Positions 1-64,000 of a stretch of 64,000 nt of DNA are shown here, in pieces (the stretch's first letter is position 1; every line of letters starts with the position of its first letter). The notes under the pieces were generated by a model. The model was not told where the DNA came from. It worked only from the letters and a program-made list of their open reading frames with translations, and ran no database searches. The DNA comes from Streptacidiphilus sp. PB12-B1b (GTDB lineage: Bacteria > Actinomycetota > Actinomycetes > Streptomycetales > Streptomycetaceae), in the NCBI RefSeq assembly GCF_014084125.1, contig NZ_CP048405.1:6820001-6884000 (forward strand), in the 5' to 3' direction. The translations under genes and the position numbers were made by a program.

Positions 1-1903
1 GCGAAGACCACGATCGGGCGGTCCAGGTTGGCGTAGTCGAACATCAGCGAGGAGTAGTCGGTGACCAGTGCGTCCGCCGCCAGCGCCAGCCGCTCCACCG
101 AGGGGTGCCGGGAGACGTCGATGACGCCCTCGGGGCTGCCGGTGCCGAACGAGGCGTCCTCGTCGTAGAGGTAGTGGCCCCGGTTGAGCAGCACGAACCC
201 GGGGCCGAGCCGGCGCGCCAGCCGGGCCAGGTCCAGCTGCGGCCGGTAGGTGGCGCGGTAGTCCCGCAGCGTCGGCGCGTACAGCAGCGCGGTCTGTCCG
301 GGCTCGATGCCCAGCTCCTTGCGGGCCAGCGCGACGTCGGCCGCCGTCGAGGAGTAGAAGACGTCATTGCGCGGGTAGCCGTACTCCAGCGTCCGGAAGG
401 ACGACGGGTAGACCCGCTCCCAGACCAGCGTGGAGAACCGGTTGGAGCTCAGGCTGTAGTCCCAGCGGTCCACCCGCTCCAGCAGCTTGGGGAAGTCCAG
501 GCCGCCGGCGGCGGCCGGGTACTCCTGCAGGTCCAGGCCCATCTTCTTGACCGGGGTGCCGTGGTGGGTCTGCAGGTGCACGGTGCCCGGGCGCTTGGGC
601 GCGCCGTCCGGGAAGTTGACGTTGTTGACGAAGTAGGTGGCCCGGGAGATCGCCTCCCGGTAGCCGCGCGAGCCGGGGCCGACCACGGTCAGGCCCGGGG
701 GACCTCCGCGCGCCGCCGGTTCTCGACCACCCACACCGTCCGGACGCCCGGCGCCAGCTCCCGCAGCTTGGCGTGGATCGCCGCCGGGTTGCAGCAGGGC
801 ACCCGGCCCCAGTAGGAGCCGAAGACGGCCAGCTCGCCGTCGAGCGGCAGCTGCCGCTGCACCCGCTGGTAGGCGCCCAGCACCGATCCGGCCACGGCCC
901 GCTTGACCTGCGGCTGCGCCTGCCGGGCGGTGCGCTTGGCCTTGCGGGCCAGCCGGCCCACGGCGCCGGACTTCCAGTCGGCGGCCAGCTCCACGGCGGG
1001 CGCCCCGGCCGGGCGGTGCCGGCGCTCCTCCTCGGCGGCGCGGGCGAAGAACTCGGCCCGGTCGGCGGGCGGCACCCGGTCCGGGTGGTTGCCGATGGTC
1101 CGCAGGTGCTCGGCCATCCGCCGGTGCAGCAGCGGCCGCCAGCCCTCCAGCTCCGGGTGCGCGTCCAGGAAGGCGAAGACCAGGTCGTACTGGGCGAAGA
1201 TGTCGAAGTGCTTGCGGCTGACCGTGGCCAGGATGTTCCCGCCCTGGCGGCGCTGCCGGTAGTGCACCACCACCCGGTCCAGCACCGCGATCGTCCCGGC
1301 GGCCAGCATCGACGGGTAGGTCCACGGGGTGTCCTCGTAGTACCCGGCCGGGAACCGCAGCCCGGTCGCGTCCACGAAGGAGCGCTTGTACGCCTTGTTC
1401 CACACCACCATCAGCAGCCCGAGCAGTTCCTCGCGCTCGCCGATGGCGAAGGTCTCGGGCCGCTGCTCGCCGGCGGCCGAGACCGGGGCGAACAGCCCGG
1501 CGTCCCGGCTGCGCACCACCCGGCCGTCCCAGTAGGTGCGGGCGTAGTCGTAGACCAGCACGTCCGGATCGCCGGTCTGCTCCAGCCGGTCGGCGACCGC
1601 CTGCAGCGAGCCGGGGGTGAGCGTGTCGTCGCTGTCCAGGAAGACCAGGTAGTCGCCGGAGGCGGCGTCGATGCCGGCGTTGCGGGCCAGGCCCAGGCCG
1701 ACGTTCTCCGGCAGGTGCAGCACCCGCACCCGCTCGTCCGCACGGGCGTACTCGTCGAAGATCTCCCCGCTGCCGTCGGGCGAGCAGTCGTCAACCCCGA
1801 TCAGTTCGAAATCCGTGAAGGACTGCGCCAGGACGGAGTCGAGACACTCGCCGAGATACGCCTGGACCTGGTACGCGGGGACGATGACGCTCAAACGGGG
1901 CAT
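1..1903 (-). CDS. GT2 / CDP-glycerol glycerophosphotransferase fusion, frameshifted and cut by window edge
   Basis: The N-terminal part (1903 to about 700) is a family 2 glycosyltransferase: LSVIVPAYQVQAYL, the nucleotide-binding VDDCSPDGS and a DSDD metal motif. An in-frame stop follows at 689-691. In the next frame the protein continues without interruption to the window edge: GLTVVGPGSRGYREAIS, then LQTHHGTPVKKMG, SSNRFST, YGYPRND, LLYAPTLRDYR and TDYSSLMFDYANLDRP. These are hallmarks of the CDP-glycerol:polyglycerophosphate glycerophosphotransferase (TagF) family, which builds wall teichoic acid at the cytoplasmic face. Adding one G to the G5 run at 697-701 joins both halves into one reading frame of the same architecture as the divergent neighbour. 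No Shine-Dalgarno precedes the ATG; TATCCT lies a few bases upstream, so the mRNA may be leaderless. Either a consensus error or a real inactivating indel. Confidence 0.85.
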
Positions 1904-2086
1904 GGCAGGGAAGGATACGCCAGCATCACGAACCTGGGCCTCCCCTCATCAGCGCCTGTAGCATCCATCAGGTCCTGGCGGGGGCGCGCGATATCTCAAA
2001 CGTTACGCTTACCCTGCGCCGCCCCCAGCGTTTCCGTTCCCCGCGCGGGAATGCCAAGCCAGTACGAGAAAGGCCCGTCGCACCTC

Positions 2087-5000
2087 ATGGCCCCCCGTCT
2101 TTCTGTCGTCGTTCCTATCTACAACGTCAAGCTCTACCTGGACGAGTGCCTGGAGTCCATCGCCGCGCAGACCCTCACCGACCTCGAGGTGGTGATGGTC
2201 GACGACGGCTCGACCGACGACAGCGCCGCCATCGCCGAGCGCTTCGCGGCGAAGGACGAGCGGTTCCGGCTGGTGCGGCAGGAGAACAAGGGCCTCGGTC
2301 CGGCGCGCAACACCGGCATCCGGCACATCCACCCGGACGCCGAGTACCTGGCGTTCGTGGACAGCGACGACACCATGCCGCCGACCGCCTACCAGCTGAT
2401 GGTGGAGACGCTCGACAGCACCGGCTCCGACTTCGTCAGCGGCAACGTGCTGCGGTTCCGCTCGGTCGGCTACGTCCAGTCGCCGGTGCACCGCCGCCCC
2501 TTCGCCGAGACCGTGCTGCGCACCCACATCAGCGAGCGCCCGCTGCTGGTCACCGACCGGACCGCCTGGAACAAGGTCTACCGGCGCTCCTTCTGGGACG
2601 CCCAGGGCCTGGAGTACCCGGGCATCCTCTACGAGGACGCCCCGGTCAGCGTGCCGCTGCACTTCCTCGCCAAGAGCGTGGACGTGCTCAGCGAGCCCAT
2701 CTACCACTGGCGTGAGCGCGAGGTGGGGGCCCGCTCGATCACCCAGAACCGGACCGACCCCAAGGGCCTGGTCGACCGGGTCACCTCCATGCGGATGGTG
2801 CGGGAGTTCCTGAAGTCGCAGCCCGGCGCCGAGTTCGGCAAGCACCTGCGCTTCTACAACGAGAACTCGCTGGTCGAAGAGGTGCCGTTGTTCTTCAAGG
2901 CGCTCCCGGAGGGCGGCGAGGAGTACCAGCAGGCGTTCCTGGACCACATCGGCGCGATGATCACCGAGATCGACAAGGAGACCCTGAACGGCCTCCCCGC
3001 GCCCATGCGGCTGAAGTACTGGCTGACCGCCAAGCGCCGCCTGCCGGACCTGCTGGACCTGCTGGCCTTCGACCGCCAGTACCCGTGGACCATCCCGGTC
3101 AAGGGCACCGTCCGGCACGTCGCCGACTACCCCTCGCTGAAGGGCCGCCCGCCGGTCCCGGAGAGCGTGCTGCGCCTGGAGAAGGAGACCGCCGTCCGGA
3201 CCGGCCTCACCGAGGCCGACTGGCGGGGCGGCAGGCTGCACCTCAAGGGCTACGCCTACCCCAAGCACATCGGCGCGGAGTCGCGCAGCGACGGCTTCAA
3301 GGCGCTGATGCTGCGCGAGCAGGGCAGTCGCCGCAGCCTGGTGCTGCACGCCCGCACGGTCTTCACCCCCGAGGTCACCGCCGACACCAACGACCAGCCG
3401 CTGCGCCACTGCGACTGGGCCGGCTTCGAGGTGGACTTCGACCCGGCCAAACTGAAGCAGCGCGGCGAGTGGCGCGACGGCGTGTGGCGGGTCACCATCG
3501 GCGTCTTCGGCAAGGGCCGCCCTCGCCGCAGCCGGATCAAGGCGGGCCCCAGCGGCTCCGGCCAGTTCCCCGCCCCGGCCTGGGTCACCCCGGACGTCCG
3601 GGTCAGCCCGCAGATCCGCGACCAGCACCTGTACCTCCAGGTCGAGACCGTCAAGGCGCGGATGGACCGGGCGGTGGCCTCCACCGACGGCAGCGGCCGG
3701 GTCACTGTGCACGGCCGGATCTCCGCCGCGCTGGCGACCGAGGGCACCGTGCTGCGGCTGCACCACAAGGAGGCCGGCTCCACCAGCGTGCTGGACTTCC
3801 CGGTGACGCTGGAGGGCCCCGCCTCCGGCGGCCTGGTGCCGTTCACCGTGGTCGTCGACGGCGCGCAGGTCAACACCGTCCGCGAGCGCGAGGGCCGGCT
3901 GCGGCCGACCTCGCTGGAGCGCCCCACCGACCGGTGGAGCAGCGAGCTGGTGCTGCCCGGCGGCGAGACCCTCGACATCGCCGTGGACGACCACCAGGCC
4001 GGCTCCTCGGTGCAGGTCCCGATCCTCTCCGACGCGGCCGCCCCCCGCTCGCTGTACCTCAAGCGCTCCCCGCGCGGTCACCTGCAGCTGGTGGACCAGG
4101 CCGTGCAGCCGCTGGTGGAGAAGGTCACCGCCGGCGAGGACGGCTTCGTGCTGGAGGGCAGCTACCCGCTGCCCGGGCGCCACTCCTTCGCGTGGGTGCT
4201 GCGGCACGGCACGCACGCCAAGGTCTACCGGCACCCGGGCAAGGTGGTGGACGGGCGCTTCCGCTCGGTGCTGCCCGCCCTGCCCAACGACGGCTACGCC
4301 GGCGAGCTGCCGCTCCAGGGCGGCAACTGGGAGCTGTTCGTCGCCACCGAGGTGCCGGAGGCGCCCGACGGCGTCGTCGAGACCACCGCCCACATCGCCC
4401 CGGCCGCCCACACCGACCTGCCGGCGAGCGTCGTCGCGCGCGGCAAGCGGGTCGCCCTGTGCCGCCGCTGGTACGACCGGCTGTTCCTGAACTCGGCCCA
4501 CGAGCTGGACCCGAGCGCCCGCGGCCGCTACCACCAGCGGCTGCTGCTGAACGAGTGGTACCCGGCCGCGCGCCGCAAGCCGCTGCGCGAGGCCGTGCTG
4601 TACGACGTCTTCGAGGGCAAGTCGTACTCCGACTCGCCCCGCGCCGTGCACCAGGAGCTGGTGCGCCGCGGCAGCGAGCTGGAGCACCTGTGGGTGGTCC
4701 GCGACGACCGGATGATCCCCCCGGCGGGCGCCACGGCCGTGGTCTACGAGAGCCCCGAGTGGTACGAGGCGCTGGCCCGCTCGCGCTACATCGTCGGCAA
4801 CACCCACCTGCCGTCCTGGATCGAGCGCCGCGAGGGCCAGGTCATCGTCCAGACCTGGCACGGCACCCCGCTCAAGCGGATCGGCTTCGACTTCGACAAC
4901 GACTGGTTCAGCGACACCGCCTACCTGGAGGCGCTGGAGCGCGAGGGCAAGCAGTGGAGCCTGCTGGTCTCGCCGAACAGCTTCAGCACCCCGATCCTCA

Positions 5001-5665
5001 AGCGGGCCTTCCGCTACGAGGGCGAGATCCTGGCGTCCGGCTACCCCCGCAACGACGTGCTGCTCGCCGAGGACCGCGACAAGCACGCGGAGGAGGTCCG
5101 GCGGCGGCTCGGCCTGCCCGAAGGTAAGAAGATCGTGCTGTACGCGCCGACCTGGCGCGAGGACCGGGTCCGCCACAACGGCGGCCACGCACTGGACCTG
5201 AGGCTGGATCTGGCGCACGCCCGGGAGGCCCTGGGCGAGGACCACGTGCTGCTGATCCGCCCGCACGCGCACGTGGTCGAGCCGGTCCCCGGCGAGGGCG
5301 ACGGCTTCGTCTGGGACGTCGGCAGCTACCCCGACATCCAGGACCTCTACCTGATCGCGGACGTGCTGATCACCGACTACTCCTCGGTGATGTTCGACTA
5401 CGCCATCACCGGCCGTCCGATCCTCTTCTTCACCTACGACCTGGAGCATTACCGGGACCAGCTGCGCGGCTTCTACTTCGACTTCGAGGCCACCGCGCCC
5501 GGCCCGCTGGTGAGCACGTCCGAAGAGTTGGTGAAGAACCTCCGTGACCTGGCTCCGGTGGTCGAGCGGTACGCTCCGGCCTATGCGGCCTTCCGCGAGG
5601 CCTTCTGCGACCTGGACGACGGCGCCGCCTCGGCCCGGGTCGTGGACCGAATGCTAGGAATGTGA
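2087..5665 (+). CDS. Bifunctional GT2 glycosyltransferase / CDP-glycerol glycerophosphotransferase
   Basis: This is a protein of about 1192 residues. Residues 1-330 are a GT2 (GT-A) domain: LSVVVPIYNVKLYL, VDDGSTDDS near residue 38 and DSDD near 94. A long middle section (about 340-750) has no motif I can name. The C-terminal 400 residues are a TagF-like glycerophosphotransferase: QTWHGTPLKRIGFD near 925, SPNSFSTPI, GYPRNDVL, LYAPTWRED and TDYSSVMFDYAITGRPI near 1095. By family it should transfer sugar and glycerol-phosphate units during wall teichoic acid or related polymer synthesis at the membrane. I chose the ATG at 2087, preceded by GAGAAAGG; an in-frame ATG at 2051 is possible. The stop overlaps the next ATG (TGATG), so the downstream membrane protein is translationally coupled. 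Its divergent neighbour has the same two-domain layout. Confidence 0.9.
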   Translation: MAPRLSVVVPIYNVKLYLDECLESIAAQTLTDLEVVMVDDGSTDDSAAIAERFAAKDERFRLVRQENKGLGPARNTGIRHIHPDAEYLAFVDSDDTMPPTAYQLMVETLDSTGSDFVSGNVLRFRSVGYVQSPVHRRPFAETVLRTHISERPLLVTDRTAWNKVYRRSFWDAQGLEYPGILYEDAPVSVPLHFLAKSVDVLSEPIYHWREREVGARSITQNRTDPKGLVDRVTSMRMVREFLKSQPGAEFGKHLRFYNENSLVEEVPLFFKALPEGGEEYQQAFLDHIGAMITEIDKETLNGLPAPMRLKYWLTAKRRLPDLLDLLAFDRQYPWTIPVKGTVRHVADYPSLKGRPPVPESVLRLEKETAVRTGLTEADWRGGRLHLKGYAYPKHIGAESRSDGFKALMLREQGSRRSLVLHARTVFTPEVTADTNDQPLRHCDWAGFEVDFDPAKLKQRGEWRDGVWRVTIGVFGKGRPRRSRIKAGPSGSGQFPAPAWVTPDVRVSPQIRDQHLYLQVETVKARMDRAVASTDGSGRVTVHGRISAALATEGTVLRLHHKEAGSTSVLDFPVTLEGPASGGLVPFTVVVDGAQVNTVREREGRLRPTSLERPTDRWSSELVLPGGETLDIAVDDHQAGSSVQVPILSDAAAPRSLYLKRSPRGHLQLVDQAVQPLVEKVTAGEDGFVLEGSYPLPGRHSFAWVLRHGTHAKVYRHPGKVVDGRFRSVLPALPNDGYAGELPLQGGNWELFVATEVPEAPDGVVETTAHIAPAAHTDLPASVVARGKRVALCRRWYDRLFLNSAHELDPSARGRYHQRLLLNEWYPAARRKPLREAVLYDVFEGKSYSDSPRAVHQELVRRGSELEHLWVVRDDRMIPPAGATAVVYESPEWYEALARSRYIVGNTHLPSWIERREGQVIVQTWHGTPLKRIGFDFDNDWFSDTAYLEALEREGKQWSLLVSPNSFSTPILKRAFRYEGEILASGYPRNDVLLAEDRDKHAEEVRRRLGLPEGKKIVLYAPTWREDRVRHNGGHALDLRLDLAHAREALGEDHVLLIRPHAHVVEPVPGEGDGFVWDVGSYPDIQDLYLIADVLITDYSSVMFDYAITGRPILFFTYDLEHYRDQLRGFYFDFEATAPGPLVSTSEELVKNLRDLAPVVERYAPAYAAFREAFCDLDDGAASARVVDRMLGM

Positions 5666-7224
5666 TGACTGAAGCAGAGATCCCCCCCGGGCGGCGCCCG
5701 GGGCTGGCCGGGGCGGTCACCGCCCGGGTGCGGCCGCTGGTGCAGCGGATCCCGGCTCGGCTGCGGATGCCGCTGGGCATCGCGGCCATGTCCCAGCTGG
5801 TCTTCCTGGTCTGGTGGTCCGCGTTCTACCCGGGCCTGATGAGCTACGACAGCTTCGACTACACCTGGGAGGTCACCACCGGGCACTGGGTGGACGACCA
5901 CTCCATCGCCTACGACGGCGCGGTGTGGCTGACGCTCAACGTCACCGGCGACTACGCCGTCCTGACGCTGCTGCAGACCATCGCCATGGCCGCGGTCCTG
6001 GGGTATCTCGCCGCCGGCATGCGCAAGTTCGCCATCAGCAACAAGTGGATCACCGCGGGCGTGCTGCTGTGCCTGGTGCTGCCGCCGACCGGCTCGTTCA
6101 TGATCTTCGTGTGGAAGGACGTCCCCTTCGTCATCGGGGGCGTGCTCGGCTTCGCCGCGATCACCCACCTGACCGCGGCCATGCTCAAGGTCCGCCCGCG
6201 CCGTGCCCGGCAGGTCGGGCTGCGCCGCGACTGGCTGCTGCTGGGCCTCGGCATGACCCTGGTCTGCCTGGCCCGCAACAACGGCTTCCTCGGGGTGTTC
6301 CTGATCGGGGTGCTGCTGCTGCTCGCCCTGCCCTGGCTGTGGAAGCGGGTCGCGGCGGTCATCCTGATCCCCATCGTGATCTTCTTCGCGCTGGACTCCG
6401 GGCTCTACCCGGCGCTGGGCGTGACCAAGCCGGCCGACAGCGCGGCGTACACCTTCGTCTACTCCGACATCGCCTACGCCTACAGCAAGGCGCCGACCAC
6501 CTTCACCGCGTCCGACCTGACGGTCATGGCCAAGGTCTCGCCGCTGGAGCACTGGTCCACGGCCGGAGCGGTGTGCGTGAGCACCGACAAGCTGACCACC
6601 CCGGCGTTCCACACCGGGATCGCGGCCAAGCACAACTCGCAGCTGCTGCACATCTTCTCCGAGGTGATGAAGCGCACCCCGCAGTACGTCTTCGAGTCCA
6701 GCCTGTGCCGGGCCCACAACGCCTGGGCGGTCTTCCCGGGCTACGACGCGATCGGCATCGCCGGGGTGGCGTCCTCGCCCAACGGCTACGGGCTGATGAA
6801 GTGGCACCCGGACATGTACCACAGCCAGTTCTACTCGGTGATGAAGGTGCGCCCGCTCTCGGACACCCTGCACACCCTGGGCACGGCCTGGTACAACTCG
6901 GCGCTCACCAGCCAGCTCATCTGGCTGCTGTGGGGCGGCGCGGTGTGGTGCTATGTGGCCTACGGCGTGGTGATCGGGCTGGTCCGCAAGGTGTGGCGGC
7001 GGGAGGTGCTGGCGCTGGCCGTGGTCACCGGCGGCATGCAGCTGAACGTCCTGGCGGCGACCCCGTCGGCGCTCTACCGCTACATGGCCACGCCGACCTA
7101 CCTCGGCATCCTGCTGCTGCCGTTCCTGTTCAGCAAGCTGACCCGGCAGGCCCCGGAGACGCAGGACGCACCGAGCGCGGCGCCCGCCGAGAACGGCGCC
7201 TCGGAGGAGCTGGAGCACGTCTGA
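5665..7224 (+). CDS. Polytopic membrane protein, GT-C-like (DUF6020-type)
   Basis: About 519 residues with roughly ten hydrophobic segments (for example MSQLVFLVWWSAFYPG, WLLLGLGMTLVCLARNN, AAVILIPIVIFFALDSGLY). The first loop has an acidic SYDSFDYTWE stretch, as in lipid-linked sugar GT-C enzymes, and a large polar loop lies at about 250-400. It resembles the DUF6020/GtrII-like families, which are thought to transfer sugars from polyprenyl-phosphate donors outside the cell; I infer that role and do not see a proven catalytic site. The ATG at 5665 overlaps the stop of the upstream fusion gene and has AGGAA four bases before it; a GTG at 5662 is less likely. The coupling suggests work on the same wall polymer. 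A strong hairpin follows at 7275-7307. Confidence 0.8.
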   Translation: MTEAEIPPGRRPGLAGAVTARVRPLVQRIPARLRMPLGIAAMSQLVFLVWWSAFYPGLMSYDSFDYTWEVTTGHWVDDHSIAYDGAVWLTLNVTGDYAVLTLLQTIAMAAVLGYLAAGMRKFAISNKWITAGVLLCLVLPPTGSFMIFVWKDVPFVIGGVLGFAAITHLTAAMLKVRPRRARQVGLRRDWLLLGLGMTLVCLARNNGFLGVFLIGVLLLLALPWLWKRVAAVILIPIVIFFALDSGLYPALGVTKPADSAAYTFVYSDIAYAYSKAPTTFTASDLTVMAKVSPLEHWSTAGAVCVSTDKLTTPAFHTGIAAKHNSQLLHIFSEVMKRTPQYVFESSLCRAHNAWAVFPGYDAIGIAGVASSPNGYGLMKWHPDMYHSQFYSVMKVRPLSDTLHTLGTAWYNSALTSQLIWLLWGGAVWCYVAYGVVIGLVRKVWRREVLALAVVTGGMQLNVLAATPSALYRYMATPTYLGILLLPFLFSKLTRQAPETQDAPSAAPAENGASEELEHV

Positions 7225-7274
7225 TCAGCACGGCCTGATCAGCACGACTTGATCGCCCGGCCCGATCCGCACGG

Positions 7275-7307
7275 CCGAAGGACCGCCCCCCCGGGGCGGT
7301 CCTTCGG
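7275..7307. terminator. Bidirectional intrinsic terminator hairpin
   Basis: A perfect 15-bp stem (CCGAAGGACCGCCCC with its complement at 7293-7307) and a 3-nt loop lie between two convergent genes. It can end both the wall-polymer operon on the plus strand and the trpS-side operon on the minus strand. A direct repeat of TGATCAGCACG lies just upstream at about 7222-7247. Confidence 0.85.
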
Positions 7308-7311
7308 TGTC

Positions 7312-7902
7312 TCAGGCCTCGGCGGCGCCGAAGGCGAGGTGCAGCTCGGGCCGCCAGACCCGGTCCTCGCCGAAGCGGTAGAGGCAGAAGCCGGGCACGG
7401 TGAAGTCCGCCCGGAAGTCCCGGAACTCCCGCTGCGCCCGGTCCAGGACGGCCTCGTCCACCGCCTGGGCCACCGTCACATGCGGGTGGTAGGGGAAGGC
7501 CAGCTCCCGCGCCAGCAGCCCGGAGCGGACCGACGCCTCCAGCATCCGGCACTCGCGCGCGCCCTCGTCCAGCCGGACGAACACCACCGGCGAGACCGGG
7601 CGGAAGCTGTCGCTACCGCGCAGCAGCACCCGGAACGGCCGGTGCCGCCGGGCCGCGTCGGCCAGCTGCCGCCCGACCGCGCCCAGCCGCTCGGCGGGCA
7701 CCTCGGTCGGCGGCAGCAGCGTGACATGCGTGGCCACCGCCCGGGCCAGCGGATCGCCGTACCCGGCGCGGGCGTCCTGGATCTGCGCGGCCCACGGGTC
7801 GGGGACGGCCAGGGACACCCCGATGGTGACCGTGCCGCCCCGCTGCCCGGGTACGCCGGCCAGTCCGGCTATGCCGTCCCGGTCGGCCTCCGCCCGCACC
7901 AC
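7312..7902 (-). CDS. 2'-5' RNA ligase / 2H phosphoesterase family protein
   Basis: About 196 residues with the two HxT motifs that define 2H phosphoesterases: HVTLLPPTEV in the first half and HPHVTVAQAV in the second. Members (LigT, CPDase, AKAP-NLS types) act on 2',3'-cyclic phosphates or 2'-5' linkages of RNA or small nucleotides; the substrate here cannot be told. It follows trpS closely: two adjacent GTG codons (7902, 7899) lie just after the trpS stop at 7907, and I chose the first. Neither has a good Shine-Dalgarno, so translational coupling to trpS is likely. A TTG at 7923 inside trpS is a possible longer start. Confidence 0.75.
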   Translation of the reverse strand: MVRAEADRDGIAGLAGVPGQRGGTVTIGVSLAVPDPWAAQIQDARAGYGDPLARAVATHVTLLPPTEVPAERLGAVGRQLADAARRHRPFRVLLRGSDSFRPVSPVVFVRLDEGARECRMLEASVRSGLLARELAFPYHPHVTVAQAVDEAVLDRAQREFRDFRADFTVPGFCLYRFGEDRVWRPELHLAFGAAEA

Positions 7903-7906
7903 CCCG

Positions 7907-8920
7907 TCAGCGCTTCGCCGCAAGGAAGCCGATCCGGTCGTACGCGGTGGCCAGCGTCTCCCCGGCGACGGCGCGGGCCTTCTCCGCGCCCCGGGCGAGC
8001 ACCCGGTCCAGCTCGGCCGGATCGTCCAGGTAGCTGCGGGTGCGCTGCTGGATCGGGGCGACCCACTCGGCGTACAGCTCGGCCAGCTCGGTCTTCAGCG
8101 CGCCGTACATCCGGCCCTCGAAGTGCTCGACCAGCTCCGGGACGGACCGGCCGCTGATGGCCGAGTGGATCCGCAGCAGGTTGGAGACCCCGGCCTTCTC
8201 CTGCTCGTCGTAGGAGACCACGGTGCCGGTGTCGGTGACCGCGCTCTTGATCTTCTTGGTGCTGGTCTTCACCTCGTCCAGCAGGTTGACCAGGCCCTTG
8301 GGGGTGGAGGCCGACTTGCTCATCTTCGACGTCGGGTCCTGCAGGTCGAAGATCTTGGCCGTCTCCTTGAGGATGTACGGGTTGGGCACGGTGAAGGTCT
8401 GTCCGAGCCGGCTGTTGAAGCGCTCGGCCAGATCCCGGGTCAGCTCGATGTGCTGCCGCTGGTCCTCGCCGACCGGCACCTGGTCCGCCTGGTACAGCAG
8501 GATGTCCGCGACCTGCAGGATCGGGTAGGTGAACAGGCCGACCGTGGTGCGATCCGCGCCCTGTTTGCCCGACTTGTCCTTGAACTGGGTCATCCGTGCG
8601 GCCTCGCCGAAGCCGGTGAAGCAGTTCATCACCCAGCCCAGCTGGGCGTGCTCGGGCACGTGCGACTGGATGAACAGCGTGCAGCGCTCGGGATCGAGCC
8701 CGACGCCGAGCAGCTGCGCGACCGACACCCGGGTGTTCTCCCGCAGCGTCGCCGGATCCTGCTCGACAGTGATCGCGTGCAGGTCCACGACCATGTAGAA
8801 GGCGTCGTGGGTCTCCTGGAGCGACACCCACTGGCGCACCGCGCCCAGGTAGTTGCCCAGGTGGAAGGAGCCGGACGTCGGCTGGATACCGGAGAGCACG
8901 CGAGGGCGATCAGTGACCAT
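7907..8920 (-). CDS. trpS: Tryptophan--tRNA ligase
   Basis: About 337 residues, the usual bacterial size. A class I synthetase: the HIGH-type signature is [11 protein letters not shown] near residue 20, and the KMSKS loop appears as SKMSKSAS near residue 200. AYAEWVAP- and RTRSYLDD-type helices form the C-terminal anticodon-binding part. It charges tRNA-Trp in the cytoplasm. Two ATG starts are possible (8929 and 8920); I chose 8920, giving [11 protein letters not shown]. Neither has a strong ribosome site. The CNNM-type gene lies 70 bp upstream on the same strand and the 2H phosphoesterase follows at once. Confidence 0.95.
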
Positions 8921-8990
8921 GCGGCCCATTCTCGCAGGGTCGCGCGCGGCCCCGCGCCCACCCGGGCCCGGCACGGTGTGATCCCCGCCG

Positions 8991-10349
8991 CTACCCGGCC
9001 GCCGGCGGGGGCCCGGCGGGCGCCGCACCCGGGCCGGGGGCCTCGGCCGGGGCGTCCTCCTTGACCTCGGTGACCCGGATCCGGTCCACCCGGCGGCCGT
9101 CCATCGCGGCGATCTCCAGGGTGTAGCCGTCGGCCACCCCGACCTGCTCGCCCAGGTCCGGCAGGTGCCCCAGCTCGGCCACGACGAAGCCGGCCACCGT
9201 CTCGTACGGGCCCTCCGGCAGCTCCAGGCCGGTCTCCTCGGCGAAGTCGGCCAGGTTCAGCAGGCCGTCCACCTCGATCGAGCCGCCCGCCAGCCGCCGG
9301 GTGGTGCTGACCTCCTGCGAGTCGTACTCGTCCCGGATCTCCCCGATGACCTCCTCGACCAGGTCCTCCAGGGTCACGATCCCGGCCGTGCCGCCGTACT
9401 CGTCCACCACGATGGCCAGGTGGTGGCCCTCGTGCCGCATCTCCGACATGGACGGCAGCACCCGCTTGGTCGCCGGCAGCAGCTTCACCGGCCGGGCCAG
9501 GTCCCGGACGGTGCGCGCGGCCACGGCGCCCGGCTCGGCGCCCCGGTAGAGGTCCCGGACGTGCACGAAGCCGACCACGATGTCGTAGGAGCCGTCCACC
9601 ACCGGGTAGCGCGAGTGCGGGTAGCGGCTGACCTCCTGCCGCACCTCCGCCAGCGGGCGTCCGGCGTCCAGGAAGGTCACCTCGGTGCGCGGCACCATCA
9701 CCTCGCGCAGCTGCCGCTCCCCGGCGGCGAAGACGTCGCCGATCAGCCGCCGCTCGTCGCTGCCCAGCTCGGTGTTGGAGGCGACCAGACCGCGCAGCTC
9801 CTCCGAACTCATGGCGTTGCGGCCCGCCTTGGGGTCGCCGCCGAGCAGCCGCACCATCAGGTTGGTGGAGCGCGACAGCAGCCAGATCACCGGCCGCAGC
9901 ACCACCGAGATGGCGTCCACCATGGGCGCGGCCAGCAGCGCGATGGACTCGGCGCGCTGCAGGCCGATCCGCTTGGGCGTCAGCTCGCCGAGCACCAGCG
10001 AGACGTACGAGATCAGCAGGGTCAGCAGCACCAGCGCCGTGGTCGAGGCCAGGTCGGAGCCCATGCCGAGCTTCTCGAACAGCGGCGACGCCTTGGCGGC
10101 CAGGGTGTCCGCGCCGAAGGCCGCCGACAGGAAGCCCATGCAGGTCACGCCGACCTGGACGGCGGCGAGGAAGCGGTTGGGGTCCCCGGCGAGGTGCGCG
10201 GCCCTGACCGCGCGCTTGGTGCCGCGCTCGGCCAGGGCCTGGATCTGTCCCTCGCGCAGCGAGATCAGCGAGATCTCCGCGATGTTGAACAGTCCGCCGA
10301 TGATGATGAAGATCAGGACCAGCCCGGCGTCCTGGAGGGTTTCGCTCAC
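8991..10349 (-). CDS. CNNM/CBS hemolysin-C family membrane protein
   Basis: About 452 residues. The N-terminal half has three to four membrane helices ([41 protein letters not shown], and others): a DUF21/CNNM domain with the conserved [16 protein letters not shown] pair follows ([39 protein letters not shown]), and the CorC/HlyC-type C-terminal domain ends in a proline/alanine tail. The family is linked to magnesium or cobalt efflux or resistance and inner-membrane homeostasis. The start is GTG at 10349; the upstream glyA stop is only 47 bp away, so it may be cotranscribed with glyA and trpS. Confidence 0.9.
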
Positions 10350-10396
10350 GGGCGACAGTCTAGGAAGTTTTCCCGGCCCGGCCCCCACCCGCCCGC

Positions 10397-11704
<1,308 letters not shown>

Positions 11705-11760
11705 GGCGGGGCCCCTCCGGGTCATCCGCTCCGTACGACTGTCGTACTGGAGGTCGACCC

Positions 11761-11841
11761 GGGTGCCCAGGCGGACGGCACACCGGTGGTCCTGCTCGGC
11801 CGCTCCCTCGTGGTTCCCTCCACGTGCGCCAGTCGCGGCCG
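11761..11841 (-). promoter_or_regulatory. ZTP (pfl) riboswitch in glyA leader
   Basis: On the minus strand the leader carries the hallmarks of the pfl/ZTP aptamer in order: CGACTGGCG, then a hairpin CGTGG-AGGGA-ACCACG, a GAGGGAGCGG segment, a linker, and a 3' stem-loop holding the near-invariant CCGCCTGGGCA (loop flanked by GTGCC and GGCAC). This RNA senses ZTP/ZMP, which builds up when 10-formyl-THF is short, and is known upstream of glyA, purH and folD-type genes. It lies about 60 bp before the glyA ribosome site. Regulation at translation initiation is plausible, as I see no clear terminator between it and glyA. Confidence 0.85.
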
Positions 11842-11870
11842 CACCAGCCTAGCGGCGATCCCGGGAAACG

Positions 11871-11906
11871 CCCGTGCCCTGTCCGCTGGGCGGGACAGGG
11901 CACGGG
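11871..11906. terminator. Terminator downstream of mdh
   Basis: A perfect 14-bp stem (CCCGTGCCCTGTCC pairing with 11893-11906) with an 8-nt loop. It lies between the mdh stop and the glyA leader, so it should end mdh transcription and insulate the riboswitch-controlled unit. Confidence 0.85.
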
Positions 11907-11936
11907 CAGAGCGGCTGACGGATCAGCGGGCGGCGC

Positions 11937-13079
<1,143 letters not shown>

Positions 13080-13221
13080 TTATCCCAGAGCCGGGGGTGC
13101 GTGCGCCTCCTGGCCGGGTCTGCCCGCGCGGCCTTCGTCACGTTTCCCGAACGGCCATACCGGATCGGCATGAAGGCAGATCAGCACGGTACTGACGGCG
13201 TGGCGCCCGGCGCCCCCGCGG

Positions 13222-14196
13222 TCAGCCGGGGCCGGACGGCAGGTAGGTGAGCACGCGCGGGGGGCCGCCCGGGTCGTCCGTGCCCGCGCACGCCTGGACG
13301 TCGTCCACGACCGCGCACGCCTCGGCCCGGTCCGGGCTCCCAGCGGCCAGTATCGGGCTGTGGTCGGCCGACGCGGAGGCCCCGGCGACGGGGACGGTCG
13401 CCAGCACGCTGCCGTTGTCGCCGCTGATGGACAGCGAACGGAGGGTCATGCCCCGGGTGCCGCCCTGGGCGTGGGTCCAGACCGCGCCGCAGCGGGGGCT
13501 GTAGCGCAGCTGGACGATGAGCGAGTCCACGTCCACCGATCCGGCCACGGTGGCGCCCCGGTCGCAGCCGGTGGCGTACGGGTCGCGGCCCTGGCAGGAG
13601 GAGCCGGAGCAGCGGCCGGCCGTGAGCGCGTCCTGGTCCGGGCGGCCGGGGTGGCCGGACAGGCCCGGGCTGCCGCCGACGTCCGCCCCGGGCCACAGCG
13701 TCGGGGCGGCGATCACCCCGGCGGCGGCCAGCAGCAGTGCCCCTCCGGCCAGGGCGAACACAGGAACGAGGGGTCGCCGGGGTGTCGCCGACGGCCTGCC
13801 GGGCACAACCAGGGGCAGCGGGTCCGGCGCCGGGAAGGCCGTCGGCCGGACGGCGACCGGCACCGGCGGCGCCGGACGGACGGCCGGGACCAGCGCAACC
13901 GGCGGCGGAGCGGCGGGAGGCAGCGGATCGGGCAGCCAGGCCGCCTCGGCGACCTCCCACAGCAGCATCAGCCGGGGCGCGTCCGCGCCGGTGATCCGGC
14001 CGAGGCCGGCCACGGCGGCGCGCGGCGGGAACTTCGTCCCGTTGAGGTAGCGCTGCCAGGCGGACTTGCTGCAGGCGGTGGCCTCGGCCAGCGACTGCAG
14101 GCTGCGCCCGCTGCGGTCCTTAAGCAGGCGCAACTGCTCCACCAGCCGCCGCACATCCGGGTCGAGGCTGTCCGGCAACTGCTGCCAGTGGGTCAC
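13222..14196 (-). CDS. Membrane-anchored helix-turn-helix protein with DUF2690-type extracellular domain
   Basis: About 324 residues. The N-terminal 80 residues form an XRE-like helix-turn-helix (LVEQLRLLKDRSGRSLQSLA, TACSKSAWQRYLNGTKFPP). A proline/valine-rich linker leads to one transmembrane helix (ALAGGALLLAAAGVIAAP). A C-terminal outside domain of the DUF2690 kind follows, with spaced cysteines (CSGSSC, ATGC, RCGAVW). The layout suggests a one-component sensor with DNA-binding inside and sensing outside. The start is GTG 14196 with GGAGG six bases upstream. Its start lies in a cluster of GTCCCA elements shared with the divergent secreted protein, so autoregulation is likely but unproven. 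Confidence 0.8.
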   Translation of the reverse strand: MTHWQQLPDSLDPDVRRLVEQLRLLKDRSGRSLQSLAEATACSKSAWQRYLNGTKFPPRAAVAGLGRITGADAPRLMLLWEVAEAAWLPDPLPPAAPPPVALVPAVRPAPPVPVAVRPTAFPAPDPLPLVVPGRPSATPRRPLVPVFALAGGALLLAAAGVIAAPTLWPGADVGGSPGLSGHPGRPDQDALTAGRCSGSSCQGRDPYATGCDRGATVAGSVDVDSLIVQLRYSPRCGAVWTHAQGGTRGMTLRSLSISGDNGSVLATVPVAGASASADHSPILAAGSPDRAEACAVVDDVQACAGTDDPGGPPRVLTYLPSGPG

Positions 14197-14276
14197 GTCC
14201 CACCTCCTGTCCCAGTTTCCTGAACTCGACGAGACGTCCCAGCAGGTCACAGCCTGGGACGTCCCATCTTGTCCCA
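14197..14276. promoter_or_regulatory. Cluster of five GTCCCA elements with a 12-bp palindrome
   Basis: GTCCCA occurs at 14197, 14209, 14236, 14261 and 14271. The copy at 14261 is half of the perfect palindrome TGGGACGTCCCA (14255-14266). A second dyad pairs GACGTCCCAG (14233-14242) with CTGGGACGTC. All lie between the HTH membrane protein and the histidine-rich secreted protein. This density is well above chance and fits multiple operator half-sites for the adjacent HTH regulator. Confidence 0.55.
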
Positions 14277-14381
14277 GATTCGGCTTCCTGGTTACCGCTT
14301 TTGTAGTCGGTTGGCAACTCTTGGTCACAGGAGGGGCCACCGCGACCGGGCTGGCCTCCCGCCGCTGGGAAGGATGTTCTC

Positions 14382-14984
14382 GTGTCCGTACGTTCTGCAG
14401 GGAAGCGTCTGGCCGTGGGGGCCGCGACGCTCGCCACCGGCTTCGGCCTGCTGCTCTCCGTCGCCCCCGCCGCCTCCGCCGCCACCGCCCACACCCCCTG
14501 GGGCCCCTGGAACGACTGGGCCCAGCAGGGCACGGTCGCGGCCGGTATGCCGTTCCGGCACCACCACTGCGTGCCGCTGTTCGAGCGGGCCGACGGCCCG
14601 GGCGCGCCGCTGGTCGAGCTGGCCCCGGCGCTGGCCGACCGCCCGGCGATGCGTCCGGGGGTGCGTCCGGTGGCCGTCCGCTCGGTCCGGCACCACGGCC
14701 GCCGGCACCACCGCCACCACGCGCGCCGGGACCACTTCGTCCGCAGCCACGCCGTCCGCTACCGCGGCGCCGGCTACCAGGCGGCCCGTTACGACCTCGC
14801 CGCCTCGATGCACCGCACCGCCGCTCCGCGCGCCGCCGTCCCGCTGGCCGCCCGTCCGATGGGCCTGCAGAGCTACGCCGCCGGGCACCACGGCTGGGAC
14901 CGGGGCTGGGACCACGGCCTGCGGCACCACCACCGCCACCACCGGGGCCACCACCGCCTGCACCAACGCCTGCGCCGCGGCTGA
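14382..14984 (+). CDS. Secreted histidine/arginine-rich small protein
   Basis: About 200 residues. A Sec signal peptide covers roughly 1-34 (RLAVGAATLATGFGLLLSVA then ASAATA). The mature protein is full of histidine and arginine runs (FRHHHC, RHHGRRHHRHHARRDH, LRHHHRHHRGHHRLHQRL). I know no family for it. Such composition suits metal binding or interaction with anionic wall polymers or nucleic acid, but this is inference. The GTG start at 14382 has GGGAAGGA seven bases upstream. It is divergent from a membrane HTH protein across a GTCCCA repeat region and ends in a perfect 16-bp terminator, so it is likely monocistronic and specifically controlled. Confidence 0.75.
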   Translation: MSVRSAGKRLAVGAATLATGFGLLLSVAPAASAATAHTPWGPWNDWAQQGTVAAGMPFRHHHCVPLFERADGPGAPLVELAPALADRPAMRPGVRPVAVRSVRHHGRRHHRHHARRDHFVRSHAVRYRGAGYQAARYDLAASMHRTAAPRAAVPLAARPMGLQSYAAGHHGWDRGWDHGLRHHHRHHRGHHRLHQRLRRG

Positions 14985-14998
14985 CGGCCGGCCCCACA

Positions 14999-15050
14999 CG
15001 ACGGCGCCCCGCCCTCCGCGCACAGGTACGCGGTGGGCGGGGCGCCGTCG
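14999..15050. terminator. Strong bidirectional terminator
   Basis: A perfect 16-bp GC-rich stem (CGACGGCGCCCCGCCC pairing with 15035-15050) and a 20-nt loop, between the convergent secreted-protein gene and the DUF3017 gene. Confidence 0.85.
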
Positions 15051-15066
15051 CCGGTTCCCGGTGCGG

Positions 15067-15582
15067 TCAGCCTCCGCCACGCCCCAGGAAGCGGGCGATC
15101 TCGTTGACGAAGGGCAGGGTGATCACCGGGTCCGGCTCGGAGGCCAGGGCCAGCAGGATGATGGCGACCCCGAGCACCCCCATCACCAGTACGTCGGTGA
15201 AGCGGCTGCGCACCGCCAGCATCCCCACGTCGGGCAGGGCGACCCGCAGCACGCAGGCCAGCAGCAGGGCGGCTCCGATGGTGACCACGCCCGGCCGGAA
15301 CTGGTTCAGCGCGGTGACGGCGAGGCCGACGCCGACCATGGTGAGCACGATGACGATCGGCCACTGCCGTACCGGCACCGGGTGGCCGCTGCCCAGCGCC
15401 GCGGCCGACCCCTCGGGGGGGTAGGTCCCGGTGGTGGCGACCGGGTGGCGGCGGGACTTCGGCCTGGGCGCGTCGGCCCCGCCCGCGTCGGCCGTGCCGC
15501 CCGCCCCGGCGGTGTCCGGCGCTGCCGAAGCCTCGGGCGCGTCGGGCTCCGCCGGGGTTTCCGACGACTCAGCGCGCGGCAC
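15067..15582 (-). CDS. DUF3017 membrane protein
   Basis: About 171 residues. An acidic, alanine/proline-rich cytoplasmic N-terminus of some 70 residues is followed by three membrane helices ([52 protein letters not shown]). The family is found next to folD in actinobacteria and has no known function. The GTG start at 15582 lies inside the 3' end of folD (14-bp overlap), so translation is probably coupled. A strong terminator follows. Confidence 0.8.
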
Positions 15583-16420
15583 GCTCGGCCGCCTCGACCA
15601 CGTTGGACAGCAGCATCGCCCGGGTCATCGGCCCGACACCGCCGGGGTTGGGCGACAGCCAGCCCGCGACCTCGGCCACACCCGGGTGGACGTCGCCGAC
15701 CAGGCCGGTCTCGGAGCGGCTGACGCCGACGTCCAGCACCACCGCGCCGGGGCGCACGTCCTCGGGCTTGACCAGGTGCGGCACACCGGCGGCGGCGATG
15801 ATGATGTCGGCCTGGCGCAGGTGGTGCGACAGGTCCCGGGTGCCGGTGTGGGTGAGCGTGACCGTGGCGTTCTCGCTGCGGCGGGTCAGCAGCAGGCCGA
15901 TGGAGCGGCCCACGGTGATCCCGCGGCCGACGATCACGACGTCGGCGCCGTTGATCTCCACCTGGTGCCGCCGCAGCAGCTCGACGATGCCGTTGGGCGT
16001 GCACGGCAGCGGGGCGTCGATGCCCAGGACCAGGCGGCCCAGGCTCATCGGGTGCAGCCCGTCGGCGTCCTTGTCCGGATCCATCAGCTCCAGGACGCGC
16101 TTCTCGTCCAGGCCCTTGGGCAGCGGCAGCTGCACGATGTAGCCGGTGCAGGCCGGGTTCTCGTTCAGCTCGCGGACGACGTCCTCGACGTCCTGCTGGG
16201 TGGCGTCGCCGGGCAGCTCGCGCTGCAGGCTGGCGATGCCGATCTGGGCGCAGTCGCGGTGCTTGCCGCGTACGTAGGAGTGGCTGCCGGGGTCGTCTCC
16301 GACCAGGACGGTGCCGAGGCCGGGCGTGATGCCCCGCGCCTTCAGCGCTTCGATCCTTACGGCGAGCTCGGACTTGATCGCGGCGGCGGTGGCCTTGCCA
16401 TCGAGAATCTGGGCGGTCAT
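15569..16420 (-). CDS. folD: Bifunctional methylene-THF dehydrogenase / methenyl-THF cyclohydrolase
   Basis: About 283 residues, normal size. Signatures: the catalytic lysine region [15 protein letters not shown], the [14 protein letters not shown] stretch, DKDADGLHP, the [11 protein letters not shown] motif, [15 protein letters not shown] for NADP binding, and the C-terminal NPGGVGPMT. It makes 10-formyl-THF from methylene-THF in the cytoplasm and so feeds purN and purH nearby. The ATG at 16420 has CAGGAGA at good spacing. I looked for a ZTP riboswitch upstream and saw none. DUF3017 overlaps its end. Confidence 0.95.
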
Positions 16421-16648
16421 GGAGCCATTCTCCTGGATGACGGGGGGTGGCGGGCAACCAGGGCCGGTCCGGGCCGCCCGGGACGGACGCCCGGGGTCCG
16501 GTTGCAGTATCGGCACAGTTCCGCCGGGCCCCGCTCCGGCGCTGGACAGCGTCACCGGAGAAAGCCACCATGGGGCGCGAGAATGCGCTGCCTCCAGAGT
16601 CGCCCGCGAGGACGGGCTCGACCGCAGCGCAACGTACTCGGGGGGAAC

Positions 16649-17188
16649 GTGAGCAGCTCGTACCAGCCAGTGGTGGTCCCACGCGACCGGCCACCACTGG
16701 ATCAGCCGCACGGCCGCCCTTCGTACCACGAATCGTACAGCGCGCCGGACGGCGCCCGGGGGACCGCGCCGGGCCTGCGCCGGTCCCTGCGGGCCCGCTG
16801 GGCGCGCTTCGCCCGCTCACCGTACGCCGCCCCCGGCCAGGTGCTGATGCGCGGCACGGGCGCGGGCGTGGTCGCCCTGGTCGCCGCGGCCGTGCAGGCG
16901 CACGACAACCCCGGCGTGCTGTGCCCGCTCCGCAGGTTCACCGGCATGCCCTGCCCCGGCTGCGGCAGCACGTCGGTCTTCATGGACCTCGGCGCCGGGC
17001 ATGTCGGCGCGGCGGTCCTGGCCAATCCGGTGACCGTGCTGGTGGGCGTCTGCCTGCTCTTCGCCCCGCTGGGCGGCGGCGCCTGGTGGTGGCGGCAGAC
17101 GGCCCGCCGCCAGAACACCGTCATCGCGGTCGCGGCGGCCGTCTCCTGGGTGTGGCAGCTGCACCGGTTCGGTTTCCTGCCCGTCTGA
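16649..17188 (+). CDS. DUF2752 membrane protein
   Basis: About 179 residues. After a polar N-terminus of some 65 residues come membrane segments. The family signature is [20 protein letters not shown]: a CPxxxxTGxxCPxCG cysteine motif set between helices. Function is unknown; the paired cysteines suggest metal or redox chemistry at the membrane. The start is the GTG at 16649 with a G-run three bases before it. It diverges from folD over about 230 bp. No operon partner is obvious. Confidence 0.8.
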
Positions 17189-17313
17189 GCGTCCGCCCGC
17201 TCCCCTGATCCCACCGCGCGTCAGCAGGGCCGGCGGTACACCCCGCCGTCCCCCGCCCCGCGCGTTCCCGCAAGATGTCCTGCCCGCTCCATTTCCTGCC
17301 CGGAGGCAGCTCC

Positions 17314-18036
17314 ATGAGTTACCCGCCCGACCCCAACAACCCGTACGGCCAGCCGCAGCAGCCCAACCCTTACGGCCAGCAGCCGCCGCAGCCCAATCCC
17401 TACGGCCAGCAGCCGCCCCAGCCCGGCTACGGCTACCCCCAGCAGCCGCCGCAGCCGCAGCCGGGCTACGGCTACCCGCAGCAGCCGCCGGCCGACCCGT
17501 ACGCCCAGCAGCCCGGCTACGGCCAGCAGTCGCCGTACGCCTACCCGCAGCAGCAGGACCCGTACGCCGGCTACCAGGACCCCTCGGGCTTCTACGCCAG
17601 CTGGATAGCCCGCGTGGGCGCGTTCCTGATCGACCACATAGCCATCGGGCTCATCCCCTACGGCCTGGTCTTCGCGCTGGCCCGGCCCACCACCACGATC
17701 ACCTATGACAGCGCCGGCGCCATTCATTCGACGACCAGTGGCAGCCAGGGGCTCTACTTCTTCGCCGACTTCATCGCCTTCGTCGTCGTCGCGGCCGTGC
17801 TGGCCTGGATGAAGAGCACGATGGGGCAGTCCCTGGGCCAGAAGGCCCTGGGCATCCGCATGGTGCGCGAGGCCGACGGCCAGAGCGCCAGCTTCGGCCT
17901 GGCGTTCGGCCGCGAGATGGCCCACATCGTCGACGAGGTGATCTGCTGCGTCGGGTTCCTGTGGCCGCTGTGGGACGGCAAGAAGCAGACCCTAGCGGAC
18001 AAGATCGTCAGCACGGTGGTCGTCAAGAACCAGTAG
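17314..18036 (+). CDS. RDD family membrane protein with Pro/Gln/Tyr-rich N-terminus
   Basis: About 240 residues. Residues 1-90 are low-complexity repeats of NPYGQQPPQP and PGYGYPQQP. The RDD domain follows: helices FYASWIARVGAFLIDHIAIG and FADFIAFVVVAAVLAWM, the conserved GQSLGQKALGIRMV, and a last helix near VICCVGFLWPLWD. RDD proteins are membrane proteins, some tied to sodium/proton antiport. The repeat-rich N-terminus probably lies in the cytoplasm and may mediate protein contact. The ATG at 17314 has GGAGG seven bases upstream. Confidence 0.85.
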   Translation: MSYPPDPNNPYGQPQQPNPYGQQPPQPNPYGQQPPQPGYGYPQQPPQPQPGYGYPQQPPADPYAQQPGYGQQSPYAYPQQQDPYAGYQDPSGFYASWIARVGAFLIDHIAIGLIPYGLVFALARPTTTITYDSAGAIHSTTSGSQGLYFFADFIAFVVVAAVLAWMKSTMGQSLGQKALGIRMVREADGQSASFGLAFGREMAHIVDEVICCVGFLWPLWDGKKQTLADKIVSTVVVKNQ

Positions 18037-18054
18037 TCCGTGCCGTGACAGGCA

Positions 18055-18090
18055 GCGGCCCGCCCCCGGACGAACCGGGTGGCGGGCCGC
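18055..18090. terminator. Bidirectional terminator
   Basis: A perfect 10-bp stem GCGGCCCGCC pairs with 18081-18090. It lies between the convergent RDD gene and purH. Confidence 0.8.
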
Positions 18091-18123
18091 AGTGCTGTCG
18101 GCTGACCGGCGGTCAGCCTCCGG

Positions 18124-19719
18124 TCAGTGGAAGAAGTGCCGGGCGCCGGTGAGGTACATGGTCACCCCGGCCGCCTTGGCCGCCTCGACGACCTCGCTGT
18201 CGTGGATCGAACCGCCCGGCTGGACCACGGCCTTGACGCCCGCGTCCATCAGCACCTGCAGCCCGTCCGGGAAGGGGAAGAAGGCGTCGGAGGCGGCGAA
18301 CGATCCGGCCGCGCGCTCCCCCGCCCGCTCGACCGCGAGCCGCGCCGAGTCCACCCGGTTGACCTGGCCCATGCCCACGCCCACCGAGGCGCCGCCGGAG
18401 GTCAGCAGGATGGCGTTGGACTTGACGGCCCGGCAGGCGCGCCAGGCGAAGGCCAGCTCGGCCAGACCGGCCTCGTCCAGCGCCTCGCCGGTGGCCAGCG
18501 TCCAGGTGGACGGGTCGTCGCCGGCCGCGTCGATCCGGTCGGCCTGCTGCAGCAGCACGCCGCCGGTCACCGGCCGCACCTCGACCGCCGGGGCGGCCGG
18601 GGTGCCGCGCAGCACCCGGATGTTCTTCTTCCGGGCCAGCACCTCGACCGCGCCGTCCTCGTAGCCGGGGGCGAAGACGACCTCGGTGAAGATCGGCGCG
18701 ATCTGCTCGGCCAGCTCCACCGTCACCGGGCGGTTGACGGCGATGACGCCGCCGTAGGCCGAGACCGGGTCGCAGGCGTGGGCCTTGCGGTGCGCCTCGG
18801 CGACGTCCGCACCGACCGCGATGCCGCAAGGGTTGGCGTGCTTGATGATGGCGACGCAGGGCTCGGCCTGGTCGTAGGCGGCGCGGATGGCGGCGTCGGT
18901 GTCGGCGTAGTTGTTGTACGACATCTCCTTGCCGTGCAGCTGCTCCGCCGCCGCGATGCCGGCGCCGCTGCCGTCGACGTACAGGGCCGCGGCCTGGTGC
19001 GGGTTCTCGCCGTAGCGCAGCACGTTCTCGCGCTCCCAGGCGGCGCCGAGGAACACCGGGAACCCGCTGCTCTGCGCGGCCTCGTCGGCGGGCGCGTACT
19101 CGCCGGCGAACCAGGAGGCCACCGCGACGTCGTAGGCGGCGGTGTGCGCGAACGCCTCACCGGCCAGGCGCTTGCGGGTGGCCAGGTCGAAGCCGCCCTG
19201 GCCGACGGCGGCCAGCACGTCCGCGTAGCGCTCGGGCGAGGTGACCACGGCCACCGAGGGGTGGTTCTTGGCGGCGGCGCGGACCATGCTCGGGCCGCCG
19301 ATGTCGATCTGCTCCACGCACTCGTCGGGCGAGGCGCCGGAGGCCACGGTCGCCTTGAACGGGTAGAGGTTGACCACGACCAGGTCGAACGGGTCGACGC
19401 CCAGCTCGGCCAGCTGCGCCCGGTGCGACTCCAGCCGCAGGTCGGCCAGGATGCCGGCGTGGACCCGCGGGTGCAGGGTCTTGACCCGGCCGTCCAGGCA
19501 CTCGGGGAAGCCGGTCAGCTCCTCGACCGCGGTGACCGGGACGCCGGCCGCGGCGATCCGCCCGGCGGTGGAGCCGGTGGAGACCAGCTCGACGCCGGCC
19601 GCGTGCAGGCCCTGCGCCAGCTCCTCCAGACCGGACTTGTCATACACGCTGACCAGGGCGCGACGGATCGGCCGTACGTTCTCGGAGGCGGGCGCGGGCT
19701 GGTTGCTGCCGGAGCTCAT
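18124..19719 (-). CDS. purH: Bifunctional AICAR transformylase / IMP cyclohydrolase
   Basis: About 531 residues. The N-terminal MGS-like cyclohydrolase domain ([44 protein letters not shown]) is followed by the AICAR transformylase domain ([44 protein letters not shown]). It does the last two steps of IMP synthesis using 10-formyl-THF. The ATG at 19719 has AAAGGAC at good spacing; a TTG two codons upstream is less likely. It starts only 30 bp after purN, so the two form an operon. Confidence 0.95.
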
Positions 19720-19749
19720 TGCCAAAGTCCTTTGTGGTTGGAGTGGGTG

Positions 19750-20469
19750 TCACGGAGTCGGATGCGCCGGATGCGCCGGGTCGGCGGCCGCCGGGAGGTA
19801 GCTGACCCTGCGGCCCCGGATGCGGTGGCCTTCGCGGGCCAGCCGGCCCACGGCCTCGACGAGCAGCCTGCGCTCGACCGTCTTGATGCGCTCGTGCAGC
19901 GCCTCGCCGCCGTCCTCGTGGTCGGCGTCGGTGACCTCGACCACGCCCTGGGCGATGATCGGGCCGGTGTCCACGCCCTCGTCCACCAGGTGCACGGTGC
20001 AGCCGGTGACCTTCACCCCGTACGCCAGCGCGTCCCGCACGCCGTGGGCGCCGGGGAAGGAGGGCAGCAGGGCGGGGTGGGTGTTGACGATGCGGCCCTC
20101 GAAGCGGCGCATGAAGTCGCCGCCGAGGATCTTCATGAAACCGGCCGTGACCACCAGGTCCGGCCGGTACGCCTCGGTGGAGGCGGTCAGCGCGGCGTCC
20201 CAGGCGGTGCGCTCGGGGTGGTCCTTGACCCGGTGCACGAAGGTGGGGACGCCCGCGCGGCGGGCGCGTTCCAGGCCGGCGATGTCGTCGCGGTCCGCGC
20301 CGACGGCCACGATCCGGGCGCCGTAGGCCGGGTCGGCGGCGGCGTCGAGCAGCGCCTGCAGGTTGGTGCCGGAGCCGGAGACCAGGACCACCAGGCGGGC
20401 CGCTCCGTCCTCACCCGCGCCGACGGGCGCGGGAAAGTCCACCTGCGGATCGGTCGGCGGGTACGCCAC
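19750..20469 (-). CDS. purN: Phosphoribosylglycinamide formyltransferase
   Basis: About 239 residues. A glycinamide ribonucleotide transformylase with LVVLVSGSGTNLQALLDA near the start, the catalytic segment IVNTHPALLPSFPGAHG (Asn and His), and GVDTGPIIAQ with the catalytic Asp. It uses 10-formyl-THF for the third step of purine synthesis. I chose the GTG at 20469, because ACGGGAGG lies seven bases upstream; this gives a 27-residue acidic/proline leader before the core. First gene of a purN-purH operon. Confidence 0.95.
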   Translation of the reverse strand: MAYPPTDPQVDFPAPVGAGEDGAARLVVLVSGSGTNLQALLDAAADPAYGARIVAVGADRDDIAGLERARRAGVPTFVHRVKDHPERTAWDAALTASTEAYRPDLVVTAGFMKILGGDFMRRFEGRIVNTHPALLPSFPGAHGVRDALAYGVKVTGCTVHLVDEGVDTGPIIAQGVVEVTDADHEDGGEALHERIKTVERRLLVEAVGRLAREGHRIRGRRVSYLPAAADPAHPAHPTP

Positions 20470-20797
20470 AGCTCGGTCCTCCCGTAACGGCGCGGCCGCT
20501 CCGTCGGCTTCCGTCGGCTTGAGGAAGCACGCAACAGGTACGAGCCGGGCTCTGTGAGGCGGACGCGGGGTGTCATCTCGTGACCGGCATCCGCATCCGC
20601 CGAACGCCTCGCGGCGGGCGCCGCAGGCCGACCGGGGGCCCTCGCCGAGGACCGCGGTCGTCAGCAACGATACCGGCACGGGCATCCGCGCCCGCACTCC
20701 CGGTCGGCGATCATGGGGTGGGGAGGCCCCACGGCGGGCACGGGGGTGAGAGGGTATGCCCTAAGCGGAGCCAAGAATCAGGAGTACGGCGAAGACG
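20470..20797. other. Divergent intergenic region, purN / proline-rich membrane protein
   Basis: A stretch of 328 bp without a convincing gene. On the minus strand it holds the purN ribosome site and a direct repeat of CCGTCGGCTT at about 20501-20520. I searched for a ZTP aptamer (CCGCCTGGGCA) and did not find it. Promoters in both directions must lie here, but none has clear consensus boxes. Confidence 0.4.
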
Positions 20798-21592
20798 ATG
20801 GTCCAGAAATCGGACAGCGGCACACCTCCGGAGGGTCCACGCGACCCCTTCGCTCCGCCACCCAAGGACGCCCCGGACCGGCCCTGGCAGCCCCGGGGCG
20901 GCGCGACCCGGCTCCCGCACGACCAGCAGGCCCCCGGCGGCACCGGTGGCCAGGACGGCGGCACGCCGGACGGCGGCTCCCCGGAGGGGCCCGGCCCCGG
21001 CGACGGCGGCGACCCGCCGCAGGGCTACCCGCACCGTCCGCCGCAGGTGCCGCCGCCGCACCCGTGGAGCCCCGGCTACCAGGGACGGCAGCCGCCCCGG
21101 CCGTACGGCCCGATGCCGCAGGGGCCGCGCTTCGACCCCAGCGACCCGGTGCAGCGCAAGGCCCGCTACGCCCTGCTCAGCGGCATGTGGGGGATCTTCT
21201 TCATGATCCTCGGTGTGCCCGACCTCACACTCCTGCTGTGCTCGCTGGCCCTGTACTGGTCCATCAGCTCGCTGCGCGGCAAGGCCAAGACGCCGACCTC
21301 CGCGCTCGGCGGCCCCCCGGCCTCGGCGGGCCCTGCCGGACCGGTGCCGCCTCCGGCGCCCGGCCGGTACGTCCCGCAGCCGCCGGCCCGGCCGCAGGTG
21401 CCCGCCGCGACCGGCGGGCTGATCGCCGCCGTCGTCGGGCTGGCACTGTTCGCCGGGGCGTTCGGGGTGCAGATGTACTACAAGAACTACTACGACTGCC
21501 AGAGCGACGCGCTCACCCAGGCCGTCTACAACACCTGCGCCACCAGCGTGACGCCCAGGCCGCCGGCCTGGCTGGTGAAACTCGGAGGCTGA
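20798..21592 (+). CDS. Proline/glycine-rich membrane protein
   Basis: About 264 residues, not in a family I can name. Residues 1-120 are a low-complexity Pro/Gly/Asp cytoplasmic region. A hydrophobic pair follows (ALLSGMWGIFFMILGVPDL and TLLLCSLALYWSIS), then a second proline linker and a last helix (GGLIAAVVGLALFAGAFGV) with a short tail holding two cysteines (YDCQSD, YNTCATS). The ATG at 20798 lacks a strong ribosome site. Its last 80 bp overlap, tail to tail, the end of the minus-strand DUF6350 gene. Confidence 0.65.
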   Translation: MVQKSDSGTPPEGPRDPFAPPPKDAPDRPWQPRGGATRLPHDQQAPGGTGGQDGGTPDGGSPEGPGPGDGGDPPQGYPHRPPQVPPPHPWSPGYQGRQPPRPYGPMPQGPRFDPSDPVQRKARYALLSGMWGIFFMILGVPDLTLLLCSLALYWSISSLRGKAKTPTSALGGPPASAGPAGPVPPPAPGRYVPQPPARPQVPAATGGLIAAVVGLALFAGAFGVQMYYKNYYDCQSDALTQAVYNTCATSVTPRPPAWLVKLGG

Positions 21593-23027
21593 ACCGGCCG
21601 AACCCGCCGACCCCCGGGGCGGGGCACCCGCCGTCGGGGTCGTCGTCGGCGGCGTACCCACTGTCGGCGTACCCACTGTCGGCGTACCCGCTGTCGGCGT
21701 ACCCGCTGTCGGCGTAGTCGTCGTCGGGGTAGTCGTCGTACGCATCCTCCGCGTACTCGGCGTATTCGGCCTCCCGGCCGCCGGAGGCCGGGAGGCCGAG
21801 ACCCGGGCGCAGGCGGAGCAGCAGCGCGCCGGGGACGCCGATCAGCAGCGTCCAGCCCAGCGCGGCGAGTCCGGTCCACCAGGGCGCGGGGCCGACCCGG
21901 GCCAGCGCCGCCGTCCCCAGGGCTCCGCCGGAGGCGGCGGCGCACACCGCCGTCAGCACGCCGGTGCACATGGCCGCCGCCACGCCCGCGCGCACGGTCG
22001 CCAGCACGCCCCACTCGGCTGCCGCCCGCCCCAGCAGCACGGCCGCCACCGTGCCCGCCGCCACCGGCACCACCAGGGCCAGCAGCCCCCACGGCGCGTG
22101 TCCGGCCGTCGGGACCGCTGCGAACAGCGGAAACGCCGGGGGCTGGGCGGTGGTGGCGGTCAGCGGGGCGAACCGCCCGCCCAGCGCGAAGCCCGGTCCG
22201 AGGGCGTAGGCCGCCGCCCAGACCGCCGCATTGGGCAGCAGCACCGCGCACAGCAGCAGCAGCGCGAACCGCCCGACCAGATCCGGGGCGAGCTGCGCCG
22301 AGATCGTCCCGGCCGCGCCGAAGCGCAGCAGCAGCGACACCGCGAACACCAGCGCACCCCCGCCCAGCAGGGTCGCCCCGGCGGCCGCGGCGGTGCGCAC
22401 GGCGGCTGCCGCGCCACCCGGCACGTACAGCCGCAGCAGCAGGTGGCGGGCCCAGCGCAGCAGTGGAAGCGCCCAGACGGGAGCGGCGATCCGGGGCAGC
22501 TCCGGGCGGACCGGCCCGGCTCCGGACCGCACACCGGCCGCCGCCGTGGGCAGTGCCACCAGCAGCAGGCCGCCGACCGCGCCCGCCGGGCGCAGGCCCG
22601 GCAGCCCCCCGGTGGCGTCGGCCACCGCCACCGCCGTCGCGCCCGCCAGCAGGTAGCCCGCGCAGATCCCAGCCAGCAGCGGTCCGGTCTGCGCGGCGTC
22701 GGTGTCCCGGGCGGTGTGCGCGGCGGCCCGGTACAGCAGGGCCACCGCCAGCGCGGTCAGCAGCAGCGGGGGCACATCGAGCGGGGTTCCGCCGTAGCGC
22801 AGGCCCGCGCCGTGCGCCAGCAGCCACAGGCAGGCGGCGAGGTGCAGCACACCGCCGCCGCCGGACTCCACGTAGGGCGAGACGATCCACAGGAAGAAGA
22901 GCGGGAGCGCGACGGCCGCCACCCCCGCAGCCGCCGCAGCGGCCCCGACGAGCAGCCCGGCGCGCAGCGGGGGCGGGGAGGGCTCGGCCGGTGCCGTGGG
23001 ACGCAACCGGTCCACCAAGAAGGCCAT
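21513..23027 (-). CDS. DUF6350 / PerM-like polytopic membrane protein
   Basis: About 504 residues with some ten to twelve alanine/leucine-rich membrane helices. It resembles actinobacterial DUF6350 proteins, related to the mycobacterial cell-division factor PerM; that link is from general similarity in layout. The C-terminus is an acidic tail with AEYAEYAED and four copies of YADSG coded by 15-bp repeats. After the repeats the frame runs on for about 45 residues, the last part overlapping the opposite gene by 80 bp. The unusual arginine/tryptophan-rich end suggests the repeat region may have shifted or extended the frame. The start is ATG 23027. Confidence 0.75.
   Translation of the reverse strand: MAFLVDRLRPTAPAEPSPPPLRAGLLVGAAAAAAGVAAVALPLFFLWIVSPYVESGGGGVLHLAACLWLLAHGAGLRYGGTPLDVPPLLLTALAVALLYRAAAHTARDTDAAQTGPLLAGICAGYLLAGATAVAVADATGGLPGLRPAGAVGGLLLVALPTAAAGVRSGAGPVRPELPRIAAPVWALPLLRWARHLLLRLYVPGGAAAAVRTAAAAGATLLGGGALVFAVSLLLRFGAAGTISAQLAPDLVGRFALLLLCAVLLPNAAVWAAAYALGPGFALGGRFAPLTATTAQPPAFPLFAAVPTAGHAPWGLLALVVPVAAGTVAAVLLGRAAAEWGVLATVRAGVAAAMCTGVLTAVCAAASGGALGTAALARVGPAPWWTGLAALGWTLLIGVPGALLLRLRPGLGLPASGGREAEYAEYAEDAYDDYPDDDYADSGYADSGYADSGYADSGYAADDDPDGGCPAPGVGGFGRFSLRVSPARPAAWASRWWRRCCRRPG
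21655..21714. repeat. Four tandem 15-bp repeats
   Basis: The unit TACCC(A/G)CTGTCGGCG occurs four times head to tail. The first two copies carry A and the last two carry G at position six. On the minus strand it codes YADSG repeats in the tail of the DUF6350 protein. The unit is a multiple of three, so copy-number change keeps the frame. Confidence 0.95.
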
Positions 23028-23161
23028 GCCCCACTGTGCCCCGCCCGGCCACCCGTTGTGACCATTGACGTGGCGATTGCGGACATTCGCCCCAAGAATT
23101 CAGATATGCCACTCATCGGCTGTACGGCAGCTTCACGCCCCCACGCCCCCGGCGCACGCCC

Positions 23162-24511
23162 ATGACTGACCCGAAGGGCAATGCGGCGGGACGCAGCAGG
23201 TCGACAGGGCGTGCACGGACCGCGAAAGCAGCCGCCCGCAACCAGGGCGGCACTTCCCAGCAGGGCCGCGAGCGGCGGCAGCGCCCCGAGCGCCCGAAGA
23301 CGCCCGCAGCCCCGGCACCCGGCGCGCCCTCCGACCCCTCCGACCCCTCCGACCCCGGCGGGCGGCCGAAGGCGGACGGGCCTGCGGAGGCACGCTCCCC
23401 GGCCGAGGCGCCCGCGCCCGCCGAGCCGACCCCGCCGACGCCCGACGGTCCGACTGCCGACAGGCCGACCGCCGTCGGACCGGCTGCCCCGGTCGCTGCT
23501 CCGCCCGCCCGGGCTGTGGACGGGCCTGCCACGGCCGCGGAGCCCGCGGACTTCGCGCGGCTGCACGACACCGCGGCGGTGCGGCTGATCCGGCAGACCT
23601 ACCTGCTCACCGGCTCGCCGGAGCGCGCCGCCGACTGCGTGCGCCGGGCGTTCGAGCAGGCCTGGGCCGAGTGGGCCGCGGTGGGCCTGGACGTCTCGCC
23701 CGAGGGCTGGGTCCGGGCGGCCGCGTTCGACCTGGCTTTGTCTCCGTGGCAGCGGGGCAACCTGCGGCTCCGCTCCCTGCTGCACCGCCCGGGCGGACCG
23801 CCGACCGTCCCGGCGGTCGTGGTCGAGCCGCAGGAGCTACGGGCCGACGACCGCGCGCTGGTGGCCGCGCTGCTGCGGCTCCCCCGGGCCCATCGCCGCG
23901 CCCTGGTGCTGCACGACGCCATCGGCCTGGACTGGAAGCAGACCAGCACCGAGACGGAGTCCACCACGCCCACCGCCTACCGCAGGGTGGTCCTGGCCCG
24001 GGCCTCGCTCGCCGAGGCCGTGCCCGGGCTCACCGGCGCCAACCCGCTGGCGCGTGGTTTCGGACGCCGGCTGGGGGGCCTGCTGCGCACCGCCGCCGTC
24101 CGGGCCTGCCCGGAGCCGGCGACCGGGGCCGGGCCGGACGCCCTGCAGCGGCGCTCCGCCCGGCGCGAGCGGACGCTCACCGTGGGGGCGGCGACGGTCA
24201 CCCTGGCCGTGGCGGGGGCGCTGACCGCCGGAATCGTCTGGGGCACACCGTTCCACCCGGGGCGGATGCCCTTCGTCACCTACGGCAGCCTGCACGGACG
24301 GCAGTCCGCGCCGAGCGGCCCGGCGCAGCCCCGGCAGCCCGCGCGGTCGCCGCAGCCCGGGGCGGTGGCACGGCCGAGCACGAGCGCCGCCAAGGCGGTG
24401 GGGCTGCCCGCGCCCGCGCCGTTGGCCGCCCGGTCGGCTCCGCTGCACCGGCGCTCCCGGGGACAGCAGACCGCCCCGCACCGAGGCGATCGGGTGCGGG
24501 GCGGTCGGTGA
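23162..24511 (+). CDS. ECF sigma-factor-like protein with C-terminal membrane helix
   Basis: About 449 residues. Residues 1-130 are low-complexity (Pro/Ala/Asp, including SDPSDPSDPGG). Residues about 135-190 look like sigma-70 region 2 (AVRLIRQTYLLTGSPERAAD, VRRAFEQAWAEW). Residues about 235-290 look like region 4 (LPRAHRRALVLHDAIGLDW, TTPTAYRRVVLARA). A transmembrane helix (VGAATVTLAVAGALTAGIVW) and a Pro/Ser-rich outside tail follow. Key promoter-contact residues look weakened, so it may be a sigma-derived regulator, not an active sigma factor. The ATG is at 23162. A terminator hairpin is coded within its last 15 codons. Confidence 0.65.
   Translation: MTDPKGNAAGRSRSTGRARTAKAAARNQGGTSQQGRERRQRPERPKTPAAPAPGAPSDPSDPSDPGGRPKADGPAEARSPAEAPAPAEPTPPTPDGPTADRPTAVGPAAPVAAPPARAVDGPATAAEPADFARLHDTAAVRLIRQTYLLTGSPERAADCVRRAFEQAWAEWAAVGLDVSPEGWVRAAAFDLALSPWQRGNLRLRSLLHRPGGPPTVPAVVVEPQELRADDRALVAALLRLPRAHRRALVLHDAIGLDWKQTSTETESTTPTAYRRVVLARASLAEAVPGLTGANPLARGFGRRLGGLLRTAAVRACPEPATGAGPDALQRRSARRERTLTVGAATVTLAVAGALTAGIVWGTPFHPGRMPFVTYGSLHGRQSAPSGPAQPRQPARSPQPGAVARPSTSAAKAVGLPAPAPLAARSAPLHRRSRGQQTAPHRGDRVRGGR
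24469..24506. terminator. Terminator inside the 3' end of the sigma-like gene
   Basis: A perfect 14-bp stem GACCGCCCCGCACC pairs with 24493-24506, with a 10-nt loop. It lies wholly within the coding end of the plus-strand gene (stop at 24509-24511) and just past the sucD stop, so it can end the sucC-sucD transcript as well. Confidence 0.8.
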
Positions 24512-24521
24512 CGGCTGCGGG

Positions 24522-25403
24522 TCAGCCGATCAGCTCACGGGCCAGGCGGGCGGTCTCGGACGGCGTCTTGCCGACCTTGACGCCGGCGGCCTCGAGGGCC
24601 TCCTTCTTGGCCTGGGCGGTGCCGGAGGAGCCGGAGACGATGGCGCCGGCGTGGCCCATGGTCTTGCCCTCGGGCGCGGTGAAGCCGGCGACGTAGCCGA
24701 CGACCGGCTTGGTGATGTGCTCGGCGATGTAGGCCGCCGCGCGCTCCTCGGCGTCGCCGCCGATCTCGCCGATCATCACGATGATGTCGGTGTCGGCGTC
24801 GTCCTGGAACGCCTGCAGGGCGTCGATGTGGGTGGTGCCGATGATCGGGTCGCCACCGATGCCGACGGCCGAGGAGAAGCCGATGTCGCGCAGCTCGTAC
24901 ATCATCTGGTAGGTCAGCGTGCCGGACTTCGACACCAGGCCGATGCGGCCGGGCTTGGTGATGTCGCCCGGGATGATGCCGGCGTTGGACTGCCCGGGGG
25001 TGATCAGGCCGGGGCAGTTCGGGCCGATGATCCGGGTCTTGTTGCCCTTCTCGCCCGCGTAGGCCCAGAAGGACGCGGAGTCGTGCACCGCGATGCCCTC
25101 GGTGATCACGACGGCGAGGCCGATCTCGGCGTCGATCGCCTCGATGACAGCGGCCTTGGCGAAGGCCGGGGGCACGAAGATGACGGAGACGTCGGCGCCG
25201 GTCTTCTCGATCGCCTCGGCGACGGAGCCGAAGACGGGGACCTCGGTGCCGTCGAAGTCGACGCTGGTGCCGGCCTTGCGCGGGTTGACGCCGCCGACGA
25301 TGTTGGTGCCGTCGGCCAGCATGAGCTTGGTGTGCTTCATGCCGGTGGCGCCGGTCATCCCCTGGACGATGACCTTGCTGTCCTTGGTGAGGAAGATAGC
25401 CAT
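24522..25403 (-). CDS. sucD: Succinyl-CoA synthetase alpha subunit
   Basis: About 293 residues, normal length. CoA-binding start: [26 protein letters not shown] and the phosphohistidine motif [17 protein letters not shown] are intact. With SucC it converts succinyl-CoA to succinate with NTP formation in the TCA cycle. It starts 21 bp after sucC, so they are one operon. GAGGAC lies before the ATG, at slightly long spacing. Confidence 0.95.
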
Positions 25404-25424
25404 GGTGTGTGGAGTCCTCGTCCC

Positions 25425-26597
25425 TTACTTCGCTGCCAGCTCGGCGGCCTTGTCGGCCGCGTCGTCCATGGTGTCCACGCGCTGCACGAGCGGGTGGTTG
25501 GCGTCGGACAGGATCTTGCGACCCAGCTCCGCGTTGTTGCCGTCGAGGCGCACGACCAGGGGCTTGGTGACGGCCTCGCCCTTGGACGTGAGCAGCTCCA
25601 GGGCCTGGACGATGCCGTTGGCGACCTCGTCGCAGGCGGTGATGCCACCGAAGACGTTGACGAAGACGGACTTGACGTCCGGGTCGCCGAGGATGATCTC
25701 CAGGCCGTTCGCCATGACCTCGGCGGACGCGCCGCCGCCGATGTCGAGGAAGTTGGCGGGCTTCACGTTGCCGTGCTTCTCACCGGCGTAGGCGACGACG
25801 TCCAGGGTGCTCATGACGAGACCCGCGCCGTTGCCGATGATGCCGACCTCGCCGTCGAGCTTGACGTAGTTGAGGTTCTTGGCCTTGGCCTTGGCCTCGA
25901 GCGGGTTGGCGGCGGCGTGGTCGACCAGCGCCTCGTGCTCGGGCTGGCGGAAGTCGGCGTTCTCGTCCAGGGAGACCTTGCCGTCAAGCGCGACGATCTT
26001 GCCGTCACCGGTCTTGACCAGCGGGTTCACCTCGACCAGCAGGGCGTCCTCGGCGATGAAGACCTTCCACAGGCTCTTCAGGACCTCGGCGATCTGGTCC
26101 GCGACGTCGGCGGGGAACTTCGCCGCCTCGACGATCTCGCGGGCCTTGGCGTCGGTGACGCCCTCGTTGGCGTCGACCGCGATCTTGGCGAGCGCCTCGG
26201 GCTTCTCGACGGCGACGACCTCGATCTCCACACCGCCCTCGACGGACGCCATGGCGAGGAAGGTCCGGTTGGTCCGGTCCAGCAGGAACGAGACGTAGTA
26301 CTCGTCCTTGATGTCCGCCGTCTGGGCGAGCATGACCTTGTGGACCGTGTGGCCCTTGATGTCCATGCCCAGGATCGCCTCGGCCTTGGCCACGGCGTCC
26401 GCCGGGTCCGAGGCCAGCTTGACGCCGCCGGCCTTGCCGCGGCCACCGACCTTGACCTGCGCCTTGACGACGGCCCGGCCGCCCCATTCCTCAGCGATCG
26501 CACGCGCCTCTTCAGCGCTCTCGATGACTGCACCGCCCAGCACCGGTACACCGTGCTTGGCGAAGATGTCCCTCGCCTGGTATTCGAACAGGTCCAC
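25425..26597 (-). CDS. sucC: Succinyl-CoA synthetase beta subunit
   Basis: About 390 residues. ATP-grasp N-terminus: [20 protein letters not shown] and [20 protein letters not shown]. The C-terminal part has [29 protein letters not shown] and [12 protein letters not shown]. It holds the nucleotide- and succinate-binding sites of the complex. The GTG start at 26597 is preceded by AAGGACG. First gene of the sucC-sucD operon. Confidence 0.95.
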
Positions 26598-27116
26598 GCG
26601 CGTCCGTCCTTGTGATCGCGACTTCAGAAGTGGTCGGTCACGGGAGGGCCGGCCACTCCAATATCTTCCCAGCCAACCGCCCGCGGGAATGCCGCTGTGC
26701 GCCGTCGTGGCCGGCGGTACGCAGCTCGGATCACTCGGCGAACGACTACGAGTGGGAGCTTGCGTCCAGCGCCATCGCTACGGGGAGCCCACAGCCTGAC
26801 ACCGGGCGGGCAGGCATGTCCGCCTCGCAGGCTATCCCCGTGGAAGGGGGGATTCCGCCCTGCAGCCGACTGGAGGCGGTGATAACCATCACAACGGGCG
26901 CAGCGTCCCCCGAACGGGGGAGCACGCGCACCGCCCGCACGCCCGGACGGCCAATGCCGGGGCCGCCAATCCTGTGAAGTCGCTTGCTTTCGATCTCCCT
27001 CTCCGGGACCGTCTCAAGTAACGGGGCATGCGCGGACGGTAGTAGCAGCGGACGTGAGCAGCCGGACGACTCCCGGGACGACCCAGGGACACGACTGCTC
27101 GAGAAGCGGATGTTCG
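26598..27116. other. Divergent intergenic region, sucC / anti-sigma-type ATPase
   Basis: Some 519 bp without a gene I accept. On the minus strand GATATTGG within 26660-26672 could be a -10 region for sucCD. Open frames on the plus strand here lack ribosome sites and have poor GC at third positions. No hairpin longer than about 8 bp caught my eye. Confidence 0.4.
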
Positions 27117-27635
27117 ATGCACAGCGCTCGCCACCGCGTCCAGAGCCCTCCCGCCGAGGGCACCGGCGACGCCGAGGACGCGCAGCCCGCGCCGGCGGCG
27201 TTCCTCGCCCAGCTGGGCACGGCCCGGAGCGACTGGCCGATGGACCGCCAGGCCGCCGCGACCCTGCCCGGCCGGCCCGCCTCGGCCGCGGTCGCCCGCC
27301 GTTTCGTGCGGATCACCGCCGCCATGTGGCGGCTGTCGGCGGAGACCGTGGCCGATGTCGAGCTGTGCATGTCGGAGCTGGTGACCAACGCCGTGACGCA
27401 CACCGCCAGCCGACGGGTGCACTGCCGGCTGTGGAGCGCCCGGGGCGTGCTCTTCCTGGAGGTGGACGACGAGGGCGTGCGGGACCGCCCGCAGGCGGGG
27501 GCCGCCGGTGAGGAGGACGAGCACGGGCGCGGCATGGTCCTGGTCGAGACCTTCACCGCCGCCTGGGGCACCCTCCCCCGGCCGGGCTACGGCGGCAAGA
27601 CGGTCTGGGCCGCGCTGCTGCTGCCGCGCGGCTGA
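27117..27635 (+). CDS. ATP-binding regulatory protein (anti-sigma / HATPase_c_2 family)
   Basis: About 172 residues. The GHKL ATPase fold shows the N-box ELCMSELVTNAVTHTA, a G1-type VDDEGV segment, and GRGMVLVETFTAAWGT. Such stand-alone RsbW/SpoIIAB-like domains abound in Streptomyces and work as anti-sigma kinases or partners of other regulators. The target is unknown; no sigma or anti-anti-sigma gene adjoins it. I start at ATG 27117 (GAGAAGCGGA upstream). An in-frame GTG at 27054 would add 21 residues. Confidence 0.8.
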   Translation: MHSARHRVQSPPAEGTGDAEDAQPAPAAFLAQLGTARSDWPMDRQAAATLPGRPASAAVARRFVRITAAMWRLSAETVADVELCMSELVTNAVTHTASRRVHCRLWSARGVLFLEVDDEGVRDRPQAGAAGEEDEHGRGMVLVETFTAAWGTLPRPGYGGKTVWAALLLPRG

Positions 27636-27696
27636 CCGCCACGGAGCGATCGTGCCCGGCGGCGCCGTCCCCCGGCGGCACTGTGCACGGGCCCGG

Positions 27697-28938
27697 TCAC
27701 CCCGTCCGGTCCTCGGGTACCGGCAGCGGCAGCTTCTGGATGGCGGCGGCCATCACCTCCGGGAACAGGTCGGGGGTGCAGGCGAAGGCGGGAGCGCCCA
27801 GGGCCGCGAGCGCTGCGGCATGCGAGCGGTCGTACGCCGGAGCCCCCTCGTCGGACAGCGCCAGCAGCGCGATGAACTGCACCCCGGCGGCCTTCATCGC
27901 GGCCACCCGCTTGAGCATCCCGTCCCGGATACCGCCTTCGTACAGGTCGCTGATCAGTACGACGACGGTGTCGGCCGGGCGGGTGATCCGGGACTGGCAG
28001 TACGCCAGCGCCCGGTTGATGTCGGTCCCGCCGCCGAGCTGGACGCCGAACAGCACGTCCACCGGGTCGGCGAGCTGCTCGGTGAGGTCCACGACGGCGG
28101 TGTCGAAGACCACCAGCCGGGTGCGGAGCGAGGCCATGGAGGCCAGCACCGCGCCGAAGACGGACGAGTGCACGACCGAGGCGGCCATCGACCCCGACTG
28201 GTCGATGCAGAGGATGACCTCCTTGCGCACGGCGTTGGCCGCCCGGGCGTAGCCCACCAGCCGCTCCGGCACGACCGTGCCGTGGCCCTGCGCCCCCTCG
28301 GGCTCGATGTAGTTCTTGAGGTTGGCGCGGATGGTGCGGTCCCAGTCGATGTCCCGGTGGCGCGGCCGGTTGACCCGGGCGCTGCGGTCGAGCGCGCCGC
28401 CGACCAGCGAGCGGGTCCGGGTGGCGATCCTGCGCTCCAGCTGCGCCACGACCGCGCGGACGACGGCGCGGGCGGTCTCCCGGGTGGTCTCCGGCAGGGC
28501 GCGGCCGAGCGACAGCAGCGTCCCGACCAGGTGGACGTCGGGCTCGACGGCCTCCAGCATCTCCGGCTCCGTCAGCAGCTGGGCCAGCCCCAGCCGCTCG
28601 ATGGCGTCCTGCTGCATCACCTGGACGACGCTGGTGGGGAAGTACTCGCGGATGTCCCCCAGCCAGCGGGCGACCTGCGGAGCGGAACCGCCCAGTCCGG
28701 CCCCGCGCGGGCGGCCGGACTCGGGGGCGGTGGAGCCGCCGCCCCGGTAGAGGGCGGCCAGGGCACGGTCCATCGCCTCGTCGCGGCCGGTGAGCCGGCA
28801 GCCGGTGCCGTCGGCGTCGCCGCCGAGCACCAGCCGCCATCGGCGCAGCCGCTCCTCCGCGGCCTGCGGTGGTGCGGGTTGCGGGTGTGCGGGCGGCTGG
28901 GCCGGGGCGTCGGGGGTGGTTTGGGGTGCGGGTGTCAT
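27697..28938 (-). CDS. VWA-domain protein of a MoxR/DUF5682 operon
   Basis: About 413 residues. Residues 1-235 are mostly helical with a proline-rich start. Residues 240-400 are a von Willebrand A domain with an intact MIDAS: CIDQSGSMAAS (D246, S248, S250), GGGTDINRAL (T305, D306) and VVLISDLYEGG (D331). In MoxR-VWA pairs such as RavA-ViaA or NorQ-NorD the VWA protein binds the target and the ATPase remodels it. The ATG overlaps the DUF5682 stop (ATGA), so the two are translationally coupled. Third gene of the leftward arm after the MoxR ATPase and DUF5682. Confidence 0.9.
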   Translation of the reverse strand: MTPAPQTTPDAPAQPPAHPQPAPPQAAEERLRRWRLVLGGDADGTGCRLTGRDEAMDRALAALYRGGGSTAPESGRPRGAGLGGSAPQVARWLGDIREYFPTSVVQVMQQDAIERLGLAQLLTEPEMLEAVEPDVHLVGTLLSLGRALPETTRETARAVVRAVVAQLERRIATRTRSLVGGALDRSARVNRPRHRDIDWDRTIRANLKNYIEPEGAQGHGTVVPERLVGYARAANAVRKEVILCIDQSGSMAASVVHSSVFGAVLASMASLRTRLVVFDTAVVDLTEQLADPVDVLFGVQLGGGTDINRALAYCQSRITRPADTVVVLISDLYEGGIRDGMLKRVAAMKAAGVQFIALLALSDEGAPAYDRSHAAALAALGAPAFACTPDLFPEVMAAAIQKLPLPVPEDRTG

Positions 28939-31316
28939 GGCTGAGCCTCCGTCAGTCCGAGCAGCAGTGCGGCGGTGGCGCGGGCGCGGGCGGCGCGCGC
29001 CGGATCCGGCTCTGCGGCGAAGCCCGGGCGGTCCGCGCCGCCCTCGCCGCCGGGGGCCCCGGACGCTCCGGACGCCCCGCCGACGGCGCGTATCCGCTCG
29101 CCGACGGTGCGCCGCACGGCCGCCTCGAAGCCGGAGAAGGTGCGCCGCAGCAGCGGCAGCACGTCGGGGAAGGCGGCCTCGGGCACGGTGGTGATCCAGT
29201 CGTCCACCAGGCCCAGCAGCCGGGTGTCGTGGACGAGGAGCATGCCGCCGCCGGCCAGGAAGCCCTCGATCCAGCCCGCCGCGTCGGTCGGCTGGCTCGC
29301 CGCCGAGAGGGCCAGCCCCAGCTGCCGGGCGGCCTCGTCGGCGTCCCACTGGTTGTCGTCCAGCAGCAGCCGCACGGCCCGGCCGCGCAGCAGGCCCGGG
29401 ACGGTGTCCCGGCGGGCGAGCGCCCGCAGCGTGCCGGACCAGCGCCCGGCCAGGCCTCCGCCGTCCGGCGCCCGCGCGGCGTCGGCCGCTCCGACGGTGT
29501 CCGGGGCGTCAGCGGCTCCGGCGGTGGGCGGGGCGTCGGTGAGCAGGGCGACGGCGGTGTGGGTCGCGGCCAGATGGACGGCCATCGCGGTGGCGCCGTC
29601 GGCGTCGAGGTTGGCGCAGGCCGGTGGGAGGCCGACGCACACCCGCACGGCCAGCCCCTCGGCCAGCCGCCGCAGCGCGGAGGCGTCGGTACCGCGCACG
29701 TCGCCGTAGCGCAGCGAGCGCACCAGCGCGGGCAGCGCCTCGGCCAGGTGGGCGACGTCCGCGTCGAGCGCGGCCCGGTCGGCGAGGGCCTTGAGCACCG
29801 CCCCCAGTGCCTCCGGCAGGTCGGCCAGCAGGCAGGTCTCGGCCAGCGCGGTGACCTCGCCGAGCGAGGCGGCGCTGATGGCGCGGTCGATCGCCCGGGC
29901 GCAGGCCGCGGCCTCCACGGTGGTGCCCCAGATCCCGGCTTCGGCGATGCTGACGGCGAGTTCCGGCTCCCAGCGCAGCCGCCAGCACTCGCGGAACGTC
30001 CCGGTGGAGGCGGTACGGGACTCGGCCGGCCGGCCCCAGTGGATGCCCAGCAGCCGCAGCCGGTGCAGCAGGCGGCTGCGGGCGGCGTCGAGATCCCTGC
30101 GCAGGTCCAGGTCGAGCTCGCGCTCGTCCGGATCGGGCTTGAGCCGCAGCGTCCGCTGGAGCCGGGCCAGGTCACGGTGGAGCGGGACGGCCGGGGCGTC
30201 CTCGGGCACCTCGCCCAGGCGGTCGCCGACGACCAGCCGGTCGTGCACCAGCGCCAGCGGGACGTCCGAGCCCTCGCACAGGACCGCCCGCACGGCGTCG
30301 GTGGCCTCCGCCAGACCGGGCAGCGGACGGCCGCGCACGGCGGCCAGCGTCTCGGCGAGCCGGGCGGCCTCGATGACGTGCGCGGAGGAGACCGAGTAGT
30401 CCTCGGCGCGCAGCAGCGCGGCCACCCGGGTGAGCCAGCGGACCACCGTGCGGTCGGGGGCCTCGAACAGGTGCTGGTACCAGCCGGGCGAGGCGATCCC
30501 GGCGCCGTAGCCGGTGTGCCGGCCCAGGCGGCGGTTGGTCCAGGGCACCCAGGTCAGCTCCACCTTGGCCTTGGGCACGCCCTTGAGCAGGGCGTTGTCC
30601 TCGGCGACGGGCGGGCGCGCGGCCAGCGCGGGCACGTGCCAGGCTCCGCAGACCACGGCGATCCGCTGGTGCCCGGCACGGCGGGCGGCCCGCAGCTGCT
30701 TGCGCATGTGGGCCTCGCGCAGCGCGTCGGAGCCCTCGGCCGCGCCGGTCCGCAGCTCGGCCATGGCCTCGGCGACGGCCTGGAACGGCGCGAGCGCGTC
30801 GCCGCCCGGCTCGGGCAGGCGGTGCTCCACCGCGTCCTCCCACCACTGCTCGGGATCGTCGTGGCCTGCGGCCAGGGCGAGTTCGGCGATCGGATCCCGG
30901 CCGGGCGGCTGCTCCCGGTGCCCGTCCTGCTCCGCGTGCTGCTCGGCGTCCAGCCCAGCGTCCTGCTGCCGCTCCCGGCCGAGGGCGAGGCTGTGCCCGG
31001 CCGGGAGGTCGATGAAGTGGACGGGCAGGTCCCGGTCGAGCGCGTGGCGCAGCGCGACCCACTCCGGCGAGAAGCCGGCGAAGGGCCAGAACGCGGCGCG
31101 CGCCGGGTCGTCCACGACGTGCGCGAGCAGTGCCACCGGCGGGACCATGGCCTTGTCGGCGGCGAAGCCCAGCAGTGCGTCGGCCTCCGGAGGGCCCTCG
31201 ATCAGGACGATGTCAGGTCGGTACTGCTCCAGCGCGGCGGCCACCGCGCGGGCCGATCCGGGGCCGTGGTGGCGCACCCCCAGCAGCGCCACGCCCTCGG
31301 CTTCTCGTTTCGTCAA
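28935..31316 (-). CDS. DUF5682 family protein
   Basis: About 793 residues. The first 280 residues carry GVRHHGPGSARA (H16, H17), VLIEGPPEAD (E40) and VVCGAWHVPAL. The paired histidines, glutamate and late His recall the EreA/TraB/ChaN (TIKI-type) hydrolase folds, but I offer that as inference only. The rest is long helical, alanine/leucine-rich sequence with no motif I can name. It sits between a MoxR ATPase (33 bp upstream) and the VWA gene (4-bp overlap), so all three act together. The start is probably a TTG at 31316; a GTG at 31292 is possible. Function unknown. Confidence 0.85.
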   Translation of the reverse strand: MTKREAEGVALLGVRHHGPGSARAVAAALEQYRPDIVLIEGPPEADALLGFAADKAMVPPVALLAHVVDDPARAAFWPFAGFSPEWVALRHALDRDLPVHFIDLPAGHSLALGRERQQDAGLDAEQHAEQDGHREQPPGRDPIAELALAAGHDDPEQWWEDAVEHRLPEPGGDALAPFQAVAEAMAELRTGAAEGSDALREAHMRKQLRAARRAGHQRIAVVCGAWHVPALAARPPVAEDNALLKGVPKAKVELTWVPWTNRRLGRHTGYGAGIASPGWYQHLFEAPDRTVVRWLTRVAALLRAEDYSVSSAHVIEAARLAETLAAVRGRPLPGLAEATDAVRAVLCEGSDVPLALVHDRLVVGDRLGEVPEDAPAVPLHRDLARLQRTLRLKPDPDERELDLDLRRDLDAARSRLLHRLRLLGIHWGRPAESRTASTGTFRECWRLRWEPELAVSIAEAGIWGTTVEAAACARAIDRAISAASLGEVTALAETCLLADLPEALGAVLKALADRAALDADVAHLAEALPALVRSLRYGDVRGTDASALRRLAEGLAVRVCVGLPPACANLDADGATAMAVHLAATHTAVALLTDAPPTAGAADAPDTVGAADAARAPDGGGLAGRWSGTLRALARRDTVPGLLRGRAVRLLLDDNQWDADEAARQLGLALSAASQPTDAAGWIEGFLAGGGMLLVHDTRLLGLVDDWITTVPEAAFPDVLPLLRRTFSGFEAAVRRTVGERIRAVGGASGASGAPGGEGGADRPGFAAEPDPARAARARATAALLLGLTEAQP

Positions 31317-31349
31317 GGTAGGTCCACCCCCTCTGCACTCGCTCCGTGG

Positions 31350-32498
31350 TCAGCGCTGCTCGGCGGCGCGGCAGCTGCGGTAGAAGTCCTTCCAGTCGTC
31401 GCGCTCGCGCACGACGCTCTCCAGGTACTCGTGCCAGACGAGCCGGTCGGCGGCCGGATCCCGGACGACCGCGCCGAGCAGCCCGGAGGCGACGTCGCCG
31501 GGGCGCAGCACGCCGTCGCCGAAGTGCGCGGCCAGCGCCAGCCCGCTGGTGACGACGGAGATCGCCTCGGCCGTGGACAGGCTGCCCGAGGGCGACTTGA
31601 CCTTGGTGCGGCCGTCGGCGGTGACCCCGTCGCGCAGTTCGCGGAAGACGGTGACCACCCGGCGGATCTCGGCGGAGCCGCTGGGGACCTCGGGCAGCTC
31701 CAGCGAGCGGCCCAGCTCGGTGACGCGCCGGGCGACGATGTCCACCTCGTCCTCCAGCGAGGCGGGCAGCGGCAGCACCACCGTGTTGAAGCGGCGGCGC
31801 AGCGCGCTGGACAGCTCGTTGACGCCCCGGTCGCGGTCGTTGGCGGTGGCTATCAGGTTGAAGCCGCGCACCGCCTGCACCTCCTCGCCCAGCTCGGGTA
31901 TGGGCAGGGTCTTCTCGGAGAGGATGGTGATCAGGGTGTCCTGGACGTCGGCCGGGATGCGGGTGAGCTCCTCGACCCTGGCGGTCATGCCCTCGGCCAT
32001 GGCCCGCATCACCGGGCTCGGCACGAGCGCGCCCCGGCTCGGCCCCTCGGCCAGCAGCCGGGCGTAGTTCCAGCCGTAGCGGATAGCCTCCTCCGGGGTT
32101 CCGGCGGTGCCCTGGACCAGCAGCGTCGAATCGCCGCTGACGGCGGCGGCGAGGTGTTCGGACACCCACGTCTTGGCGGTGCCGGGGACGCCGAGCAGCA
32201 GCAGGGCGCGATCGGTGGCGAGGGTGGTGACGGCGACCTCGACGATGCGGCGCGGGCCCACGTACTTGGGGGTGATCACCGTGCCGTCGGGGAGGGCCCC
32301 GCCGAGCAGGTAGGTGGCCACGGCCCAGGGCGAGAGCCGCCAACGGGCCGGCCGGGGCCGGTCGTCGGCGGCGGCCAGGGCGGCGAGCTCGGCGGCGTAG
32401 GCGGTCTCCGCATGCGGCCGGAGGGCCTCGGCCGGGGTCTCGGCTGGGGCTGTGGCTTGGGCTGGGGCTTCGGCCGCGGGATCGATAGTCGTGGGCAT
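31350..32498 (-). CDS. MoxR-type AAA+ ATPase
   Basis: About 382 residues. Walker A is GVPGTAKT (103-110). The Walker B position reads ARVEELTRIP, with Glu-Glu where most AAA+ have Asp-Glu. Sensor 1 is FNLIATAND (213-221) and the arginine finger region is SALRRRFNTV. MoxR ATPases act as chaperones that insert cofactors or remodel complexes with a VWA partner; that partner is coded two genes on. The ATG at 32498 has GAGGAG five bases upstream. First gene of the leftward arm, divergent from the SWIM gene. The N-terminal 45 residues are low complexity. Confidence 0.9.
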   Translation of the reverse strand: MPTTIDPAAEAPAQATAPAETPAEALRPHAETAYAAELAALAAADDRPRPARWRLSPWAVATYLLGGALPDGTVITPKYVGPRRIVEVAVTTLATDRALLLLGVPGTAKTWVSEHLAAAVSGDSTLLVQGTAGTPEEAIRYGWNYARLLAEGPSRGALVPSPVMRAMAEGMTARVEELTRIPADVQDTLITILSEKTLPIPELGEEVQAVRGFNLIATANDRDRGVNELSSALRRRFNTVVLPLPASLEDEVDIVARRVTELGRSLELPEVPSGSAEIRRVVTVFRELRDGVTADGRTKVKSPSGSLSTAEAISVVTSGLALAAHFGDGVLRPGDVASGLLGAVVRDPAADRLVWHEYLESVVRERDDWKDFYRSCRAAEQR

Positions 32499-32616
32499 GG
32501 CAACTCCTCGGTCCGTAGAGGTGGGGCTGGGTGAGGGGTGAGTGCACGTCAGAAGTCGGCAAAGGGCCCGCGCCGGAGCTCGGCGCTGCCTGCATCCACC
32601 ACTCTGCACCGAGCCA

Positions 32617-32673
32617 CTGACAATCCGTCCCCGAGGCCGAACGGACGGGCGGATCGGCGGGCCGGATTGTCAG
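32617..32673. promoter_or_regulatory. Symmetric 11-bp inverted repeat in the divergent MoxR/SWIM promoter
   Basis: CTGACAATCCG (32617-32627) and its exact complement CGGATTGTCAG (32663-32673) are separated by 35 bp. Each arm, read outward, gives CGGATTGTCAG, in which TTGTCA resembles a -35 hexamer pointing to its own operon. Either a shared regulator or paired identical promoters would coordinate the two arms. Confidence 0.6.
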
Positions 32674-32696
32674 ACCCGCGATCTACGGTCGTGCCC

Positions 32697-34073
32697 ATGG
32701 AGGATCGCTGGACACCGGAGCACGTTCTCTCACTCGCCCCTGACGCCGCGTCACGCAAGGCGGCGTCCAAACTCTCGAGCCCCGGGCCCTGGTCGGGCAC
32801 GGGCTCGGACCACACCGCCCTGTGGGGCCGGTGCCAGGGCAGCGGCGGCACGCCGTACCGGACCGTGGTCGACCTGGCCGGCCCCGCCTACCAGTGCAGC
32901 TGCCCGAGCCGGAAGTTCCCCTGCAAGCACGGGCTGGGCCTGCTGCTGCTCTGGGCCGCGCACGGCACCGGACAGGCGCCCACCCCCGACTGGGCCACCG
33001 AGTGGCTCGACGCCCGCCGGGAGAAGGACCGGCAGAAGGCCGAGCGCAGCGCCGAGCAGGCGGCGGGCACGGCCGCGCCCGACGACGCAGCGCAGCTCGC
33101 CGCGTCCAAACGGCTGGCCCGCCGGGCCGAGCGGGTCGCAGCCGGGGCCGCCGAGCTGCAGTCGCGCCTGGCCGACCAGCTGCGCGGCGGCCTCGCCGAC
33201 GCCCCCGGCCACGGGCCGTCCGCCTGGTCCGACGTCGCCGCCCGGATGATCGACGCCCAGGCCCCCGGCCTGGCCGCGCGCGCCCGGGAGCTGGGCCTGG
33301 TGCCCGCGTCCGGTCCGGGCTGGCCCGGCCGGCTGCTGGAGGAGTACGGCCTGCTGCACCTGCTGGCCTGCGGCTACCGCCGGGTGGACGCACTGCCGGA
33401 GCCGCTGGCGGCGACGGTCAGGGCCCGGGTCGGCTTCACCTCCGACACCGCCGAAGTGCTGCGCGGGCCGCGGGTACGCGACCGCTGGCTGGTCCTGGGC
33501 AGCAGCGACAGCACCGACGACCGGCTGACGACCCGGCGGATCTGGCTGCGCGGCAGCGGCAGCGGACAGCCCGCGCTGCTGCTGTCGTTCGGCCGCCCCG
33601 GGACCGCCCCCGACCTGGCCCTGCCCACCGGGCTGTTGATCGACGCCGAGCTGGCCTACCACCCCGGCGCGCGCCCGCTGCGGGCGGCGCTCGGCACCCG
33701 CTTCTCCGCCCCGGCCGCCCCGCCCGCCGACGAGGCCGTCCCGCCCGGCCTGAGCCTGGACGCCGCGCTGGACGCCTACGGGCAGGCCCTGGGCGACGAC
33801 CCCTGGCTGCAGTCCTGGCCGGTGGTGCTGGAGCGGGTGGTCCCGCTGCCGGGCGCCCTGGGCTGGGAGCTCGCCGACCACAACGGCCCGACCCCGACGG
33901 CGATACCGGTGGACCGGCGGGGCACGCCCGACTCCGGGCTGTGGCGGCTCGCCGCGGCCTCCGGAGGCCGCCCGCTGACGGTCTTCGGGGAGTGCGGGCA
34001 CCGGGGCTTCACCCCGATCACCGCCTGGTACACCGACGACACCCGTATCCGCACCCTGGGGGTGACCGCATGA
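32697..34073 (+). CDS. SWIM zinc-finger protein
   Basis: About 458 residues. The SWIM motif is YQCSCPSRKFPCKHGLGLLL (C67, C69, C76, H78; CxC-x6-CxH), a zinc site used for DNA or protein binding. A charged helical stretch follows (REKDRQKAERSAEQAA, SKRLARRAERVAAGAAEL), then a C-terminal beta-rich half without known motifs. It heads the rightward arm and is coupled to DUF5691 by an ATGA overlap. I chose the ATG at 32697; a GTG two codons upstream is possible. No strong ribosome site, so perhaps weakly translated or leaderless. Confidence 0.85.
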   Translation: MEDRWTPEHVLSLAPDAASRKAASKLSSPGPWSGTGSDHTALWGRCQGSGGTPYRTVVDLAGPAYQCSCPSRKFPCKHGLGLLLLWAAHGTGQAPTPDWATEWLDARREKDRQKAERSAEQAAGTAAPDDAAQLAASKRLARRAERVAAGAAELQSRLADQLRGGLADAPGHGPSAWSDVAARMIDAQAPGLAARARELGLVPASGPGWPGRLLEEYGLLHLLACGYRRVDALPEPLAATVRARVGFTSDTAEVLRGPRVRDRWLVLGSSDSTDDRLTTRRIWLRGSGSGQPALLLSFGRPGTAPDLALPTGLLIDAELAYHPGARPLRAALGTRFSAPAAPPADEAVPPGLSLDAALDAYGQALGDDPWLQSWPVVLERVVPLPGALGWELADHNGPTPTAIPVDRRGTPDSGLWRLAAASGGRPLTVFGECGHRGFTPITAWYTDDTRIRTLGVTA

Positions 34074-35620
34074 CGCACGCACCGGAACCGACCCTGGACC
34101 GGCCCACGGACTCCTGGTCCGACCTGGTTACCGCCGCACTCCTCGGCACCGACCGGCGGCCCGTCGCCGACCTGCTCGACCAGGCCGCGCTCCAGGCGGT
34201 GGCCCGCCGCGCCGGGCTGCGGCCGGGGCCCGCCTCCCCGCTCCCGGCCGCCGCACCGGCCGACGCCCGCCCCGCGCTGCCCGAGGCCGCCCGGCTGCGG
34301 CTGGGCATGCTGCTGCCGCCCCGCGGCGGGAGCGGCTCGACCGGCGCGGGCGGCTACTCGGGCAGCAGCTCGAGCGGCGGCTCGGGCAGTCTGGCCAACC
34401 TCAACGAACTGCTCCCGCAGTGGCTCGCCGACGCCGACCGCCACGGCTACCGCTGCCCCGCCGAGCTGGTGCCGCCGCTGCTGGACGCCGCCCGCGTCCG
34501 CAGCGAGCTGCGCGCCGACGCGGTCGCCCTGGCCGGGCCGCTCGGCTACTGGCTGGCGCACCGCAACCCCGACTGGCGCTACGTCCTGCGGACCCCGCTG
34601 CCCGACGAGGGCCTGCCGGAACCCGACCGGCAGCTGTGGCAGGAGGGCCTGTTCGCCGAGCGCGTCACGCACCTCACCCGGCTGCGCCGACGCGACCCGG
34701 CTACGGCGCTGGAGCTGCTGCGGAGCACCTGGTCCAGCGAGCGGGCCGAGGACCGGCTGCTGTTCCTGGACGCCCTGCAGGAGGGCCTGGGCGCCGAGGA
34801 CGAGCCGTTCCTGGAGGCGGCCCTGAGCGACCGCGCCAAGAACGTCCGGCTCACCGCCGCCGAACTGCTGTCGACCCTGCCCGGCTCGGCGCTGGCCCGG
34901 CGGATGGCCCAACGTGCCCTGGCCTGCGTGGTTCTCAGCGGGACCGCGGACGGGCCACGGCTGACCGTCCATCCGCCCACCGCCTGCGACGCGGCCATGC
35001 AGCGGGACGGCATCGCCGCCGCCTCGCCCACCGGCCGCGCCGACCGGGCGTTCTGGCTCGGCGAGATCGTCGCCGCCACCCCGCTGGACGCCTGGACCGG
35101 CGCGTACGGATCGCCGGACGAGCTGCTCGCCCTGCCGGTGTCGGACGCCTGGCAGCAGGACCTGCGGGACGCCTGGGCCCGGGCGGCCGTCCGGCAGGGG
35201 GATGCCCGCTGGGCGCGGGCACTGCTGGCGCTGCCCGCCGAGGACTCCATACCGGTCGGCAGCGCGGCCAAGCTGCTGGCCGTCCTGGGGCCGGAGGAGC
35301 GGGCGGACTGGACCACGGGGTTCCTGGCCGGCCACGGGCTGGCGGACGCCTTCCAACTGCTGGTGGCCTGCACCGCGCCCTGGCCGCAGCCGCTGGGCCG
35401 GGCGGTGCTGGGCGCACTGGCGCAGGTCGCCGCGGCGGGCGGCTACCCGTGGAGCCACAGCGGGGTGATCGGCGTCGCCGAGCGGTCGCTCCCGCCGGAG
35501 GCGGCGGCCGAGCTCGCGGCCCTCGCCGAGGGGGCCGTCCCGGCCTGGTCCGAGACCTTCACCCGCCTCGGCGCCACCCTGCACCTGCGCGCCACCATGC
35601 TCGCCGAACTCCAGCCCTGA
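34070..35620 (+). CDS. DUF5691 family protein
   Basis: About 516 residues, mainly alpha-helical, with HEAT-like segments (PFLEAALSDRAKNVRLTAAE, LLSTLPGSALARRMAQRAL). A serine/glycine-rich linker lies near residues 84-105. The family is regularly seen with SWIM, MoxR and VWA proteins. Function is unknown; the repeats suggest a scaffold that binds protein or nucleic acid. Its ATG overlaps the stop of the SWIM gene. The stop codon lies in the arm of a terminator shared with the convergent mutase subunit. Confidence 0.8.
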   Translation: MTHAPEPTLDRPTDSWSDLVTAALLGTDRRPVADLLDQAALQAVARRAGLRPGPASPLPAAAPADARPALPEAARLRLGMLLPPRGGSGSTGAGGYSGSSSSGGSGSLANLNELLPQWLADADRHGYRCPAELVPPLLDAARVRSELRADAVALAGPLGYWLAHRNPDWRYVLRTPLPDEGLPEPDRQLWQEGLFAERVTHLTRLRRRDPATALELLRSTWSSERAEDRLLFLDALQEGLGAEDEPFLEAALSDRAKNVRLTAAELLSTLPGSALARRMAQRALACVVLSGTADGPRLTVHPPTACDAAMQRDGIAAASPTGRADRAFWLGEIVAATPLDAWTGAYGSPDELLALPVSDAWQQDLRDAWARAAVRQGDARWARALLALPAEDSIPVGSAAKLLAVLGPEERADWTTGFLAGHGLADAFQLLVACTAPWPQPLGRAVLGALAQVAAAGGYPWSHSGVIGVAERSLPPEAAAELAALAEGAVPAWSETFTRLGATLHLRATMLAELQP

Positions 35621-35650
35621 CCCCGGGAGCCCAGGCCCCGGGGGGTCAGG
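35616..35650. terminator. Bidirectional terminator whose arms hold both stop codons
   Basis: The 9-bp stem CCTGACCCC (35616-35624) pairs with GGGGTCAGG (35642-35650). The TGA of the plus-strand DUF5691 gene is in the left arm, and the stop of the minus-strand B12-binding gene is in the right arm. Confidence 0.7.
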
Positions 35651-36053
35651 CCGCGCCGCGCAGGTTGCCCTCCACCCACGCCACCACGTCGCGCGTGGAC
35701 GCCCCGGGCGTGAAGATCTCGGCTACGCCGAGGTCCTTGAGGAGGGGGATGTCGTCGTCGGGGATGATGCCGCCGCCGAAGACCTTGATGTCGGCCGCGT
35801 CGCGCTCGCGGAGCAGGGCGACGACCTTGGCGCAGAGCGTCATGTGCGCGCCGGAGAGGATGGACAGGCCGATGCCGTCCGCGTCCTCCTGGATCGCGGT
35901 GTCGACGATCTGCTCCGGGGTCTGGTGCAGGCCGGTGTAGATGACCTCCATACCCGCGTCGCGCAGGGCGCGGGCGATCACCTTCGCGCCCCGGTCGTGG
36001 CCGTCCAGGCCCGGCTTGGCCACCACCACGCGGATCGGTCCGGACACGCCCAT
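35646..36053 (-). CDS. icmB: Cobalamin-binding small subunit of an acyl-CoA mutase (IcmB-like)
   Basis: About 135 residues, the size of the isobutyryl-CoA mutase small subunit. The B12-binding fold shows [19 protein letters not shown] with the DxHxxG motif that gives the cobalt-ligating histidine, GLSILSGAH, and [12 protein letters not shown]. It would pair with a separate large (IcmA-type) subunit to interconvert isobutyryl-CoA and butyryl-CoA, or serve a related mutase; no large subunit is coded here. The ATG at 36053 has GGAGG five bases upstream. Symbol assigned by size and similarity to the known IcmB type. Confidence 0.8.
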
Positions 36054-36385
36054 CGCTGCCTCCTGCGTAAGAGCGGGCTGTCCACGCCGGACACCCGCGT
36101 CCACTTCATCTCTACGGCTCTGCACTTCTACCGCCCTGCGCGCCCGACGTTAACAGGCGTTCGCGTCCGGCGGACGAACGTTATCGCCACTGGCCGCCGA
36201 ACGCCGTTTCGAGGCCCCCAGCGAGGGGAGAATCACACCAGAACGATCGTTCACTGCGTGCGGGAGCCAGAGCCGCACAGCATCCACCCGGAAGTCCGCC
36301 GACGCCGCCCGGCGCGGTGCGCCCCCCTGTCCGCGTACGGGCCGTCCACCCGCCTCCGTGCGCCAGCGCCTGGGAGTCCGGAGCC
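36054..36385. other. Divergent intergenic region with LexA-like dyad
   Basis: About 332 bp without a gene. It holds an imperfect dyad CGTTCG...CGAACG (36158-36180), GTTAACAGG just upstream of it, and the perfect palindrome GAACGATCGTTC (36241-36252), which matches the GAAC-N4-GTTC core of actinobacterial LexA boxes. I checked for a cobalamin riboswitch upstream of the B12-binding gene and did not find one. Confidence 0.4.
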
Positions 36386-37207
36386 GTGAGCCTGCCCCTG
36401 CGTCGCACCCTGTGCGACACGTCCGCCGTCGTCCGCACCGCCGCCGTGGAGGCCGCCGCCCTCGCCGGGCACCTGCTGCTGTACCCGTCCGGCCTGGGGC
36501 CCGAGCCCTGGCCGGAGTGGCCGCCCCCGCCCGGCTGCGGGCACGCCGCGACGGGACGGCCGCACGGCCCGGTCCTGCTGCTGCACGGCCTGTTCGACAA
36601 CCGGGCCGTGTTCCTCCCGCTGCGGCGCTCGCTGCGCGCCCACGGCCACCGGCATGTGCACGCGGTCAACCACGGCCCGCTGGCCGGGGACGTCCATGAC
36701 GCGGCCGTGCGCTTCGCCACCCTGGTGGTGCGGGCCCGGGACGCCTACGGCGGCGAGCGGGTGGGCGTGGTCGGCCACAGCCTGGGCGGCCTGATCGCGC
36801 GTTACTACGTGCAGCGACTGGGCGGCGACGAGCATGTGCACACCGTGGTCACGCTGGGCACACCGCACCAGGGCACCCGCAGTGCGCTGCTGCTGCCGGT
36901 GCTGCCGAGCGCCCGTCAACTGCTGCCGGGCAGCCCGGTGCTGGCGGCGCTGGATTCGCCCGCGCCCGGCTGCGGCACCCGGTTCCTGGTGTTCTGGGGC
37001 GACCGCGACCCGCTGGTCCTGCCGTCGGGCAACGGTCGGCTGCACCACCCGGACCTGCTGGTGGAGAACGTCCGGGTGCCCGGCGCGGGCCATCTGGAGC
37101 TGACGGTCCACCCCGGGGTACTGGCCCGGGCCGGCCGGGCGCTCGCCGAGGCGGTCGAGGCCGACCGCCCCGGCGCGCCGGGTCCGGACACGCTGTTGAG
37201 CGCCTGA
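36386..37207 (+). CDS. Alpha/beta hydrolase, lipase-like
   Basis: About 273 residues. Oxyanion-hole strand VLLLHGLFDNRAVF, nucleophile elbow GVVGHSLGGLIARYY (Ser), VVTLGTPHQGT typical of lipases, an Asp in FLVFWGDRDPLV, and the catalytic His in GAGHLEL. Substrate unknown; the TPHQG stretch fits a triacylglycerol lipase or esterase. No clear signal peptide. I start at GTG 36386 (GGGAG nine bases upstream); a GTG at 36317 would add 23 residues. Convergent with the helicase gene, 4 bp apart. Confidence 0.85.
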   Translation: MSLPLRRTLCDTSAVVRTAAVEAAALAGHLLLYPSGLGPEPWPEWPPPPGCGHAATGRPHGPVLLLHGLFDNRAVFLPLRRSLRAHGHRHVHAVNHGPLAGDVHDAAVRFATLVVRARDAYGGERVGVVGHSLGGLIARYYVQRLGGDEHVHTVVTLGTPHQGTRSALLLPVLPSARQLLPGSPVLAALDSPAPGCGTRFLVFWGDRDPLVLPSGNGRLHHPDLLVENVRVPGAGHLELTVHPGVLARAGRALAEAVEADRPGAPGPDTLLSA

Positions 37208-37211
37208 CGGG

Positions 37212-39818
37212 TCAGAGCTTCTCCACCGGCGCGTAGCGCAGCAGGAGCTGCTTGACGCCTTCGGAGCCGAAATCGATGCTGGCCTTGGCGTCGTCGGCCG
37301 GTCCGGAGACGGCGACGACCGTGCCGAGGCCGAAGCGGTCGTGGGTGACCCGGTCGCCGACGGCGAGCGAGACCATTGGACGGTCCTTCATCCGGCCCGC
37401 GTTCTTGCCCCAGCCCGCCGGGGCCTGCCGCTTGCCCGAGCCGCCGAAGCCGCCGCCCAAGCCGCCGGACGAGCCGAAGCCGCCGCGCGCCGAGGGGGAG
37501 GCCGACGCCGCCGAGCGCTTCTCGTCGACCAGCGTCGCCGGGATCTCCTCCAGGAAGCGGGAGGCCGGGTTGTACGAGGGCTGGCCCCAGGCGCTGCGCA
37601 GCACGGCCCGGGAGACGTACAGCCGCTCGCGGGCGCGGGTCAGCCCGACGTACGCCAGTCGGCGCTCCTCCTCCAGCTCCTTGGGCTGGCCGAGGGCGCG
37701 CAGGTGCGGGAAGACGCCGTCCTCCATGCCGGTGAGGAAGACCACCGGGAATTCCAGGCCCTTGGCGGTGTGCAGGGTCATCAGCGTGATGACGCCCTTG
37801 CTCTCGCCGGTCCCGTCGTCGTCCGGGATCTGGTCGGAGTCGGCGACCAGGGCGACCCGCTCCAGGAACCCGGCGAGGCCGGTCGCCACCGGCTCGGCGT
37901 CCGCCTCCGCCTCCGCATCGCCCTCGGCAGGCTCGGCGGCGGCCTCCAGCTGCTCGAACTCCAGTGCCACAGCGGCGAGTTCCTGGAGGTTCTCGACCCG
38001 GGTCTCGTCCTGCGGATCGGTCGACGCCTGGAGTTCGGCCAGGTAGCCGGTCTCCTCCAGGACGGCTTCCAGCACGGCGGCGGCGCCCGCGCCCGAGTCC
38101 ACCACGCCACGCAGCTTGGCCAGCAGCTCATTGAACTTCTTGACCGCGTTGACCGAGCGCGCGGCCATGCCGTACGCCTCGTCCACCCGGCGGAGCGCCT
38201 CCGCGAAGGAGATCCGCTCGCGCTGCGCCAGTGCGTCGATCATGGCCTCGGCGCGGTCGCCGATGCCGCGCTTGGGGACGTTGAGGATGCGCCGCAGCGG
38301 CACGGTGTCCTCGGGGTTGGCCAGCACCCGCAGGTACGCCAAGACGTCCCGGACCTCCTTGCGCTCGTAGAAGCGCACCCCGCCGACGACCTTGTAGGGC
38401 AGGCCGACCCGGATGAACACCTCCTCGAACACCCGGGACTGGGCGTTGGTGCGGTAGAACACGGCCACGTCGCCCGGCCGGGCGTCGCCCGCGTCGCAGA
38501 GCCGGTCCACCTCGTCGGCGACGAACTGGGCCTCGCCGTGCTCGTCGTCGGCGACGTAGGCGACGATCCGGCTGCCGTCCGCGCCCGCCGTCCACAGGTT
38601 CTTGGCCCGGCGGTTGGTGTTGCGCTCGATCACCGCGTTGGCGGCGCTGAGGATGGTCTGGGTGGAGCGGTAGTTCTGCTCCAGCAGGATCGTCGTGGCG
38701 TTCGGGTAGTCCTCCTCGAAGTCGAGGATGTTGCGGATGGTCGCGCCGCGGAAGGCGTAGATCGACTGGTCCGCGTCACCGACCACGCACAGCTCCGCCG
38801 GGGGCACCGTGGCCAGTCCGGCGGCGGCCGGATTGACGAAGTCGCCGTCCGCCGTCATCTTCGGCGCGGAACCGGCCGCGCCCCCGCTCAACTCCCTGAC
38901 CAGCATGTACTGGGCGTGGTTGGTGTCCTGGTACTCGTCCACCAGGATGTGCCGGAAGCGCCGGCGGTAGTGCTCGGCGACGTCCGGGAACGCCTGCAGC
39001 AGGTGCACGGTGGTCATGATGATGTCGTCGAAGTCCAGCGCGTTGGCCTCGCGCAGCCGCCGCTGGTAGAGCGCGTACGCCTCGGCGAGCTTGCGCTCCA
39101 TCGGGTTCTCGGCCCGGGCGGCGAAGGTCTCCTCGTCGATCAGCTCGTTCTTGAGGTTGGACACCTTGGCGGTGAACGACTTCGGCGGGAACTGCTTGGG
39201 GTCCAGGTCCAGATCCCGGCAGCACAGCGCCATCAGCCGCTGCGAGTCCGCCGAGTCGTAGATGGAGAAGCTGGAGGTGAAGCCGAGCTGCTTGCTCTCC
39301 CGGCGCAGGATGCGCACGCAGGCGCTGTGGAAGGTGGACACCCACATCGCCTTGGCACGCGGGCCCACCAGGTCGGCGACGCGCTCCCGCATCTCGCCGG
39401 CGGCCTTGTTGGTGAAGGTGATCGCCAGGATCTCCCCCGGCTGCACCCGGCGCGCGGCCAGCAGGTAGGCGATGCGGTGGGTCAGCACCCGGGTCTTGCC
39501 CGAGCCGGCCCCGGCGACGATGAGCAGCGGCGATCCCGCGTGGACGACGGCCTCCCGCTGCTGCGGGTTCATCCCGTCCAGCAGCTGCGCCGGGTCGGTG
39601 ACCGTGCGCGCCGCGCCGTCGCGGTGGTAGGCGTCCCGGTCGGGCACGGGCACGTCGAAGCGGCCCGAGAACAGGTCGGCGGGCAGCTCCTCCTCGTAGG
39701 GGGCGTGCTCGTCCGGGGCGTACTCGGGGACGTCGTGGTAGGCGGCATCGCCGACCGGCGGCTGCGTGGCGGTGGCGTCCAGACCGGGCAGGGGGATGTC
39801 GTCAAAGAGGCTGCTCAT
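37212..39818 (-). CDS. pcrA: ATP-dependent DNA helicase, UvrD/PcrA type
   Basis: About 868 residues. Superfamily 1A motifs are complete: LNPQQREAV-type Q-motif, Walker A AGAGSGKTRVL, Ia TFTNKAAGEM, Walker B VDEYQDTN, III GDADQSIYAFRGA, IV EQNYRSTQ, V TLHTAKGLEFPVVF and VI YVGLTRARERL. The N-terminal 100 residues are an acidic extension common in actinobacterial PcrA. A glycine-rich linker and a Tudor-like tail (VAVGDRVTHDRFGLGTVV) that binds RNA polymerase in PcrA end the protein. It unwinds DNA 3' to 5' in repair and conflict resolution. The start is ATG 39818; no strong ribosome site. Confidence 0.93.
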   Translation of the reverse strand: MSSLFDDIPLPGLDATATQPPVGDAAYHDVPEYAPDEHAPYEEELPADLFSGRFDVPVPDRDAYHRDGAARTVTDPAQLLDGMNPQQREAVVHAGSPLLIVAGAGSGKTRVLTHRIAYLLAARRVQPGEILAITFTNKAAGEMRERVADLVGPRAKAMWVSTFHSACVRILRRESKQLGFTSSFSIYDSADSQRLMALCCRDLDLDPKQFPPKSFTAKVSNLKNELIDEETFAARAENPMERKLAEAYALYQRRLREANALDFDDIIMTTVHLLQAFPDVAEHYRRRFRHILVDEYQDTNHAQYMLVRELSGGAAGSAPKMTADGDFVNPAAAGLATVPPAELCVVGDADQSIYAFRGATIRNILDFEEDYPNATTILLEQNYRSTQTILSAANAVIERNTNRRAKNLWTAGADGSRIVAYVADDEHGEAQFVADEVDRLCDAGDARPGDVAVFYRTNAQSRVFEEVFIRVGLPYKVVGGVRFYERKEVRDVLAYLRVLANPEDTVPLRRILNVPKRGIGDRAEAMIDALAQRERISFAEALRRVDEAYGMAARSVNAVKKFNELLAKLRGVVDSGAGAAAVLEAVLEETGYLAELQASTDPQDETRVENLQELAAVALEFEQLEAAAEPAEGDAEAEADAEPVATGLAGFLERVALVADSDQIPDDDGTGESKGVITLMTLHTAKGLEFPVVFLTGMEDGVFPHLRALGQPKELEEERRLAYVGLTRARERLYVSRAVLRSAWGQPSYNPASRFLEEIPATLVDEKRSAASASPSARGGFGSSGGLGGGFGGSGKRQAPAGWGKNAGRMKDRPMVSLAVGDRVTHDRFGLGTVVAVSGPADDAKASIDFGSEGVKQLLLRYAPVEKL

Positions 39819-39957
39819 CGTCACCGAGTCTAGGGCGCTGCACCGACAGCCTTGGCCGGAACCGGCAGACCGGGGCCCGGGCCCGCACCAGGGGGCGGGC
39901 CCCGGCGGACGGAAATGAAGCGGACAGGGCAGGCCGGGCGGCGCTACCGTCGCCGGA

Positions 39958-40530
39958 ATGAAAGGCACAGATGAACCCAATCACCCCCATGACGAGGCCC
40001 GGATGGTGCAGCAGTCCCGCTTCCTGTCGCGGGTGCTGCGGCACGACCCGGGCCGCATCGGCCTGACCCTGGACCCGGCCGGCTGGGTGGCCGTCGACGC
40101 ACTGCTGGCCGGGCTCGCCGCGCACCGGCACCCGATGTCGCGCGCCCGGCTGGAGCGGCTGGTGGCGGAGAGCGACAAGCAGCGCTTCGCCTTCGACCCG
40201 ACCGGCACCCGCATCCGGGCGAACCAGGGCCACACCGTCCCGGTCGACCTGGGCTGCGCCGTCGCCGAGCCCCCGGCCGTGCTGTTCCACGGCACGCACC
40301 CGGGCGCGCTGGCCGCGATCCGCCGCGAGGGGCTGCGGCCCATGCGGCGGCACGACGTCCACCTGTCGCCCGACCGCGAGACGGCCACCCGGGTCGGGGC
40401 GCGGCGGGGAAGCCCGATCGTCCTGGTGGTGGACGCCGCCCGGATGGCCGGGGACGGGCACACCTTCCGGCTCAGCGCCAACGGTGTCTGGCTGACGCAG
40501 GCGGTCCCGCCCGGCTACCTGACGCCGTGA
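39958..40530 (+). CDS. kptA: RNA 2'-phosphotransferase, Tpt1/KptA family
   Basis: About 190 residues. Conserved segments: SRFLSRVLRHDPGRIGL with the Arg-His catalytic pair, RFAFDPTGTRIRANQGHT, LFHGTHPGALAAI and the NAD-binding VHLSPDRETA. Tpt1 removes an internal 2'-phosphate from RNA, moving it to NAD+. Yeast uses it in tRNA splicing, but bacteria lack that pathway, so the substrate here is open. The ATG at 39958 begins MKGTDEP; MVQQSRF is an alternative 14 codons later. It diverges from pcrA over 139 bp. Confidence 0.9.
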   Translation: MKGTDEPNHPHDEARMVQQSRFLSRVLRHDPGRIGLTLDPAGWVAVDALLAGLAAHRHPMSRARLERLVAESDKQRFAFDPTGTRIRANQGHTVPVDLGCAVAEPPAVLFHGTHPGALAAIRREGLRPMRRHDVHLSPDRETATRVGARRGSPIVLVVDAARMAGDGHTFRLSANGVWLTQAVPPGYLTP

Positions 40531-40884
40531 GCCCGGGCAGGCAGCCCCCGCCGGGAGACCCCGGGAAGTTCGGAGCTCCGGGAGGTTCGGGGCTCAGGAG
40601 GGGCGCACGGGTGCTTCCCGCAGGCGCGGGGGGGTCGGCCACGGACAGAGAACGCAATCGGATGATCCGATGGATCGGTTGATCGGTCGTTTGTCGAGCC
40701 GATCCCGCCAGATACGGACAGCCAAACCGGGAGCGGGTGGGCCAGTTCCGGAAATCTCCGGCCATTCGCGCTCCGCCCACATCCACACCCCCTCCGGGCA
40801 GGCTAGCGTCGCGCTCCAGCCGGGATCCGCCCCTCACCCCCCGTACACCCCCGGCGCCGCTCCCCGGAAGGAACGCGCCCGCCG
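40531..40884. other. Intergenic region upstream of the NlpC/P60 gene
   Basis: About 354 bp with no gene. It has a short dyad TCGGATGATCCGA (40658-40670) followed by GATCGG repeats to about 40690, more AT-rich than its surroundings and probably promoter DNA. I looked for a c-di-AMP (ydaO) riboswitch, often found before actinobacterial wall hydrolase genes, and saw none. Confidence 0.4.
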
Positions 40885-41919
40885 ATGGCGTCGCACCGAA
40901 AACCCCCTCCCGCTCTGCGGTCCGGAACCGCGACGCGTACCGCTGTCACGCTGGTCACGGCTGCCGCCGCCTCCGCCACCGTGCTGGTGCACGCCGCCCA
41001 GGCGGACCCGCAGACCAGCGTCGCCGACGTCACCGCCCAGGTCGGCGCGCTCTACCAGCAGGCGGAGGTCGCCACGCAGAACTACGACGGCGCGGTCGCC
41101 GAGACCACCGCGCTCCAGGGCCGGGTCGGCCGGCTGGAGCAGCAGGCCGCCGGAACCAGCGCCGCCATGAACGCGGTCCTCACCCGGCTCGGGGCGGCCG
41201 CCGCCGCGCAGTACCGGGACGGCGGGACGCCCGCTGTGCTGCAGCTGCTCACCAGCGCCCACCCGGACCAGTTCCTGCAGCTGGCCGGATCGATCGACCA
41301 GGCCGCCGGGGCCGAACAGCAGCTGCTCGACCAGTACGGCGCACAGGAGCAGACGCTGCACCGCCAGCAGGCCGCCACCGAGACCGAGCTGCGGGCGCTC
41401 CGCGCGGAGCAGCAGAGCCTGTCCGCCGCCAAGGCGCAGGTGCAGGCGAAGCTGGCGCACGCCCAGCAGCTGCTGGACACGCTGACCGCCGCCCAGCGCG
41501 ACTCCTGGCAGCAGTCGGGCGCCTGGGGCGGGCTGCAGCCCCCGCCCGGTCTGCAGTCGCTGCCGGTCACCGGCCCGGCTGCGGCGGCCGTGGCCTTCGC
41601 CGAGGCTCAGGTCGGCAAGCCCTACGTCTGGGGCGCGACCGGGCCCGGCGCGTACGACTGCTCGGGGCTGACCCAGGCCGCCTGGGCGGCCGCCGGGGTG
41701 TCGCTGCCGCGCACGACGTACCAGCAGATCGACGCCGGGCAGCGGATCCCGGTGAACCAACTGCGCCCGGGCGACCTGGTCTTCTACTTCTCCGGCGTCA
41801 GCCACGTAGGCATGTACGTCGGCGACGGCGAGATCGTGCACGCCCCGCACCCCGGCGCGCGGGTGGAGTACGCGCCGGTGGGCGAGATGCCGATCGTGGG
41901 CGCGGTCCGGCCGGACTGA
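40885..41919 (+). CDS. Secreted NlpC/P60 peptidoglycan endopeptidase
   Basis: About 344 residues. A signal peptide covers roughly 1-40 (TRTAVTLVTAAAASATVLVH). Residues about 45-205 form a long coiled coil rich in Gln/Ala/Glu. The catalytic NlpC/P60 domain follows: GKPYVWGATGPGAYDCSGLT (Cys), VSHVGMYVGDG (His) and IVHAPHPG. It cuts D-Glu-mDAP-type peptide bonds in the wall; the coiled coil may fold over the active site and restrain it, as in RipA-like proteins. The ATG is at 40885 with GAAGGAA some 13 bases upstream. Confidence 0.9.
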   Translation: MASHRKPPPALRSGTATRTAVTLVTAAAASATVLVHAAQADPQTSVADVTAQVGALYQQAEVATQNYDGAVAETTALQGRVGRLEQQAAGTSAAMNAVLTRLGAAAAAQYRDGGTPAVLQLLTSAHPDQFLQLAGSIDQAAGAEQQLLDQYGAQEQTLHRQQAATETELRALRAEQQSLSAAKAQVQAKLAHAQQLLDTLTAAQRDSWQQSGAWGGLQPPPGLQSLPVTGPAAAAVAFAEAQVGKPYVWGATGPGAYDCSGLTQAAWAAAGVSLPRTTYQQIDAGQRIPVNQLRPGDLVFYFSGVSHVGMYVGDGEIVHAPHPGARVEYAPVGEMPIVGAVRPD

Positions 41920-41969
41920 GGCCAAGCTGAGACCGGGGTGAGCCCGGGCAGGCCGGGACCGGGCCGGGG

Positions 41970-42746
41970 TCAGACCAGGCGGCGGGCGGTCGCCCAGCGG
42001 GTCAGTTCGTGACGGTTGCTCAACTGCAGCTTGCGCAGCACCGCGGAGACGTGACTCTCAACGGTTTTCACCGAGATGAAAAGCTGCTTGGCGATCTCCT
42101 TGTAGGCGTATCCGCGCGCGATCAGCCGCAGCACCTCGCGTTCGCGGGTGGTCAACCGGTCGAGGTCCTCGTCCACCGGCGGGGTGTCGGTCGCGGCGAA
42201 GGCGTCCAGGACGAAGCCGGCCAGGCGCGGCGAGAAGACCGCGTCGCCGTCGGCCACCCGGAAGATCGCGTCCACCAGGTCCACGCCGGTGATGGTCTTG
42301 GTGACGTAGCCGCGCGCACCGCCCCGGATCACCCCGATGACGTCCTCGGCGGCGTCGGAGACCGAGAGCGCCAGGAAGCGCACCGCCCCGGCGCCCTCGG
42401 CCGAGCTCGCGGGCGCGGTGCCGCCCGGCATCAGCGGGGCGCAGCGGCGCAGCACCTCGACCCCGCCGCCGCCCGGCAGGTGGACGTCCAGCAGCACGAC
42501 GTCGGGCCGGGTGGCGGTCACCACCGCGACGGCCTCCTCCACGTCGGCGGCCTCGCCCACGACGTCCACGCCGGTGGCGGAGGTCTGGCCGATCTCGGCG
42601 CGCACGCCGGTGCGGAACATCCGGTGGTCGTCCACCAGCACCACCCGCGCCCGACGGCCCGGCCCGGCCGCCGCCTCCGCCGTGCCGTCCTGCGCGCCGC
42701 CGCCGGCCGCACCGGTGGCCTCGATCTGCTCTTCCCCGCCCGTCAT
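41970..42746 (-). CDS. LuxR-family response regulator
   Basis: About 258 residues. Receiver domain: VVLVDDHRMFRTGVRAEI, phospho-acceptor Asp in VVLLDVHLPGGGG, and a conserved Lys in YVTKTITG. It has an alanine/glycine insert (about 105-120). The LuxR DNA-binding helix-turn-helix is LTTREREVLRLIARGYAYKE and VKTVESHVSAVLRKL. The partner kinase gene ends with a 4-bp ATGA overlap at its start. The ATG at 42746 has GAGAGGG. It probably controls envelope-stress genes, including the divergent PspC operon. Confidence 0.92.
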   Translation of the reverse strand: MTGGEEQIEATGAAGGGAQDGTAEAAAGPGRRARVVLVDDHRMFRTGVRAEIGQTSATGVDVVGEAADVEEAVAVVTATRPDVVLLDVHLPGGGGVEVLRRCAPLMPGGTAPASSAEGAGAVRFLALSVSDAAEDVIGVIRGGARGYVTKTITGVDLVDAIFRVADGDAVFSPRLAGFVLDAFAATDTPPVDEDLDRLTTREREVLRLIARGYAYKEIAKQLFISVKTVESHVSAVLRKLQLSNRHELTRWATARRLV

Positions 42747-44122
42747 CCGCTCGCCCTCTCCATCTCAAGTTCCACCTCGGTGCCGCCGGCCGGCGCCGGG
42801 CGTACCCGGGCGTGCCCGCCGTGGCGCTGCATCCGGCCGATGATCGACCCGCGCACGCCCATCCGGTCCTCGGGGACCGCGGCCAGGTCGAAGCCGGGGC
42901 CCCGGTCGCGGACGAACACCCACACCGTATTCCCCTCGACCTCCGCGTAGACCGAGACCGGTTCGCCGCCACCGTACTTGGCGGCGTTGACCAGCGCCTC
43001 CCGGGCGGCCTGGAGCTGCGCGGCCAGCTTCTCGTCCATCGGGCAGTCGCCGACGCAGACGACCTCCACCGGGATGCCGTGGGCGTCCTCGACCTCGGCG
43101 GCGACCCGGCGCAGGCTCTCGGCGAGGGTGTCCGGGGTGTCGGCGGGCTCGTCCGCGCCGGTCGGGCGGTAGAGCCACTGCCGCAGGTCGCGCTCCTGCG
43201 CGCGGGCCAGCCGGGAGACCTCCTTGGGGTCGTCGGCGTTGCGCAGGATCAGGGTGAGCGTGTGCAGCACCGAGTCGTGGATGTGCGCGGCGACCTCGGC
43301 CCGCTCCTGGGCCCGGATCCGCTCCCGGCGCTCGGTGCTGAGGTCCTGCCACATCCGCAGCAGGTAGGGCCCGGCCAGCAGCAGCACCCCGGCCAGGACC
43401 GCCAGCACGGCCTGGGCGACCTTGGCGAAGTCGTCGAAGGAGCCGGAGACGATCAGGAAGCCGACCACCCCGGCGACGACCAGCGCCACCCCGGCCGACA
43501 ACCGCGCCACCGCCGAGCTGCGGCGGCTGTCGCCCAGCGAGAACCAGCGCGCCCAGCGGGCGTCGTCGGCCTGCCGCCAGACCACGGCCACCCCCAGCCC
43601 GGCCACCAGGAACGGCCAGATGTAGGGCGAACTCGACTGCCTGGTCAGGGTGTTGAACAGCACCAGCACCCCGGCGACCAGCGCTATCAGGGCCAGCAGC
43701 GGCCCCCGGTGCGCCTCGGCGTCGGCCGGGCGGGGCCGGGAGCCGTCGGCCGGGGCCGCCCCGGTGAGCGGCTCGCCCTGCAGCGTCTGCTGCACCGCGC
43801 GCAGCCCGCGCCGCCAGCCCTGCGGCTCCTTCACCAGCGAGTACGGCCCGATGGAGCCGTACTGCCAGGTCGTCGGCGGGCTGTCGGCGCGCAGGCCCAT
43901 GGGGACGGCGAACCAGAACGCCGCGTAGAGCAGCGCCCCCAGGCCGTTGCCGAGCAGCAGCACCACGAAGGCGGCTCTGACCCAGAACACGGGCACGCCG
44001 AGGTGCGCGGCGAGCCCGTTGGCCACGCCGCTGATCATCCGCCCCTCGGGGATGCGGTAGAGCTTGCGGACGCGCGCGGGCGTCGGCTCGGGGTTCTCGG
44101 ACGGGACGTCTGCTGCTGCCAC
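42743..44122 (-). CDS. PspC-domain sensor histidine kinase (DesK/LiaS type)
   Basis: About 459 residues. The N-terminus is a PspC domain (KLYRIPEGRMISGVANGLAA, PVFWVRAAFVVLLLGNG). Four more membrane helices follow. The kinase core is of the HisKA_3 kind: VAAHIHDSVLHTLTLILRN with the phospho-acceptor His, N-box REALVNAAKYGGG and G-box DRGPGFDL. It phosphorylates the LuxR regulator coded next. The start is uncertain: GTG 44122 (used), or ATG 44158. It diverges from the PspC/LiaF-like operon, together forming a LiaFSR-like envelope-stress module. Confidence 0.88.
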   Translation of the reverse strand: MAAADVPSENPEPTPARVRKLYRIPEGRMISGVANGLAAHLGVPVFWVRAAFVVLLLGNGLGALLYAAFWFAVPMGLRADSPPTTWQYGSIGPYSLVKEPQGWRRGLRAVQQTLQGEPLTGAAPADGSRPRPADAEAHRGPLLALIALVAGVLVLFNTLTRQSSSPYIWPFLVAGLGVAVVWRQADDARWARWFSLGDSRRSSAVARLSAGVALVVAGVVGFLIVSGSFDDFAKVAQAVLAVLAGVLLLAGPYLLRMWQDLSTERRERIRAQERAEVAAHIHDSVLHTLTLILRNADDPKEVSRLARAQERDLRQWLYRPTGADEPADTPDTLAESLRRVAAEVEDAHGIPVEVVCVGDCPMDEKLAAQLQAAREALVNAAKYGGGEPVSVYAEVEGNTVWVFVRDRGPGFDLAAVPEDRMGVRGSIIGRMQRHGGHARVRPAPAGGTEVELEMERASG

Positions 44123-44275
44123 ACCTCGATCGTCACATGTCCGGGGTGCGCCGGGCATCAGGGTCGTGCAGGAACCTTCCCGGGCATCCCCCCGGGCTGT
44201 GTCAGGGTTGGTCTCAGGGTCGGACCAGGGAGATGACGGATGGGCGGAGCACGGGGCGGGCCGGAGGATGGTGGC

Positions 44276-45724
44276 ATGACCGAAGACGCCGTGCCGCCCG
44301 AGGACGGGCAGGCACCTCCGCCCCCGGGCCGTCCCTCCGATCCGCCGGTGCGCACCTCCCGGCCGCCGCTGGAGCGCAGCGCCAGCCACCGCGTGGTGAC
44401 CGGCGTCTGCGGCGGCGTCGGACGCCACCTGGACATCGACCCGGTGGTGTTCCGGGTGGTCGTGGCGGTGCTGTGCCTGTCCGGCGGGGTGGGCCTGTTC
44501 ATCTACGGCATGGCGTGGCTGATCATCCCGGTGGAGCGGACCGGGCGGAACGAGCTCCAGCGGCTGCTCTCCGGCAAGGTGGACGGCCAGTCGCTGGGCG
44601 CGGTGCTGGTCACCGTGCTGGGCACCGGGATCTTCTTCTCCTACATGGGCAGCAGCGGGCACCTCTTTCCGCTGCTGCTGATCGCGCTGCTGGCCTTCGC
44701 CGCGCTGCGCTACGACCCGGACGCCTTCGAGGCCCGCCGACGGCAGTCGCAGCCCGCCGCCGCGCAGGCCGCCGCGGGCCCGGTGGCGCCGGACGCGACG
44801 ACGCCCCCGGCCCCGGCCTGGTGGCAGCGCCCGGACCCGCTGCTGAAGCGGGAGGCGGCCACCGCGACAGCCACGGCGGCAGCAGCAGCGCCCGGAACGG
44901 GGGTGGCGGAGCCGCCGGAGCCGCGTACGCTGCTGGACGCCCAGGCGCAGGCCGAGCGGGAGCTGGAGGAGGAGCTGCGGCTGGGCGCGCTGCCGCCGGA
45001 ACCGCCCGAGCCGCCCGCTGCCCCCGGGCCGGGCCCGTGGCCGGCGCAGCCGGGGCAACAGCCTGGGCAGCAGCCGTGGGAGCGGACCGCGCCGCGCGCC
45101 GAGCGCCCGCCGCGCCGCAGCCGCTCGCACCTGGGCGCGGTCTTCTTCTGCCTGGCGGTGATCACCGGCGGCGTGGTGTGGATCGTCGGCGAGCACAGTC
45201 GGCCCGGCGTCGACCTGGAGGCGGTGCTGGCCTCCGCGCTGCTGGTGCTGGGCGTGGGCCTGCTGCTGGGGGCGCGCTGGGGGCGGGCCCGGTCGCTGGT
45301 GCTGTGGGGGGTGCTGCTGACGCTGGCGGTCGCCGCCGTCGGCGCCAGCCCGGTCCGGCTCAGCACCACCTACCAGCACGTGGACTGGGCCCCGGCCGGG
45401 GCGGCGGCGCTGCTGCCCTCGTACCGGCTGAGCACCGGGGCGGCCGTGCTCGACCTGGGCACGGTGGCCCCCGCCGCCGGGCAGACGGTGGCCAGCGACG
45501 TCCGGCTGGGGGCGGGCAGGCTGACGGTGGAGCTGCCGTCCGGGCCCGAGGTGCGGCTGCACGTCTCGGTGGGCGTGGGGGCGATGCGGCTGCCGGACGG
45601 GCTGGAGAGCGGCGGGGTCTCGTCCTCGCACACGGAGGTGCTGAACCCCGCCGGGGCCGCGGCGCACGGAACGATCGACCTCGACGTGTCCGTCGGGGCG
45701 GGACAGGCGGAGGTCACCCGGTGA
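44276..45724 (+). CDS. PspC-domain membrane protein with LiaF-like C-terminus
   Basis: About 482 residues. PspC domain near residues 35-85 (SHRVVTGVCGGVGRHLDIDP, FRVVVAVLCLSGGVGLFIYG). More membrane helices, a long Pro/Ala/Glu-rich cytoplasmic linker (about 150-280), then helices and a C-terminal beta domain (AVLDLGTVAPAAGQTV, GRLTVELPSGPEVRL, VGVGAMRLPDG) like the LiaF/DUF4097 type. LiaF restrains its kinase in Firmicutes; an analogous role with the divergent kinase is inferred. The ATG at 44276 has GGAGG eight bases upstream; ATG 44240 is less likely. Confidence 0.82.
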   Translation: MTEDAVPPEDGQAPPPPGRPSDPPVRTSRPPLERSASHRVVTGVCGGVGRHLDIDPVVFRVVVAVLCLSGGVGLFIYGMAWLIIPVERTGRNELQRLLSGKVDGQSLGAVLVTVLGTGIFFSYMGSSGHLFPLLLIALLAFAALRYDPDAFEARRRQSQPAAAQAAAGPVAPDATTPPAPAWWQRPDPLLKREAATATATAAAAAPGTGVAEPPEPRTLLDAQAQAERELEEELRLGALPPEPPEPPAAPGPGPWPAQPGQQPGQQPWERTAPRAERPPRRSRSHLGAVFFCLAVITGGVVWIVGEHSRPGVDLEAVLASALLVLGVGLLLGARWGRARSLVLWGVLLTLAVAAVGASPVRLSTTYQHVDWAPAGAAALLPSYRLSTGAAVLDLGTVAPAAGQTVASDVRLGAGRLTVELPSGPEVRLHVSVGVGAMRLPDGLESGGVSSSHTEVLNPAGAAAHGTIDLDVSVGAGQAEVTR

Positions 45725-45951
45725 AGCGCCATGAGCTGGATCTGTTCTCGCTGGTCACCGGGGCGGCCTTCGTCACCGTGGCGGTGCTGTACCTGCTGGA
45801 CTCGGCCGGGGTGCTCAGCGTCCAGGCGCGGCTGGTGATCCCGCTGCTGCTGATCGGCCTGGGCGTCGGCGGGCTGGCCGGGGCGCTCTACCGGATGGCC
45901 CGCGAAGGGCGCGCGGAGCAGGAGCGCGAGCCGGAGCCCGAGGACTTCTGA
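45721..45951 (+). CDS. Small two-helix membrane protein
   Basis: 76 residues with two membrane helices (LVTGAAFVTVAVLYLLDSAG and LVIPLLLIGLGVGGLAGALY) and a charged tail (EQEREPEPEDF). The GTG start overlaps the PspC gene's stop by 4 bp (GTGA), so it is translationally coupled and likely belongs to the same envelope-stress complex. Family not recognised; similar tiny proteins often follow PspC genes in actinobacteria. Confidence 0.8.
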   Translation: MKRHELDLFSLVTGAAFVTVAVLYLLDSAGVLSVQARLVIPLLLIGLGVGGLAGALYRMAREGRAEQEREPEPEDF

Positions 45952-45957
45952 GGGCGC

Positions 45958-46497
45958 TCAGCCCGCTCGCCGCGCCCCCTGGCGCTCCGGCTCCGGCTCC
46001 GGCCGCGCCGGGGCGGCCTGCCCCCGTCGACGCGCCGCCCACCAGGCGTCCAGCGACAGGTACGGGGTTCCGGCGAGCACCAGCGGCAGCCAGGCCATCA
46101 GGTAGATCAGGTCGTTGCCCAGGTAGTACGGGGTGACCTGCCAGCTGACGGTGAGGAAGAAGCTCAGGTTCAGCAGCGCCCCGCCCACGGCGGCGACCCG
46201 CCCCAGCAGCCCGGCCAGGGTGCCCAGGCCCACGGCGAGCTCGCCGAGCGCGACCGCCAGCGCGAAGCCGGCCGGGGCGTGCAGCGCCAGCCCGAGCAGC
46301 GGCGCTATCGGGCTGGACGCCTTGACGCCCTGGGTCATCGCGGCGAAGGAGAGCGGATCGCCCAGGCCGCCCAGGTAGTGCGGGTCGGTCAGCTTGTCCA
46401 GGCCCGCGTAGACGAAGGTCACCCCGAGGAAGATCCTCAGCGGCAGCAGCGCGTAGGCCCTGCCGAGTGCCCGTAGTCCGTTCCGCTGCTCCGCCAT
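45958..46497 (-). CDS. DoxX family membrane protein
   Basis: About 179 residues, four membrane helices. DoxX-type start LPLRIFLGVTFVYAGLDKLTDPHYLG and ALGELAVGLGTLAGLLGRVAA. Members associate with thiosulfate:quinone oxidoreductase subunits or, in mycobacteria, oxidative-stress complexes; the role here is open. The ATG at 46497 has GAGGGAG eight bases upstream. Convergent with the small membrane protein, 6 bp apart. Confidence 0.87.
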   Translation of the reverse strand: MAEQRNGLRALGRAYALLPLRIFLGVTFVYAGLDKLTDPHYLGGLGDPLSFAAMTQGVKASSPIAPLLGLALHAPAGFALAVALGELAVGLGTLAGLLGRVAAVGGALLNLSFFLTVSWQVTPYYLGNDLIYLMAWLPLVLAGTPYLSLDAWWAARRRGQAAPARPEPEPERQGARRAG

Positions 46498-46616
46498 GGC
46501 CGGTACTCCCTCTGTCCGCGCGCCGACCGCACGGCTGTGCGGCGTCCCCCTGCTTACGCGGTCGGCGGGCCCCGGGTTCAGCGCCCCGGGTTCAGCCGGA
46601 CCCGGCCCGGCGCGGG

Positions 46617-47408
46617 CTAGTCGAAGAGGTCCGTCTCGGTGCGCAGGATCTGCTGCGACAGCGGCTGGTAGTTGATCCACGCCACCAGGTCGTTGCCCAG
46701 CTGCTCGCGGGTGTGCAGGGCGTTCTCGTGGCTGATGTGCACCGGCTTGCCGGCCGCCTTGGCGGCGAGCTGGACCTGGCAGGACCGCTCCATGGTGACG
46801 AACCACCAGGCGGCCGCGTCGACGCTGTCGCCGACCGTGAGCAGGCCGTGGTTGCGCAGGATGACGGCCTTGTGGCCGCCCAGCGCGGCGGCGATCCGGC
46901 GGCCCTCCTCGATGTCCAGGACGACGCCAGTGTAGTCGTCGAACAGCGCGTGGTCCTCGTAGAAGGCGCAGACGTCCTGGGTCAGCGGCTCCAGCAGCTC
47001 CCCCAGCGAGGACAGCGTCTTGCCGTGGACGGAGTGGCTGTGGGCGGCGGCGACCACGTCCGGGCGGGCGGCGTGGACCTGGGCGTGGATGGCGAACGCG
47101 GCCTGGTTGACGTGGTGCCGCCCGGCGACGACCTGCCCCTCGTGGTTGACCAGGATGAGGTCGCTCACCCTGATGTGCTTGAAGGACATGCCGAAGGGGT
47201 TGACCCAGAAGTGGTCGGTCCACTCGGGGTCGCGGGCGGTGATGTGACCGGCCACGCCCTCCTCGAAGCCGAGGCGCCCGAACAGGCGCAGCGCCACGAC
47301 CAGCCGCTCCTTGCGGTGCTGCCGTTCCTCCTCGACCGTCTCGAACGTCTGCGGCAGCGCGAACTGCAACTGGTCCACGGGCACGGGCTGGGGCGGCGGG
47401 TTGGTCAT
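46617..47408 (-). CDS. Class II aldolase/adducin family protein
   Basis: About 263 residues. The class II aldolase fold: GRLGFEEGVAGHITARDP, NPFGMSFKHIRVSDLILV, the metal-binding AAAHSHSVHGKTLS (two His), the Glu in CAFYEDHALF, and AVILRNHGLLTVG with a third His. Bacterial relatives include fuculose-phosphate aldolase and ribulose-phosphate epimerases; substrate unknown. The ATG at 47408 has GAGGAG seven bases upstream. Confidence 0.88.
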   Translation of the reverse strand: MTNPPPQPVPVDQLQFALPQTFETVEEERQHRKERLVVALRLFGRLGFEEGVAGHITARDPEWTDHFWVNPFGMSFKHIRVSDLILVNHEGQVVAGRHHVNQAAFAIHAQVHAARPDVVAAAHSHSVHGKTLSSLGELLEPLTQDVCAFYEDHALFDDYTGVVLDIEEGRRIAAALGGHKAVILRNHGLLTVGDSVDAAAWWFVTMERSCQVQLAAKAAGKPVHISHENALHTREQLGNDLVAWINYQPLSQQILRTETDLFD

Positions 47409-47516
47409 CTCGGCTCTCCTCGGCGGGGTCGTGTCCTCGCCCTGGAAGCTACTCCCCGGTAGGCCCGATGGCCAGAGCCTCCGCCACCCGCTCTGCGCTC
47501 CCGGGCCCGGAAACGG

Positions 47517-47549
47517 CGGTGCCGCCACCCCAGCGGGGTGACGGCACCG
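47517..47549. terminator. Terminator downstream of guaA
   Basis: A 15-bp stem with a 3-nt AGC loop: left arm CGGTGCCGCCACCCC, right arm GGGGTGACGGCACCG, with a single wobble pair. It lies 40 bp past the guaA stop. Confidence 0.8.
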
Positions 47550-47591
47550 GCGGCGCTGCGGAAAGCAGCGCGGGCTGCGGGAGCTGCCCGG

Positions 47592-49196
47592 TCACTCCCA
47601 CTCGATGGTGCCCGGGGGCTTGCTGGTGACGTCCAGCACGACGCGGTTGACGTCCGGGACCTCGTTGGTGATCCGGGTGGAGATCTTGGCGAGCACCTCG
47701 TACGGCACCCGCGACCAGTCGGCGGTCATGGCGTCCTCGGAGGAGACCGGGCGCAGCACGATCGGGTGGCCGTAGGTGCGGCCGTCGCCCTGGACGCCGA
47801 CCGAGCGGACGTCCGCGAGCAGGACCACCGGGCACTGCCAGATGCTGCGGTCCAGGCCGGCCGCGGTCAGCTCGGCGCGGGCGATGGCGTCGGCCTCGCG
47901 GAGCAGGTCCAGCCGCTCCTTGGTGACCTCGCCGACGATGCGGATGCCCAGGCCCGGGCCGGGGAACGGCTGCCGGTGGACGATCTCGTCGGGCAGGCCC
48001 AGCTCCGCGCCGACCGCCCTGACCTCGTCCTTGAACAGCTTGCGCAGCGGCTCGACCAGCTGGAACTGGAGGTCCTCGGGCAGGCCGCCGACGTTGTGGT
48101 GGGACTTGATGTTGGCGGTGCCGGTGCCGCCGCCGGACTCCACCACGTCCGGGTACAGGGTGCCCTGGACCAGGAACTCCACGGACGCGCCGTCGGCTCC
48201 GGCCTCGGCCACGATCTCGCTCGCGGCCTGCTCGAAGACCCGGATGAACTCCCGGCCGATGATCTTGCGCTTCTGCTCGGGGTCGGACACCCCGGCCAGC
48301 GCGGTCAGGAAGCGCTCCTCGGCGTCGACGACCTTCAGCTTGACGCCGGTGGCCGCCACGAAGTCCTTCTCGACCTGCTCCGACTCGCCCTTGCGCATCA
48401 GCCCGTGGTCGACGTAGACGCAGGTCAGCTGGGAGCCGATGGCCTTCTGCACCAGGGCGGCGGCGACCGCGGAGTCCACCCCGCCGGACAGCCCGCAGAT
48501 CGCGCGCGCGTCGCCGACCTGCGCCTTGATCAGCGCGACCTGCTCGTCGACGACGTTGGTGGTGGTCCAGTCGGGGGCGATGCCCGCACCCCGGTACAGG
48601 AAGTGCTCCAGCACGGCCTGGCCGTGGGTGGAGTGCAGCACCTCGGGGTGGTACTGGACGCCGTAGAGCTTGCGCTCGTCGTTCTCGAAGGCGGCGACCG
48701 GGACGACCTCGGTGGAGGCGGTGACGGTGAAGCCGGGGGGCGCGGCGGAGCAGGCGTCGCCGTGCGACATCCACACCGACTGCTCCTCGGGGGTGCCCGC
48801 GAACAGCGTCGATCCGGGCTGCGACACCGCGAGCGCGGTCCGGCCGTACTCGCGCGCGCCGCTGTTGTCGACCGTGCCGCCCAGGGCCTGGGCCATCAGC
48901 TGGAAGCCGTAGCACATGCCGAAGACCGGCACCCCGGCCTCGAACAGCGAGCGGTCCAGCGCGGGCGCGCCGTCGGCGTAGACGGAGGAGGGACCACCGG
49001 AGAGGATGATCGCCTTCGGCTGCTTGGCCAGCATCTCCGCCACCGGCATGGTGGAGGGGACGATCTCGCTGTACACGCGGGCCTCACGGACCCGGCGGGC
49101 GATGAGCTGGGCGTACTGCGCGCCGAAGTCGACGACGAGGACGGCGCCTTCCGAGTGCGCGGTCACAGCCTGGTGGTCGGGGGTCGCTGATGCCAC
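47592..49196 (-). CDS. guaA: GMP synthase (glutamine-hydrolysing)
   Basis: About 534 residues. The class I amidotransferase domain ([33 protein letters not shown] with the Cys nucleophile, [11 protein letters not shown]) is followed by the ATP-pyrophosphatase domain ([17 protein letters not shown]) and the dimerisation domain ([24 protein letters not shown]). It turns XMP to GMP. I chose the GTG at 49196, because GGAAGG sits seven bases upstream; the in-frame ATG at 49244 has no ribosome site and would add 16 residues. Confidence 0.95.
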
Positions 49197-49308
49197 AGGG
49201 CGGCCTTCCGGCGGTGCGGTGGGGGTTGACGAAGCTGCCTCCATGGTACCGGCCGCCCGGGTGAACGCCCGCCGGTGGTCGGCGGGCGCCCCGGCGGGCA
49301 GCGCCTGG

Positions 49309-49623
49309 TCAGGCGCGGCCCCGGCAGAGCTGCAGCAGTTGCATGGCCACCTCGGTGCCCTGGGGGCCGAGCGCGGAGCGGTAGCGGGCGAGGATCTCCA
49401 GCTCGCGGGAGAGCGCGAGTCGGGTGCCGCCGCTGCCGATCCGGGCGGCCTGGACCTCGGCCGAGACCGCCATCCGCTGCTGGACCAGGTCCAGGATGCG
49501 CCGGTCGAGGTCGTCGATCCGGCTCCGGGCGCCGGCGATGACGGCGGCCGGGTCGGTCGGGGCGGCGGCCGGGTCGGTCAGAGCAAGGGTCGGGGCGGGG
49601 GCGGCGGGGGTGCTGGTGGTCAT
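49309..49623 (-). CDS. Chorismate mutase, AroQ class
   Basis: 104 residues. An AroQ-type helical chorismate mutase: [20 protein letters not shown] with the conserved Arg, [27 protein letters not shown]. It makes prephenate from chorismate on the way to Phe and Tyr. An alanine/proline-rich N-terminus of about 25 residues precedes the fold. The ATG at 49623 has AGGGAGA. A perfect terminator hairpin lies 41 bp upstream, and beyond it a possible 23-codon peptide. Confidence 0.88.
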
Positions 49624-49664
49624 GGGGTCTCCCTGGTGGTCGGCGGGCCGACCCGGGGAGACGA

Positions 49665-49700
49665 CACGGCGCCCCGGGCCGAGTGGCCCGGGGCGCCGTG
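49665..49700. terminator. Perfect 16-bp terminator between the small peptide and chorismate mutase
   Basis: CACGGCGCCCCGGGCC pairs with 49685-49700 over a 4-nt GAGT loop. Read on the minus strand it lies 18 nt after the stop of the tiny frame at 49719-49790 and 41 nt before the chorismate mutase start, so it is an attenuator candidate or the end of a separate small transcript. Confidence 0.85.
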
Positions 49701-49718
49701 CGATGCCTGTTCGTGGGT

Positions 49719-49790
49719 TCAGCAGGCGGCATCACCATGGCAACCGGAGCCTCCGGTGCCATAGGTAAAGACGTACGCCGTGGTGAACAT
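49719..49790 (-). CDS. Putative 23-residue leader peptide or small peptide
   Basis: The minus-strand frame reads MFTTAYVFTYGTGG, then SGCHGDAAC and a stop. It is rich in aromatic residues early (F, Y, F, Y) with two cysteines at the end, and uses codons rare in this genome (TTT, TAT, CAT, GAT). A bulged hairpin (ATGGC-ACCGGA-GGC-TCCGGT-GCCAT, about 49737-49763) overlaps its second half, and a perfect terminator follows. TATGCT lies eight bases before the ATG, which suits a leaderless start. Phe/Tyr content ahead of chorismate mutase fits amino-acid attenuation, but I found no clear antiterminator. May not be translated. Confidence 0.4.
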   Translation of the reverse strand: MFTTAYVFTYGTGGSGCHGDAAC

Positions 49791-50839
49791 GGGCGACAGC
49801 ATAGCGCTTCACCCGTTCGGCCCGGGCGCTGCGGCGTGACTCCTCGTCAGCAGAATCGTTGTGCCCGATGACCGTGCAGGGTTCATGTCTCCGCCAGGGA
49901 CGTGCGCCGGCCCCAGCTCGTCGGGGGTTCCGTACGGCAGGCAGGACCACGCGTGGAGTGTGCAGGACAGTCCGCCGATGCGATGAGACGTGCCGTACTG
50001 CGGCCCGTCGTGGGACCTCGTGTCGACGCTGTGACCGGACAGCAGGGGACAGCGGCCCGGTTGCGACTGACGTGAGGGGGTGGATCGGAGCCGGGGACGC
50101 CGGGTTCCGCTCCACCCCTGATCGTCTCCCCTGCCTGTAATCGTCCGTGGCTGATCGTCCCCGACGGTCCGGGCCCCGGGCGCGTGCCCGGCGCGCGCGG
50201 TTTCCGCACTACCGACGGTGCGTCCTTGCGGAGCGTGACAGCCACCCACCTGCACCTACCGCCTCCCGGGCCCGCCCGCCCGCTTCGCGCCGAAAAAACG
50301 ACTATGCCGATCTCGGCCGAACTGCTTGCGGAGAACGGTGCGTATCCCCCACGATTGCTGGTAGAGGGGGTGGACCAGAGGCACCGCGGAGCAGAGCCGG
50401 TCACCGCTTCCGCCCGGACGATCCCCGTGCGAGCGGCTCGCCCACGTCATCACACTGAGTGACAGCGACCGACCGCCGTGCGTGCTGCCACGTCCAGGGG
50501 GGCGCACAAGGTCCGCGCGCGCCCCGGGTATGTCCCACCTCCTCCGGCGTCGGGCCGACCCACGACCCGCCCCCGAACCGACCGACGAACGGCGCCCTCC
50601 CCCTGGTGCCGTTTCCCGCAGCACCGGCGCAGCCCTGGCGCCGTGTGCGTGCAAGGCAGAGGGCCCCGTCTTCCCCCGCGGGGCCCTCTGGCCATGGCAG
50701 CGCGCCCGCGGACATGACACCGCCCGCGGCGACGGTGGTTCGTCGGCGCGGGCGGGTTCTGATCGGGAACTTATCTGTGTTGACCGCTCGATGACGGAGA
50801 TTCACGCGAATGTGACGCGCGCCTCACACAGATGTGTCC
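49791..50839. other. Gene-poor intergenic kilobase
   Basis: Several open frames exist, but none has a ribosome site with GC-rich third codon positions. A frame from ATG 50304 to 50462 was checked and has far too many A/T third bases. On the minus strand a short hairpin GCCGA-GA-TCGGC is followed by ATAGTCG and six T (about 50290-50316), unusual here and a possible intrinsic terminator. A 12-bp terminator lies at 50657-50690. An unannotated small RNA could lie between, but I cannot show it. Confidence 0.4.
50657..50690. terminator. Terminator downstream of the GMC oxidoreductase gene
   Basis: A perfect 12-bp stem CAGAGGGCCCCG pairs with 50679-50690 over a 10-nt loop, about 150 bp past the stop of the minus-strand gene. 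Confidence 0.75.
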
Positions 50840-52666
50840 TCAGTCGGCCAGGGATCTGGGCGGGACCGCCGGGACGGGCAGCAGCGGCAGGCTGAGCGCG
50901 GCGAAGGCGCCCTCGGGGACGGCCGGGCGGTGCGGGGCCACTGGCGGGACCTCGCGGTAGGGCTCGTCCTGGGCCGGGCGCGGGTCGGGCTCGCCCTTGT
51001 TGGGCCACATGGACATGGCCCGCTCGGCCTGGGCGGTGATCGTCAGCGAGGGGTTGACGCCGAGGTTGGCGGAGACGCTGGAGCCGTCCGCGACGGTGAT
51101 CCCCGGGTAGCCGTAGAGCCGCTGGTAGGGGTCGATGACGCCGGTCGCGGGCGAGTCGCCGATCACGCAGCCGCCGAGGAAGTGCGCGGTGAGGGTGCGG
51201 CCGAACAGGTCGCTGGCGGCGCTGCCGGGGAAGCCGTTGATCTCGTCGGCGACCGCCCGGGCCGACTCCTCCGCCGCCGGGATCCAGGTGGGGTTGGGCG
51301 CGCCGTGGCCCTGCCGGGAGGTCAGCGTGCCCTTGCCGAGGCCGGACTTCTTCCGCTCCACGACCACCGAGTTGTCCAGCGACTGCATGACCAGGCCGAT
51401 GATGACGCGCTCGGACCAGCGCCGCTTGTTCATCGACCGCAGCAGCAGGTCCGGGCGGCGCAGCGCGTTGCCGAGCAAGCGCAGCAGCGGGGGCGTCCGG
51501 CCCGCGCCGGTGACCTGGACGATGGACATCAGGCCCATGGCGTTGGAGCCCTTGCCGTAGCGGACCGGCTCGATGTGGGTGTGCTCGTCCGGGTGGACGG
51601 AGGAGGTGATGGCGACGCCGCGGGTGAAGTCGGCGCGTCGGCCGTAGCGGCGGTCGGTGGTGAGCGAGCCGACCAGGGCCTCGGAGTTGGTGCGGGTCAG
51701 CTCGCCGAGCCGGGCGGAGATCCGCGGCAGGTGGCCGGTGTCGCGCAGCCGGTGCAGCAGCTTCTGGGTGCCGTAGGTGCCCGCGGAGACGACGACGCGG
51801 CGGGCCCGGATGGTCCGGGAGCCGTTCCTGGCCGGGTTCCTGGAGCGCCCGTCGGTGGCCCGGACGTCCACCGCGAAGCCCTCGCCGTCCTCGCGGACGC
51901 AGACCACGGTGGTCATCGGCAGGATCTCGGCGCCGTTCTTCTCGGCCAGGTAGAGGTAGTTCTCGGTGAGGGTGTTCTTGGCGCCGTGGCGGCAGCCGGT
52001 CATGCACTCGCCGCACTCGGTGCAGGCCCGGCGGCGCGGGCCCTCGCCGCCGAAGTACGGGTCGTCCGTCTCGGCGCCCGGATCGGCCTTCGGGCCCCGG
52101 CCGGGGGCGTCCCGGCCCTCGGCGTCGCCGCCGTCGCCGAAGAAGACGCCGACCGGGGCGAGGTGGAAGGTGTCGCCGTAGCCGAGCTTGTCGGCGGCGT
52201 CGCGCAGGTGCACGTCGGAGGGGGTGACGGTGGGGTTGGTGCGCACCCCGAGCATGCGCGCGGCCTGGTCGTAGAAGGGGGCCAGCTCCTGCGACCAGTC
52301 GGTGATGTCCTTCCACTGCGGGTCCTGGAAGAACGCCTTCGGCGGCACGTAGAGGGTGTTGGCGTAGTTCAGCGAGCCGCCGCCGACACCGGCGCCGCCG
52401 AGCACCATGACGTTCTTGAGCACGTGGAAGCGCTGGATGCCGTACATGCCCAGGGCCGGGGCCCACAGGTAGTTGCGGGTGTCCCAGGAGTTCTTCGGCA
52501 GGGTCTGCGGGGTGAACCGCCGCCCGGCCTCCAGCACGGCGACCTTGTAGCCCTTCTCGGTCAGCCGCAGCGCGGAGACCGAGCCGCCGAAGCCGGAGCC
52601 GACGACGACCACGTCGTAGTCGTAGCCGGGCTCCGCCCGGGGGCCGTCCTGACCTTCCGTCACCAT
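50840..52666 (-). CDS. GMC-type FAD oxidoreductase (cholesterol-oxidase-like)
   Basis: About 608 residues. FAD-binding YDVVVVGSGFGGSVSALRL at the N-terminus, LGGAGVGGGSLNYANTLY, VVVSAGTYGTQKLL, and C-terminal AHFLGGCVIG and GVNPSLTITAQAERAM. It also has a cysteine cluster ACTECGECMTGCRHGAKN near residue 215, of the kind that can bind an iron-sulfur cluster. Annotated relatives are cholesterol oxidases, but the substrate is unproven. The ATG at 52666 has GAGGGAG eight bases upstream. It follows the semialdehyde dehydrogenase by 71 bp, so probably one operon. Confidence 0.88.
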   Translation of the reverse strand: MVTEGQDGPRAEPGYDYDVVVVGSGFGGSVSALRLTEKGYKVAVLEAGRRFTPQTLPKNSWDTRNYLWAPALGMYGIQRFHVLKNVMVLGGAGVGGGSLNYANTLYVPPKAFFQDPQWKDITDWSQELAPFYDQAARMLGVRTNPTVTPSDVHLRDAADKLGYGDTFHLAPVGVFFGDGGDAEGRDAPGRGPKADPGAETDDPYFGGEGPRRRACTECGECMTGCRHGAKNTLTENYLYLAEKNGAEILPMTTVVCVREDGEGFAVDVRATDGRSRNPARNGSRTIRARRVVVSAGTYGTQKLLHRLRDTGHLPRISARLGELTRTNSEALVGSLTTDRRYGRRADFTRGVAITSSVHPDEHTHIEPVRYGKGSNAMGLMSIVQVTGAGRTPPLLRLLGNALRRPDLLLRSMNKRRWSERVIIGLVMQSLDNSVVVERKKSGLGKGTLTSRQGHGAPNPTWIPAAEESARAVADEINGFPGSAASDLFGRTLTAHFLGGCVIGDSPATGVIDPYQRLYGYPGITVADGSSVSANLGVNPSLTITAQAERAMSMWPNKGEPDPRPAQDEPYREVPPVAPHRPAVPEGAFAALSLPLLPVPAVPPRSLAD

Positions 52667-52737
52667 CGACGTCGCTCCCTCTTCCTCGTTCTGGATCTGG
52701 AACCGGACCGTGCGGGTGTGCCGGGCGGGGCGGGCGG

Positions 52738-54357
52738 CTACTTGAGCCGCAGCGTCCGCATCGCCCCCAGCGCCCTGGTGAGCAGCGCGGCGTAGCCCTG
52801 GTCGTCCATGCCGAACGAGGGCGCCATCGGGACCAGCCGCTGGACCGCGATGTTCTGCGGCTCGGTGTACTTGAGGATGCCCTCGGAGCCGTGCCGGCGG
52901 CCGACGCCGGAGTCGCCCATGCCGCCCATGGGGGCGGCGACGCTGCCGTACGCGGCGGCGTAGCCCTCGTTGACGTTGACCGTGCCGGAGTGCAGCCGCT
53001 GGGCGATCCGGCGGCCGTGGGCGGCGCTGCGGCTCCAGACGCTGGAGTTCAGGCCGTACGGGGTGCTGTTGGCCTGGGCGACGGCCTCGTCCTCGCTGTC
53101 GAAGCGGTAGACGGAGACGACCGGGCCGAAGGTCTCCTGGGTGCAGACGGCGCTGGCGGCGTCCACGCCGTCGAGGATGGTCGGCTCGTAGAACAGCGGG
53201 CCGACGTCCGGGCGGGCGCGGCCGCCGGCCAGCACCCGGGCGCCGTTGCAGACGGCCTCCTCGACGTGTGCGGTGACGGTGTCGAGCTGGCGCTGCGAGA
53301 CCAGCGAGCCCATGTCGGCGCCCCAGCCGAGGGTGTTGCCGAGCCGCAGCGCGCTGGTCCGGGCAGCGAACCGCTCCAGGAAGGCGTCGGCGACCTCGCG
53401 GGCGACGTAGAGCCGCTCGATGGAGACGCAGAGCTGCCCGGCGGAGGAGAAGCAGGCGCGGACGGCGCCCTCGGCGGCCTTGTCCAGGTCGGCGTCGGCC
53501 AGCACCAGCATGGCGTTCTTGCCGCCCAGCTCCATGGAGGCGCCGACCAGCCGGGCGGCGGCGCGCTGGGCGACGTCGCGCCCGGTGCGGGTGGAGCCGG
53601 TGAAGGAGACGTAGTCGGCGCGGTCGACCACCTCGGGGCCGACGACCGGCCCGTCGCCGACGACGATCTGCCACAGCTCGGCGGGCAGCCCGGCCTCGAT
53701 GATCAGCTCACGGGTGCGCAGCGCGGTCAGCGCGGTCTGCGTGTCGGGCTTGGTGACCACGGCGTTCCCGGCCATGAAGGCGGGCACGGCGTCCCCGGCG
53801 AACAGCGCCAGCGGGTAGTTCCAGGGGGAGATCTGGCCGATCACGCCCTTGGCGTGGCGGACCTCGGTGACCTGGGTGAGCGTGGGCAGCACGCCGACCC
53901 GTCGGCGCGGGCGCAGGTACTTCGCGCCCATGCGCGCGTAGTGCCGGGCCTCGATCGCGGTGACGGAGACCTCTTCGAAGGCGTGGGCGCGGGTCTTGCC
54001 GGTCTCGGCCTGGATCAGGTCGAGCAGGTCGGCCTGGTCGGCGAGGATCCGGTCGTGGAAGCGCAGCAGCACCCCCGCCCGCTCGGCGAAGGAGCGCTCG
54101 GCCCAGGCGCGCTGGGCGGCGCGGGCCCGGGCGAAGGCGGTGGCGACGTCCTCGGGGGTGGACTCGGGGATCTCGGCGAGGACCTCGCCGGTGAACGGAC
54201 TGCGGCTGACGCCCTTGGTCGGCTGCTCGCCCGCCACGACCCCGCGCACCAGCCGGGCGACCAGCTGCGGCGTGACGGCGTCGGCGGCGGTACGGGGACC
54301 GGGCGCCGCCACGGGGTTGCGCCGGCCGGTCGCGTCGCTCGTGCTGATGTCTGTCAT
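52738..54357 (-). CDS. gabD2: Succinate-semialdehyde dehydrogenase (NADP-type)
   Basis: About 539 residues. Aldehyde dehydrogenase signatures: SPWNYPLALFAGDAVPAFMAGN, VSFTGSTRTGRDVA, MELGGKNAMLVLADADLD (Glu), FSSAGQLCVSIER (catalytic Cys) and QETFGPVVSVYRF. The layout with KYLRPRRRVGVLPTLTQV matches actinobacterial GabD2. It oxidises succinic semialdehyde to succinate. No ribosome site precedes ATG 54357; TTACGCT about ten bases upstream could be a -10, making the mRNA leaderless. Followed by the GMC oxidoreductase. Confidence 0.88.
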   Translation of the reverse strand: MTDISTSDATGRRNPVAAPGPRTAADAVTPQLVARLVRGVVAGEQPTKGVSRSPFTGEVLAEIPESTPEDVATAFARARAAQRAWAERSFAERAGVLLRFHDRILADQADLLDLIQAETGKTRAHAFEEVSVTAIEARHYARMGAKYLRPRRRVGVLPTLTQVTEVRHAKGVIGQISPWNYPLALFAGDAVPAFMAGNAVVTKPDTQTALTALRTRELIIEAGLPAELWQIVVGDGPVVGPEVVDRADYVSFTGSTRTGRDVAQRAAARLVGASMELGGKNAMLVLADADLDKAAEGAVRACFSSAGQLCVSIERLYVAREVADAFLERFAARTSALRLGNTLGWGADMGSLVSQRQLDTVTAHVEEAVCNGARVLAGGRARPDVGPLFYEPTILDGVDAASAVCTQETFGPVVSVYRFDSEDEAVAQANSTPYGLNSSVWSRSAAHGRRIAQRLHSGTVNVNEGYAAAYGSVAAPMGGMGDSGVGRRHGSEGILKYTEPQNIAVQRLVPMAPSFGMDDQGYAALLTRALGAMRTLRLK

Positions 54358-54460
54358 GGCGTGCAGCGTAAGCCGTTTCCAGCGGCTTGGGTACCCGCCG
54401 GTAACAACCATCGGGGGCGCTTCTCGGGCCGCCGCGCGCCTGCCCTGCTCAGCCGCGGGG

Positions 54461-56056
54461 TCAGTGGCCGGAGGAGGTCGCGGCGGCCTTCGGCCGGTAC
54501 ACCCAGACGGAGTAGTCGACGCCCTGGTGCACCCCGGAGACGCCCGCTGCCTTGCGGTAGCCGGGGGTGGCCATCATCGCTGCCACGATCTTGACGTCCA
54601 GCCCGGGCGTGGTCACGTGGTCCAGCTCCACCACGCCGAAGTAGTGCGCCTCGATGGCCTTCTGGTAGGCGGCGTCGCCGGAGTAGGTGCGGTGCGTCAC
54701 CGGGTCGCGGTAGCTGAAGTTCCAGGTGCTGGTCCACTGCTGCCAGGTGGTCTGCGCGCGCAGGTAGTAGCGCGGGACCGGGTCGTTCTCGGCGAGGATC
54801 GGCTCACCGGGCCTCAGCTGCCCGCGCAGGGCGGCGACCATCCCGGTGGCGTCGGGCCAGCCCCGCTGGTAGAGCGAGCCGACCTGGCCCAGCCCGCAGT
54901 AGAGGGCGAAGCCGACGATCGCGGCGACCGCCGCGCCCTGCCAGAGCGGCGCCCGGCCCTTGGCCGTGGCCAGCAGCCGGGAGAGCAGGTAGCCCGCGAG
55001 CACCGCCGCGAACCAGGCGCCGAAGTCCACGTGCTTGTGCAGGGAGGTGGTGACCTGGATGCGCGCCTGGTTGATCGGCGCCAGCATGACCGCCAGCACC
55101 AGCACCGCCGCCACCAGCCGTCGGTGCCGCTGCCGCTCGGCCAGCAGCAGCACCAGGGCCAGCAGCGCGCCGACCCAGATCAGCCCGACCCAGTGCCAGG
55201 ACTCGTCCATGATCCGCAGCCGCGGGGTGGTGCCGACCGCCCGCTTCAGCGTGGTGGACTCGATGCCGGACTGGTACCAGTGCCCGGCCAGCAGCACCGC
55301 GCCGCCCAGCAGCAGGACCAGCTCGGCCAGCAGCACCGCGCCCCGCAGCAGTGCCCCGCGCCAGCGGTAGCGCTCCACGGCCGGCAGCACCGCCAGCGCC
55401 AGCACCACCGGATCCCACAGCGCCGCGGCGTACTTGGTGGCGTCGGACAGGGCCAGGGCCAGCCCGGACGCCAGCAGCCAGGGCACGCTGCCGGCCGCAC
55501 GGACGGCCAGCCAGCCGGCGAGGACCAGCAGGAACAGCGCCATCGGGTCGTAGGTGGCGAAGGCCGAGAGGAACTGGGTGGGCCCGGCCACCACGAACAG
55601 GGCCGCCGCCAGCAGCCCGGTACGGCGGTCGAAGAGGCGCCCGGCCGCGTCGTAGAGGAGCACGGTGGCGCCCAGCATGAAGGCCAGCCCGAGCAGCCGG
55701 GCGGCGAGCAGGCCGCCCACCGAGTCGGCCATCGCGCCCAGCACCGGGTAGATCGTCGGCGCGCCGGAGAAGTAGGTCTGGTAGTTGCCGATCACCGCGC
55801 CGTGCAGCAGGTGGGCGATCTCGTCGTGCCCGGCGTAGAGGTAGAGCGCCTCGTCGCTGAAGGCGGTGTTGCTGCGCAGCAGCCGGACCGCCAGGCCGAT
55901 CTGGAGCGCCAGCACCAGGGCGAGCATGCCGAGCCAGGGCGCGGCCCAGCGGGGGGCGTCGGCCGGCCGGGCCGCCGCCTGCTGCCGTCGGCGGGCTGCC
56001 CGGCCGGGGGCGTCGGGGGCTGTGCCGACCGTCTCGGGCGTACTACTCCAGGGCAC
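54461..56056 (-). CDS. GT39-like membrane glycosyltransferase
   Basis: About 531 residues with some eleven membrane helices. The first loop has the acidic AFSDEALYLYAGHDE stretch, the catalytic-type Asp/Glu region of GT39/ArnT-like enzymes that use polyprenyl-phosphate sugars outside the membrane. The last 130 residues form a soluble domain (ILAENDPVPRYYLRAQTTW). Substrate unknown; the locus suggests exopolysaccharide. The start is uncertain: GTG 56056 (used) or an ATG at 56167, which would overlap the divergent gene. Confidence 0.78.
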   Translation of the reverse strand: MPWSSTPETVGTAPDAPGRAARRRQQAAARPADAPRWAAPWLGMLALVLALQIGLAVRLLRSNTAFSDEALYLYAGHDEIAHLLHGAVIGNYQTYFSGAPTIYPVLGAMADSVGGLLAARLLGLAFMLGATVLLYDAAGRLFDRRTGLLAAALFVVAGPTQFLSAFATYDPMALFLLVLAGWLAVRAAGSVPWLLASGLALALSDATKYAAALWDPVVLALAVLPAVERYRWRGALLRGAVLLAELVLLLGGAVLLAGHWYQSGIESTTLKRAVGTTPRLRIMDESWHWVGLIWVGALLALVLLLAERQRHRRLVAAVLVLAVMLAPINQARIQVTTSLHKHVDFGAWFAAVLAGYLLSRLLATAKGRAPLWQGAAVAAIVGFALYCGLGQVGSLYQRGWPDATGMVAALRGQLRPGEPILAENDPVPRYYLRAQTTWQQWTSTWNFSYRDPVTHRTYSGDAAYQKAIEAHYFGVVELDHVTTPGLDVKIVAAMMATPGYRKAAGVSGVHQGVDYSVWVYRPKAAATSSGH

Positions 56057-56156
56057 AGGTCCACCGCTTCTGGCACGGGATGACGAAGGCCGTCGGGACG
56101 CTCCAGCCCTCCTTGGCGCCTCCTCGGCGCAAATGATTGTGCGATTATCTCTGGCA

Positions 56157-57347
56157 ATGGTTCCCAACTCAAGCCGCGAAGCCCCGGACTCCGGCGGCGT
56201 ACGCGATGATCAGCGTCCCGGCTCCCCCGGCCGCCCCGGGAAGCCCGGCGGGAAACCGGAACTGAGCCGCCGGACCGCACTGCGACGGATTTCCGCGGCG
56301 CTGGCGGTGGGATTGTCCGCAGGGCTGACCGCAACCGGCTGCAGTAACAGTCTCACAACGAATTCCGGTGGCACCGCCCGCTGGAGCGGGAAATCCGGCG
56401 GAATGCCGACGGCGCCCTCCGGCGGCGCGCAGCCGCGCATACCCAGCCGGGATTCGCTGCTGCACCCGCAGGGCGACTACTTCGGGGTGAGCACCTACAG
56501 GACGCCGACGCCCGCCGAGACGGCGGCGGTGGCGCAGGCGGCGGGGCGTCATCCGACGATATTGGAGTACTTCCTGAACTGGGATCAGGAGTTCAGCGCC
56601 GCGACCGTCCGCGAATGCTATGCCGAGGGCGCGGTCCCGCTGCTGACCTGGGAGCCCTCGGGGACGTCCAATTCCGCGAACCAGCCGGAGTACGCGCTGC
56701 GGCACATCACCGGCGGCCGGTTCGACGAGTATGTCAAACGTTTCGCACGGGGTATCCGCGACCAGAAATGGCCGGTAATCCTCCGTTTTGCCCACGAAAT
56801 GAACGGCGACTGGTATCCCTGGTCGGAACAGAACAGCGGAAACCGCCCGGGCGACTACGCGGCGGCCTGGCGGCACATCCACAAGGTCTTTGCCGATGTG
56901 GGCGCCGACAATGTGATCTGGCTGTGGTGCCCCAATGTGGTGCGCGGCACCGGCGGCGTCGAACTGCCCCCGCTCTACCCCGGTGACGACTACGTGGACT
57001 GGGCCGGAGTGGACGCCTACGGCTTCGGTGAGAAGACCGCCAGTGAGGTGCTCGACCCCACCATCGCCGTCATCGAGCGGATTACCCAGAAGCCGATCCT
57101 GATCGCCGAGACGGCGTCGCAGCCGGGATCGGAACAACCCGGTTGGACGGCCGACCTGTTCAGCTGGCTCGGCTATCACGAGCGGACGATCGGATTCGTC
57201 TGGTTCAATCACAGCGTCGCCGAGGGCGGCATGCACGACTACCGCTTCACCGTCGACCCGCAGACCCAGGCCGCCTTCCGGACCGGGCTGTCCTCGCTCC
57301 GGCTCGCGCACTGGCCGGTGGCCGACCCGCCGCCGAACGCCGGCTGA
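56157..57347 (+). CDS. GH26-like secreted glycoside hydrolase
   Basis: About 396 residues. A twin-arginine signal SRRTALRRISAALAVG ends in LTATGC, a likely lipobox, so it may be an exported lipoprotein. The catalytic domain shows YFLNWDQEF, LLTWEPSG, VILRFAHEMNGDWYPWSEQ (acid/base Glu), WLWCPN and the probable nucleophile Glu in ILIAETASQ. GH26 enzymes act on beta-mannans and related polymers. The ATG at 56157 has no ribosome site; TTATCT six bases before it may be a -10 (leaderless). Convergent with the GT39-like gene. Confidence 0.85.
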   Translation: MVPNSSREAPDSGGVRDDQRPGSPGRPGKPGGKPELSRRTALRRISAALAVGLSAGLTATGCSNSLTTNSGGTARWSGKSGGMPTAPSGGAQPRIPSRDSLLHPQGDYFGVSTYRTPTPAETAAVAQAAGRHPTILEYFLNWDQEFSAATVRECYAEGAVPLLTWEPSGTSNSANQPEYALRHITGGRFDEYVKRFARGIRDQKWPVILRFAHEMNGDWYPWSEQNSGNRPGDYAAAWRHIHKVFADVGADNVIWLWCPNVVRGTGGVELPPLYPGDDYVDWAGVDAYGFGEKTASEVLDPTIAVIERITQKPILIAETASQPGSEQPGWTADLFSWLGYHERTIGFVWFNHSVAEGGMHDYRFTVDPQTQAAFRTGLSSLRLAHWPVADPPPNAG

Positions 57348-57365
57348 GCGGACCGAACGCCCGCC

Positions 57366-58900
57366 CTAGTGGCGGGACTTGATCAGCAGCAGCACCCGCA
57401 CGCCGGCGACCCGGTGCGAACCGCCGTCGTGGTACGAGGACTTCAACAGGTCCGCCTCGCGCTTGGGCATCTTGGCGTACGGGTCGGACGGGTCGCCGCT
57501 CGCCACCAGCCAGATGCGGGCCGCCCCCGGGCGCAGGCGGCGGGCTGCAGGCAGTCGGTGGCCATGAACTCGCCCAGCGCCTGCGGGGTCTGCTTCAGGA
57601 ACACGTCCCGGGGCGGCCGCGCGACGTCGCGGAACTCGTACGACATGGACAGCTGCCGGTAGCCGCTGCTGCCCGAGTAGGCGATGCCGTCCCCGGGACG
57701 ATCATGGCTGATAATCCACTGTGCCGCCGCGTGCCAGTCGGGGTCGCCCGGGAGCGGATCGGCGCGCACCGCCTGGAGGTCCGGGATGCAGACCAGCGTC
57801 AGCAGCACCGCCGCGCCGAGGGCCGCCAGCCAGTCGCGGGAGACCGGCGCCGCCCAGGCGACGGCCCGCTCCGGCAGCAGCCGGACGCCCGAGCACAGCC
57901 CGTTGGCGGCCAGCAGCACCCAGGCCGGGCAGGTGTACAGCACGTAGCGCATCAGGAAGAGGTTGACCACGCCCTGGACCGCGAACAGGAACAGCGGCGG
58001 CAGCAGCGCCCAGCACAGCAGGAAGCCGGTCCAGCGCCTGGAGGCGAGCAGCAGCCCGAGCAGCGCCGCGCCGATCACCGCGTCGGCGGCGGTCTGCGAG
58101 TGGAACAGCTGCTGCGGGAAGGAGGCGAGCGCGGGCCAGCCGGTGGGTATCCAGGCGACCTGCCCGGTCTGCCCCGCACCCAGGACCAGCACCGGCAGCA
58201 GCGGGAGCAGGCCGAAGGCGACGGCGGTGGTCCACACCCCCATCCGGCCCCGGCCCAGCCGGGCGCCGGTGCCGGAGCGGGAGAGCAGCAGCGCCAGGTG
58301 GGCCGCGAGCACGCCCAGGGTGACCAGCTGGACCAGGCCCATCCAGGGGATGGTCAGGGCGTACGCGGCCCAGCGCTCACCGGCCGGGCGGTCCAGGGCG
58401 CGCAGCAGCAGCAGGGTCGAGGTGAGCGCCGCCAGCACGGCGAACGCATACGGCCGGGCCTCCTGCGCGTAGCGGGTGCTGATCGGCAGGACCGCGAAGA
58501 GCAGCCCCGCGGCGGTGCCCACACCGGCGTCGAACAGCCGGGTTCCCAGGACCGCCAGGACGCCCGCCGCGGCGGCCATGGCCAGCGCCGAGGGCACCCG
58601 CATGGCGCCGCCGGAGGTGCCGGTGAGGTCGATCCACAGGTGCATCAGCGCGTAGTAGGGGGCCAGCACGATGTCGACGTGCTGGATCAGCCTGGCCAGG
58701 TCGCCCCAGCCGAGGGTGGCCGCCCACCAGGTGGCCCGCTCGTCGTCCCAGGGCTGTCGGTGGCCGATGCCGGACAGGCCGAGGACCAGCATCAGCAGGG
58801 TCGGGGCCACGGCCACCGGCACCGCCGGGGCGCGCCGGGCCGCGCGCGGCCGGTGCTGCCCGGGCCGGGCGGCCGGGGGCGCCTGCGCCTGCCGGCTCAC
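57366..58900 (-). CDS. GT39-like membrane glycosyltransferase, frameshifted near the 3' end
   Basis: About 511 residues if repaired. Some ten membrane helices with PWDDERATWWAATLGWGD in the first loop (DDE, typical of GT39-like mannosyltransferases), and PISTRYAQEARPYAF. After FMATDCLQPAACARG the frame turns into an arginine/proline-rich tail with a stop at 57443. In the neighbouring frame sense resumes: AARIWLVASGDPSDPYAKM, KREADLLKSSYHDGG, GVRVLLLIKSRH and a stop at 57366. Adding one G in the G5 run (plus-strand C run 57524-57528) joins them. The GTG start overlaps the GH26-like stop by 4 bp (GTGA). Confidence 0.83.
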
Positions 58901-60120
58901 CGGCCACCGGCCGGGGCCGAGGAGGCCGGGGCCGAGGAGGCCGCGTGCGAGGAGGCCGGGTGCGCGGAGGACAGCCCGGTGGCCAGCTTCAGGCTTTTCA
59001 GCCCCTTGGCGAAGGCGGCCTGGTCGGCGGGGGTGTCGGAGTAGCGCCAGTCGGCGTTGGCCCCGGACTGCTGGTCCTTCTCGGTCCAGATGTAGCCGAT
59101 CACGTCCGGGTGCTGCTGCAGCCAGGGGAAGAAGCTGCTGATCCACTCGGTCTTGTCGGCGCCGGGCTGGGCGCCGGTCTCGGTGATCAGGACCGGCTTC
59201 CTGGTGAAGCCGGCCAGCTCCTTCAGGGTGGGGTCGAAGGTCTGGTCGGCGCTGGTCTCGTTGACGCCGTAGCCGGTCAGACCGATCCAGTCGACGTACT
59301 TGTCGCCGGGGTAGAGCTGGGCCAGCGAGGTGTGCGGCACCGGGCGGATGATGTTGGGGCTCCAGACCCAGATCACATTGGTGGCCCCGGCCTGCTGGAA
59401 GAGGTCGTGCACGTGCTGCCACGCCTTGACGTAGTCGCCCGGCGCGTTGCCGTTGACCTGCTCGGACCAGGGGTACCAGACGCCGTTCATCTCGTGCGCG
59501 AAGCGCAGTGCCACCGGCCACTTGTCCGCCGCCACCGCCTTGGCGAAGGTGGTGATGTAGGCGTCGAACTTGCCGCCGTAGATGTTGGAGAGCTTGTACT
59601 GCGGCTGGTCGATGTTGGCCTTGGGGATGCTCCCGGCGAGCGCGCCGTTGTTCTCCACGCCGCCGCTCCAGGGCTCCCAGGAGATGACCGGCAGCGTGCC
59701 GTGCCGGTAGGCGTCGGCGACGGCGGCCGGGTCGAACGGCTGGGTCCACTTGACGAAGTACTCGGTCATCGAGGGGGCGGCCCCGGCCGAGGCGGTGACG
59801 TCCTGCACCTCGGAGGCGGAGAACGGGGCCTGCTGGGTGGCCGCGCCGAAGTAGACCCCGTCCGGGTCGAGGAACTGCGCGGCGGTCGGCACCGGGGCGG
59901 GCTTGCCCAGGGTGTCCAGCCGCGAGAGCAGGCTCTGCGGCTTCTGGGCGGTGCCCAGCCCGCTGTACTTGGGCGAGGCGTTGGAGACCACCGCCGCGTA
60001 CACCCCGGCCGAGAAGACGGACAGCAGCAGGACGTTGACCAGCATCCAGATCCGGAGCCTGATCCCGGTCCCGCGGTTCCACCAGTGCAGTTTCCGCTTG
60101 CGCCGGACCGACCTAGACAC
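58897..60120 (-). CDS. GH26-like membrane-anchored glycoside hydrolase
   Basis: About 407 residues. A basic N-terminus and one membrane helix (RIWMLVNVLLLSVFSAGVYA) anchor it outside. The catalytic domain matches the other GH26-like protein: YFVKWTQPF, VISWEPWSGG, VALRFAHEMNGVWYPWSEQ, VIWVWSPN, and the Glu in VLITETGAQ. It ends in an Ala/Ser/Pro tail. It overlaps the synthase-like GT2 gene by 8 bp (GTG 60120), so it is coupled. It may trim or release the polymer made by that synthase. Confidence 0.87.
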   Translation of the reverse strand: MSRSVRRKRKLHWWNRGTGIRLRIWMLVNVLLLSVFSAGVYAAVVSNASPKYSGLGTAQKPQSLLSRLDTLGKPAPVPTAAQFLDPDGVYFGAATQQAPFSASEVQDVTASAGAAPSMTEYFVKWTQPFDPAAVADAYRHGTLPVISWEPWSGGVENNGALAGSIPKANIDQPQYKLSNIYGGKFDAYITTFAKAVAADKWPVALRFAHEMNGVWYPWSEQVNGNAPGDYVKAWQHVHDLFQQAGATNVIWVWSPNIIRPVPHTSLAQLYPGDKYVDWIGLTGYGVNETSADQTFDPTLKELAGFTRKPVLITETGAQPGADKTEWISSFFPWLQQHPDVIGYIWTEKDQQSGANADWRYSDTPADQAAFAKGLKSLKLATGLSSAHPASSHAASSAPASSAPAGGR

Positions 60121-61432
60121 TCATCATCACCGACCCTGCCAGCATGAGGGTTCCAAGGATGTAGGGGACGACGACCAGCGGGCTGTGCGCCCGCTCACCC
60201 GCGAAGCTGTTCGCGCGCGTGCCCCAACTCGCGTTGTGGGCGCAGCGGAAGAAGCCGACCAGGCGGATCGGCAGCAGCAGCAGGGTATTGATGATCATGA
60301 ACACCGGCAGGAAGACCATGTCCTGGGGCCGGTAGGCGAAGTGGCGGCCGAAGCGGATCGCAATCGACAGCAGCGACATCAGCGCGGCCAGCCCGATGAT
60401 CACCGCCATCTCCTTCAACGGCGAGGCCGGAAGCGGGAGTTCGGTGTACAGCCCGGGGCGGCTGCGGTGGAAGAACGCGGAGATCCAGGAGGCGAAGGTG
60501 CCCAGCAGCACGAAGGGCACGGCGACGTCGGCGAAGTAGAACAGGGCCAGCATCTTGGCCCGGCGCAGCATCCACGGCATCATCCGCAGGGTGTTGTACT
60601 GCGAGCCCCGGGCCCACCGGTACTGCTGCTTGATCAGCTTCTTCACCTGCAGCGGCGCGTCGGTGTAGACCAGCGAGGTGGACTGGTAGACGGTCCGGTA
60701 GCCGTACTTGAGCGCGTAGTTGGTGAGCGTGCGGTCGTCGCTGACCTCCAGGAACACGCCCAGGAACTTCTCGGTGAGGAAGTCGTGCATGCAGTCGACC
60801 AGGATCTGGCTGCGGAAGGCGATGGTGCGGCCGGGCAGGCAGCCGACGGTTCCCAGGACGCTCATGGCGGGCATGGAGTACTGGCAGCGCACGCTCTCCA
60901 GCCAGTCGGCCCAGCGGGTGAGCACCGAGCGGCCCGGGTCCAGGATCCGCTGGCGGGTGGTCACCCCGCCGACCTCGGCGTCGCGGAAGGGCTTGACCAG
61001 CTCGGAGAGGGTGTTCGGGGTCCACAGCGTGTCCGAGTCGACCAGCACCGCGATCTCGCCGGTGGAGACCTCCAGGCCCTCGCGCAGCGCGTTCCGCTTG
61101 CCGGGGATCTCGGTCCAGCACCACCACACGCCCAGGCTGTCGCAAATACGCTCCAGGCCGGGGTTCTCCGGGCCGTTGATGACGACGATGATCTCCGTCG
61201 GCCCCTGCTTGATGATCCGGCTCAGCACATCGCGGAAAAGATCTTCGGGCTCGTCCACCACGGGAATGATCACTGAAGTGGTGGTGTCGTACCGGCGCTT
61301 CCACGGTTTGTAGCGCCGCGCCAGGACGATCTTTATCACCCAGAGCACCCAGATCAGGGTCATGAAAAGGGCGAAGGGGTACACCACGCCGTGGCTCCAC
61401 CACTCACGGAGCTCCAGCAGATACGCCAGCAT
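60113..61432 (-). CDS. Hyaluronan/cellulose-synthase-like GT2
   Basis: About 439 residues. Two N-terminal membrane-proximal helices, the GT2 domain with SVIIPVVDEP, VLVDSDTLW (DxD), EVSDDRTLTNYAL (base Asp) and the product-binding KQQYRWARGSQY (QxxRW), then four C-terminal helices. This is the class I synthase layout that polymerises and exports beta-linked polysaccharide. The divergent UDP-glucose dehydrogenase suggests a UDP-glucuronate donor. The ATG at 61432 has a GAAGAAG purine run. First gene of a coupled GT2-GH26-GT39 operon. Confidence 0.9.
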   Translation of the reverse strand: MLAYLLELREWWSHGVVYPFALFMTLIWVLWVIKIVLARRYKPWKRRYDTTTSVIIPVVDEPEDLFRDVLSRIIKQGPTEIIVVINGPENPGLERICDSLGVWWCWTEIPGKRNALREGLEVSTGEIAVLVDSDTLWTPNTLSELVKPFRDAEVGGVTTRQRILDPGRSVLTRWADWLESVRCQYSMPAMSVLGTVGCLPGRTIAFRSQILVDCMHDFLTEKFLGVFLEVSDDRTLTNYALKYGYRTVYQSTSLVYTDAPLQVKKLIKQQYRWARGSQYNTLRMMPWMLRRAKMLALFYFADVAVPFVLLGTFASWISAFFHRSRPGLYTELPLPASPLKEMAVIIGLAALMSLLSIAIRFGRHFAYRPQDMVFLPVFMIINTLLLLPIRLVGFFRCAHNASWGTRANSFAGERAHSPLVVVPYILGTLMLAGSVMMSV

Positions 61433-61835
61433 GACTTCTTCTTCACCAATTCGAGTCCGCGAGCCGGGAACCGCGACACAGTTAAGCCCCGTCCGTGCTG
61501 ACGAAGCGTCCGCACGAGCACTGCGACCAAGGGGACGCCTGCCGCCTCCGGTGGTGCAGTAGAGCCGCCCCGATGCGGCACACGAAGCGATCGTACGTAC
61601 GAACTGAAGTCAAAAATACGGACTTTGTACACATAAACCTCAGCCGCTCAGCGAACCGTTATGGTTCGGTGATTGGCCGGTGTGGGCTCGGTGTGATTTC
61701 CGGCCACTCAGCTCCTTATGCTGATGAGCGCCCTGCGGCAGGTGCGTCCGCGCCCTGCCCACGCGGCCCGGCGCCTCCCGCCCGGGCGTCGTGCGGGCAG
61801 CCGCCCATCCACGTCAGGAGAGGGGACGCACCGAG
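61433..61835. promoter_or_regulatory. Divergent promoter region, GT2 synthase / UDP-glucose dehydrogenase
   Basis: About 403 bp without a gene. It includes an AT-rich island for this genome (about 61590-61680) with GTACGTAC (61593-61600) and the dyad CGAACC-GTTAT-GGTTCG (61652-61668). Both the polysaccharide synthase operon and ugd must start here. The dyad is a fair operator candidate. Confidence 0.45.
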
Positions 61836-63155
61836 ATGCAGCTCACCGTCATAGGCACCGGTTACCTGGGGGCCACCCACGCCGCCTGCATGGCCGAGCT
61901 GGGCCACGAGGTCCTCGGCGTCGATGTCGACCCGGACAAGATCGCGGCGCTCCAGGCCGGGCGCGTGCCCTTCTACGAGCCCGGGCTCGAGGAGTTGCTC
62001 GCCAAGCACGTGGCAACCGGCCGGCTCCGCTTCACCACCTCCTACCAGGAGGCCGCGGCCTTCGGCGAGGTGCACTTCTCCTGTGTGGGCACCCCGCAGA
62101 AGAAGGGCGAGCCCGGCGCCGACCTGCGCTACGTGGACGCCGTCATCGACTCGCTGGCCCCGCACCTGACCCGGCCCACCGTGCTGGTGGGCAAGTCCAC
62201 CGTGCCGGTGGGCACCGCCCAGCGGCTGGCCGAACGGCTCGCCGAACTGGCGCCCGCCGGGGCCGGGGCCGAACTGGCCTGGAACCCCGAGTTCCTGCGC
62301 GAGGGCTTCGCGGTCGAGGACACCCTGCGTCCCGACCGGCTGGTGTTCGGGCTCGCCGGGAGCGGCTCCCGCGCCGAGGCCGTGCTGCGCCAGGTGTACG
62401 CGCCGCTGCTGGAGGCCGAAGTCCCGCTGGTGGTGGCCGACTTCCCCACCGCGGAGCTGGTGAAGACCGCCGCCAACGCCTTCCTGGCCACCAAGATCTC
62501 GTTCATCAACGCCATGGCCGAGGTCTGCGAGGCGGCCGGAGCCGATGTCACGCTGCTGTCCACCTCGCTCTCCTACGACACCCGGATCGGCGGACGCTTC
62601 CTCAACGCCGGCGTCGGCTTCGGCGGCGGCTGCCTGCCCAAGGACATCCGCGCCTTCATGGCCCGTGCCGGGGAGCTGGGCGTGGACCAGGCGCTGACCT
62701 TCCTGCGCGAGGTCGACTCGATCAACATGCGCCGCCGCGACCGGATGGTGGAGCTGGCCCGGGAGCACTGCGAAGGCAGCCTGCTCGGTCGCCGGATCGC
62801 CGTCTGGGGCGCGGCGTTCAAGCCCGACTCGGACGACATCCGCGACTCGCCCGCGCTCAACGTCGCGGCCCGGCTGCAGCTGCTCGGCGCGGAGGTCACC
62901 GTCTACGACCCCAAGGCCATGGACAACGCCCGCAAGATGTACCCGGGCCTCGGCTACGCCGCGAGCGCGGTGGAGGCGGCCCGGGGCGCCGAGGTGGTGC
63001 TGCACCTGACGGAGTGGCCGGAGTTCCGCGCCATCGACCCGGTGGAGCTGCGCCCGGACGTCGCCCGGCCGCAGATCATCGACGGCCGCAACGCCCTCGA
63101 CCGCGAGCGCTGGCGGGCCGCCGGCTGGACCTACCGGGCCCTGGGAAGGCCCTGA
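61836..63155 (+). CDS. ugd: UDP-glucose 6-dehydrogenase
   Basis: About 439 residues. NAD-binding start: MQLTVIGTGYLGATHAACMA. SVPVGT-type loop KSTVPVGTAQ, ELAWNPEFLREG, the catalytic Cys in GVGFGGGCLPKDIRA, and the C-terminal UDP-binding AAFKPDSDDIRDSPAL. It oxidises UDP-glucose to UDP-glucuronate. The ATG at 61836 has AGGAGAGGGG about ten bases upstream. It would supply acidic sugar to the divergent synthase. Confidence 0.93.
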   Translation: MQLTVIGTGYLGATHAACMAELGHEVLGVDVDPDKIAALQAGRVPFYEPGLEELLAKHVATGRLRFTTSYQEAAAFGEVHFSCVGTPQKKGEPGADLRYVDAVIDSLAPHLTRPTVLVGKSTVPVGTAQRLAERLAELAPAGAGAELAWNPEFLREGFAVEDTLRPDRLVFGLAGSGSRAEAVLRQVYAPLLEAEVPLVVADFPTAELVKTAANAFLATKISFINAMAEVCEAAGADVTLLSTSLSYDTRIGGRFLNAGVGFGGGCLPKDIRAFMARAGELGVDQALTFLREVDSINMRRRDRMVELAREHCEGSLLGRRIAVWGAAFKPDSDDIRDSPALNVAARLQLLGAEVTVYDPKAMDNARKMYPGLGYAASAVEAARGAEVVLHLTEWPEFRAIDPVELRPDVARPQIIDGRNALDRERWRAAGWTYRALGRP

Positions 63156-63231
63156 TCCCCGCACGGAGACGGTTGGTTCCGGGTCTGGGAGACTGACAGC
63201 CCGATTCGTACGAGCGAGCGACTGGAAAGGT

Positions 63232-64000
63232 GTGTCGGAGGCTGTGACCGATCCCCAGAACCCGCGTCAGCCCCAGGATCCGCGGATCCCCCCGGGCGAC
63301 GCACAGCCCGCGGACCCGCGCCAGCCCGAGCCCTCGCCGCCGCTGCACCAGCCGGTCTGGCAGGGGTACGGCACGCCGCCGCCCACCGACCCGGCCCGCC
63401 CCGCACAGCCGGGGGTTCCGGAGAACCCGGACCACACCCTGGTCATGGGCGCGCGCCCGACGCCGCAGGGCCGGCCGCACCAGCAGCCGGTCCAGCCGCC
63501 CGCGCCGCAGCCCCCGGCCCAGCCGTCCGCGCCCGCCGCCCAGCCGGGCTACGGCTACCCCCAGCCCGGCTCCCCGGCCCCGGGGCCGTACCTGCCGCCG
63601 TACGTGCAGCCGACGCCCCCGCCGCAGGCCCTGCCCAACCAGCTCCCGGCGCAGCTCGGCACCGGCCCCGCCGAGCCGGACTGGTCGGCGCTGGCCGCCG
63701 CCAACGAGTCCCGCGGCAAGCGCAGGCGGGTGCTGCTGACGGTGAGCGGCGTGGTCGTCCTGGCACTGGTCGCGGGCGGGGCGGTGTACGCCTCCGGCGC
63801 CCTCGGCGGCTCCAAGGGCAAGCACCAGCAGGCACAGGGACACACCACCGCCACCGCCGCCCCCAGCCCCTCGCAGACGCCCCCGGCCAAGCCCACCGGC
63901 TCAGCCGCGCCCACTCCCCCGGCCCAGACCGGCACCCTGACCGGGGCCGGGGTGTTCAGCGCGCAGACGCTGACCGTGGGCAGCACCACCTTCACCCGCA
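63232..64000 (+). CDS. Proline-rich single-pass membrane protein, partial
   Basis: Runs off the window. The first 160 residues are low complexity (Pro/Gln/Ala, with PQDPRIPPGD, HTLVMGARPTPQGRP). A basic stretch SRGKRRR and one membrane helix (VLLTVSGVVVLALVAGGAVY) follow, then a Thr/Pro/Ala-rich outside linker. The layout is that of many Streptomyces membrane proteins with an unknown outside domain. The start is uncertain between GTG 63232 and GTG 63244, as GGAAAGG and GGAGG are both poorly spaced. Confidence 0.7.
   Translation, partial: MSEAVTDPQNPRQPQDPRIPPGDAQPADPRQPEPSPPLHQPVWQGYGTPPPTDPARPAQPGVPENPDHTLVMGARPTPQGRPHQQPVQPPAPQPPAQPSAPAAQPGYGYPQPGSPAPGPYLPPYVQPTPPPQALPNQLPAQLGTGPAEPDWSALAAANESRGKRRRVLLTVSGVVVLALVAGGAVYASGALGGSKGKHQQAQGHTTATAAPSPSQTPPAKPTGSAAPTPPAQTGTLTGAGVFSAQTLTVGSTTFTR

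Follow-up and report, generated by a model that had tools for sequence, protein, structure and literature searches.

Does the short reading frame that precedes the chorismate mutase gene of Streptacidiphilus sp. PB12-B1b, together with the hairpins around it, regulate that gene in response to aromatic amino acids? Chorismate mutase is the commitment enzyme for phenylalanine and tyrosine, and its product feeds these two amino acids only. The locus lies in a 64,000-nucleotide stretch of DNA (the window), in which a sequence-only reading had proposed an aromatic leader peptide and attenuator. Going back to the sequence confirmed the layout described there: a 23-codon frame on the minus strand (MFTTAYVFTYGTGGSGCHGDAAC; ATG at 49790-49788, stop codon TGA at 49721-49719), an 18-nt gap between the stop codon and a 16-bp terminator hairpin, 41 nt between this hairpin and the chorismate mutase ATG, and the Phe and Tyr codons TTC, TAC, TTT and TAT in the leader frame. 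The identity of the downstream gene was likewise upheld by a match to the NF005894 family above the cut-off (Table 1). GGGAG precedes its ATG (49623). The core DNA motif of the leader is unique in the 7.67-Mb genome, and the 151-nt leader fold has a z score of -5.9. A longer frame, beginning MLSP- (ATG at 49802), was rejected as the leader gene since its own ATG falls within the -10 box TATGCT. Downstream of chorismate mutase, and on the same strand, lies guaA (49244-47592). The two genes are separated by a strong GC hairpin (CGCCCGCCG / CGGCGGGCG) at 49245-49308, and thus may not be co-transcribed.

Table 1. Coordinates of the leader, its RNA elements and the gene that it precedes (window positions).
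Feature	Position	Strand	Basis
-10 promoter box TATGCT, 7 nt upstream of leader ATG	49798-49803	minus	Sequence; conserved in 128 of 130 leaders
Leader peptide frame MFTTAYVFTYGTGGSGCHGDAAC, including stop codon	49719-49790	minus	Sequence and conservation upstream of the same gene
Sensing-core Phe codon TTT	49767-49769	minus	TTT in 128 of 130 leaders
Sensing-core Tyr codon TAT, with bases shared with the opening of the 1:2 hairpin	49761-49763	minus	TAT in 128 of 130 leaders
1:2 (protector) hairpin, within the coding sequence	49736-49763	minus	Folding; compensatory changes across families
Antiterminator 5′ arm (region 2)	49728-49751	minus	Minimum free energy fold of the RNA that a ribosome stalled at TTT/TAT would expose
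Antiterminator 3′ arm (region 3): linker plus terminator 5′ arm	49685-49707	minus	Folds; linker partner swap (0 of 2000)
Terminator hairpin 3:4 (49701-49685 with 49680-49664)	49664-49701	minus	Sequence; loop ACTC
Chorismate mutase, monofunctional AroQ (controlled gene)	49309-49623	minus	NF005894, E = 9.7e-33, 112 bits against a cut-off of 73

Of the 130 aligned leaders, 128 have a -10-type hexamer at a distance of 6 or 7 nt upstream of the start codon (CATACT in 95 of them), and only 4 show a Shine-Dalgarno-like stretch ahead of the start. The position of the -10 box is taken as indicating that the leader would be translated from a leaderless transcript. Such transcripts are common in Streptomyces, making up 17% in S. 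lividans (PMC8079986). A promoter and terminator scan of the window element called neither. Further upstream, at about 49840-49860, lies another conserved block (also in L058-L065), which reads ACAACGATTCTGCTGAC in the window's genus and CGATTCTAACGGG or GATTCTACCGG in others; it may represent an activator site or the -35 region.

The sequence-only reading would have been refuted by a lack of conservation of the peptide, and the peptide proved to be conserved upstream of chorismate mutase across the family. A profile built from 22 leader peptides found a match at E <= 0.1 in 371 of 392 Streptomycetales genomes, most of these matches being far better and well below 1e-4. Within the window's own family, 220 of 298 genomes have this chorismate mutase, and the set of genomes with the peptide is almost identical. 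Most genomes of one genus (g14) are without a chorismate mutase of the NF005894 family, and the profile has no good match in this genus (best E about 0.3 or worse). The few g14 genes that do belong to NF005894 (L162, L167 and L168) lie in different surroundings and carry no leader. Searches of Pfam and NCBIfam profiles with three versions of the leader peptide gave no match, short peptides being weakly covered in these collections; Rfam covariance models, including those for aromatic amino acid leaders and T-boxes, gave no relevant match to the window element at E <= 1.

Within the peptide, the residues F-x-Y-G are nearly invariant, even across families, x being T, S, F, G, I or P. The F-x-Y core provides what is found in attenuators of the trp/phe type, namely a short translatable frame with codons for the end products. 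Both codons of the core are rare: among the long, codon-biased frames of the window, which served as the sole reference, TTT accounts for 1.5% of Phe codons and TAT for 2.8% of Tyr codons. The aligned leaders hold these rare codons at a fixed spacing to the hairpins. An additional Phe or Tyr residue, found two codons upstream of the core (position -2) in 112 of 130 leaders, is always specified by the common codons TTC or TAC. The TTT codon falls outside the stem of the 1:2 hairpin; TAT may be kept partly by RNA pairing rather than by codon choice, as its A and U open that stem. A deviant leader is seen in Streptacidiphilus sp. ASG 303 (L003, 1214-1264), where the sequence HVFTQGAGG has TTC in place of TTT and Gln in place of Tyr. 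The hairpins and the terminator are retained in this strain, making it a possible Phe-only variant.

The 1:2 hairpin begins directly after the Tyr codon. In a set of 18 sequences from several families, 97.8% of cells are paired and 9 cells are changed on both sides against 2.8 expected, with none of 500 shuffles as high; as the sequences were hand-picked as representatives, these values lend support to the hairpin but are not an unbiased estimate. The two-sided changes keep the pairs (C-G to G-C, U-A to C-G). The terminator hairpin (3:4) comprises 16 Watson-Crick base-pairs (49700-49685 with 49680-49665) and one G.U pair, and it stands between leader and gene at a near-constant position in the compared leaders. 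Family-wide, the T content is 35% directly after the terminator versus 7% further on; the window's own tail, CGTCTCCCC, is T-poor and has no good U-run. The peptide that follows F-x-Y reads GTGPSGCHGRAA, GTGWSGCHGRAV, GNRPTGCHGRAA, GTGRSGRHGSS or GTGQPGAIAAA, with the positions of the hairpins unchanged, and C-termini such as GCHGRAA, GAIAAA, CHRSRCTNR and CHGSRGRLR represent differing frames over the same hairpin. Neither of the two cysteines of the window's leader is conserved among relatives. As the C-terminus varies and shifts frame from one lineage to another while the hairpins persist, the conserved entity is the RNA, not the peptide.

No clear antiterminator had been found in the sequence-only reading. 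This verdict was overturned when the folding of the RNA was made to take a stalled ribosome into account: the RNA under a ribosome at TAT was omitted, and the remainder was folded up to the end of the terminator 5′ arm. The window's leader then folds into one extended hairpin (-30.0 kcal/mol) that pairs GGCuCCGGuUGCC...GUGAUGCC with GGCAUCGC..GGCG..CCGGGCC; in the fold without ribosome, the 1:2 hairpin replaces it. With at least 4 of the 7 apical bases required to be paired, 108 of 116 unique leaders give an antiterminator in the stalled fold, as compared with 70% when linkers are shuffled. Among 47 non-redundant leaders (less than 90% alike), 45 form an antiterminator that captures the terminator 5′ arm. 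Swapping the 5′ and 3′ halves between these leaders gives 38.0 ± 2.1, and none of 200 swaps reaches 45. The energy of the stalled fold in the same set averages -28.2 kcal/mol with a leader's own halves and -25.4 ± 0.4 with swapped ones (0 of 200 swaps match). Likewise, the duplex between regions 2 and 3 is stronger with the leader's own partner than with a foreign one, both over the whole region (-24.9 versus -23.8 ± 0.2; 0 of 2000 shuffles) and over the linker part (-10.0 versus -9.0 ± 0.2; 0 of 2000). A control with the 20 nt upstream of the core and the same linker revealed no partner-specific effect. Matched changes are found in individual leaders, as in GGUCCGG:CCGGACC, AACCCGG:CCGGGUU (L117) and GGGUCC:GGACCC (L165). 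The support for the antiterminator comes from whole-molecule folds and partner swaps, procedures that do not fully remove the effect of shared ancestry. In these folds, the antiterminator shares the terminator 5′ arm and competes with the hairpin that the ribosome would cover. It was not recovered by RNAalifold, which returned no consensus structure and no pairs from the 47-leader alignment because the gapped linkers do not align. A column-shuffle test for covariation in the invariant antiterminator core was not significant and is not counted as evidence.

Taken together, conservation, rare codons at fixed distances from the hairpins and the newly found antiterminator support the reading as an aromatic leader peptide and attenuator. 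The leader frame, its rare codons, the -10 box with its spacing, three mutually exclusive predicted hairpins and the conserved placement before chorismate mutase can all be read from the sequence and its comparison with relatives. They correspond to the four regions of a classical attenuator, in which 1:2 is the protector, 2:3 the antiterminator and 3:4 the terminator. The sensing codons lie at the base of 1:2, and the antiterminator holds the leader stop codon in its upper part. Very probably, then, leader and hairpins constitute a ribosome-mediated transcription attenuator that senses the charging of Phe-tRNA and Tyr-tRNA. What takes place in vivo we infer as follows, with Phe, Tyr or both as the signal. 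Transcription by RNA polymerase would begin at the leader ATG or immediately beside it, and the leader would be translated by a ribosome without the help of a Shine-Dalgarno sequence. Upon shortage of charged Phe-tRNA or Tyr-tRNA, the ribosome would stall at one of the two rare codons (TTT or TAT), with the left arm of 1:2 beneath it; region 2, left free, would pair with the linker and the terminator 5′ arm (region 3), the terminator would not form in time, and chorismate mutase would be transcribed. With plentiful charged tRNAs, the ribosome would reach the stop codon and disrupt the antiterminator, allowing the 3:4 terminator to form and transcription to stop before chorismate mutase. In the window, the terminator (-43 kcal/mol) is much stronger than the antiterminator (-30 kcal/mol); therefore, the switch would have to be decided kinetically. 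In ribosome-free folds, 1:2 is the minimum free energy choice in only 41 of 116 leaders, with region 2:3 pairing in many others. This mixed picture suggests that folding order and ribosome position, rather than final energies, set the switch.

Other explanations were considered. Ribosome stalling might be brought about by the nascent FxYG sequence itself, by a drug or by slow rare codons, the leader then acting through an arrest peptide or as a general sensor of translation speed. The near invariance of F-x-Y-G, even across families, would fit such a mechanism, and a precedent exists in mycobacterial whiB7, which is switched by ribosome stalling in its upstream open reading frame (PMC13236596). 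However, x changes and the preceding residues differ between families, the nascent chain at the stall site is only about 8-10 residues long, and the enzyme encoded downstream supplies exactly the precursor of Phe and Tyr; this explanation is unlikely. The product of the small frame might instead be a peptide with bioactivity or a signalling role, such as a RiPP precursor containing cysteines, the terminator merely ending the transcript of the frame. The sequence-only reading had left room for this on account of the two cysteines, and the window peptide is indeed short, with a Gly-rich tail, and the motif YGTGxSGCHG is conserved in many species. Yet the C-terminus in its entirety, Cys and His included, changes or moves into another frame from lineage to lineage with the nucleotide pairing retained, the leader always adjoins chorismate mutase, the window neighbours that were read (chorismate mutase and guaA) encode no modification enzymes, and a constraint on coding alone would leave the rare TTT and TAT codons unexplained. 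We therefore consider a bioactive peptide very unlikely.

One could also envisage a constitutive partial terminator that insulates the gene or sets its level of transcription, preceded by a translated frame devoid of regulatory function. The hairpin is perfect and GC-rich, and such hairpins are frequent in these genomes. Moreover, in S. coelicolor, mutating the regulatory codons of a similar-looking leader, that of ilvB, had no effect (PMC1262725), a result that counts against the attenuator reading. Nevertheless, a constitutive terminator would account neither for invariant rare aromatic codons at a fixed spacing nor for the conserved 1:2 hairpin and the partner specificity of regions 2 and 3, and it appears very improbable.

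A well-known counterpart of the attenuator proposed here is the pheL-pheA system of E. coli (Rfam Phe_leader, RF01859), where a leader with Phe codons and competing hairpins controls a chorismate mutase-prephenate dehydratase. The two are alike in the Phe-codon leader, in the competing hairpins and in the chorismate mutase activity under control. Unlike the window element, pheL-pheA is gammaproteobacterial, responds to Phe only, is led by a Shine-Dalgarno sequence and ends in a U-rich terminator. Closer in phylogeny is the aroR leader of C. glutamicum, which has clustered Phe-Tyr-Phe codons and precedes aroF; ribosome-mediated attenuation by this leader is credited to Neshat et al. 2014 in PMC11802643. 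It resembles the present case as an actinobacterial leader with Phe and Tyr codons at an aromatic amino acid gene, and differs in that aroR controls DAHP synthase, whereas the window leader would control chorismate mutase. The aroF leader is reported to respond to limitation for Phe and not for Tyr (PMC11802643); hence, the Tyr codon in the present leader is no proof of Tyr sensing. Leaders in the same bacterial family are known from the Streptomyces trp, leu, ilv, ala, thr and met genes, most of them leaderless short frames followed by hairpins (PMC1262725, PMC8079986). They share this architecture with the window element and serve other amino acids. No chorismate mutase leader is given in either paper, the second of which lists eight leader peptides from S. 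lividans RNA-seq, and the 2005 survey reported no conserved RNA element or structure for Phe or Tyr operons in Actinobacteria (PMC1262725). A search of open full-text literature found no description of the attenuator proposed here. Thus, the mechanism has long been known, and the present example of it appears, provisionally, to be undescribed in the open texts covered by the search.

Similar leaders precede chorismate mutase beyond the window's family. Within Streptomycetales, they read MLANRRFFYGYGPGS... and MSSRARRFSYGHRIVPAG... in one family (f3) and MRQAAFRFSYGFRNRSG... in another (f2); for L158 of the latter, folding did not recover capture of the terminator arm under a stalled ribosome. 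In a further family (f6, L174-L197; probably Mycobacteriaceae), 18 of 24 loci have QRRFFYGYRPAVPVV or a similar sequence before chorismate mutase, in a short frame ending with RRFFYGYRPAVPVV or the like; a motif search revealed no leader in the other 6. In this family, FFYG is followed by a hairpin of 8-11 bp, and the gene is usually preceded by a terminator-like one, L179 and L182 being among the few in which the terminator is degenerate. Single loci in four more families (f43, f18, f32 and f34) carry AKFFYGN, LRFFYGG, RFFYGYRPP and RFFYYGTG. Of 20 chorismate mutase loci belonging to other families within the class, 15, including most of those of f18, showed no F-x-Y-G leader, one of the 15 (L222) having a looser FFYA frame. 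In the representatives of the other families that were folded, the core is followed by a hairpin, and several again show capture of the terminator arm in the stalled fold. Common descent of the leaders across families is likely. That a single ancient chorismate mutase attenuator extends across much of Actinomycetia (Streptomycetales, the Mycobacteriaceae-like family, where the copy would be unannotated, and at least three further families), its rare F-x-Y codons co-reading Phe and Tyr charging so that either shortage releases the enzyme, is a possibility that we rate a little short of probable.

The attenuator proposed here would fill, for a branch-point enzyme, the gap left by the 2005 survey (PMC1262725), and would do so among bacteria that produce many antibiotics derived from aromatic compounds. 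Its antiterminator is sufficiently well defined for tests with single-codon and compensatory mutations, and the leader and terminator offer a defined target for raising the flux towards Phe and Tyr. Finally, the occurrence of comparable leaders in other parts of the class suggests a regulon that is old and has been overlooked.
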